Assembly: GCA_030550095.1 (NCBI GenBank)
Contig: JAUQQA010000025.1
Location: forward strand, 1-37,068
Source of the DNA: Chloroflexota bacterium
GTDB lineage: Bacteria > Chloroflexota > Anaerolineae > J036 > Brachytrichaceae
Reading direction: 5' to 3'
Length of the DNA: 37,068 bases
Numbering within the stretch: the first letter of the stretch is position 1; every line of letters starts with the position of its first letter. The position numbers and the translations under genes were made by a program. Shown here piece by piece: positions 1-37,068 of this stretch. The notes under the pieces were generated by a model. It ran no database searches. It was given only the letters and a program-made list of their open reading frames with translations, and was not told the DNA's origin.

Positions 1-269
1 GCGTTCGCCAAGTTCTGCGTGAGCTGGTAGTGGTCGTTGACCACGTCGAACTCCAGATGCAAGGTCATCGGGTCATACGTGATGCTGTCGCCCACCACCA
101 TGCCGATCAGCTTGAACGAGCGATCAGACGTCACTTCGCCAGCGCGCTGCTTGGCGAGCAAGCGCTCCACCGTGACCTCGGTGCTGCTGTTGCCCAAGAC
201 CGCGAAGGTGATCACCGCCGCAATCGCCGCCACAATCAGCCCAAGCCCAATTGCAAACTTCGGCTTCAT
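1..269 (-). CDS. ccmE: Cytochrome c maturation heme chaperone CcmE, N-terminal part, cut by the window edge
   Basis: CcmE is a membrane-anchored heme chaperone that receives heme from the CcmABCD complex and passes it to apocytochrome c outside the membrane. Seen here: about 89 codons from the ATG at 269, a short Lys-containing N-terminus, one hydrophobic segment (residues about 5-26), then the start of an OB-fold-like stretch (TVERLLAKQ, then FKLIGMVVGDSI) that matches the CcmE family. The C-terminal heme-binding His region lies beyond position 1, so activity cannot be judged. The start is well fixed by a GAGGAGG ribosome-binding site on the minus strand at 281-275, five nucleotides before the ATG. 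A TACAAT -10-like box lies further upstream. The first glycosyltransferase gene is divergent. Assignment rests on the N-terminal third of the family only. Confidence 0.8.
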   Translation of the reverse strand, partial: MKPKFAIGLGLIVAAIAAVITFAVLGNSSTEVTVERLLAKQRAGEVTSDRSFKLIGMVVGDSITYDPMTLHLEFDVVNDHYQLTQNLAN

Positions 270-296
270 GTGCACCTCCTCGTGACTCCTTGTTTG

Positions 297-302
297 ATTG
301 TA
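297..302 (-). promoter_or_regulatory. -10 box of ccmE
   Basis: TACAAT on the minus strand, 27 nt before the ccmE ATG. It would give a leader of about 20 nt that carries the GAGGAGG ribosome-binding site. No good -35 hexamer is seen at 16-18 bp. The rest of the 270-414 gap between the divergent genes shows nothing else I can name. Confidence 0.45.
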
Positions 303-414
303 GCCCTAGAGCACGACTTGCGCGAGTGCCAAAACTCACCTCTCAGCCGTGTGGCATGGCGGGAGCCTCAGCAGTGCACCACATGCAGGTATGCTTTGCC
401 CCCGCAAAAGAGGC

Positions 415-3204
415 ATGAAACGCTTTCGCAACGATCGCGCGGTTGTGATCGCGCTCTTGTGGATCGCGCTTGCCTTGCGGCTGCACCAGATCGACCTCCA
501 GAGTTGGTGGTGGGACGAAGGCTACAGCACCTACCTCGCACGCAGTGGCATCTTCGCTGCGCTCCAGCTCACCTCGGTGGACATTCACCCGCCGCTTTAC
601 TACGTGTTGCTCTCGCTGTGGGGTACATTCGCTGGGTACACGGAGTTCACCAGCCGCCTGCTCTCCACGGTTTTTAACCTCGCAACCATCCCGCTGATTT
701 ACCAGGTCGGCAAGCGCAGCTTGAACGCGCGCACAGGCGTGCTTGCGGCAACGATCCTCACCTTCGCGCCTGCACACGTCTATTACGCGCAAGAGGTGCG
801 CATGTACACCTTGTTCGCCTTGGAGTACCTCGTCGCGTTAGGTCTGCTCTGGCGATTGATGCGCGCGGAGATGTGGGACCGACGCACGCTCATCGCGCTT
901 GCCATCACTGAGGCGGCGATGCTCTACACGCATTACTTCTCGGCGGTCGGCGTGGCGTTCATCAACTTGGCGGCGCTCGTGAGCATGCTAAGGCGCCCTG
1001 CCCTTGCGCGCCTCCAGCACCTGCGGCAGTGGATCGGCACGCAGGTCGGCGCCGTGATGCTCTATCTTCCCTGGCTGCCGTTTGCGCTGCGCCAATCGCT
1101 GGCATACGAGGACGACCGCGCCAAGCCGATGCCGTTCGAGGATTTCGCCAACCTCATGTGGCACTTCTTCAACCTAGGCATTCGTGGCGCGATCGGCAAC
1201 CCACGGCGCGACCCACCCCACCCTGAGTTCATCTTCGCCTCAGGCGCGTTTGGCTTGCTCTTCGTAGTTGGACTTCTCTTCGTGCTCGCGATATGGGCAC
1301 GCCGCACTCACGCGCGCGCACGCAATGCCCTGCTCTTCTGGTTAGCAAGCTTTGCGATCCCGTTGCTCCTCGTGTTCGGGCTAATGTTCTGGAAGCCCAC
1401 CATCCACCCGCGCTACGTGCTGATGGTGACGCCCGCGCTCTTCCTTGCGGTTGGTGCCGTCCTTGCTGGGTTGTTCAGCGCGCGCGCATGGCTGCGCCCG
1501 CTGGGCATCGCGTTGGGCATCGCGCTATGCGCGGCTATCGCCGCGACCAGCGTGCGCGGTCTGCACATCGTTTACGGCGACCCGCTCTACTTCCGCGCCG
1601 ACGCGCGCAGCACCGCGCGCTACCTCAGCGAGATCGCGCAAGCAAGCGACGCGATCGTGATCGACTCGCCCGACTTCACACTCGAGCAGTACTACGCAGG
1701 GCGCGCGCCAATGCGCGGGATCAAGATGTTGGCGCGCGAGGCAGAAGGACTGGCAGAGTTGCAGACCCTCACCCAAGGCAAGCAACAGGCGTTCCTCGTG
1801 CGCTGGGATCTCTCGCGCACCGACGATCGCCGCTTCCTTCCCTTTTTGCTCGAGCGCGCAGGACAACTGCGCGAACATCGCCAATTCCACGGCTACGACG
1901 TTTGGCGCTACGGTTTGGAGCGCCCAGTCGAGATGCCCGCGCTTGCCACTGCCGAGACGAACTTCGGCAACGTGCTTCGCCTACGCGGAAGCTTCCATGA
2001 GCCACACGTGCCCAGCGGCGAGGGCATCGCCATCGCGCTTGCGTGGGAGCTGCTTGCGCCGACCACCCGCGCCTACAAAGTCGCCGTGGCGATCGCAGAC
2101 GAAGAACGCCGCGTGCTCAGCAACCGCGACATTCTGCTAATGGACGAACGGCATCGCTACACCTTTCGCTGGGAGCCAGGCTTGCAGACCACTACTTACC
2201 ATGTCGTGCCTGTGCCGCTCGGCACACCGCCAGGCACATACTTCATCATGGTAAGCGTGTATGCGGAGGACGAGGAGACGGGGACGATCGTGCATCACCT
2301 CGACGTGCTCGACCAAGCCGGCAACCCCGCAGGTCAAAGCTTCGTGATCGGCACGTTCGACGTCGGGCTGCCGCGCGACCTCGCCGACCCCTACAACACC
2401 CTAGCAGGCATGACGGGCACCCCGCAACCGCTGGGCGAAGGTGTGACATTGCGCAGCGCCTTGCTTCCCATCACGCGTGCAGCGCCCGGCGAACGTGTGC
2501 CTGTTGTGCTCTTGCTCACCGCGGAGCGCGCGCCGCTGCCCAACGATCCGCTCACCGTCGAGATCGCGCGCAGCGAAACCGTGTTGGGGGCGATCACCGC
2601 CCACGCAGGCAACGGACGCTTTCCCACTGCTGCGTGGCGCGAGGGGTTTCCTGTGCTCGAGCGGCGCTTTGTGCCGATCGCGCCTGAAGCAGCCACAGGC
2701 GACGCCGAAGTGCGCGTCCGCTGGGGCAAGCGCCCCGCGATCTCCCTCGGCACGATCACCATCAGCGGGCGCGCGCGCCGCTTCGAGCCGCCTGCGTTTT
2801 CGGAGGCTGTGGGCGCGCGTTACCCTGATCTTGCCGAGCTGGTCGGCGCCACGCTGGTGCAAGCTTACGACCCTGAGACGCAACGCTTGCGCGTTTCGCT
2901 AGTGTGGCGGGCGCTGAATCCCGTGCCGCTCTCACGCGAGTACGTCGTCTCCGTGCAAGTGCTCAACACAGCAGGGCGCCTGATCGGACAGAGCGATCAC
3001 CCGCCTGGCTTCATCCCTACTTCGTCGTGGGTCGCTGGCGAGTACATCGAAGATGCGCACGAGGTGATCTTCCGAGAGCCGCTCCGCGATGAGGGACGCC
3101 TGATCGTCGTGCTCTATGAGGCGATCTCACAACAGCGCGCGCTGACCACAGAAGGTCATGACGCAATTGTGTTGCCAATGCCTATCCACGCAGGCGCGCG
3201 CTGA
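415..3204 (+). CDS. GT39/PMT-type polytopic glycosyltransferase with a large C-terminal beta region
   Basis: Probable lipid-phosphate-sugar dependent glycosyltransferase of the GT-C class (ArnT/PMT_2-like), acting on the outer face of the cytoplasmic membrane. The N-terminal half (residues about 8-400) is a series of roughly ten hydrophobic segments. The first extracytoplasmic loop has an acidic WWWDEGYS motif, and HPPLYYVLLSLW follows, both typical of the family. After the last membrane segment come about 530 residues without membrane segments, more than the family core needs. They include two similar stretches (about 515-645 and 805-920) with the pattern 'I/V-x-L-x-W-x-A/L-x-x-P...Y-x-V-x-V', read as beta-sandwich domains. 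I chose the ATG at 415 because a charged MKRFRNDR sequence directly precedes the first membrane segment. An in-frame ATG at 391 and another at 349 are alternatives. The substrate is unknown. Confidence 0.75.
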   Translation: MKRFRNDRAVVIALLWIALALRLHQIDLQSWWWDEGYSTYLARSGIFAALQLTSVDIHPPLYYVLLSLWGTFAGYTEFTSRLLSTVFNLATIPLIYQVGKRSLNARTGVLAATILTFAPAHVYYAQEVRMYTLFALEYLVALGLLWRLMRAEMWDRRTLIALAITEAAMLYTHYFSAVGVAFINLAALVSMLRRPALARLQHLRQWIGTQVGAVMLYLPWLPFALRQSLAYEDDRAKPMPFEDFANLMWHFFNLGIRGAIGNPRRDPPHPEFIFASGAFGLLFVVGLLFVLAIWARRTHARARNALLFWLASFAIPLLLVFGLMFWKPTIHPRYVLMVTPALFLAVGAVLAGLFSARAWLRPLGIALGIALCAAIAATSVRGLHIVYGDPLYFRADARSTARYLSEIAQASDAIVIDSPDFTLEQYYAGRAPMRGIKMLAREAEGLAELQTLTQGKQQAFLVRWDLSRTDDRRFLPFLLERAGQLREHRQFHGYDVWRYGLERPVEMPALATAETNFGNVLRLRGSFHEPHVPSGEGIAIALAWELLAPTTRAYKVAVAIADEERRVLSNRDILLMDERHRYTFRWEPGLQTTTYHVVPVPLGTPPGTYFIMVSVYAEDEETGTIVHHLDVLDQAGNPAGQSFVIGTFDVGLPRDLADPYNTLAGMTGTPQPLGEGVTLRSALLPITRAAPGERVPVVLLLTAERAPLPNDPLTVEIARSETVLGAITAHAGNGRFPTAAWREGFPVLERRFVPIAPEAATGDAEVRVRWGKRPAISLGTITISGRARRFEPPAFSEAVGARYPDLAELVGATLVQAYDPETQRLRVSLVWRALNPVPLSREYVVSVQVLNTAGRLIGQSDHPPGFIPTSSWVAGEYIEDAHEVIFREPLRDEGRLIVVLYEAISQQRALTTEGHDAIVLPMPIHAGAR

Positions 3205-3283
3205 GCCAAGCACGGATATCTTTTTCTTTACTTTGCTCTTATTCTGCTGTTGTGGCGCGCACTTCTGTTAAGCTTCAGGCAAC

Positions 3284-4111
3284 ATGCGCGAAAGAGTTGG
3301 CGTCGCGCTTCAGCGTTGGGGTCGCCTCTCAGCAAGGGGGCAACAACGATTGCGCCGATTAGGGCTAGCAGCCGCTTGGCTGTTGAGCGCAGCGTTGATG
3401 GCGGTGGTAGTGCGCCTGGTGTGGCCCGAGCCGCGCCCGCTCACGCCGCGCGAAGTCACCCAGATCGTCAACACCATCATGGCGCAAGCGACGCCCCTCC
3501 CGCCGCCTGGCATCAACGCCTATCGCGCAGTGCTCCCTGCGCTGGTCGTCGTGCAGGCGCAAAAATCCGACGAACAGACAGACCTGGGCAGCGGCGTCAT
3601 CGTGAACCAGGATGGCGCTATTCTCACCAGTTTGCATGTTGTCCAGGGAGCGCGAGCCATTGAGGTGATCTTCGCCGACAACACCCGCGCCTTTGCTCAA
3701 ATCGCCAACGCGCAGCCTGAGAAAGACATCGCCGTGTTACGTGCCACGCAACTGCCGCAGCAGCTTCAGCCTGCGGTGTTGGGCAATCCTGCCAGCTTGC
3801 GCGTTGGCGACGAAGTGTTCGCCGTGGGGCACCCGATGGGGCTTACGGCATCGTTTTCCGCCGGCGTTGTCTCAGGGCTGCAACGCACCGCCACACCCCA
3901 AGGGCTTGAGACGCGCCTCGAAGGGCTGATCCAATTCGATGCTGCCATCAACCCCGGCAGCTCTGGCGGGCCACTTGTGAACCGCAACGGCGAGGTTGTC
4001 GGCATTGTAATCGGGCTGTTGAATCCTGCGCAGCAGCGCGCTTTTGCCGGGATCGGCTTAGCTGTGCCGATCGATGTCGCGGGCGGCGCAGCAGGCTTGC
4101 CACCTTACTGA
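3284..4111 (+). CDS. Membrane-anchored trypsin-like (HtrA/DegP-type) serine protease without PDZ domain
   Basis: Predicted extracytoplasmic serine protease of family S1C. A basic N-terminus is followed by one membrane segment (residues about 27-46), a short Pro-rich linker and a chymotrypsin fold. The catalytic triad is visible: His118 (TSLHVV), Asp148 (EKDIAVL) and Ser227 (NPGSSGGP). The protein stops at residue 275 just after the last strand (GIGLAVPID), so the PDZ domains that usually follow in DegP/DegS are missing. This looks like the natural end, because the next gene begins 15 nt downstream. It is the first gene of a tight plus-strand cluster with MoxR, DUF58 and two VWA proteins, suggesting a role in assembly or quality control of a membrane or surface complex (inference). 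A TAAGCT sequence nine nt before the ATG may be a weak -10 box; no ribosome-binding site is clear. Confidence 0.85.
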   Translation: MRERVGVALQRWGRLSARGQQRLRRLGLAAAWLLSAALMAVVVRLVWPEPRPLTPREVTQIVNTIMAQATPLPPPGINAYRAVLPALVVVQAQKSDEQTDLGSGVIVNQDGAILTSLHVVQGARAIEVIFADNTRAFAQIANAQPEKDIAVLRATQLPQQLQPAVLGNPASLRVGDEVFAVGHPMGLTASFSAGVVSGLQRTATPQGLETRLEGLIQFDAAINPGSSGGPLVNRNGEVVGIVIGLLNPAQQRAFAGIGLAVPIDVAGGAAGLPPY

Positions 4112-4126
4112 GGAGTCTAACGTGAT

Positions 4127-5140
4127 ATGACGCAAATCGAGACCAACCTTGCGCATCGCTTGCCGCTTGAGCATTTGCTCTATGAGGTGAAGAAAATCAT
4201 CGTCGGGCAAGATCACCTGCTCGAGCGCCTGATCATCGCTTTGCTCGCGCGCGGGCATATTCTCGTCGAAGGCGTGCCCGGCTTGGCGAAGACAATGGCG
4301 ATCAAGACGCTCGCCGAGGCATTCGGCGGGCAGTTCAAGCGCATTCAGTTCACGCCCGACCTTGTGCCCGCCGACCTGGTCGGCACGCGCATTTACAACC
4401 AGAAGACGGGCGAGTTCAACACCGTGCTTGGACCTGTGTTCACCAACCTGTTGCTCGCCGACGAGATCAACCGCGCGCCTGCCAAAGTGCAGAGCGCGCT
4501 ACTTGAAGTGATGCAGGAGCGACAAGTCACCATCGGCGGCGAGACCTACAAGGTGCCCAACCCCTTCCTCGTCATGGCGACGCAAAACCCGATCGAATCC
4601 GAAGGCACCTATCCCCTCCCCGAGGCGCAGGTGGATCGCTTCATGATGAAGGTCATCGTGGGGTATCCCTCGCCCTCAGAAGAATTTGTCATCGTTGAGC
4701 GCATGATCGGCTTGCTGCCGCCCGTGCAGAAGGTGTTGAGCATTGAGCAGTTGCTGGAGATGCAACGCCGCGTGTTCGACGTTTACGTGGACCCTGCGCT
4801 CATTGACTACGCGGTGCGCATCGTCAACGCCACGCGCCGCCCGCAAGAAGTGGGGCTGCCAGAGCTGGCGCGCTACATCCAGTTCGGCGCCAGCCCACGC
4901 GCCTCGATCAACATGATCCTCGCGGCACGCGCGCTTGCTTTCGTCCGCGGTCGCACCTACGTGCTGCCCCAAGATGTGTTGGACGTGGTGCTCGACGTGA
5001 CGCGCCATCGCATCGTGCTCTCATACGAGGCGCTCTCGGAAAACGTCTCGCCCGACACGGTGATTTGGAACATCGTGCAGCGCGTGCCTGTGCCTCAAGT
5101 GCCGCTCCATGAACACGCCAACCACCGCGCCGTCGCCTGA
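4127..5140 (+). CDS. MoxR-family AAA+ ATPase
   Basis: Cytoplasmic AAA+ ATPase of the MoxR class, thought to act as a chaperone that activates or inserts cofactors into VWA-containing partners. Visible motifs: Walker A GVPGLAKT (residues 49-56), Walker B LLLADEIN (108-115), and a sensor-1 strand ending MATQNPIE with the adjacent GTYPLPEAQVDRF typical of MoxR. The C-terminal lid follows, for a total of 337 residues, normal for the family. It starts 15 nt after the protease stop and overlaps the DUF58 gene by 32 nt. The order MoxR-DUF58-VWA-VWA is a widely conserved module. The actual client is unknown. Confidence 0.93.
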   Translation: MTQIETNLAHRLPLEHLLYEVKKIIVGQDHLLERLIIALLARGHILVEGVPGLAKTMAIKTLAEAFGGQFKRIQFTPDLVPADLVGTRIYNQKTGEFNTVLGPVFTNLLLADEINRAPAKVQSALLEVMQERQVTIGGETYKVPNPFLVMATQNPIESEGTYPLPEAQVDRFMMKVIVGYPSPSEEFVIVERMIGLLPPVQKVLSIEQLLEMQRRVFDVYVDPALIDYAVRIVNATRRPQEVGLPELARYIQFGASPRASINMILAARALAFVRGRTYVLPQDVLDVVLDVTRHRIVLSYEALSENVSPDTVIWNIVQRVPVPQVPLHEHANHRAVA

Positions 5141-6023
5141 GCGCGTCCTGTTGCGCCTCGAGTGGCATGTTTTGCGCCGCCTCGACGGCGTGTTGCAAGG
5201 CAACTATCGCACGCTGTTCCGCGGCTTCGGGCTCGACCTCGCCGACGTGCGCGAGTATCAGCCCACCGACGACGTGCGGCGCATTGATTGGAACGTGACC
5301 GCGCGCTTGAACGCACCCTTCGTGCGCGATTACCTCGAAGATCGCGACGTGACGGCGTGGTTCCTTGTGGACCTCAGCCCTTCGCTGGGGTTTGGTCCGC
5401 CGCAGCGGCAAAAGCGCGCGGTGATCGTGGACTTCGTCGCCGCGCTCGCGCGCCTGCTCACGCGGCAAGGCAACCGCGTCGGCGCGATGTTGTTTACCGA
5501 TCGACTCGTGCGCGTGATCCCGCCGGGCGTCAACCGCACGCACGTGCTGCGCCTGATCGGCGATCTGCTGCGCACACCCGTGCCCAAACACGCTGCGCTC
5601 ACCGACCTCGCGCCCCTCTTGCGCATCGCGCTGAACAGCATTCGTCGGCGCTCGCTGATCTTCATCGTCTCCGACTTCATCCTCGCGCCGGGCTGGGAGA
5701 TGCCGCTCCTCTCGCTCGCGCAGCGCCATGATGTGTTGCCCGTGCGCGTGTACGACCCGCGCGAGCATGAGCTGCCCGACCTTGGGCCGATCTGGCTGCA
5801 AGACGCCGAGACGGGCGCACAACTGCTCGTGGACACATCCGACCCGCGCTTTCGACAACGCTTCACCCAACACTTGCAGCAGCGCGAAGCTGCCCTGGAG
5901 CGCGCTTTTTTGCAAGCGGGCGTGATGCCGCTGCACCTTTCCACCGAAGACGACCTCGTGCGCAGCTTGGTGAACTTCGCTGCGCGCCGTAAGCATCAAC
6001 GGCGCCTTCGTCTCTCTGCTTGA
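5109..6023 (+). CDS. DUF58 domain protein of the MoxR-VWA module
   Basis: A 304-residue DUF58 protein. The family signature is clear: REYQPTDDVRRIDWNVTAR (residues 48-66). A VWA-like Rossmann core follows, beginning at WFLVDLSPSLGF, where the Asp and the two Ser could form a degenerate metal site. No membrane segment is seen, so it is probably cytoplasmic and works with MoxR and the downstream VWA membrane proteins. The start at 5109 lies inside the 3' end of moxR, a 32-nt overlap that implies translational coupling. The next gene starts three nucleotides after its stop codon. Its biochemical role in the family is not established. Confidence 0.9.
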   Translation: MNTPTTAPSPERVLLRLEWHVLRRLDGVLQGNYRTLFRGFGLDLADVREYQPTDDVRRIDWNVTARLNAPFVRDYLEDRDVTAWFLVDLSPSLGFGPPQRQKRAVIVDFVAALARLLTRQGNRVGAMLFTDRLVRVIPPGVNRTHVLRLIGDLLRTPVPKHAALTDLAPLLRIALNSIRRRSLIFIVSDFILAPGWEMPLLSLAQRHDVLPVRVYDPREHELPDLGPIWLQDAETGAQLLVDTSDPRFRQRFTQHLQQREAALERAFLQAGVMPLHLSTEDDLVRSLVNFAARRKHQRRLRLSA

Positions 6024-6026
6024 GCA

Positions 6027-7040
6027 ATGCGCTTTGAATGGTCTTTCGTCCTGATTGTTGCGCTGCCCTTGTTGGCGCTGGCGGTTGTGCTCTACGCGCG
6101 CTTGCAGCGGCAACGCGCGCTTGCGGCGCAACGTGCCGCAGCGTTGGGCTTTGCGCCACTGCGTCCACTCCCTGCGTGGCGCAAGCACGGCGCAGCGCTG
6201 CTCATCGGGCTAGGGCTGCTCGCGCTGATGCTCGCCGCAGCGCGCCCTGTGGCGACGCTACAACTGCCACGGCTGCGCGGCGTGGTGCTGCTCGTGTTCG
6301 ATGTCTCGGGCAGCATGGCTGCCGATGACGTGAAGCCGAGCCGCATGGAGGCCGCCAAAGCAGCAGCGCGCGCCTTCGTGCAACAGCAACCCGACACGGT
6401 GGAGATCGGCATCGTGGCGTTTAGCGAAGGCGGCCTGACGATTCAAACGCCTACCACCGACAAAGCCGCGCTCTACGCTGCCATCGAGCGCTTGCAGCCC
6501 ACGCGCGGCACCTCGCTCGCCAGCGGCATCCTCGGCGCGCTGCGCGTCATAGACGAACTCAACGCAGACGCCGAAGGGGCCGTCTCTGGCTTGCCCAATG
6601 AACCCCAAGATCCGCGCGATGCACTCCCGCCGCGCCCCGACCGCTACGCGCCGGAGATCCTCGTGCTGATCAGCGATGGCGAGAACACCGCGCCCCCCGA
6701 TCCGCTCGAAGGCGTTGCGGCAGCACGCCAGCGCGGTGTGCGCGTGAACACCATCGGCGTCGGCACACCCGAGGGCGCTGTGCTCCAACTTGAAGGCGGC
6801 TTCACGGTTGTCTCGCGTCTTGACGAAACCGCCCTGCGTCAAATCGCAGAGCTAACTGGGGGGCGCTACTACAACGCGCGCAGCGAAGAGGACCTGCGCA
6901 GTATCTATCGCGACGTTGGCTTGCAGCTCATCGTCGAGCCACAGCCGACCGAGCTCACCGCTGCTTTCGCGTTGGTCGGGCTGGTCTTCCTCTTCGCTGC
7001 GGGCGTGCTTTCGATGCTTTGGTTCGGACGACTTCCCTAG
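6027..7040 (+). CDS. VWA domain membrane protein 1 (BatA-like)
   Basis: Membrane-anchored von Willebrand factor A protein. Two N-terminal hydrophobic segments (about 8-25 and 54-72) precede the VWA domain, and one C-terminal segment (about 308-333) closes the protein. The metal-ion-dependent adhesion site is complete: D92-V-S94-G-S96, a Thr at 162 in RGTSLASG, and Asp217 in ISDGEN. The topology matches BatA-type partners of MoxR ATPases, with the VWA domain between membrane segments. It starts three nucleotides after the DUF58 stop and is followed at 12 nt by a paralogue. It probably binds a divalent metal and a protein ligand; the ligand is unknown. Confidence 0.9.
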   Translation: MRFEWSFVLIVALPLLALAVVLYARLQRQRALAAQRAAALGFAPLRPLPAWRKHGAALLIGLGLLALMLAAARPVATLQLPRLRGVVLLVFDVSGSMAADDVKPSRMEAAKAAARAFVQQQPDTVEIGIVAFSEGGLTIQTPTTDKAALYAAIERLQPTRGTSLASGILGALRVIDELNADAEGAVSGLPNEPQDPRDALPPRPDRYAPEILVLISDGENTAPPDPLEGVAAARQRGVRVNTIGVGTPEGAVLQLEGGFTVVSRLDETALRQIAELTGGRYYNARSEEDLRSIYRDVGLQLIVEPQPTELTAAFALVGLVFLFAAGVLSMLWFGRLP

Positions 7041-7052
7041 GGAGGCAACGGA

Positions 7053-8120
7053 ATGGAATTGCTCGTGCCGAGTGCGTTAGCTCTGGCGTTGTTGGCACCG
7101 CTCGTCCTTGTGTTATACGCATGGGCGCGCCGACGACGCAAGCCGGTCGTGGTGGCGTTCTCCAGCTTTGCCTTGCTCGGCGAGGCAGCACAACAGCAGC
7201 GGCGTTGGCGGGCATGGGTTCCGCCTTTGCTCTTCGCGTCGGCGCTGGTCAGCGCGGCATTTGCAACCGCACGCCCCGTCGCGGTCGCCGTTGCGCCGTT
7301 CGACCGCACGCAAATCGTGTTGGCGCTCGATGTCTCGCTCAGCATGTGTGCCACGGACATCCACCCCAATCGGCTCGCTGCGATGCAAGAAGCGGCGCTG
7401 CGCTTTGTGGAGCGTCAACGCCCTGAGGTGAAGATCGGCGTCGTCGCCTTTGCCGGTTTTGCCGAACTCGTCCAAGCACCCACGACAAACCACCTTGCCG
7501 TGCAGCGCACCATCGAGCGCCTCACCGTCGGGCGACGCACCGCGATCGGCAGCGCCATTTTGCGCGCCATAGACGCCATCGCCGAGAACGACCCGAACAT
7601 CCCGCCAGTGCCGCGCACCCTCGAGCAACCCATGATGCCCACGCCTAAGGGCACCTACGCGCCGAGCATCATCGTGTTGCTCACCGACGGCGTGAGCAAC
7701 ACTGGGCCGCGCCCCGAGGTCGCGGCTGAATTTGCCGCCGAGCGCGGCATTCGTGTGTACACCATCGGCTTCGGCACGGCACAAACCCTCGATGAGTTGT
7801 TTTGCACCGCAGAGCAAACCGGCGGGCGCCCCATCTACGTCAACCGCAACCAGTGGGGACCAGGCGGTATCGCGGCTGGTCCGGGGCAATTCCGCCGCGG
7901 CATTGACGAGGACGCGCTCCGCTATGTGGCGGAGCTAACGGGCGGCGAGTACTTCGCCGCGGAGAGCTTCGAGGAGCTGCTCAAGATCTTCGAGAACCTG
8001 CCCGTGAACCTTGCAGCGCGCACGCAGCAGACCGAGATCGGGGGCATCTTCGCAGCGCTGAGCGCGCTGTTGGCGCTTGCAGCGTTCGCGCTCTCCTTGC
8101 GCTGGCAGCCCATGCTTTAA
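7053..8120 (+). CDS. VWA domain membrane protein 2 (BatA/BatB-like)
   Basis: Second VWA membrane protein, 355 residues, with N-terminal hydrophobic segments at about 5-24 and 54-72 and a C-terminal one at about 333-350. The adhesion-site residues are present: D93-V-S95-L-S97 followed by Met-Cys, Thr163 in GRRTAIGS, and Asp212 in LLTDGVSN. Compared with the first VWA protein it carries a longer Gly/Pro/Arg-rich loop near residues 258-285 (RNQWGPGGIAAGPGQFRRG), before the conserved EDALRYVAELTGGEY helix. The GGAGGCAACGG stretch after the previous stop could serve as the ribosome-binding site. Its TAA stop overlaps the stop of the convergent minus-strand gene by four bases, so no terminator separates them. 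Confidence 0.9.
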   Translation: MELLVPSALALALLAPLVLVLYAWARRRRKPVVVAFSSFALLGEAAQQQRRWRAWVPPLLFASALVSAAFATARPVAVAVAPFDRTQIVLALDVSLSMCATDIHPNRLAAMQEAALRFVERQRPEVKIGVVAFAGFAELVQAPTTNHLAVQRTIERLTVGRRTAIGSAILRAIDAIAENDPNIPPVPRTLEQPMMPTPKGTYAPSIIVLLTDGVSNTGPRPEVAAEFAAERGIRVYTIGFGTAQTLDELFCTAEQTGGRPIYVNRNQWGPGGIAAGPGQFRRGIDEDALRYVAELTGGEYFAAESFEELLKIFENLPVNLAARTQQTEIGGIFAALSALLALAAFALSLRWQPML

Positions 8121-9487
8121 CGCGAGCGCAAGATCACACCGCTCGCGTGGCGCACCTCGCCGACTTCGGCGCTGCCGCTTGTGCTATCGGTCATGTTTTG
8201 CTCCACTGCGTTGCGAAACTGCTCAGGCACGTTGATGGATTGAAGGCCATACGTGTTCTGCGCGAGGTCAATCAACATCTGCGCGGGGGACATGCCGCGC
8301 TTGAGGTGATACACTCGCTGCTTGAAGTCAGCCGTGATCGCCTTTGCCGTCGCTTCGTCGAGCGTGAAGCCGCAAATCTCGCGCAAGAAGTAATGCACGA
8401 TGTTCCAGCCGCTCAGCGGACCGAGCAACACCTCAGACTCTGTGACGCCGAACTGGTCAAGCGGGTGTGCTTCGTAAGTGGCGGCGTGGTTGATCACGGC
8501 TTTCTGATGCACCCCAGCCGCATGGGTGCGATTGGTAAGGCTCACCGGCTCCTTCGAGGGCACAAGCATGCGCAGCTTATCCGCCATCATCACGTTGATG
8601 GGGTATGAGGCGCGCAGGTGATACCCCTCGAGGCGGTCATATTCGCGATCCACAAACAAGTTGAACAGCAAAGCGGTCATGCTGGTGATGCCGCTGCGCT
8701 CGCCGATGCCGAGCAGCGTGGTTTGGATGTACTGCATGCCGTTGCGCACGGCTTCGAGGGCGTTCACGAGCGCAAAGCCGCGATCGTCGTGGAAATGTCC
8801 CTCAAGCGCCACGTCGGGGTAACGCGCGCGCAACGCGCGCACGCGCTGCGCCACCGTCGCGGGCGTCGCCACGCCTACCGTGTCTGGTGTCCCAAAGCGA
8901 TCCACGCAATCCGCCAACGCGTCATACACGCGGAAGAGATCACTTTCGCGTGTGCGGAACGCATCCTCGCCACTGAAGCGCAACACCAATTCGGGGTGAT
9001 TGCGCCGCACGTCCTCAATGAGCGCGCGCGCATTACGCGCGATCTCCTCTAAGCCGCGACCGTGGTTGTAGCTGCGCGCGATCTCTGAAGTGCCAATGTA
9101 CATGTTCAGCCCATCCGCGCCGACCTTGATCGCTGCCTCAACATCGGCGGGGTGGCAGCGCACGTGCGCGAGCAAGAAGGTGTAGCCCTTCTGCGTGATC
9201 AAATCATCGCGCACGGCTTTGATCACATCCCAATCGGCTGCCTCTTGCGCGCTGACGTTGGGCGCGAACAACTCGATGAACTTCACGCCGTAGAGGATCA
9301 ACGCGCGCGCGATCTCCTCTTTGTCCTGCGTGGTGAAGAAGTACTTGTGGTGGTCGTGCAGCAGCGAGGATTGCTGCCCTTCGCGCAACGTCGTGTCAAT
9401 GATCTCCAGCGGGCGTGGGCGATATTGGCGAAAAGTGTATGGTCTAGACATGGTGCTTGAACGAAACGAGCTTTGCTGCGAAGGCAT
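8117..9487 (-). CDS. HMGL-family condensing enzyme, probable homocitrate synthase (Re-citrate synthase is an alternative)
   Basis: A TIM-barrel acetyl-CoA-dependent Claisen condensation enzyme of the isopropylmalate/homocitrate synthase family. Visible motifs: DTTLREGQQ near residues 31-39 (catalytic Arg and metal Asp), the metal-binding pair in EGHFHDD, LGIGERSGIT and the RTHAAGVHQKA segment. The gene overlaps lysK by one base (TGATG) and is the last gene of a cluster containing lysJ and lysK. This favours homocitrate synthase, the first step of alpha-aminoadipate lysine synthesis. The protein (456 residues) is longer than Thermus-type homocitrate synthase (about 375) and has extra residues after LREG (SSLLHDHHKYFF), so a (Re)-citrate synthase, which belongs to the same family, is possible. 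Alternative starts are GTG at 9490 and ATG at 9451. Confidence 0.8.
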   Translation of the reverse strand: MPSQQSSFRSSTMSRPYTFRQYRPRPLEIIDTTLREGQQSSLLHDHHKYFFTTQDKEEIARALILYGVKFIELFAPNVSAQEAADWDVIKAVRDDLITQKGYTFLLAHVRCHPADVEAAIKVGADGLNMYIGTSEIARSYNHGRGLEEIARNARALIEDVRRNHPELVLRFSGEDAFRTRESDLFRVYDALADCVDRFGTPDTVGVATPATVAQRVRALRARYPDVALEGHFHDDRGFALVNALEAVRNGMQYIQTTLLGIGERSGITSMTALLFNLFVDREYDRLEGYHLRASYPINVMMADKLRMLVPSKEPVSLTNRTHAAGVHQKAVINHAATYEAHPLDQFGVTESEVLLGPLSGWNIVHYFLREICGFTLDEATAKAITADFKQRVYHLKRGMSPAQMLIDLAQNTYGLQSINVPEQFRNAVEQNMTDSTSGSAEVGEVRHASGVILRSR

Positions 9488-10560
9488 CACACCAACAGCG
9501 CGCGCAGCGCGCGGGCGAGTACTTTAACCGCCTTTTCAAATTCGTCAATGGGCACGTGCTCATCTGGCGTGTGGTCCAGCGCCGAGTCGCCAGGACCGTA
9601 GGCGACGATCGGGCATCGCCACACCGGACCGACAACGTTAAAGTCCGCTGTGCCGGTTTTGTATTTGAACGCTGGGCGCATGCCCTCGGCGCGGATCGCA
9701 TCCACAAACGCGCGCGCGAGCGGTGAATCCTTGGGCGCGACCCACGCCTGCTCTGCACCTTCAAAGCGAACGTGAACCACAGGGAGCGATGTTTGATCGC
9801 GTTGCGCCCCGCACCATGCCTCAACAGCGCCGCGCAACGCCTCTGGGCCAAAACCGAGCGGCAATCGCGCTGCAAACGTCATCTCGCACCATTCGCGCAA
9901 GCCGTCGCTCCCTGAACAAATGCGGCGGAGCGAGGGCAAGATTTGCTCAAACGCCTTCGGCTTGTCGCGGTTCCACGTTTGCGCGAGCGCGACGACGTGG
10001 TTCCACAGCGCGACCAACTGCTCGCTCGCATTTGGCAAGGGCACTGCCGTGTGACGCATTGGATGCTCGGCGCGCGCATGCACCACCAGGCGCCCCTTGT
10101 AGCCAAGCGTGATCCCTTCCACGCCGCTTGGCTCGCCGATGACGCAGTAGTGCGGCTGGTATTGCGCTGCGACAAAGCGTGCGCCTTTCGACGAGGCGGT
10201 CTCCTCTTCTACTGCGCCGATGACGATCAACGTCCAATCGCGCTGACGCACCAAGGGCGCGACTTGTGCTGCTGCAAGCACGAAGGCGCAAAGCGCACCT
10301 TTGGCGTCCACCGTGCCGCGCCCATACAGCGCGCCGTTCTCATAGCGCACGGGCACCTCACCGCCCACGGTGTCCATGTGCCCAAGGAGCACCATTTGGC
10401 GCGCACCGTTGCCGATCACGCCCACCGCATTGCCTGCCTCGTCAATGAAGGCGCGGTCGAAGCCGCGCTCACGCATCGCCGCGCACAAAAACTCAGCGAC
10501 GGCGCGCTCCTGCCCGCTCAGCGAGGGGATGCGCACACACTGCTCCAACAGCTCGATCAT
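9487..10560 (-). CDS. lysK: [LysW]-lysine hydrolase LysK (M20 metallopeptidase family)
   Basis: LysK releases lysine (and in some organisms ornithine) from the gamma-carboxyl of the LysW carrier protein, the last step of LysW-dependent lysine synthesis in the cytoplasm. The M20 di-metal ligands are visible in the 357-residue protein: His61 (GHMDTV), Asp85 (RGTVDAKG), the EEE at 118-120, Glu143 (IGEPSG) and a C-terminal His in [18 protein letters not shown] after GEPSG and the [12 protein letters not shown] segment are characteristic of LysK rather than ArgE or DapE. The start at 10560 makes an ATGA overlap with the stop of the upstream hydrolase gene. LysW, LysX, LysY and LysZ are not in the window. 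Confidence 0.88.
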
Positions 10561-11423
10561 GTTAAGACTCCGATGCGTTGTAGCCACGCTTCGATCTCGC
10601 TCAGCGGCTTCTCGCGCTCCACCTCGCTGCACACTTCATGATAGAAGCCTGGGTATTCGTGCAATTCATTCATGCCAGGCGGCAGCTTAGCGAAAAAGGC
10701 GCGCGCGCCGCGGTTGTCCACGTATGTGTCCACCTCAGCCAACAAGATGAGCACGGGCACGCGCAGCGTTTCTGCTTTAGCGCGCACCTCCTCGCCTGCG
10801 TCCACGATGAAGCGCGCTGTGCGCAACGTCATTGTGCTGTGCTTCAACGGGTCAGCGTGTTTCCACGCCTCCCAGACAGCATCATGCGTCGCCGGTTGGC
10901 GCAAGCCCGACGAAGGCGGCAACGGCGCCGCGGGCGCGAGCAAGCACGCCAGCCGCCCGAGCGCGATCGTGAGCGCCGAGGCGTGAACGCCAAGCGCCGG
11001 CGCAGAAAGGATCAGCGCGCGCAACGCGGTGGGGTTGCGCACGGCATAAAGCGCTGCGATCGCGCCGCCCATACTATGCCCGAACACGATGGGCTTTTCG
11101 GCGCTGCCTTGTTGCGCCTCAGCGATCACCAACGCTAGATCGTCGAGGTAGTGGTTGTCGTTCAGGATGTGCCCGCGCGCCCCCTCGGAGCGCCCGTGAC
11201 CGTAGTGATCGGCTGCCCAAACGTCAAATCCATGACGCGTGAAGCGCTCGGCGATGTGGTGATAGCGCCCACTGTGCTCGTAGATGCCGTGCACGAGCAC
11301 CACCGGACCGCGCGCTCCGTTGTGCGGCAGCCAATGCCGCACGAACAATTTTGTGCCCACCGATGAGGTCAGCCAGCGTTCCTCGCACGGCGGGAGCGCG
11401 TCGAGCAAGGGGAAAGGCTGCAT
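10557..11423 (-). CDS. Alpha/beta hydrolase, monoacylglycerol lipase-like
   Basis: A 288-residue soluble serine hydrolase of the Hydrolase_4/monoacylglycerol lipase type. The catalytic triad can be read: Ser117 (GHSMGG), Asp232 ([10 protein letters not shown]) and His262 (GFYHEV), with the oxyanion motif [11 protein letters not shown] near 44-54. No signal peptide is present. It sits between lysJ and lysK, 12 nt after the first and overlapping the second by four bases, so all are probably made from one mRNA. The known LysW pathway has no step for such an enzyme. It may be a lipase riding in the operon or an esterase acting on an unrecognised intermediate; the sequence does not decide. Confidence 0.85.
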
Positions 11424-11435
11424 GGCGCGCGACGT

Positions 11436-12620
11436 TTAGGCAGGCTCCAGCACAGCGGCGCGCAGCACATGCGCCACCTTCTCCACCACGAAGTCAATTT
11501 GCTCGTAGGTGATCACGGCTGGCGGCAAAAAGCGCAGCACGTTCAACCCCGCCGGCAGCGCCAACACGCCTTCCGCCTGCAAGGCGCGCAGGTACGGCGC
11601 CACCTTGGTGCGCAACTCCACGCCGATCAACAAACCCAAGCCGCGCACCTCACGCACCACTGGCGCCTGTAACGCCGCGAGGCGTTCGCGGAAGTAGGCG
11701 CCTTTCTCCGCCGCAAGGCGCGGCACATCTAAGCGCTGCATCTCGCGGATCGCCGCGATCCCCGCCGCGCACGCGAGCGGATTGCCGCCGAAGGTGCTGC
11801 CGTGCACGCCAGGCGCGAGGTTCTTCACCGTGTTGCGGATGCCCACCGCACCCATCGGCACGCCGCCAGCGATGGCTTTGCCCATCGCTATCAGGTCTGG
11901 CACCACGCCGCTATGCTCAACGGCGAACCAACGCCCCGTACGCCCAAAGCCGGTCTGCACCTCGTCAGCGATGAGCAGCGCACCGCGCTGCTCGGTGATG
12001 GCACGCGCGGCTTGCAAATACGCTGCCGTCGCTGGATGCACGCCCCCCTCGCCTTGCACAGGCTCGATCAGCACAGCCGCTGTTTGCTCGTCCACCGCAC
12101 GCTCAAGCGCCTCGATGTTATTAAACGGCACGTGCGAGAAACCAGGGACCAGCGGCTTGAACGGCTCGCGGTACTTCGGCTCGAAGGTGGCGCTGAGCGC
12201 GCCCATCGTGCGCCCGTGAAAGCCGCGCACTGCTGCTACGATGTTTGGCCGCCCCGTGCTCAATCGCGCGAATTTGATTGCAGCTTCCACGGCCTCCGCG
12301 CCGCTGTTGCACAAATACACACGTTGCATTCCTGGGGGCAGCAGTGAAACCAGTAGCGCCTCAAACTCAGCACGACGGTCGTTGTAGAAAATCTCGGGAC
12401 AGGAGACGAGGATCAACGCCTGTTCGGCAATTGCACGCGCAACAGCCTCATTGGCGTGCCCCAAGATGCTCACTCCTTGACCACCGACGCAGTCCACGTA
12501 GGCGCGCCCGTGCTCATCCCACAACACCGCCTCTTTGCCGCGCACGATCACCACATCGCGCTTGGGATACACGCCAGCGGTGTGTTGTTGCTCAAGCAGT
12601 TGGGTTGCGCTTGGAGACAT
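11436..12620 (-). CDS. lysJ: [LysW]-aminoadipate semialdehyde transaminase LysJ
   Basis: Class III PLP-dependent aminotransferase that converts [LysW]-aminoadipate semialdehyde to [LysW]-lysine, using glutamate; the family also includes ArgD. Visible: NSGAEA at 105-110, FHGRTMG at 134-140, the PLP-ring Asp in ADEVQTGFGRTG (Asp219), and the Schiff-base lysine Lys248 in IAMGKAIAGG. The N-terminal VYPKRDVVIVRGKEAVLWDEHGRAYVD pattern and the lysK neighbour point to LysJ rather than ArgD, although dual use in arginine synthesis cannot be excluded. The gene opens the minus-strand operon. Its ATG lies nine nucleotides after a TACAAT box and has no ribosome-binding site, so the mRNA is probably nearly leaderless. 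Confidence 0.88.
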   Translation of the reverse strand: MSPSATQLLEQQHTAGVYPKRDVVIVRGKEAVLWDEHGRAYVDCVGGQGVSILGHANEAVARAIAEQALILVSCPEIFYNDRRAEFEALLVSLLPPGMQRVYLCNSGAEAVEAAIKFARLSTGRPNIVAAVRGFHGRTMGALSATFEPKYREPFKPLVPGFSHVPFNNIEALERAVDEQTAAVLIEPVQGEGGVHPATAAYLQAARAITEQRGALLIADEVQTGFGRTGRWFAVEHSGVVPDLIAMGKAIAGGVPMGAVGIRNTVKNLAPGVHGSTFGGNPLACAAGIAAIREMQRLDVPRLAAEKGAYFRERLAALQAPVVREVRGLGLLIGVELRTKVAPYLRALQAEGVLALPAGLNVLRFLPPAVITYEQIDFVVEKVAHVLRAAVLEPA

Positions 12621-12629
12621 GGGAGAGGA

Positions 12630-12635
12630 ATTGTA
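12630..12635 (-). promoter_or_regulatory. -10 box of the lysJ operon
   Basis: TACAAT on the minus strand, with only nine nt (12629-12621) to the lysJ ATG. Transcription starting at the usual distance would leave a leader of about three nt. No ribosome-binding site and no convincing -35 hexamer are seen. Confidence 0.6.
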
Positions 12636-12775
12636 GTGCGCTTCTGCGCCCCTTCACTCAGTGCGGTAGCTTCCCATTGCGACCGATCACGAGAACCTCG
12701 CTTCGTAGCCATCGCGCCAGTCCAGCGATGCACAGCACACTGTGCCTTTTGCGCTTCAGGCGCTCAGGAGCGAGG

Positions 12776-12781
12776 TATAAT
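12776..12781 (+). promoter_or_regulatory. -10 box of the MFS-Usp gene
   Basis: A perfect TATAAT, 236 nt upstream of the transporter ATG, in a locally AT-richer stretch. A clear -35 hexamer at 16-18 bp is not seen. If used, the transcript would have a leader of about 230 nt. Confidence 0.5.
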
Positions 12782-12787
12782 AATCTG

Positions 12788-13017
12788 GAAAATACACAAA
12801 GTTGCAAACATCGTCGCATCAACGCAGCCTCCACGAGCACAACGAGGCGCTGACGTCCACAAGCCCAAGAGCGAGTCGTTGGCATTGAACACCGCAGCAT
12901 CCATCGCGTGGCTTGTGAAAGTGCATCCTTTGCAAGGGCACAGTTAGCGGGGAGCGCGTTTCGTCTCTCCGCTTGGCTGGCAAAAAAACCCGAAGATCCT
13001 GCTAAGGAGGAAGTGCC
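12788..13017 (+). promoter_or_regulatory. Long structured 5' leader of the MFS-Usp gene
   Basis: About 230 nt without a convincing coding sequence. Two hairpins lie in its second half: 12921-12941 (GTG..CCTT-TGC-AAGG..CAC) and 12946-12973 (a nine-base-pair stem, AGCGGGGAG with CTCTCCGCT, ten-nt loop). An A7 run and a very strong ribosome-binding site, TAAGGAGG at 13003-13010, follow. TCCT at 12997-13000 can pair with AGGA of that site, and TCCTT at 12926-12930 could do so as an alternative. No T-run follows the hairpins, so they are not an ordinary terminator. I do not recognise a known riboswitch class. Confidence 0.4.
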
Positions 13018-14883
13018 ATGACAACTGCTGTTCAGCGCTCATTTGTCTCCAGCGCCTCGGTCTCGTCTGCGCCGCAGCCAGGGTTAGGTCGCATTATCTT
13101 CGCCTCGGCTGCTGGCACGATGATCGAGTGGTATGACTTCTATATCTTCGGCAGCCTCGCAACGGTTATCTCGAGCAAGTTTTATCAAACGGGCACACCT
13201 CTTGGGGACCTCATCGCTTGGCTTAGCGCCTTCGCGGTTGGTTTCATCGTGCGTCCCTTCGGCGCTGTTGTTTTCGGGCGCGTGGGCGATCTCGTCGGCC
13301 GTAAGTACACCTTTCTCATCACGATGACGCTGATGGGCACATGCACCTTCTTGGTCGGCGTGCTGCCCACGGCAGACGTGATAGGGCCAGTAGCAGGCAT
13401 CATTTTGGTTGTGCTGCGCCTGCTTCAAGGTTTAGCATTAGGGGGCGAGTACGGCGGTGCAGCGACATACGTCGCTGAGCACTCTCCAAACGACCGACGC
13501 GGCTTCATGACGAGCTGGATCCAAATCACTGCCACGCTCGGTTTGTTTGTCTCCCTTGCCGTGATCCAGATCACACGGTTCGCAGTGGGCGAGGAGAACT
13601 TCAAGGAGTTTGGCTGGCGCATCCCGTTCCTCATCTCAATTTTCCTCATCGTCATCTCGTTGTGGATCCGCTTCTCGCTGCGCGAGTCGCCGCTCTACGT
13701 TAAGCTGAAGGAGAAGAAGCAGGTCTCCAAGAACCCGATCGTGGAGAGCTTCGGCAACCCGCTGAACTTGCGCTACGTGCTGCTAGCGCTGTTCGGCGCC
13801 ACCATGGGGCAAGGCGTGGTGTGGTACACGGGGCAGTTCTACGCGCTGTTTTACCTTCAGAAGATCTTCGGCGTTGACCTCGTTACTTCAAACTTCATCG
13901 TTGGCGCCGCGCTGCTCGCCGCAACGCCCCTGTTTGTCGTGATGGGGCATCTCTCCGACAAGTATGGTCGCAAGCCCTTCTTGATCGGCGGCATGGCGCT
14001 CGCCGCGGTGACCTATCTGCCCATCTACTGGCTCATGTCGCAATTCGCGCCCTACATCGGCGACCCAGCCAACAAGATCGCGAATCCGAACTACAGCCCC
14101 ATTGCCTTGGCGGTGTTGGTCTTCATCCAAGTGGTTTACGTGACCATGGTGTATGGACCCATCGCCGCCTTTCTCGTCGAGCTGTTCCCTACCAAAATCC
14201 GCTACACCTCTATGTCGCTGCCTTACCACATCGGTAACGGCGTGTTTGGCGGCTTGGTGCCTGTGATCGGGCTTTCGCTGATCCAAGCTACGGGGAACAA
14301 CTACGCGGGGCTTTGGTATCCCATCGCCGTCGCAACGGTGAGCGCCGTGATCGGGCTACTGCGCATACCAGAGACGTCCCGCGTGGACCTCGCTTCGGAT
14401 CAATCCATCGCGGTGATCCGCGCTGGCAAGGCGGCGCCCATCAACCGCCGCATCCTCGTCCCGCTTGACGGATCGAGCACTTCCGAAGCTGTGCTGGAGC
14501 ACGTGAAGCGGCTCGCAAAGACGGAGAACGCCGAGGTCGTGCTGCTCCATGTGATCAGCGCGAGCGAAGAAGTCTTTCAAGACCCAGCGCTTGCTGCTGC
14601 AGAAGTGGAGGCCATCGCTTCTGAAGAGCGCGCTTATCTCGACCGGCTGGTTAACCAGCTCAGCAAGGAAAACATCACCGTCTCCGCTGAGGTGCGCTGC
14701 GGCCCAGTGGCTGAGACCATCGTGGCGACGGCTAAAGAACTAGGCGCGGACCTGATCGCCATGTGCACGCATGGGCACAGCGGCTTCAAGAAGTTGGTCA
14801 TGGGCAGCGTCACGGAGTGGGTGATCCAACACGCCCCCGTGCCCGTGATGGCCTTCCGACCTCAACCGCAGCCCGCAAGCTAA
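13018..14883 (+). CDS. Metabolite:H+ symporter (MFS, MHS family) fused to a C-terminal universal stress protein domain
   Basis: Cytoplasmic-membrane transporter of 621 residues. Residues about 22-455 form a twelve-segment major facilitator domain of the metabolite:H+ symporter type (ProP/KgtP-like). Marks are GTMIEWYDFYIFG near 33-45, RPFGAVVFGRVGDLVGRKYTF near 79-99, the GGEYGGAATYVAEHSP segment, and GHLSDKYGRKPF in the second half. Residues about 473-617 are a UspA domain starting RILVPLDGSS and ending with THGHSGFKKLVMGSVTEWV, the ATP-binding loop. The first Gly of the usual G-2x-G-9x-G motif is replaced by Cys; the other two remain. The fusion suggests nucleotide- or stress-linked control of transport (inference). 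The start is fixed by TAAGGAGG seven nt upstream. The substrate is not deducible; small carboxylates or osmolytes are typical of the family. Confidence 0.87.
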   Translation: MTTAVQRSFVSSASVSSAPQPGLGRIIFASAAGTMIEWYDFYIFGSLATVISSKFYQTGTPLGDLIAWLSAFAVGFIVRPFGAVVFGRVGDLVGRKYTFLITMTLMGTCTFLVGVLPTADVIGPVAGIILVVLRLLQGLALGGEYGGAATYVAEHSPNDRRGFMTSWIQITATLGLFVSLAVIQITRFAVGEENFKEFGWRIPFLISIFLIVISLWIRFSLRESPLYVKLKEKKQVSKNPIVESFGNPLNLRYVLLALFGATMGQGVVWYTGQFYALFYLQKIFGVDLVTSNFIVGAALLAATPLFVVMGHLSDKYGRKPFLIGGMALAAVTYLPIYWLMSQFAPYIGDPANKIANPNYSPIALAVLVFIQVVYVTMVYGPIAAFLVELFPTKIRYTSMSLPYHIGNGVFGGLVPVIGLSLIQATGNNYAGLWYPIAVATVSAVIGLLRIPETSRVDLASDQSIAVIRAGKAAPINRRILVPLDGSSTSEAVLEHVKRLAKTENAEVVLLHVISASEEVFQDPALAAAEVEAIASEERAYLDRLVNQLSKENITVSAEVRCGPVAETIVATAKELGADLIAMCTHGHSGFKKLVMGSVTEWVIQHAPVPVMAFRPQPQPAS

Positions 14884-14914
14884 GCGCAGCGCGCAACGCT
14901 TGTTTTGCACACAG

Positions 14915-14951
14915 CAACGTTCCCCTTTGTCACGCGCAAAGGGGAACGTTG
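14915..14951 (+). terminator. Perfect 15-bp inverted repeat after the MFS-Usp gene
   Basis: Arms 14915-14929 and 14937-14951 are exact reverse complements (CAACGTTCCCCTTTG on the left) around a seven-nt loop. The element sits 31 nt after the transporter stop and just before the asd promoter. Only a weak TTG run follows, not a T-tract, so it is either a poor intrinsic terminator, an mRNA 3'-end stabiliser or a protein-binding palindrome. Confidence 0.6.
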
Positions 14952-14972
14952 TTGTCTCCTGAGGCGCTGCGG

Positions 14973-14978
14973 TATCAT
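14973..14978 (+). promoter_or_regulatory. -10 box of asd
   Basis: TATCAT, eleven nt before the asd ATG, giving a predicted leader of about five nt. No ribosome-binding site is seen between them. Confidence 0.5.
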
Positions 14979-14989
14979 CCCAACTCGCC

Positions 14990-16072
14990 ATGAACGCTCA
15001 GATCCCCGTGGCAGTGCTTGGGGCAACGGGCGCCGTGGGGCAGCGTTTCATTCAACTGCTCCAAGGGCATCCTTGGTTCAAGCTCGTTGCGCTCACCGCC
15101 TCGGACCGCAACGAAGGCAAACCCTACGCGCAGGCAGTGCGTTGGGTGATCGACGGTGAAATCCCCGAAGCTGTGCGCGACCTACCGCTGCTCGCCACAG
15201 ACCCCGAGGCTGTGCTGCGCGCTGCGCCAGAAGTGCGCGCCGTCTTCAGCGCGTTGCCCAACGAGATCGCTGCCACAGCAGAGCCCGCGTTCGCCCAAGC
15301 GGGGCTGCTCGTGTTCTCCAACGCCTCGTATCACCGCATGGTGCCCGATGTGCCGCTGCTCATCCCCGAGGTGAACGCAGAGCACTTGCTTCTGCTGCGC
15401 GTGCAACAGCGACAGCGCGGCTGGCGCGGCGGCATCGTGTGCAACACCAACTGCACCGTGAGCGGACCGGCGATCACGCTGCGCGCGCTGCGCGACGCGT
15501 TCGGCGTGCGGCGTGTGTTCGCTTTCTCAATGCAGGCCGCAAGCGGCGCAGGCTATCCAGGTGTGCCTTCGCTCGACCTCATTGACAACGTGATCCCGTT
15601 CATCAAAGGCGAAGAGGAGAAGCTCGAAGCCGAAGCGCGCAAGCTGTTGGGGCGCTTCGACGGCACGCGCATCGTCGAAGCGGCGCTGAGCCTCAGCGCG
15701 CATTGCAACCGCGTGCCCGTGCTCGATGGGCACATGGTGGCGCTCTCCGTCGAGACCGAGCGCCCCATCACGCCTGAGGCCGCCTTGGAAGTGCTGCGCC
15801 AATTCCGCTGCGACGATTTGCGCGACCTGCCAAGCGCACCCACCCAGCCCATTGTGGTGCGCGAGGAACCCGACCGCCCACAGCCACGCCTCGACCGCAT
15901 GAGCGGCAACGGCATGAGCGTCGTGGTTGGGCGCGTGCGCGCCGAGCCGCTCTTTGGCGCGCATGGCGTCAAGCTCATGACGCTGGCGCACAACACCATC
16001 CGCGGCGCTGCCGGCGGCAGTTTGTTCAACGCAGAGTTAGCAGTAAGACAAGGCTTTCTAGGAACGCCATGA
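14990..16072 (+). CDS. asd: Aspartate-semialdehyde dehydrogenase
   Basis: Reduces aspartyl phosphate to aspartate semialdehyde with NADPH, in the cytoplasm. The 360-residue protein has the NADP loop [10 protein letters not shown] at 11-20, the catalytic Cys155 in CNTNCTVSG, and the downstream [15 protein letters not shown] segment with the second active-site region. The pattern matches the archaeal/fungal-type branch of the family (long C-terminal [14 protein letters not shown]). Because lysine appears to be made by the LysW route here, this enzyme probably serves threonine, methionine and isoleucine synthesis together with the aspartate kinase at 19887. Its stop overlaps the ugd start (ATGA). 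Confidence 0.92.
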
Positions 16073-17394
16073 AAACCATCGCCGTTATTGGAGTGGGTTA
16101 CGTCGGCTTGGTCACCGGCGCGTGCCTCGCTGACCTTGGCAACCGCGTGACCTGTCTCGACGTCAACGAGGAGCGCATCGAGAAGCTCAAACAGGGCATC
16201 ATGCCGATTTTCGAGCCTGGGCTGGAAGAGGTGGTGCGGCGCAACGTCGCCGCCGAGCGGCTGTCCTTCACCACCGACTACGACGAAGCCATCAACCGCC
16301 CACCTGCCGATATGGTGTTCATCGCTGTCGGCACACCTGAAGGCGTGGACGGCGAGGCAGACCTGCGCTACGTGCGCGCTGTCGCTGAGCGCATCGCCGA
16401 GGTGATGGACCATCCGCTGATCATCATCAACAAGAGCACGGTGCCCGTCGGCACCGGCGATTGGGTCGCCGACATCGTGCGCAGCCGCCAGCCGCGCCCC
16501 ATCCCCTTCTCTGTGGTGAGCAACCCGGAGTTTTTGCGCGAAGGCTCGGCGATCAGCGACTTCATGAACCCCGACCGCATCGTGCTCGGCTCGCTGGATC
16601 GCGAGGCAGCGCAGCAAGTGGCGCAGCTCTACCTCTCACTGCGCGCGCCGATCTTGATCACCGATCTGCGCACGGCTGAGATGATCAAATACGCCAGCAA
16701 TGCCTTCCTCGCCACCAAAATCTCGTTCATCAACGAGATCGCCAACATCTGCGAGGCGCTCGGCGCTGATGTGAAAGAGGTGGCTGCGGGCATGGGCTAC
16801 GACAAGCGCATCGGGCGCGCCTTCCTCGATGCAGGCATTGGCTACGGCGGTAGCTGCTTCCCCAAGGATGTGAAGGCGCTGGCGCACATGGCGAACATCC
16901 AGGGCAAGCACCCACAATTGCTTGAAGCCGTGATGCAGATCAACGCCGACGCGCGGCGCAGCATCGTCGCCAAGGTGCGCAACTTGATCGGCAACAACAG
17001 CGGCACCTTGCGCAAGCTCGAGGGCAAGGTGGTGGGCGTGTTGGGGTTGGCGTTCAAGCCCAACACCGACGACATCCGCGAGTCGCCCGGCATTGATGTG
17101 ATCCGCATGTTGCAAGCAGACGGCGCCACCATCCGCGCCTATGACCCCGTCGCTATGGAGAACGCCGCGCGCGTGCTCACCAACGTCACCCTCTGCCGCG
17201 ACGCCTACGAAACCGCTGAGGGCTGCGATGCGTTAGTGCTCGCCACAGAGTGGAACGAGTTCAAAAACCTCGACCTGCCGCGCCTGAAACAACTCATGCG
17301 CCAGCCGGTGATCGTGGACGGGCGGAACATCTACGAACCCGCCCTCATGCGTGAACACGGCTTCATCTATCGTGGCGTCGGGCGCGGCTACTAG
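16069..17394 (+). CDS. ugd: UDP-glucose 6-dehydrogenase
   Basis: Oxidises UDP-glucose to UDP-glucuronate with two NAD+, supplying precursors for surface polysaccharides. The 441-residue protein shows the NAD motif GVGYVG at 8-13, the [11 protein letters not shown] segment near 120-130, SNPEFLREG at 151-159, and the catalytic Cys263 in [10 protein letters not shown]. The C-terminal UDP-binding domain has [16 protein letters not shown]. Length and motifs are normal. It overlaps asd by four bases, so translation is probably coupled, and is followed three nt later by the M16 peptidase gene. It could serve the window's glycosyltransferases. Confidence 0.94.
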
Positions 17395-17397
17395 CCG

Positions 17398-18699
17398 ATG
17401 CGCGCCATCACGCGACACACGCTGGAGAACGGCTTGCGCGTGCTGATCCGCGAGGTGCACACTGCACCGCTGGTCGCCGCCTCGATTTGGTACCGCGTTG
17501 GCGTGCGCGATGAGTTGCCCGGCTGGACGGGCGCCTCGCACTGGCTGGAGCACTTGCTCTTCAAGGGCACGCGCCGCTACACCGAGAACGACTTAGACCG
17601 GTTGATCAGCCGCTGTGGGGGCACGAGCAACGCCATGACATGGCTCGATTGCACCGCGTATTACGCAACTGTTCCAGCCGATCAACTGGCGCTCGTGTTG
17701 GACATCGAGGCTGAGCGCATGGCGCACGCGCGATTCACACCCCGCGACGCTGCCCACGAGCGAGACGTGATCCTCAACGAGCGACGCGAGAGCGAGAACG
17801 ACCCCTGGTTCCGCTTGATGGAAGAAGTGCTCGGCGCAGCGTTCCTCGTGCATCCTTACGGGCACGATGCCATCGGCTACAGCACCGACCTGCAACGCCT
17901 CTCCTACGACGACCTGCGCGCCTGGTATCAGCACTTTTACACGCCCGATAACGCCGTGCTCACCCTCGTCGGCGATGTGAACTCCCAGGACGCGCTGCGC
18001 CTCATCGCGCGCACCCTTGGCAAGATCAAACGCCGCACAACCCGCACCGCGTGGTCCATCATCCCGCAGGAGCCAACACAACGCGGCGAACGGCGTGTGG
18101 TGGTTAACGGCGAAGGGCAAACGCATTACCTCGCTTTGCTGTTCCACGCGCCGCCTGCGACCCACCCAGACTTCATGCCGCTCGTGGCGCTGGATGCGGT
18201 GTTGTGCGGTGCGAGCGGCTTGAGCCTCTTCGGCGGCGGCAGCAGCAATCGCAGCAGCCGCCTCAGCCGGTTGCTCGTGGATTCGGGATTGCTCGCCGAG
18301 ATCAGCGGCGGCGTGCTGCCCACGATTGACCCGTACCTCTACGGCTTCTACGCTACCCTCATGCCAACGCACACGCCCGAAGAGGCAGAAGCACGTTTGT
18401 GGGCGATCCTCGCAGAGATACAACGCGAGGGCGTCTCGCCGAGTGAGCTGGAGAAAGCCATCAAGCAAACGCGCGCGCAAGTGGTCTTTGGCACTGAGAG
18501 CACGACCCAGCAAGCGTTTTGGCTAGGCTTCAGCGAGATCGTCGCCGACTACCGCTGGTTCACCACCTTCGCGCAGCGGCTTGCGCGCGTGACTCCAGCA
18601 GACGTGCAGCGCGTGGCGCAGCGATACCTCACGCGCACCAACGCTGTTGTGGGCTGGTACGTGGCCAACGGCGCGAGCGCAGCACACGACGCCATCTGA
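17398..18699 (+). CDS. M16 family zinc peptidase
   Basis: Zinc peptidase of the insulinase/processing-peptidase family. The inverted HxxEH motif is intact (H48-W-L-E51-H52 in ASHWLEHLLFKG), and the third ligand Glu128 follows at the expected 76 residues (ILNERRESEND). A second, inactive M16-like half occupies residues about 210-420, giving 433 residues in total, normal for a one-chain bacterial M16B. No signal peptide is seen, so it is probably cytoplasmic. It follows ugd by three nt and ends 14 bp from the convergent nucleoside hydrolase. The substrate is unknown. Confidence 0.9.
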   Translation: MRAITRHTLENGLRVLIREVHTAPLVAASIWYRVGVRDELPGWTGASHWLEHLLFKGTRRYTENDLDRLISRCGGTSNAMTWLDCTAYYATVPADQLALVLDIEAERMAHARFTPRDAAHERDVILNERRESENDPWFRLMEEVLGAAFLVHPYGHDAIGYSTDLQRLSYDDLRAWYQHFYTPDNAVLTLVGDVNSQDALRLIARTLGKIKRRTTRTAWSIIPQEPTQRGERRVVVNGEGQTHYLALLFHAPPATHPDFMPLVALDAVLCGASGLSLFGGGSSNRSSRLSRLLVDSGLLAEISGGVLPTIDPYLYGFYATLMPTHTPEEAEARLWAILAEIQREGVSPSELEKAIKQTRAQVVFGTESTTQQAFWLGFSEIVADYRWFTTFAQRLARVTPADVQRVAQRYLTRTNAVVGWYVANGASAAHDAI

Positions 18700-18713
18700 A
18701 GGCGCGCAACAGC

Positions 18714-19634
18714 TCACAAGCGCCACGCCTCGGCGATCATCGCCCAAGCGTGCTCAGCATGCACACGCGTGACCACGCGCGCGTTTGGTTCAGGGCTGCG
18801 GCGATCGAGCGCCGTCATCCCACGACCCACATCATGACCCACGTCCACCCATACGCGCGCCTCAATGGTCTCCGCAATCACCGCCTCATCAAGCGCCACA
18901 GCAACAGCAAGCGGATCAGGCAGCGGCACCCCCTGCAAGCCGAAGTGATCGCGCCACGTGTACGCGATGCGAGTCATGGCAGCGAAGAAACGAGCGCGCG
19001 GTGAATCGGCGGCAGCAATTGCCTCGAGTCGCTCAAACGGCATCATCTGCTCGAGCGAGACCTCCCACGGCACCAGCGTGATGCGCGGGAAACGCTCCAG
19101 CACGACGCGCGCCGATTCAGGATCGGCAGCGATGTTGAACTCGGCGGCGGCGGTTTGGTTGCCGCGCGCTTGCCACGCGCCTCCCATCACCACCACACGC
19201 GCAATGCGTTGAGGCAGCGACGGATCAAGGTTGCACGCCAACGCTAAGTTGGTGAGCGGCCCGAGCGTGATCACGCCGAGATCACCGCTATATCGCTGCG
19301 CGAAGCGACAGATCGCCAGCGCAGCATGGAGCGGTTCTGGCGCGCGCTGCGTGCGCGAAAGCCCTGCATCGCCAAGCCCATCCTTGCCATGAAAATCGGC
19401 AGCGTGCACAGGAGGTTGTAACATGGGACGCGCGCAGCCAGCATAGAACGGCAACGGAGCGCCTAGCAAATCGAGCACAGCGCCCACGTTGACGTTCACA
19501 TGCTCCAGCGGCACGTTGCCCCCCACGGTGGTAATGGCGAGCAGCGTAAAGTTTGGGTAACGCCCAGGCACGAAGGGCATCACCAAGCCAATGGCATCGT
19601 CAACGCCTGCGTCGGTGTCAATGATCCAATGCAT
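18714..19634 (-). CDS. Inosine/uridine-preferring nucleoside hydrolase (IUNH family)
   Basis: Calcium-dependent enzyme that cleaves the N-glycosidic bond of ribonucleosides, used in nucleoside salvage. Family motifs are complete: DTDAGVDDA near residues 6-14, TTVGGNV, FHGKDGLGD, AEFNIAADPESA and LPDPLAVA, which together supply the calcium and ribose ligands. I chose the ATG at 19634 because it directly precedes the first strand (MHWIIDTDAG); a TTG at 19661 is possible. It has no obvious promoter of its own and lies 52 bp downstream of tRNA-Gly on the same strand, so read-through from the tRNA promoter is possible. Base specificity cannot be told from sequence. Confidence 0.92.
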   Translation of the reverse strand: MHWIIDTDAGVDDAIGLVMPFVPGRYPNFTLLAITTVGGNVPLEHVNVNVGAVLDLLGAPLPFYAGCARPMLQPPVHAADFHGKDGLGDAGLSRTQRAPEPLHAALAICRFAQRYSGDLGVITLGPLTNLALACNLDPSLPQRIARVVVMGGAWQARGNQTAAAEFNIAADPESARVVLERFPRITLVPWEVSLEQMMPFERLEAIAAADSPRARFFAAMTRIAYTWRDHFGLQGVPLPDPLAVAVALDEAVIAETIEARVWVDVGHDVGRGMTALDRRSPEPNARVVTRVHAEHAWAMIAEAWRL

Positions 19635-19686
19635 GACGGCGGGGGAATCCTCACGGGGCAAGCGGTGCGCTATGAGATCAGCTTAA

Positions 19687-19760
19687 AGCGAGAGACGGGA
19701 TTTGAACCCGCGACCTGTTCCTTGGCAAGGAACCGCTCTACCAGACTGAGCCACTCCCGC
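19687..19760 (-). tRNA. tRNA-Gly (anticodon GCC)
   Basis: Cloverleaf of 74 nt on the minus strand. The acceptor stem is GCGGGAG with CTCTCGC (one G-U pair), the discriminator is U73 as expected for glycine, and the D arm is GCTC/GAGC. The anticodon stem GTTCC/GGAAC encloses the loop TTGCCAA (anticodon GCC), and the T arm contains TTCAAAT. CCA is not encoded. Confidence 0.97.
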
Positions 19761-19771
19761 AACCTGCGTTA

Positions 19772-19777
19772 ATTATA
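19772..19777 (-). promoter_or_regulatory. -10 box of tRNA-Gly
   Basis: Perfect TATAAT on the minus strand, eleven nt before the mature 5' end of the tRNA. No recognisable -35 hexamer. Confidence 0.6.
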
Positions 19778-19844
19778 CTGCGCTGCGCACCTCGCGCGCA
19801 GGAATCTTCGCCTTGCGCGCGCGTGCTCGCGCATCGCCTAGCCC

Positions 19845-19850
19845 TATAAT
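19845..19850 (+). promoter_or_regulatory. -10 box of the aspartate kinase gene
   Basis: Perfect TATAAT followed by 36 nt to the ATG at 19887. Unlike several other promoters here it leaves a leader of about 30 nt, with a modest GAGG ribosome-binding site. Confidence 0.55.
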
Positions 19851-19886
19851 CTCAGCATCTACACTCCACGCGTCGAGGCAAAACCT

Positions 19887-21329
19887 ATGTCCCTCGCTGT
19901 GCTGAAATTCGGCGGCACCTCCGTTGGCGATGCGCACGCCATGCGGCAGACTGTTGCCGTCATCCGCGAAGCCGTTGCGCAATATGACCACGTGGTGGTC
20001 GTCACCTCAGCGATGGGGAAATCCGCCGACCCGAACGACACCGTGAAGGTGACCGACTTGCTGCTTAACGCAGCGCGCGCCGCTGCTGCTGGCGACGCTG
20101 AAGCGTATCGGCGCGCGCGCCGCGCCCTCGCCGATAAACACCACGCCGCAATCGAGGCGCTCATCACTTTGCCCAACGACCGACAGCGCATCAGCGCCGA
20201 AGTGGATGACCTCCTCACGGGGTTCGAGACGTTATGCGCCAGCGTGCAGGTGTTGGGCGAAGTGACGCCGCGCGCGCTGGACACCATCGCTGGCCTGGGC
20301 GAGCGCATGGCAGCGCGCATCCTCGCGGGCGCGCTGCGCAGCGCTGGCTTGCTCGCCGAGGCGCTCGACGCCACCGCGTTCATCATCACCAACGATCGCT
20401 TCCAAGCTGCAACGCCGCTGATGGAGCCAACGCGCGAGAAAACCCGCGCGCACCTGCTGCCGTTGCTCGAGCGCGGCGTGATCCCGGTGGTCACCGGCTT
20501 CATCGGCGCGACGCAGAACGGCATCCCCACCACGCTCGGGCGCGGCGGCAGCGACTACAGCGCCAGCATCATCGCCGCTGCACTCGACGCAGACATTGTG
20601 TTCAACTACACCGACGTGGACGGCGTGCTCACCACAGACCCACGCATTGTGCCCGAAGCACGCACCATCGAAACGCTCACCGCGAAGGAAGTCAGCGAGA
20701 TGGCTTACTTCGGCGCCTCAGTGTTGCACCCGCTCACCATCGCGCCGTTGATGGAGAAGAACATCCCGCTGCGCGTGAAGAACACCTTCAACCCCTCCCA
20801 CCCCGGCACGCTCATCGTCTATGACGACGCAGAGAGCGGCGGCGGTGCGATCAAAGCCGTGACGGCGATCAAGAACGTCAGCATGATCACCGTTGCTGGC
20901 TCAGGCATGAAGGGCGTGCCCGGCATTGCGGGACGCACCTTCATGGCGGTGGCGCGCACGGGCACGAGCGTGTTCATGATCTCACAAGCTTCCAGCGAGC
21001 AAAACATTTGCTTCGTCGTGCCGCGCCAATCCGCGTCTGCGGTGGTGGAGGCGCTCAAGCAGGAGTTCGAGAACGAGATCGCAAACGGCGAAATAGATGG
21101 CGTGTACTCCTTCGACCAAGCCTCGATCATCACGGTGGTCGGCGCAGGCATCTCAGAGACGCCCGGCGTGAGCGGACGTGTGTTCAGCGCGCTCGGCGCA
21201 GAGCGGATCAACGTGTTTGCCATCGCGCAAGGATCGTCGGAATGCGCGATCAGCCTCATCGTCGCCGAGGAGCGCTGCAACGACGCCGTGCGCGCGCTGC
21301 ATCGGCTCACCGAGCCAACACCTGCCTAG
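19887..21329 (+). CDS. lysC: Aspartate kinase, monofunctional, with C-terminal ACT domains
   Basis: Phosphorylates aspartate, the first step toward aspartate semialdehyde. The kinase core begins with KFGGTSVGD (Lys7) and includes TLGRGGSDYSA and the FNYTDVDGVLTTDPR segment. Two ACT domains fill residues about 320-475, with the signatures SQASSEQNICFVV and FAIAQGSSECAISLIV. The length of 480 residues and the roughly 60-residue helical insert after VTDLLLNAAR resemble the AK-III/ThrA type rather than the short Bacillus-like type. Feedback control by an amino acid, probably threonine or lysine, is expected from the ACT domains (inference). Its TAG stop overlaps the convergent serA stop within CTAG. 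Confidence 0.93.
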   Translation: MSLAVLKFGGTSVGDAHAMRQTVAVIREAVAQYDHVVVVTSAMGKSADPNDTVKVTDLLLNAARAAAAGDAEAYRRARRALADKHHAAIEALITLPNDRQRISAEVDDLLTGFETLCASVQVLGEVTPRALDTIAGLGERMAARILAGALRSAGLLAEALDATAFIITNDRFQAATPLMEPTREKTRAHLLPLLERGVIPVVTGFIGATQNGIPTTLGRGGSDYSASIIAAALDADIVFNYTDVDGVLTTDPRIVPEARTIETLTAKEVSEMAYFGASVLHPLTIAPLMEKNIPLRVKNTFNPSHPGTLIVYDDAESGGGAIKAVTAIKNVSMITVAGSGMKGVPGIAGRTFMAVARTGTSVFMISQASSEQNICFVVPRQSASAVVEALKQEFENEIANGEIDGVYSFDQASIITVVGAGISETPGVSGRVFSALGAERINVFAIAQGSSECAISLIVAEERCNDAVRALHRLTEPTPA

Positions 21330-22915
21330 AGCGTCATCTGCTTCGCCCAGAGCACTTCCGGCAAATCGCGCAGCGCCTTCATGGCGTAATCGGGCACGGG
21401 GTTGTCCAAGTTGATGAACGACAACGCGTGATCGCCGGGACGCGTGCGCCCAAGGCGATACTCGGCGATGTTCACATAGTTCGCGCCGAGGATCGTGCCC
21501 ACACGCCCGATCACACCCGGCACGTCGCGCGAGGAGATCACCAACACCAGTCCCTCTGGCACAGCGTCAATGCGGAAGCCGTCAATCTGCACGATGCGCG
21601 GTTCGCTGCCGTCGAACAGCGTGCCCGCAACGGTGCGCGTCTCTTGGTCGGTGGTGATGCGGCAAGAGACCAAATTGGTGTAATCGCTGCTGGTGAGGTT
21701 GACCGCCTGCGTCACGATGATGCCGCGCTCGTTGGCGATGACCGGCGCATTGACGAAGTTCACGCGCTCGCTGCCCAACATGGGCGCTAGCAAGCCGCGC
21801 AGCAGCGCCACCGTGAGCGGCTTCACATGTGGGCTGACGTCAGGACCGCGATACTCCACCTCCACGCGCTGCAAGCGCCCTTCCATCAAGCTCGCCTGCA
21901 ACTTGCCGAGCTTCTCCGCGAGCGCCAAGTAGGGACGAATGACCGGCAGCGCAGCAGGATCAATCGGCGGGAAGTTCACGGCATTGCGCACCTCGCGCTC
22001 GTGCAGCGCATCGAGCACTTGCTCGGCGATCTGAATTGACACATCGCGCTGTGCCTCCAGCGTGCTTGCGCCTAGATGTGGGGTGACCACTACGTTGGGC
22101 AGCTTGAAGATCGGATGATCGGCAGGCGGCGGCTCTTCCTCGAACACGTCGAGCGCAGCGCCGGCAAGCTTGCCGCTGACGAGCGCTTCGTAGAGCGCTT
22201 GCGTGTCCACCAAAGCGCCGCGCGCCACGTTGATCAAGCGCGCGCCGGGCTTCATCTTCGCGATCGCCTCTGCATTGATCAAGCCGCGGCTGGTCGGCGT
22301 GAGCGAGGAGTGAAGCGTGATGAAGTCGCTTTGTGCCAGCAGCTCATCCAGCGACACCAAAGCCACCTTTGCGGTGCGCGCAGCTTCCTCGTTCACGTAG
22401 GGGTCATAGGCGATCACTTCCATGCCGAACGCTTGCGCGCGGCGCGCCACTTGTGCACCGATGCGCCCGAAGCCAATGATGCCCAAGACGCGCCCTTGCA
22501 ACTGCACCCCGATGAACTTGCTGCGCGTCCACTCGCCGCGGCGCAGCGAGGCGTCGGCTTGGGGGATGTTGCGCGCCAGCGCCAACATCATCGCCATCGT
22601 GTGCTCACAGGTGGCGATGGTGTTTGCCTGTGGCGTGTTCATCACGATGATGCCGCGGCGCGTCGCGGCGTCCACGTCAATCGTGTCCACGCCGATCCCC
22701 GCGCGCCCGATCACGCGCAAGCGCTCTGCATGTGCGATCACCTCAGCGTCAACCTTGGTCTCGCTGCGCACGATCAGCGCGTCGGCTTCGCGCACGCGCG
22801 CGAGCAGCTCAGCGCGAGAAAGCCTCTTGGCAACGTCCAGCTTCACCTGCGGATCAGCCCGCAGAACCTCTAATCCGGCTTCAGAGAGATCATCTGGGAT
22901 GAGGATCGTGAACAT
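21326..22915 (-). CDS. serA: D-3-phosphoglycerate dehydrogenase (long, ASB and ACT domain form)
   Basis: Oxidises 3-phosphoglycerate to 3-phosphohydroxypyruvate, the first step of serine synthesis. Residues 1-310 are the dehydrogenase core with the NAD motif GFGRIG (148-153) and catalytic residues Arg232 (NVARGAL), a Glu near 261 (VFEEEPP) and His280 (VTPHLGAST). An allosteric substrate-binding domain (about 320-450) and a C-terminal ACT domain (about 455-529, starting GLVLVISSRDVPGVIGRVG) follow, as in type I SerA of 525-530 residues. The ACT domain implies serine feedback. It begins 12 nt after the stop of the upstream FAD-subunit gene and probably shares its promoter. Confidence 0.95.
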   Translation of the reverse strand: MFTILIPDDLSEAGLEVLRADPQVKLDVAKRLSRAELLARVREADALIVRSETKVDAEVIAHAERLRVIGRAGIGVDTIDVDAATRRGIIVMNTPQANTIATCEHTMAMMLALARNIPQADASLRRGEWTRSKFIGVQLQGRVLGIIGFGRIGAQVARRAQAFGMEVIAYDPYVNEEAARTAKVALVSLDELLAQSDFITLHSSLTPTSRGLINAEAIAKMKPGARLINVARGALVDTQALYEALVSGKLAGAALDVFEEEPPPADHPIFKLPNVVVTPHLGASTLEAQRDVSIQIAEQVLDALHEREVRNAVNFPPIDPAALPVIRPYLALAEKLGKLQASLMEGRLQRVEVEYRGPDVSPHVKPLTVALLRGLLAPMLGSERVNFVNAPVIANERGIIVTQAVNLTSSDYTNLVSCRITTDQETRTVAGTLFDGSEPRIVQIDGFRIDAVPEGLVLVISSRDVPGVIGRVGTILGANYVNIAEYRLGRTRPGDHALSFINLDNPVPDYAMKALRDLPEVLWAKQMTL

Positions 22916-22927
22916 ACGCGAATGCGC

Positions 22928-23800
22928 CTAGGCGTAGAGCGTTGTGCGTTGGGCGGCTTGCATCAGAGCGCGGCGCGTGAGCACGCCGACGAGGTGCCGA
23001 CGTTGCTCTGCCGTGCCGCGCACATCTGTGATCGGTCGCGCAAGAGCTTGTGCAGCACGCGCAGCTTCTTCAAACGCTTCCGGTGAGGGAGCTTTGCCGA
23101 TGAGCACCTCGGCTGCCTCGCGCGCCAGCAGCGGCGTGGGCGCGACGGCACCAAGCGCGATGCGCGCGTCCACGATCTGCCCCTCGCGTACGGTGATCGC
23201 AGCGCCCACGCCAACCACCGCGATGTCCATTTCGTTGCGCGGCGTGAAGCGCAAATACGCGGCGCCAAAACCAGGTGGCGGCGGCGGCAACTTAAAGCTC
23301 ACCACCAACTCATCAGGCTGCAACACCGTTTTGCCTGGTCCAAGGAAGAAATCCTCAAGCGCAAGGGTGCGCGTGCCGCGCGCCGAGGCGATCACCACAA
23401 CTGCGCGGTGCACCATGAGCGCTGGGATCGAATCGCCCGCCGGCGAAGCGGTGCACACGTTGCCGCCGAGCGTCGCGCGCCCTTGGATTGCCACGCCGCC
23501 GATCAGCTTAACGGCGTCCATCAAGCCCGGATAGGCAGCGGCAAGCGCTGCATGGCTGTAGATGCGGTAACACGGCACAGCAGCGCCGATAATCGCGCCC
23601 GTTTGCGGATCGAACGACAGCACGTTGAGGTCTGGGATGCGTTTGACATCCACGACGACGTTAGCAAAACGCCGGCGTTCGCGCAACTGCACGATGAGAT
23701 CGGTGCCACCACTCAAGCAGCGCGCGCCCTCGCCTTCTCGGGCTAGCACTGCAAGCGCTTCTGCAAGCGATGTGGGGCGAACATAGGAGAAGGCTTGCAT
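22928..23800 (-). CDS. CoxM/XdhB-like FAD-binding subunit of a molybdenum hydroxylase
   Basis: Medium subunit of the CO-dehydrogenase/xanthine-dehydrogenase class, which carries FAD between the iron-sulfur and electron-acceptor sites. The 290-residue protein has the FAD loop LSGGTDLIVQLRE (29-41), the second FAD motif ATLGGNVCTASPAGDS near 107-122, and a C-terminal CO_deh_flav_C domain (RGTAEQRRHLVGVLTRRAL). The start at 23800 begins MQAFSYVRP, the standard N-terminus, seven nt after a TATCTT -10 box. The large molybdopterin and small [2Fe-2S] subunit genes that normally adjoin it are absent; serA follows instead. Its partners must be encoded elsewhere, or it acts alone. Confidence 0.9.
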   Translation of the reverse strand: MQAFSYVRPTSLAEALAVLAREGEGARCLSGGTDLIVQLRERRRFANVVVDVKRIPDLNVLSFDPQTGAIIGAAVPCYRIYSHAALAAAYPGLMDAVKLIGGVAIQGRATLGGNVCTASPAGDSIPALMVHRAVVVIASARGTRTLALEDFFLGPGKTVLQPDELVVSFKLPPPPPGFGAAYLRFTPRNEMDIAVVGVGAAITVREGQIVDARIALGAVAPTPLLAREAAEVLIGKAPSPEAFEEAARAAQALARPITDVRGTAEQRRHLVGVLTRRALMQAAQRTTLYA

Positions 23801-23807
23801 AGCACAA

Positions 23808-23838
23808 AAGATAGCACACTTGCGGCACGTGCTATAAC
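23808..23838. promoter_or_regulatory. Divergent mirrored promoters with a 7-bp dyad
   Basis: ATAGCAC (23811-23817) and GTGCTAT (23829-23835) are inverted repeats with an 11-bp spacer. Each arm ends in a -10 box: TATAAC on the plus strand (23833-23838, 12 nt before the TPR ATG) and TATCTT on the minus strand (23813-23808, seven nt before the FAD-subunit ATG). Both carry a TGC immediately before the box, matching extended -10 promoters, and neither has a clear -35. Confidence 0.55.
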
Positions 23839-23850
23839 CCACGTTCGCCG

Positions 23851-25023
23851 ATGCGAACTCGTGGTTTCAGGCGCGAACGCAGCGGATTTGGGTGTGTGAG
23901 CGTGCTGTTCTTGCTTGGAGCGGTGCTGGCGCTGGCTGGCTACGTGCTCGTGCAGGTGCGCTTGGGCAATGTGCCACAGTTTGCGCGCACCGCGCGCTCC
24001 TTACCCACGCTCGCGCTCACACCCACGCCCACGCTAAGCCTGGAGACGTTTCTCCAGCGTGCCGAGGAAGCCGAACAGCGCGGCGACTACCGCACAGCGC
24101 TTGAGTTCTACGATCGGGCAAGCCGGCGTCGCCCCAACGACGCAGAGCTGCATCAACGCGCTGCGCGCCTCCTGGTGTTCCTCGGGCAACCTCAGAAGGC
24201 AGAGCAACGCGCTCGGCGCGCATTGGAGATCGATCCTAGCCACTTCCCTTCCAAGGCAGTGCTGTGCATGGCGCTCGATTGGCAAAAGCGCATCGCTGAA
24301 GCAGTGGCGATCTGCCGCAGCGTGGTAGAGACCAATCCAAACTACGCGCGCGGCTACGCTTATCTCGCTGAGGCGCTTGCCGATGCAGGCGATTTTGAAG
24401 CTGCACGCCAAGCAGCACAAACCGCCGTCGAGCTCGCGCCAAACGACGTAGATGTGCTGCGCAACTTGGGCTACGTGTACGATGTGTTTGGTCGCTACGA
24501 CCTCGCGCTGTACCACTACCGACGTGCCCTGGAACAAAACCCGAACTTGCCTCACGTGCTAAACGCGATCGGGCGCATTCACTTCGTGCGCGGACGCAGC
24601 GCCGACGCCGTGAGCACATTTCGCCGCGTGCTCGAGATCGACCCGCAGAACGTTGAGGCGCACTACCGCCTGGGCGTCGTCTTTCAGACGCTGGGTGAAT
24701 TTGGGCAAGCGCGCGTCGCGCTCGACAAAGCCATTGAACTTGACCCAACCTTCGTGCGCGCGCTCACGCAGCGCGGCTCACTCAACTTCCAAACGCGCAA
24801 CTACTTCGGCTCGGTCGAGGATTACGAGCGCGCGATCCAAGCTGCGCAGCTTACGGGCGAGAAGCTCACCGCGATTGACTACGTGAACTTGGGCTTTGCC
24901 TACCGCTGGATTCAGCAATGCGACAAAGCAATCAGCGCATGGGACACCGCGAGCGCGCTGGCGCCGAACGATGAGACGGTGCAAAACTATGTGCGCGCCG
25001 GCTATCGTCAATGCGGTCGCTGA
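23851..25023 (+). CDS. Membrane-anchored tetratricopeptide repeat protein
   Basis: A 390-residue protein with a basic N-terminus, one membrane segment (residues about 15-36), a Thr/Pro linker (LALTPTPTLS) and then continuous TPR units from about residue 65 to the end. Repeats such as YRTALEFYDRASRRRPND, FEAARQAAQTAVELAPND, YDLALYHYRRALEQNPN and SADAVSTFRRVLEIDPQN fit the 34-residue consensus. TPRs bind protein partners, probably outside the membrane given the N-terminal anchor (inference). No catalytic domain is present. It is a single-gene unit whose last 16 nt overlap the convergent permease gene. Confidence 0.88.
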   Translation: MRTRGFRRERSGFGCVSVLFLLGAVLALAGYVLVQVRLGNVPQFARTARSLPTLALTPTPTLSLETFLQRAEEAEQRGDYRTALEFYDRASRRRPNDAELHQRAARLLVFLGQPQKAEQRARRALEIDPSHFPSKAVLCMALDWQKRIAEAVAICRSVVETNPNYARGYAYLAEALADAGDFEAARQAAQTAVELAPNDVDVLRNLGYVYDVFGRYDLALYHYRRALEQNPNLPHVLNAIGRIHFVRGRSADAVSTFRRVLEIDPQNVEAHYRLGVVFQTLGEFGQARVALDKAIELDPTFVRALTQRGSLNFQTRNYFGSVEDYERAIQAAQLTGEKLTAIDYVNLGFAYRWIQQCDKAISAWDTASALAPNDETVQNYVRAGYRQCGR

Positions 25024-25820
25024 TCCGCGCGCGGCAAGGCATGTCGCAACAAGCGCAGCGCCGAGATAAAAAGAATGCTGCCCAGAAGCACGTAGAGCAG
25101 CTCGCTCGAGACCAGACGCACTAAGAAGCTGCCCGTCAGCGCGCCAAACACAGAGCCGAGCGCCATCGGCAACACCAAGCTGCGCACAGGCAGCGCAATG
25201 GAGGAGCTGCTCTTTTGCCGTGCATAGCGCATCAGCCCCATCACGATGGTCGGCATGCTCACCGCCAAGCTCAGCGATCCCGCAAGCTTGATATCCGTGC
25301 CAAAGATCAGCACGATGGCAGGGATCAGCAATTCGCCTCCTGCGACACCAAGCACGCTGCTGAACACACCGATCCCGACGCCAGCAAGCACCCCCACGCC
25401 TGCGCGCACGGCAGGAGCGGCTTGCAAACGCACAAGGTCAAGCACCCAATGGTGCCCTATCAACACAGCGCTGAGGAAGAGCAGAAAACCCGCCACAACC
25501 ATTGTGAGCACACGTTCATGAATGCGCGTTGCGAAGTAGGCGCCGAGATACGCACCAAGCAGCGAACCCGCAAGCAGATTGAGCACAATGCCGATATGGT
25601 TGAGGACCACGCTGATCCCGTTCAGCCCAGCGCGAAAAATCAGCGAAAACGTAACGGTCACAAGGCTGATCAGCAAATTCACCACAACAGCTTGCAACAA
25701 GCGCTGCTTGAACACCTCGATCAGCGCTGGCAATCGAAACTCGGCACCGCCCAAGCCGATCAACCCCCCAAGGACAGCAATCAGCCAGCCGAGGAAAAAA
25801 GCGAGGGGAATGGAGTGCAC
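25008..25820 (-). CDS. TauE/SafE-family membrane permease
   Basis: Polytopic membrane protein of 270 residues with about eight hydrophobic segments. It opens with GGLIGLGGAEFRLPALI and repeats a related GVFSSVLGVAGGELLIPAIVLIFG in the second half, the internal duplication typical of the TauE/SafE (sulfite or sulfoacetate export) family. The family's substrates are mostly small sulfur anions, but none can be assigned here. Translation begins at a GTG, 12 nt after the dnaJ-like stop, so the two are probably co-transcribed. The C-terminus overlaps the convergent TPR gene. Confidence 0.85.
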   Translation of the reverse strand: MHSIPLAFFLGWLIAVLGGLIGLGGAEFRLPALIEVFKQRLLQAVVVNLLISLVTVTFSLIFRAGLNGISVVLNHIGIVLNLLAGSLLGAYLGAYFATRIHERVLTMVVAGFLLFLSAVLIGHHWVLDLVRLQAAPAVRAGVGVLAGVGIGVFSSVLGVAGGELLIPAIVLIFGTDIKLAGSLSLAVSMPTIVMGLMRYARQKSSSSIALPVRSLVLPMALGSVFGALTGSFLVRLVSSELLYVLLGSILFISALRLLRHALPRADQRPH

Positions 25821-25832
25821 AGAGAGCCCCCA

Positions 25833-26708
25833 TCAGCGCAGCCCGCGGCGGCGCGCCATTTGCTCAAGCTGGTGCTTTTCCTCGGCGGTGAGGTCGGTAG
25901 GCACCGTCACCATCACGCGCAGGTAGAGATCGCCATACGAATCACTGTTGAGTTTTGGCATGCCGCGCCCGCGCACACGGATGAGCTTGCCCGACGAGGT
26001 CCCTGGAGGCACTTTCACCATGATGCGCCCACCCAGGGTATCTACGGGCACCTCACCTCCCAACATCGCCGTGAAGGCGTCCACTTGGATATCGCGATAC
26101 AAGTCATCGTCCTTGCGTTCGTAGATGGGGTGAGGCTTGATCTCGACCACGAGGTAGAGATCGCCCGCCTGACCGCGCGCGTTGCGACCGCCCAACCCTC
26201 GCACGCGCACTTTGCTCCCCGTGCGCACGCCACGCGGAATCTTGACCTCGACGCTTGGCTGACCGGGTCGCTGGATCAGGCGCGTTGTGCCGTGATAAGC
26301 CTCTTCGAGCGTTAGCTCAACCGCTTGCTCGAAATCGCGCGGCTGTGTGACGGTCTGCCCGCCTCGGAAAATAGATTCGATGAAGTCCGCGAAAGAAAGA
26401 TCGTCATTCCAAAACGTTGTGGTCGCCCCGCCGCTCCAACGCGACCAGTCGTATTGGCGCGGATCGCCTCCCGCGCGCTGATACTGGTAGAAACTGTTCC
26501 CCATCTGGTCGTAGAGCTTGCGCTTTTCGGGGTCGCTGAGCACTTCGTAGGCTTCGTTGATCTCCTTGAATTTCTCCTCGGCTTGCTTATTGCCTGGGTT
26601 CGCGTCTGGGTGATATTGACGCGCCAGCTTGCGAAACGCCTTCTTGATGGTCTCCTGGTCGGCGTTTCGATCAACGCCGAGGATTTTGTAGTAGTCCTTG
26701 TATTCCAT
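25833..26708 (-). CDS. DnaJ/CbpA-type J-domain co-chaperone without zinc finger
   Basis: Type II Hsp40 that stimulates DnaK ATPase and delivers clients. The N-terminal J-domain (residues 1-66) has the HPD triad at 33-35. A short linker follows instead of a long Gly/Phe region, with no CxxCxGxG zinc repeats, then the two C-terminal beta-barrel client-binding domains (about 115-285) with [23 protein letters not shown]. The 291-residue length fits CbpA-like proteins. I chose the ATG at 26708; a GTG at 26717, directly behind an AGGTGG sequence, is a good alternative. It lies 19 nt after the DUF1405 gene. Confidence 0.92.
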
Positions 26709-26727
26709 CGCTGCCACTCACCACCTA

Positions 26728-27432
26728 TCACTCCTGGAGCGAAACTGCTGGCGCAGGGCGCATTGCATGCCGCTGCCGCGCGCGCCACGCCCAAACGAGC
26801 AAACCGATGCCGAGCAGCACCGTCATGAGCAGCGCATGCGCCATCATCGGCGGCACCAACGCTGCTGGGTCACCGTTAACAGGGGGCAGCGGTGGATAAT
26901 AGCCGTAGCCCCCCAAGCGCCCCGGCGCCAACGGGCTGTAGTCCACCACATCGCCCGCAATTAGCCATGCGAGCGTCAACCCTGAATCGCGCACGCTTGG
27001 ACGCACGTACTGCATCATGAGCAGCCCCATTATCGTAAGCCCAAAGTGTGTGAGAAACATTATCGGGCCGCTGAAGACGCTCGTTAGCTCCACATCACCA
27101 GTTGCCAGCCAATACAGCCCCCAAAAGACCATCGTCCAAGTGCCGTATTTCACGCAGGCAACGGCGGCGACTTGGTTGAGCAGGTTGCTGCTGCGCCGGT
27201 AGTGCATCAGGATCACCGCAATGCCGAAAAGCCCTGCCGCAAGTGGACAATCCGGGATAAAGGGCAAGCTCCACCAGGGCGCGTTGACCTCGGCGAAGAA
27301 GCGCCCATACCACCCCCACGTGCCGAAGCCAAACGCAAACAAGCACGCAGCAAACACCAACCATGCGAGCAGTGGCGCCGCGATCACGCGGTCGCTCCAG
27401 ACGCGGATCAAGCGAAGCACGTTGTTGTGCAT
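26728..27432 (-). CDS. DUF1405 (YpjA-like) integral membrane protein
   Basis: Hydrophobic protein of 234 residues with about six membrane segments. The sequence WWSLPFIPDCPLAAGLFGIAVI near residues 53-74 and the later KYGTWTMVFW and TLAWLIAGDVVDY fit DUF1405, the family of Bacillus YpjA, whose function is not known. It opens the minus-strand unit with the DnaJ-like and TauE-like genes. The ATG at 27432 follows a TACACT -10 box by seven nt, so the mRNA may be leaderless. Confidence 0.75.
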   Translation of the reverse strand: MHNNVLRLIRVWSDRVIAAPLLAWLVFAACLFAFGFGTWGWYGRFFAEVNAPWWSLPFIPDCPLAAGLFGIAVILMHYRRSSNLLNQVAAVACVKYGTWTMVFWGLYWLATGDVELTSVFSGPIMFLTHFGLTIMGLLMMQYVRPSVRDSGLTLAWLIAGDVVDYSPLAPGRLGGYGYYPPLPPVNGDPAALVPPMMAHALLMTVLLGIGLLVWAWRARQRHAMRPAPAVSLQE

Positions 27433-27439
27433 TGCTGCG

Positions 27440-27445
27440 AGTGTA
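27440..27445 (-). promoter_or_regulatory. -10 box of the DUF1405 gene
   Basis: TACACT on the minus strand with seven nt to the ATG at 27432, placing the predicted transcription start at or next to the start codon. No ribosome-binding site. Confidence 0.45.
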
Positions 27446-27515
27446 CAGCAAGGCGATGTGCGTCCATTTCCCGCTTTACCAGGTGTCGCGCGCCTAGCGC
27501 CTCCTGCGCTTTGCC

Positions 27516-27521
27516 TATAAT
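27516..27521 (+). promoter_or_regulatory. -10 box of the LysM-M23 gene
   Basis: Perfect TATAAT with nine nt (27522-27530) to the ATG. The predicted leader is about three nt. No ribosome-binding site or clear -35 hexamer. Confidence 0.6.
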
Positions 27522-27530
27522 CGCCTAGCG

Positions 27531-28625
27531 ATGGCTCAGCCGTCTAAAAGGCACAATGCGGCTGGCGCTTCGCTGATCTGGGCGTTCGTGTTGCTCATGA
27601 TCGTGGGAGGAGGACTGTTGATCCTTAGCCAGCTTACAGAACGTCCTCTCGAAGAAGTGAAGCTCGAGCCATTGCCCGCCACGCCTGCCTATAGACCGCG
27701 CGAAGAGGCTGTGCTGCTTGCGCCCCCCACTCCCAATCAAGACGTCGTGATGCGCGACTTCGCGCCGAGCACGGCGCTTTCGCAGCCGCGCCGCCGCACC
27801 TTGATCACATACACCGTCGTCGAAGGCGATACCGTGTTCGGCATTGCCTACAAGTTCGGTCTGCGCCCAGAGACCATCTTGTGGTCGAATTACGAAATCC
27901 TGAAGGACAACTTCGACCTCATCCGAGTCGGTCAGCAATTCATCATTCCGCCCGAGGACGGCTTGATCATCGAAGTGGAGCGTGGCGATACCCTCGACGG
28001 CATCGCGCGGCGCTTCGGCGTCACGCCCGAGCGCATCGTGAACGAACCCATCAACGGATTGAGCAGCGTCAACCAGCCGCTTCAAGTGGGGCAACGCTTG
28101 TTTGTGCCTGGGGGCGAACGCGAGACAGTGGTGTGGCAAGTGCCCAAGCTGGTGCCTGTTCGACAGACCACCGCTGGTGTGCGGGTGTACCGCACAGGCA
28201 AGTGCGGTGAGGTCGCCATCCCGCCGCTCGGCACAGGATCGTTCATCTACCCGGCAAAGCGGCGCTACCTCTCAGGCTACGACTTCACGCGCTACCATCC
28301 AGGCTTGGATTTCGCAGGTCGGCTCGGCGAGCCGATCTTTGCCTCAGATGCCGGCACGGTGATCTACGCAGGGTATTCGCTGAACGCAGCAGGCGTGCCT
28401 GTGGGGTACGGTCAATACGTGGTGCTCGATCACGGCAATGGCTATCAAACGCTCTACGCACACGCAAGCCAACTCTTCGTCACTTGCGGTCAGCAAGTGG
28501 CGAAGGGCACCGTGATCGCTGCGATCGGCTCCGTAGGTCGCTCCACAGGACCCCACCTTCACTTCGAGATCCGCTATCGAGGCACGCCAGTGAATCCTTG
28601 GACGTTGTTACCACCGCGCGGCTAA
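27531..28625 (+). CDS. LysM-domain M23 peptidoglycan endopeptidase
   Basis: Cell-wall hydrolase anchored by one N-terminal membrane segment (residues about 14-33), active outside the membrane. Two LysM glycan-binding repeats follow (about 93-141 and 147-194), then an M23/LytM peptidase domain (about 238-358). All zinc and catalytic residues are present: H256-x-x-x-D260, His311 (YAHAS) and H342-L-H344. It should therefore be an active metallopeptidase rather than a degenerate regulator such as EnvC. The full 364-residue protein is normal for the architecture. It begins a plus-strand unit with two GT4 glycosyltransferases, fitting a role in envelope construction. Confidence 0.93.
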   Translation: MAQPSKRHNAAGASLIWAFVLLMIVGGGLLILSQLTERPLEEVKLEPLPATPAYRPREEAVLLAPPTPNQDVVMRDFAPSTALSQPRRRTLITYTVVEGDTVFGIAYKFGLRPETILWSNYEILKDNFDLIRVGQQFIIPPEDGLIIEVERGDTLDGIARRFGVTPERIVNEPINGLSSVNQPLQVGQRLFVPGGERETVVWQVPKLVPVRQTTAGVRVYRTGKCGEVAIPPLGTGSFIYPAKRRYLSGYDFTRYHPGLDFAGRLGEPIFASDAGTVIYAGYSLNAAGVPVGYGQYVVLDHGNGYQTLYAHASQLFVTCGQQVAKGTVIAAIGSVGRSTGPHLHFEIRYRGTPVNPWTLLPPRG

Positions 28626-28631
28626 GCTGCC

Positions 28632-29786
28632 ATGGCACAAACGCCCCGAACTTACGCCTTCGACGCGCGCGTGGTGCACGATCACTTCCCAGGCATCGGG
28701 CGCTATGCTTGGAACCTGTTGCGCGAACTCATCGCGCATCTTGAGGCTGATGAACGCCTGGTGGTGCTCTATGACCCCAACGCGCGCAGCAGCCGACATC
28801 CACTCCATGCGCTTGCACAGCAAGCCTCACCCCGTGTCGCATGGCGCGCCACACCGACGCCAATCTTCAGCACGCGCAACTTGTTCCTTGCAGCCGATCC
28901 GCAGTGGGCTTTGGTGCACTACCCGTACTACGTGCGCCCGCTCGCGCTCAAAGCGCGCAGCATCACCACGCTATACGACGCCATCCCCTTCCGCTATCCT
29001 GATTACTTTCCCGCCCGACGTACGCGGCTTGCGATTCGCCTTTTTCACTGGCTTGCTGTACTGCGCGCGCAACGCGTCATTGTGCTCTCAGAACACGCGC
29101 GCCAAGAGCTGGCGGAGTTGCTGCCCGCCGTGCGCTCGAAGAGCGTGGTGATCCCAGCCGCCGCCGATCCGCACTTTCAGCCTATGTCCGCAGCCGAGGC
29201 ACACGCAACCCTCGCGCCGCGCTTCGGCGCGCTGCCGCCTTTCTGTCTCTACCTCGCCAGCAACAAGCCGCACAAAAATTTGCCGCGCCTGGTTGAGGCT
29301 TGGCGCCTTGTTGTGAACGCGCTTGGCGCACAAGCACCGCTGCTCGTCATCGCGGGGCACTACGACCCGCGCTACCCAGAGGCGCAGCAGCGCGTGCGCG
29401 CGCTCGGGCTGGAGTCGCAGGTGCGCTTCATCGGCACCGTGAGCGACGTTGAAGCTGCTGCGCTCTACGCCTCGTGTGAGCTTTTCATTTACCCTTCGCT
29501 CCACGAAGGCTTTGGGCTGACGCCGCTCGAGGCCATGGCGTGCGGCGCGCCTGTTGCCTGTGCCAGCGCTTCGTCTTTGCCAGAGGTGGTCGGCGAAGCC
29601 GCGTTGTTGTTTGACCCCACCGATGTGGACGACATAGCGCGCGCCTGCCTTGTCGCGCTGCGCGACCCATCTTTGCGCGCGCGCTTGCGCGAGGCAAGCC
29701 TAAAGCAAGCTGCGCGCTTCAGCTGGGCACGCGCTGCACAGCAAACGTTAGCCGTTTACCGCGAAGTCGCTGAGAAGCACCGATGA
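28632..29786 (+). CDS. GT4-family glycosyltransferase, first of a pair
   Basis: Cytoplasmic GT-B glycosyltransferase of 384 residues using a nucleotide-sugar donor. The acceptor-side N-terminal domain starts with FDARVVHDHFPGIGRYAWNLL, typical of mannosyltransferase-like GT4 enzymes. The C-terminal donor domain has LYLASNKPHKNL, RVRFIGTVSDVEAAALYASC and the EGFGLTPLEAMACGAPV segment with the conserved E-x7-E pair. The start is six nt after the M23 gene. It overlaps the next GT4 gene by four bases (ATGA). Donor and acceptor cannot be assigned; a surface polysaccharide or glycolipid is likely. Confidence 0.9.
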   Translation: MAQTPRTYAFDARVVHDHFPGIGRYAWNLLRELIAHLEADERLVVLYDPNARSSRHPLHALAQQASPRVAWRATPTPIFSTRNLFLAADPQWALVHYPYYVRPLALKARSITTLYDAIPFRYPDYFPARRTRLAIRLFHWLAVLRAQRVIVLSEHARQELAELLPAVRSKSVVIPAAADPHFQPMSAAEAHATLAPRFGALPPFCLYLASNKPHKNLPRLVEAWRLVVNALGAQAPLLVIAGHYDPRYPEAQQRVRALGLESQVRFIGTVSDVEAAALYASCELFIYPSLHEGFGLTPLEAMACGAPVACASASSLPEVVGEAALLFDPTDVDDIARACLVALRDPSLRARLREASLKQAARFSWARAAQQTLAVYREVAEKHR

Positions 29787-30898
29787 AATCTCTGCGCATC
29801 GTGCACATCTACAAGGACTATGCCCCCGTCGTCGGCGGGATCGAAAATCACATTCGCGTTGTTGCCGAGGATCAAGCGCGGCGTGGGCACCACGTGAGCG
29901 TGCTCGTGGCGCAGCGCAGCGGCTTGCCGTTCAGCGAGACCAACCTCAACGGCGTGCACGTGGTGAAAGTGCCGCGCCAGCTCAATGTGCAATCAGCGCC
30001 GATCAGCCTCGCCTTTCCATACTGGGTGCGCAGGCTGACGCAAGATGCTGACATCGCACACCTTCACGCGCCCTACCCCATCGGCGAAATGTGCAACCTT
30101 TGGTTTGGGCACGCACGGCGCACGGTGATCACCTGGCACAGCGACATTGTGCGCCAGCGTGTGTTGCTGCGCTTCTACGCGCCTTTGCTGCGCCGCGTGC
30201 TCGCACACGCGGATCGCATCTTCCCCACGAGCGAGGTATATGCGCGCACCTCGCCTTGGCTCCAAGCGCATCTCGACAAGTGCCGCGCGATCCCGCTGGG
30301 CGTTGACCCAGAGCGGTTTGCCCCAGCAGAGCGTTCCTCAGCATCAAGCCAAGCGCCATTGCGCGTGCTCAGCGTTGGGCGGCTGCGTTACTACAAAGGC
30401 TTGGACGATCTCATCCGCGCCTTGCCCGAGCTGCCCAACGTGGAAGCCTTCATCGTCGGCGAAGGGCCAATGGGCACAGCGTGGCGCGCGCTTGCCGAAC
30501 GATTGGGCGTCGCCGAGCGCGTGCACTTCGTCGGCGCGGTGAGCGATGAGGCACTGCCGCGCTGGTATCAAAGCGCGGACGTGTACGTGATCCCGGCAAA
30601 CGCGCGCGCCGAAGCGTTCGGCGTCGCGATCCTCGAAGCGATGGCGAGCGGGCTGCCGGTGATCTCGACCGAAGTCGGCACAGCGACCTCGTGGATCAAC
30701 CAGCACGGCGTGACGGGCTTGGTGGTGCCGCCGCGCGATCCGCGCGCGCTCGCAGCAGCTATTCGCCAACTCAGCGATCCACACGTGCGCTGGCAGATGG
30801 GCGCCGCAGCGCGCGCGCGCGTGCTTGCTGAGTTCACCGAGGCACAGATGTTCGCGCGCATCGAGGAGGCTTATCGCGAGGTGCTCGACGGCACATAG
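29783..30898 (+). CDS. GT4-family glycosyltransferase, second of a pair
   Basis: GT-B enzyme of 371 residues. The N-terminal acceptor domain contains the classic PVVGGIENHIRVVAEDQARRG loop; the C-terminal domain contains LSVGRLRYYKGLDDLIRAL and RAEAFGVAILEAMASGLPVI with the E-x7-E donor-binding pair. The sequence resembles capsule or exopolysaccharide glycosyltransferases rather than the first gene of the pair, so they probably add different sugars. Its start lies in the stop of the preceding gene. Its last 28 nt overlap the end of the convergent GT39-type gene. Confidence 0.9.
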   Translation: MKSLRIVHIYKDYAPVVGGIENHIRVVAEDQARRGHHVSVLVAQRSGLPFSETNLNGVHVVKVPRQLNVQSAPISLAFPYWVRRLTQDADIAHLHAPYPIGEMCNLWFGHARRTVITWHSDIVRQRVLLRFYAPLLRRVLAHADRIFPTSEVYARTSPWLQAHLDKCRAIPLGVDPERFAPAERSSASSQAPLRVLSVGRLRYYKGLDDLIRALPELPNVEAFIVGEGPMGTAWRALAERLGVAERVHFVGAVSDEALPRWYQSADVYVIPANARAEAFGVAILEAMASGLPVISTEVGTATSWINQHGVTGLVVPPRDPRALAAAIRQLSDPHVRWQMGAAARARVLAEFTEAQMFARIEEAYREVLDGT

Positions 30899-32376
30899 CT
30901 CGGCTGGGTTTGCCGTACGAAGCGCGCAACATACACGCCGTGAAATGCCCATGCTTCGGCGCGCTGCCAGCGCGTCTCGAACCAGCGGCGCGTGTGCCCG
31001 TGCTTGTCCCACATGGCAGATTCCGATTCAAACAGCCAAACGCTTTGTGTCTGCATGAGCTGCGACTCTAGTTGCGCGCCAACCGCCTCAAGCGTAGCCT
31101 CGTTGGCATACGGTGCTTCAATCAAGCGTACGGGCGGCGCCGTGAATCCATGTTGCGCAGCGTAATACGCAAACGCATGACGGAGATAGCCGATTTGCAG
31201 CACCACTGGCTCATTGGGCTGCGCCGCGCGCAACACCTGCGCCACAGCGCCGCGCAAGTCGGGTCGAATGGGCACAAGGACTTGTGCAGCTAACCCGCTC
31301 GCGCTCACCACAGTAACAAGCCCGAGCACGCTCCAACGCCATTGCACACGCGCAATCCGCGCAATGAGCGCACCGAGCACCACGTAAAACGGCGTGGCGC
31401 TCCAAAGCACATAGCGCGGCAAGAACAACGGCACGCGCAATGAAAGAAGCATCAACGCAGCGCTCGGCAACACCGCCCATGCCATCAGCACCAGCATCCA
31501 CCGACGCTCCAGCGCGTTGCTCCGCTTAAACGCCCACACCACTCCTACGATCACCCCGCCAAGCAACACGCCTTGAACAGCGACACGCCCTTCTGGGGCG
31601 GGCAGGAAGAACAACGGCGCGTCGGTGTTAAGCCCAAAGGTCCACGTGCGCAGCAACGTGTTCACGACCGCGCCCGGCGGGAAAAACGGCAGCAGCGTGC
31701 CGCCACCTCGAAGCACGGCAGGCGCCTGCCATGCCACAAGGGGCAGATATGGCAAGGTCAGGAAAGCCAAAGCGACCAACGCGCTGCGCCAATGAGCGCG
31801 CGCCGCCGGCAACGCAACAAACGCCACACTTGCGACAAGCAGCACAAGCGGGGAGAGCACGTGGATGTAAAAGCTCAAGCTGGTCGCAACCACGAAGACA
31901 CTCCACCACCCCACCCTACGCGCGTGCCAAGGCCCAAGCGCACGCAGCAGCGCATACATCGCCAATGCCAGCAGCGCCGGCTGCAAGGCATACATGCGGC
32001 CTTCGCCGGCATACCACACCAACAACGGCGAAAGCGCCATGATCCATTCCGCAGCAAGCCCAGCGCTTCGCCCAAACAAACGCTTGCCCAGCACATAGCC
32101 GAGCACCACCAATGCGGTCCCCGCAAGCGCTGAGAAATAACGCAGCGTGAAGTCGTTCACGCCCACGAGCGCAAACCAGCCACGCAACAAGAGGAAATAC
32201 AACGGGCCGTTGAACCCTGGCGCGCTGAGCCGACTCAGCACAGTGCTCAGCGGCTCGAGCGCAAAGCGCACCGAGTCCACCTCATCGCGCCACAGGCTTT
32301 CATGCGTGAGCAACGCCACGCGGGCGACGAACGCGATCCACGCAATCAACACAGGCCAGCGCAGCGCTCGGTGCAT
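30871..32376 (-). CDS. GT39/PMT-type polytopic glycosyltransferase, short form
   Basis: Membrane glycosyltransferase of the GT-C class, 501 residues with about ten hydrophobic segments. The first outer loop has SLWRDEVDSVRFAL with the acidic catalytic pair, and FNGPLYFLLLRGWFALVG follows, the counterpart of the HPPLYY motif in the 415-3204 protein. WYAGEGRMYALQPALLALAMY matches the third and fourth segments of ArnT/PMT_2 proteins. It lacks the long beta extension of the other enzyme and ends in a short soluble region of about 110 residues. It begins seven nt after the stop of the upstream hydrolase-fusion gene. The sugar and acceptor are unknown. Confidence 0.82.
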   Translation of the reverse strand: MHRALRWPVLIAWIAFVARVALLTHESLWRDEVDSVRFALEPLSTVLSRLSAPGFNGPLYFLLLRGWFALVGVNDFTLRYFSALAGTALVVLGYVLGKRLFGRSAGLAAEWIMALSPLLVWYAGEGRMYALQPALLALAMYALLRALGPWHARRVGWWSVFVVATSLSFYIHVLSPLVLLVASVAFVALPAARAHWRSALVALAFLTLPYLPLVAWQAPAVLRGGGTLLPFFPPGAVVNTLLRTWTFGLNTDAPLFFLPAPEGRVAVQGVLLGGVIVGVVWAFKRSNALERRWMLVLMAWAVLPSAALMLLSLRVPLFLPRYVLWSATPFYVVLGALIARIARVQWRWSVLGLVTVVSASGLAAQVLVPIRPDLRGAVAQVLRAAQPNEPVVLQIGYLRHAFAYYAAQHGFTAPPVRLIEAPYANEATLEAVGAQLESQLMQTQSVWLFESESAMWDKHGHTRRWFETRWQRAEAWAFHGVYVARFVRQTQPSYVPSSTSR

Positions 32377-32383
32377 CGTCCCG

Positions 32384-34171
32384 CTATCTTGGCTGGTGCT
32401 CAGCCGCTGTTTGGCGCAAGAACGCGATCACGTGCTGCGCCACTTCATCAGGGCGCTCCTCATGCGGCAGGTGACCCGTCTCAGGCAAAACGTGCAGGTG
32501 GGCCTGCGGCAACGCCTCAGCAAGGCGATGTGCTTGCACAACGGGGAAGATAGGGTCCTGATCGCCCCAAATAATCAGCGTTGGGTGCGCGATCTCTGCG
32601 AGGTGGTAGGGCACGGGCTTAACGCCGTCCTTCGGCGAACGTCCCTGCCACAACTGCGCAAGCGCCGTAGCGCGCACGTGAAGCGGCGCTGCGTAGCCAC
32701 GCACGACCTCGCGCGTGAGCCATGCGCGTTGGCGGCTGATGAAGTACAGCACAGGTCGGGTGAAGATGGGCGACGTGGTGTAGAAGGCAAGCACGTAACC
32801 CAACACAGGGACGCGCAACGCATACGCAATTGGCGGGCGGTCGGTGGCGAACGCCTCGGGCGCCAACAACACCAGTGATCGCACGCGTTCAGGCGCCAAC
32901 AGCGCCATCTGCATAGCGACACGACCGCCGAACGAATGCCCAACACAGTGCGCCGCTTGCACGCCAAGCTGCTCCATTGCGCCAAGCACCACGCGCGCTT
33001 GCGTCTCGGTGGTGTAGATCGGCTCGGCAGGGCGCGCCGAGGCGCCATAGCCGAGCAGCTCGACGACAATCACGCGAAACCCTTGTGCCAGCAGCGCCGC
33101 GCGCAACAGGCGCCACGTGAACGCCCACGAAGCGAAACCATGAATCAGCACCACAGCCGGCGCGTGTTTTGGGCCGTCGTCGAGGTAATGCACCGCGTAG
33201 CCGTTCACCCAAAGGAAACGATCGTCGCCCGCAAACTCGCGCAAGTTGTAGCGTTCGCGCAGCGGCGTGAGCAAGTACGCGCCCCAAACCACCGCGCCTA
33301 ACACCATCACCACTACTAATCCCCCAACCCCGAACGCCATCAACGCCTGCGTGAGGCCTAGAGGCACTGCTTGCACGCCGAGGAGCGTCACCATCGCGGC
33401 GGCGCCGCACAAGCACACCACCGGCAGCGCGTGTTCAAACGAGCGTGGGTGCATCTTGCGGCGCAACCAGATCACCGCACCCAACACCATCAAAGGCGGC
33501 GCAAACACGGCAGGCAAGTGTCCCCATCCCAAGAAACCACGCACCTCCCACCAGTTGATGGGGTAGCGGGCGAGCGTGATCGGCGAGAGGTCCTCCATGA
33601 TGCCGATGTCGAGCGCGTAGCGCGCCATACCTATCGGCTCACCCCACACCGCGACGTAGTAACGCCCCGATTGCGGTACGTTCACATCGAGGACCGCGCG
33701 GGGAAAGTACGACATTTGGGTGAAGACATCGAAGAAGACATACGTGCGCTCGCTCGTTGCCGTGATCACGCCCATCCCGGGCGGCAGCGCAAAGGGCAAG
33801 GCATCAGCAGGCGGCCTCGGCAAGCCTGGCCCGATCAAGGCGATGGTTGGATTGAAGTTGCGCAGCTCCTCATGCGCGGGGATGAACATCACAGCGCGGA
33901 ATCGGTCGCCTGCTCTGTAGTCGAAACGCACCATGTCCACGTCGTCTGGGGACGAAAGCTCTCCCAACACGAACCACATGAACCAGGGCTGTGAGATGTA
34001 GGGCACGCTCTCGTCCTCGAACAAGCCGTAGTCGCCGCCGGGCATTGCGCTTTCGAGAATAGGCGTCTCAGCAAAAGCAACTTGAGAGCCACCTGCAACC
34101 CACGCTAGACACACACACACCACCCCGAGCACGCGCTTGAACCTGTAGAAAACCGAACCGATCGCTTCCAT
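32384..34171 (-). CDS. Secreted beta-domain, membrane segments and alpha/beta hydrolase in one chain
   Basis: A 595-residue protein with an unusual order. A signal peptide (to about Ala34, VAFA) leads to an extracytoplasmic domain of roughly 185 residues that looks beta-rich and that I do not recognise. About three membrane segments follow (near 221-236, 249-268 and 275-302), then a C-terminal alpha/beta hydrolase (about 315-590). The hydrolase triad is intact: Ser413 (VGHSFGG), Asp539 (WGDQDPIFP) and His567 (ETGHLPHEE). With three membrane passes after a cleaved signal the hydrolase would be cytoplasmic, suggesting a sensor-effector layout (inference). I chose the ATG at 34171 because a GAGGAG ribosome-binding site precedes it by nine nt. 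It lies downstream of mreD and mrdA on the same strand. Confidence 0.8.
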   Translation of the reverse strand: MEAIGSVFYRFKRVLGVVCVCLAWVAGGSQVAFAETPILESAMPGGDYGLFEDESVPYISQPWFMWFVLGELSSPDDVDMVRFDYRAGDRFRAVMFIPAHEELRNFNPTIALIGPGLPRPPADALPFALPPGMGVITATSERTYVFFDVFTQMSYFPRAVLDVNVPQSGRYYVAVWGEPIGMARYALDIGIMEDLSPITLARYPINWWEVRGFLGWGHLPAVFAPPLMVLGAVIWLRRKMHPRSFEHALPVVCLCGAAAMVTLLGVQAVPLGLTQALMAFGVGGLVVVMVLGAVVWGAYLLTPLRERYNLREFAGDDRFLWVNGYAVHYLDDGPKHAPAVVLIHGFASWAFTWRLLRAALLAQGFRVIVVELLGYGASARPAEPIYTTETQARVVLGAMEQLGVQAAHCVGHSFGGRVAMQMALLAPERVRSLVLLAPEAFATDRPPIAYALRVPVLGYVLAFYTTSPIFTRPVLYFISRQRAWLTREVVRGYAAPLHVRATALAQLWQGRSPKDGVKPVPYHLAEIAHPTLIIWGDQDPIFPVVQAHRLAEALPQAHLHVLPETGHLPHEERPDEVAQHVIAFLRQTAAEHQPR

Positions 34172-34240
34172 CAAGCATTGCTCCTCATTGTGGCAAAGCG
34201 CTGCCAAGCGTACCAGATCGCGCGTTGCTGTCAAAACGTC

Positions 34241-36271
34241 CTACTCGGAGAGCCCGCTTTGGATAGGCGTGAGCTTTTCAGGCGGGACGCCCAAGTTGAA
34301 ATAGGCGTTGATGATGCGCTGCGCTACAGGCGCTGCCACGCCAGAACCCTGCCCGCCGTTCCAAAAGTAGATCGCCAACGCAAGTTGCGGGTCATCCGCA
34401 GGCGCGTAGGCAACAAACCAAGCGTGCGTAGGCTGAACGCGCATGCCCACGTAGCAAATCCCGAGCTTGAGTGCTACATCATCGCAGAACTCCGCGGTGC
34501 CCGTTTTTCCAGCATACGGGAAGCCCTCGAGGCGCGAGGCATAAGCAGTGCCGCCTGGCTCATTCACCGCGCGATACATCGCGTCGCGGATGAGTTGGAG
34601 GTAACGCGCATCGAGCGGGATGGTGCGGATCACGCGCGGCTGGAAGGGCCGCACCACATTGCCGCGTTCGTCCACAACTTCGCGGATGATCTGCGGCTCG
34701 TAGAGCGTGCCGCCGTTAGCGAACACCGCTACCATGTTCGCCATTTCCAACGGCGTCGCCACGATGAAGCCTTGGCCGATGGCGAGATTGTAGCTGTCGC
34801 CGCGCGTCCACACCTCGCCGACGCGGCGCAGCTTATCCACCTCTTTGGGCACGAAGCCCGGCGTGTAAGGAATGCCGAGATTCGGGTAGCGCTCGCCGAT
34901 GCCGAACACGCGCGCCCAGTCCGCTAGGCGATCCACGCCCAAGCCGCGAATGTTCTCCTCAGGGTAACCACCAACCGCCTTGCGAAAGTAAGTGTTGCAC
35001 GAGTTACGAATGGCGTCGCGGATGGTCTGCGGGCCGTGCTGCCCGCCACGCAGACCGATCCAGCAGTAGAATTTCTGCCCCGGTGCATTAGGGTCAACCT
35101 CGTTCGGCAATTCAAACACGCCAGGGTCGTTGATCACGGTGCGCTCAGTGACCGTGCCCTCTTGCAGCAAGGCTGCCGCTACCACCAGCTTGAAGATCGA
35201 GCCTGGGGGCACCGTGTCTTGCGTCGCGTGGTTGAGCAAGGGGAGATGCACATCCTCGGCAAGCGCGCGATATTCGCTCTGCGCGATGCCGCGCGCGAAG
35301 CGGTTGTTGTCATAGCCCGGCAACGTGACCATGCCGAGGATCTCGCCTGTGTTCGGGTTGAGCGCCACAGCGGCGCCGCGCGGGATGTTGCGGATGCGCA
35401 TTGCCTCGGTCATGGCGTCATACATGATTTGCTGCAAGCGCAGATCAATCGTCAGGCGCACGCTGTTGCCGTTGATCGGCGGCGTCTCGCTGATCACCTC
35501 CAGCTCCTCGAACGAAGCGTCCACAAGCACCACGCGCCGCCCTTTCTGCCCGCGCAGCTCAACCTCAGCAGCCGCTTCCACGCCCGTGACGCCCACGCGA
35601 TCGGTCTCGTAGTTGTAAATCTCGGGCGCGTAGAACTGCGGGTCGCGCTCGATCATCTCGCGGAAAATCTTGCTGGTGTAGCCGAGGATGTTGCCGAGGA
35701 GATCACCGTAGAGATACTCGCGCGAGCCGACCGTTTGCACGATCACGCCGCGCCACTCAATCGCCTTCTCCTGCACCGCCAGCGCCACCTCGCGCGGCAC
35801 ATTGTCGGCGACGACGATGGGCTGGTAGGGCGCAAAAAAGCGCACGCTATGCACCTTTGTGTAGATGCTGCCCGCGGTGACCTCAGGCTGATTGATCAGC
35901 CGCGCAAGCCCGTCGTACATCGCCATGCGCTCAATGCGCTGCCGCACGGGGTCGTCGGGATAGCTCACCTGCCGAATGGGGATGATCGCGACTTGATACG
36001 CAGGCACGTTGCGCACGAGGGGAACACCGTTGCGGTCAAAGATCAAACCACGCGTTGCCGGAATTTGCCGCTCGACCACGCTGCGCTGCGCCACACGCCG
36101 TGCGAACTCGCTTTGGCGATTCACCTGAATGTCGTAAAGCCGAATCAGCAACACCCCAAAGGTCAGCACCACACCGAGCGCGAGGAGCAACAAACGCCCG
36201 CGCCCCTGTTTCGGGTCGGGAGGCGGCACCTGTGACGTGCGCCGGTGAATGGGGTAGCTGTCAACGACCAT
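34241..36271 (-). CDS. mrdA: Penicillin-binding protein 2 (elongasome transpeptidase)
   Basis: Class B PBP that crosslinks peptidoglycan during rod elongation, working with RodA and MreC/MreD. One N-terminal membrane segment (about 26-46) precedes the pedestal domain (ATRGLIFDRNGVPL near 72-85) and the transpeptidase. All catalytic motifs are present: S358-x-x-K361 (PPGSIFKL), S424-C-N426, and K589-T-G591 (YAGKTGTAE). The 676-residue length suits PBP2. Cys403, His412 and Cys425, with Asp382, cluster between the first two motifs where a zinc site is known in other PBP2 proteins. The gene follows mreD by 12 nt in the usual mreD-mrdA order; rodA is not in the window. Confidence 0.94.
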   Translation of the reverse strand: MVVDSYPIHRRTSQVPPPDPKQGRGRLLLLALGVVLTFGVLLIRLYDIQVNRQSEFARRVAQRSVVERQIPATRGLIFDRNGVPLVRNVPAYQVAIIPIRQVSYPDDPVRQRIERMAMYDGLARLINQPEVTAGSIYTKVHSVRFFAPYQPIVVADNVPREVALAVQEKAIEWRGVIVQTVGSREYLYGDLLGNILGYTSKIFREMIERDPQFYAPEIYNYETDRVGVTGVEAAAEVELRGQKGRRVVLVDASFEELEVISETPPINGNSVRLTIDLRLQQIMYDAMTEAMRIRNIPRGAAVALNPNTGEILGMVTLPGYDNNRFARGIAQSEYRALAEDVHLPLLNHATQDTVPPGSIFKLVVAAALLQEGTVTERTVINDPGVFELPNEVDPNAPGQKFYCWIGLRGGQHGPQTIRDAIRNSCNTYFRKAVGGYPEENIRGLGVDRLADWARVFGIGERYPNLGIPYTPGFVPKEVDKLRRVGEVWTRGDSYNLAIGQGFIVATPLEMANMVAVFANGGTLYEPQIIREVVDERGNVVRPFQPRVIRTIPLDARYLQLIRDAMYRAVNEPGGTAYASRLEGFPYAGKTGTAEFCDDVALKLGICYVGMRVQPTHAWFVAYAPADDPQLALAIYFWNGGQGSGVAAPVAQRIINAYFNLGVPPEKLTPIQSGLSE

Positions 36272-36283
36272 GACGCAAATGCG

Positions 36284-36793
36284 CTAGCGCAGCGCCAGAA
36301 AAGATTCCTGCGCGCGCAAGCGGCGCTGGAGGCGTTGAAGGAGCGCGAACGTGGGCAGCGTGAGCAGCGGGTTGAGGATCAGCGCTGGCAGCACCACATT
36401 TTGCACGGCAAACGCCAAGTTCACGGGGCGCTGCGCGATCGCAAGCACACCAAGCGCAACAGCATAGAACACCGCAGTGACCACTGCCACCCAGTTTGTC
36501 GCCCGCAGCCATGGCAGCGGATTGGGCACCTGATCCACCACAATCGCCACCAGGTTGCCCAAAGGCAGCCCCAGCAAGTGTAAGCCAAAAGGAGCGCCCG
36601 AGGTGAGATCGAGCCACAAGCCGCCAAAGCTCGCCCACAAGAAACCCTCGTTGCCGCGCAACACCGCCCACACCGAAGCGACAATCAGCACCAAATTCGG
36701 ACGCGGCAAATCGCCCAGCACAGCGGGCAAGAAGCTGCCCTCCGCCAGCGCGAGCAAGAACAAAACCAACCCAGCGAAGACGTGGCGTCGCAC
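36284..36793 (-). CDS. mreD: Rod-shape-determining protein MreD
   Basis: Small polytopic membrane protein (169 residues, about five or six segments) of the elongasome, linking MreC to PBP2/RodA. The pattern RPNLVLIVASVWAVLRG, GFLWASFGGLWLDLTSGAPFGLHLLG fits the MreD family well. Translation starts at GTG 36793: an in-frame TAA lies only nine nt upstream, so the start cannot be earlier, and a CATAAT -10 box eight nt before the GTG suggests a leaderless mRNA. MreB and MreC genes, usually directly upstream, are absent; a divergent tRNA-Gln lies there instead. Confidence 0.9.
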   Translation of the reverse strand: MRRHVFAGLVLFLLALAEGSFLPAVLGDLPRPNLVLIVASVWAVLRGNEGFLWASFGGLWLDLTSGAPFGLHLLGLPLGNLVAIVVDQVPNPLPWLRATNWVAVVTAVFYAVALGVLAIAQRPVNLAFAVQNVVLPALILNPLLTLPTFALLQRLQRRLRAQESFLALR

Positions 36794-36801
36794 AACCTGC
36801 G

Positions 36802-36807
36802 ATTATG
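36802..36807 (-). promoter_or_regulatory. -10 box of mreD-mrdA
   Basis: CATAAT on the minus strand, eight nt before the GTG start of mreD. The in-frame TAA overlaps this box. Apart from the two promoters I see nothing else in the 36794-36946 gap. Confidence 0.55.
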
Positions 36808-36927
36808 CGCCAGCTCACCCGTGCATGAGCTACTACTCGCCCCTTCCTCACTCCACCCTCGCCCACAGAGGTGCAGTCAGCAGGAGCGGAAACCGACTCA
36901 GCCCGAGAAAGCACCGCCAAAAGGTGG

Positions 36928-36933
36928 TAGAAT
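36928..36933 (+). promoter_or_regulatory. -10 box of tRNA-Gln
   Basis: TAGAAT, 13 nt before the mature 5' end of the tRNA. No clear -35 hexamer is seen. Confidence 0.5.
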
Positions 36934-36946
36934 CAGCAACGCGCAT

Positions 36947-37018
36947 TGGGGCGTAGCCAAGTGGTAAGGCAGCGGACTTTGGATCCGCCATTCGTAGGTT
37001 CGAATCCTGCCGCCCCAG
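36947..37018 (+). tRNA. tRNA-Gln (anticodon TTG)
   Basis: Cloverleaf of 72 nt. The acceptor stem is TGGGGCG with CGCCCCA, starting with the unpaired-type U1-A72 pair typical of tRNA-Gln, and the discriminator is G. The anticodon stem GCGGA/TCCGC encloses CTTTGGA (anticodon TTG, UUG in RNA), and the T arm contains GTTCGAATC. CCA is not encoded. Confidence 0.97.
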
Positions 37019-37034
37019 TGATTGTGCTCAGTTG

Positions 37035-37058
37035 GCCGGCGGCACAGCCGGCTTTTTT
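37035..37058 (+). terminator. Intrinsic terminator of tRNA-Gln
   Basis: GCCGGC stem repeated around a six-nt loop (GGCACA) and followed directly by six T. This is the only textbook rho-independent terminator in the window. Confidence 0.88.
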
Positions 37059-37068
37059 GTTCTGAAGA

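Follow-up and report, generated by a model that had tools for sequence, protein, structure and literature searches.

The minus-strand gene at 8117-9451 of the window (the whole 37,068-nucleotide stretch of Chloroflexota DNA that was analysed) very probably encodes the homocitrate synthase of a LysW-type aminoadipate lysine pathway, as judged from sequence comparison, and it falls in a divergent clade outside the curated model for this enzyme. What is new is the clade: a well-separated group of LysS/Lys4-type enzymes, mainly from Anaerolineae of the Chloroflexota, marked by an LLHD[HY] insert. The sequence-only reading had placed an HMGL-family enzyme at 8117-9487, giving no strand, and had left homocitrate synthase and (Re)-citrate synthase both open. 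The frame proved real; the lean towards homocitrate, which had rested on lysK, was borne out by genome content, the operon context of relatives, the tree and active-site positions, and the (Re)-citrate option was not sustained.

The gene, its start and its surroundings

8117..9451, minus strand: probable homocitrate synthase of the divergent LysS/Lys4-type clade, 444 aa from ATG 9451 (456 from ATG 9487; 457 from GTG 9490)
8120..8317, minus strand: C-terminal stretch past the end of the homocitrate-synthase profile (residues 379-444; pLDDT < 50 from 408 to 444)
9182..9202, minus strand: LITQKGY (residues 84-90), the clade's other insert, preceding the strand with pocket His96 (from the alignment)
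9347..9364, minus strand: six-residue insert LLHDHH (30-35), immediately following LREGQQSS of the catalytic loop; LLHD[HY] is conserved in the clade
9487..10632, minus strand: lysK, [LysW]-lysine hydrolase, upstream; PRK04443 422 bits, cut-off 363; its stop overlaps ATG 9487
10557..11423, minus strand: alpha/beta hydrolase (lysophospholipase-like) between lysJ and lysK, from a profile search
11436..12620, minus strand: LysJ-type [LysW]-aminoadipate semialdehyde transaminase; top NCBIfam model LysJ_Th_th 494 bits (cut-off 700 missed), argD subfamily 435 (cut-off 410)
19687-19760, minus strand, and 36947-37018, plus strand: two tRNA genes (Rfam)

The longest form of the HMGL-family frame spans 8117-9490 from a GTG. 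The lysK stop ends in the same A with which the ATG at 9487 begins (TGATG). The gene directly follows lysK, as had been noticed earlier. Close relatives align from the Met of the in-frame ATG at 9451 or from a few residues after it, and the 444-aa start is therefore preferred. The length first given, about 456 residues and some 80 more than the Thermus enzyme, agrees with the form from ATG 9487 (80 over the Thermus chain of 376 residues; 68 for the 444-aa form). Most of this excess is a C-terminal tail of about 45 residues, and the two inserts add 6 (LLHDHH) and 7.

The plus strand at 349-8120 carries a run of genes for a MoxR ATPase (4127-5140), a DUF58 protein and a pair of VWA proteins, of which one has a BatA domain. 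This MoxR/Bat-like operon, preceded by genes for a trypsin-like protease and a PMT_2-type membrane protein, is convergent with the lysine genes, and its MoxR and VWA genes are retained in the nearest relative (L046). The alpha/beta hydrolase occupies the same lysJ-lysK position in 8/56 relative loci (L046-L052 and L066), all of them close. At 13018-14883, also on the plus strand, a single protein joins a metabolite/H+ symporter-type MFS transporter to a C-terminal universal stress (Usp) domain. The Rfam scan of the window found nothing besides the two tRNAs, and promoter and terminator scans of the window stayed at chance level.

Profile matches, lysine genes and relatives

The protein matched the Pfam domains PF00682 (HMGL, 175 bits) and PF22617 (HCS_D2, post-HMGL, 50.8 bits), both above cut-off. 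Its best NCBIfam match was homocitrate synthase TIGR02146, at 226.2 bits and below the curated cut-off of 413.55. All 33 clade members scanned matched this model with a best E of only 9.9e-72, so none of them comes near the cut-off. Ordinary Chloroflexota LysS proteins and the Deinococcus LysS scored 340-499, six of these seven sequences being scored on the matched stretch only; four of the seven reached the cut-off (L011, L015, L031 and Deinococcus), and the phylum LysS proteins L018, L013 and L021 missed it. In the PDB, the best sequence matches were S. pombe Lys4 (E 6e-58) and the Thermus homocitrate synthase, and a Foldseek search with the predicted fold placed the same enzymes first, with the Thermus enzyme at the top. 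The structure model was moderate (mean pLDDT 69) with a good barrel; pLDDT fell below 50 at residues 21-35, 296-348 and 408-444, so the model is uninformative on the shape of the insert.

The genome assembly comprises 2.35 Mb in 67 contigs and is 97.4% complete. It holds only three HMGL proteins, namely LeuA (contig C9) and CimA (C17), both above their curated cut-offs, and the window gene, which is therefore the only candidate for the first step; no separate LysS-type enzyme was found in the genome. LysW and LysX are adjacent on C17; on C16 the [LysW]-aminoadipate kinase LysZ (429 bits against a cut-off of 223) lies next to an ArgC/LysY-type reductase. A HacA-type large subunit lies on C7. 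Three Aconitase_C proteins were found, AcnA (C20) and two short frames (C43 and C4), the latter as expected for stand-alone small subunits. Of three isocitrate/isopropylmalate-type dehydrogenases, one is of the homoisocitrate type. DapB gave no match in the genome in a search that was positive in 12/14 control genomes. Among the pathway genes searched for, the aminoadipate route thus appears essentially complete, its genes being scattered across several contigs. The LysZ/LysY pair (G000:C16, L132:3808-7388) adjoins bchZ (TIGR02014, 552 bits, above cut-off), and therefore the organism probably makes bacteriochlorophyll, like its Roseilinea relatives.

A pattern scan of genome contigs with two peptide patterns, which by its design recovers only close kin, yielded 56 loci at 61-96% identity. 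Fifty-two carry titles of Chloroflexi/Chloroflexota, Thermoflexales, Roseilinea, Thermoflexus, Anaerolineae/Anaerolineales or Ardenticatenia; the remaining four are titled uncultured bacterium (two), Planctomycetota (one) and Acidobacteria (one). A search of 301 Chloroflexota genomes gave matches at E <= 1e-40 in 80 of them, exactly one per genome; 6 of these matches are clade members (E <= 1.8e-197), and the other 74 are of the ordinary kind (E >= 1.8e-62). A lysX, lysJ, lysK or homoaconitase gene stood on the same strand at 48/56 clade loci, and within 300 bases at 45/56. The L094 run reads lysX-lysY-lysZ-lysJ-HCS-LysT-LysU-HICDH-lysK. An apparent fusion of homoaconitase small subunit and homoisocitrate dehydrogenase at this locus (506-aa frame) was rejected as a wrong-frame start artefact, the small subunit being a separate overlapping frame. 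The other 8 loci showed none of these genes; at three of these 8 (L062, L064 and L093) the contig reaches 8.9-10 kb to either side. One of these contigs, L062, is labelled Thermoflexus hugenholtzii JAD2 (MAG), a label that may be wrong; it carries the clade enzyme with no lys neighbours within about 9-10 kb. A split hit (L083) was excluded from all protein counts, and alignment A3 comprised the window protein and 32/56 loci, omitting L076, L096 (internal stop in the given range), L097 and 21 further loci.

A tree of 65 proteins was computed with IQ-TREE under a mixture model; it included the window protein, 22/55 usable clade loci and 24/74 non-clade matches (those with loci). Fifty rows, made up of the clade, the phylum LysS, the Deinococcus LysS and the Thermus and S. 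pombe enzymes, formed one side of a branch supported at 100/99. The clade was supported at 100/100 on a stem of 1.84 changes per column, and its sister within the LysS group was phy_L018 (92/82), a placement that is not firm. AU tests rejected all trees in which the clade was constrained to group with (Re)-citrate-synthase candidates (p-AU 0.002), LeuA (1.3e-05) or NifV (0.00015); a NifV homocitrate synthase was dropped on the last of these. Because long branches are present, the tree is relied on only together with context and residues.

Active-site positions, inserts and alternative reactions

The pocket and catalytic positions compared, in the numbering of S. pombe Lys4, were R43, E44, Q47, E74, H103, R163, S165, E167, T197, E222, H224, H226, H321 and Y332. 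All listed positions were retained in the window protein. Across the clade, E44 was kept in 48/56 proteins and was Asp in 8, and the other positions were kept in 56/56. The protein would join acetyl-CoA to 2-oxoglutarate with the help of a divalent metal bound by HxH and Asp/Glu of the HMGL TIM barrel. His96, Arg158, Ser160 and Glu217 would form the 2-oxoglutarate pocket, and the C-terminal subdomain would place His315 and Tyr326 in the active centre. The product, homocitrate, would then pass through homoaconitase (LysT/LysU) and homoisocitrate dehydrogenase to the LysW-carried steps of LysX, LysZ, LysY, LysJ and LysK.

The window protein shares with the LysS-type enzyme of Thermus thermophilus (PDB 2ztj, 3a9i) the fold, the HMGL barrel and subdomain, the pocket residues and, probably, a role in the LysW aminoadipate pathway. 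It differs in having only about 37% identity, the 6- and 7-residue inserts, the longer C-terminal tail and Ile320 at the position of the lysine-contacting Tyr297. S. pombe Lys4 (PDB 3ivs, 3ivt, 3mi3) is alike in its pocket residues, but it is 36% identical, lacks the inserts and has Asp123 where the window protein has Asn116. This Asp-to-Asn change was considered as a sign of lysine insensitivity and dropped, Asn being usual in ordinary LysS of the phylum (20/24). The ordinary LysS proteins of other Chloroflexota (L010-L033) belong to the same enzyme group and probably catalyse the same reaction, but they are 35-39% identical and lack the insert (0/24).

Both LREGQQ and, shortly after it, HDHHKYFF were found in the translation exactly as first described. 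The pattern LR[ED]G.Q[ST].LLHD[HY].K[YH] occurred in 56/56 clade proteins and in 0/24 ordinary Chloroflexota LysS-type proteins, and the six-residue insert beside the catalytic Gln is therefore not due to chance. The second-last residue of LREGQQ was Q in 32 of the 56, S in 22, T in one and A in one, and so has no diagnostic value. It is possible, though unlikely, that the clade is functionally re-tuned: the invariant LLHD[HY] would then be a new loop over the active site, and through it the handling of metal or acceptor would differ, or the known competitive inhibition by lysine would give way to a different control.

Among the alternatives, the one that survives best, although improbable, is a homocitrate synthase with a shifted substrate range or regulation, in which the insert alters the acceptor (for example, by allowing chains to be lengthened past 2-oxoglutarate, or both 2-oxoglutarate and oxaloacetate to be used) or the response to lysine. 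The long clade stem, the conservation of the insert right beside the catalytic Gln and the replacement of the lysine-contacting Thermus Tyr would fit it, but every 2-oxoglutarate pocket position tested is unchanged and the gene context is that of plain lysine synthesis. Because Tyr297 is replaced by Ile320, lysine inhibition cannot be predicted for the window protein. In the alignment, S. pombe Lys4 likewise lacks the Thermus Tyr, and yet it is inhibited by lysine according to passages of PMC8276798, which also give the roles of R43 and of Thermus His292, Tyr303 and Tyr297.

A (Re)-citrate synthase, condensing acetyl-CoA with oxaloacetate in place of the Si-citrate synthase, is still less probable. 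Such enzymes belong to the same HMGL superfamily and have the metal-binding HxH, and passages of PMC12016533 describe their misannotation as homocitrate synthase, Chloroflexota included. The comparison used four genomes, each a single contig of 1.4-1.7 Mb and all placed in the same Chloroflexota family (G007, G020, G048 and G030), which are Dehalococcoides-like by inference. Each has four HMGL proteins: a LeuA-like, a CimA-like and a carboxylase-type protein (about 590-660 aa), and a fourth, about 424-427 aa long, that is likely the (Re)-citrate synthase, an identification made by inference and not by name. These candidates are only 26-27% identical to the window protein, occupy a different tree position (grouping rejected, p-AU 0.002) and have W, G and N at clade H96, R158 and S160. 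LREGQQ and HDHHKYFF do not point to (Re)-citrate synthase, since the candidates have neither. A conventional Si-citrate synthase is present in the window genome (C6) and in 6/6 clade genomes examined, versus 0/4 Dehalococcoides-like genomes, and the window gene lies among lysine genes. An isopropylmalate or citramalate synthase is scarcely credible: the LeuA and CimA profile matches are weak and all far below cut-off (TIGR00973 142 vs 598.7), a separate LeuA and a separate CimA are encoded elsewhere in the genome, the domain scan matched only HMGL and HCS_D2 with no LeuA regulatory domain, and grouping with LeuA, named earlier as a refuting outcome, was rejected (p-AU 1.3e-05).

The probable place of the clade in lysine synthesis

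Homocitrate synthase remains the best explanation of the window gene. What speaks against it is the score of 226 vs 413.55 on the NCBIfam model, a stem of 1.84 that could hide a change of function, the 8/56 loci without a lys neighbour and the scattering of the pathway in its own genome. The literature search, which covered titles and abstract openings and, for PMC12016533, PMC8276798, PMC8129789 and PMC3356886, passages of text, found no paper on the clade or the insert.

The clade enzyme would fill the first lysine step in a set of uncultured Anaerolineae, bacteria of a poorly known group from hot springs and sediments. Because it scores so far below the curated threshold, annotation pipelines may report the pathway without its first step, and genomes that carry it may be listed as lysine auxotrophs or annotated with the wrong enzyme name. 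A Thermoflexus study, in passages of PMC8129789, predicted that lysine is not made de novo and suspected that the LysW pathway includes undefined genes; the clade enzyme is a candidate for gaps such as this one. The conserved insert, for its part, offers a concrete target for enzymology.
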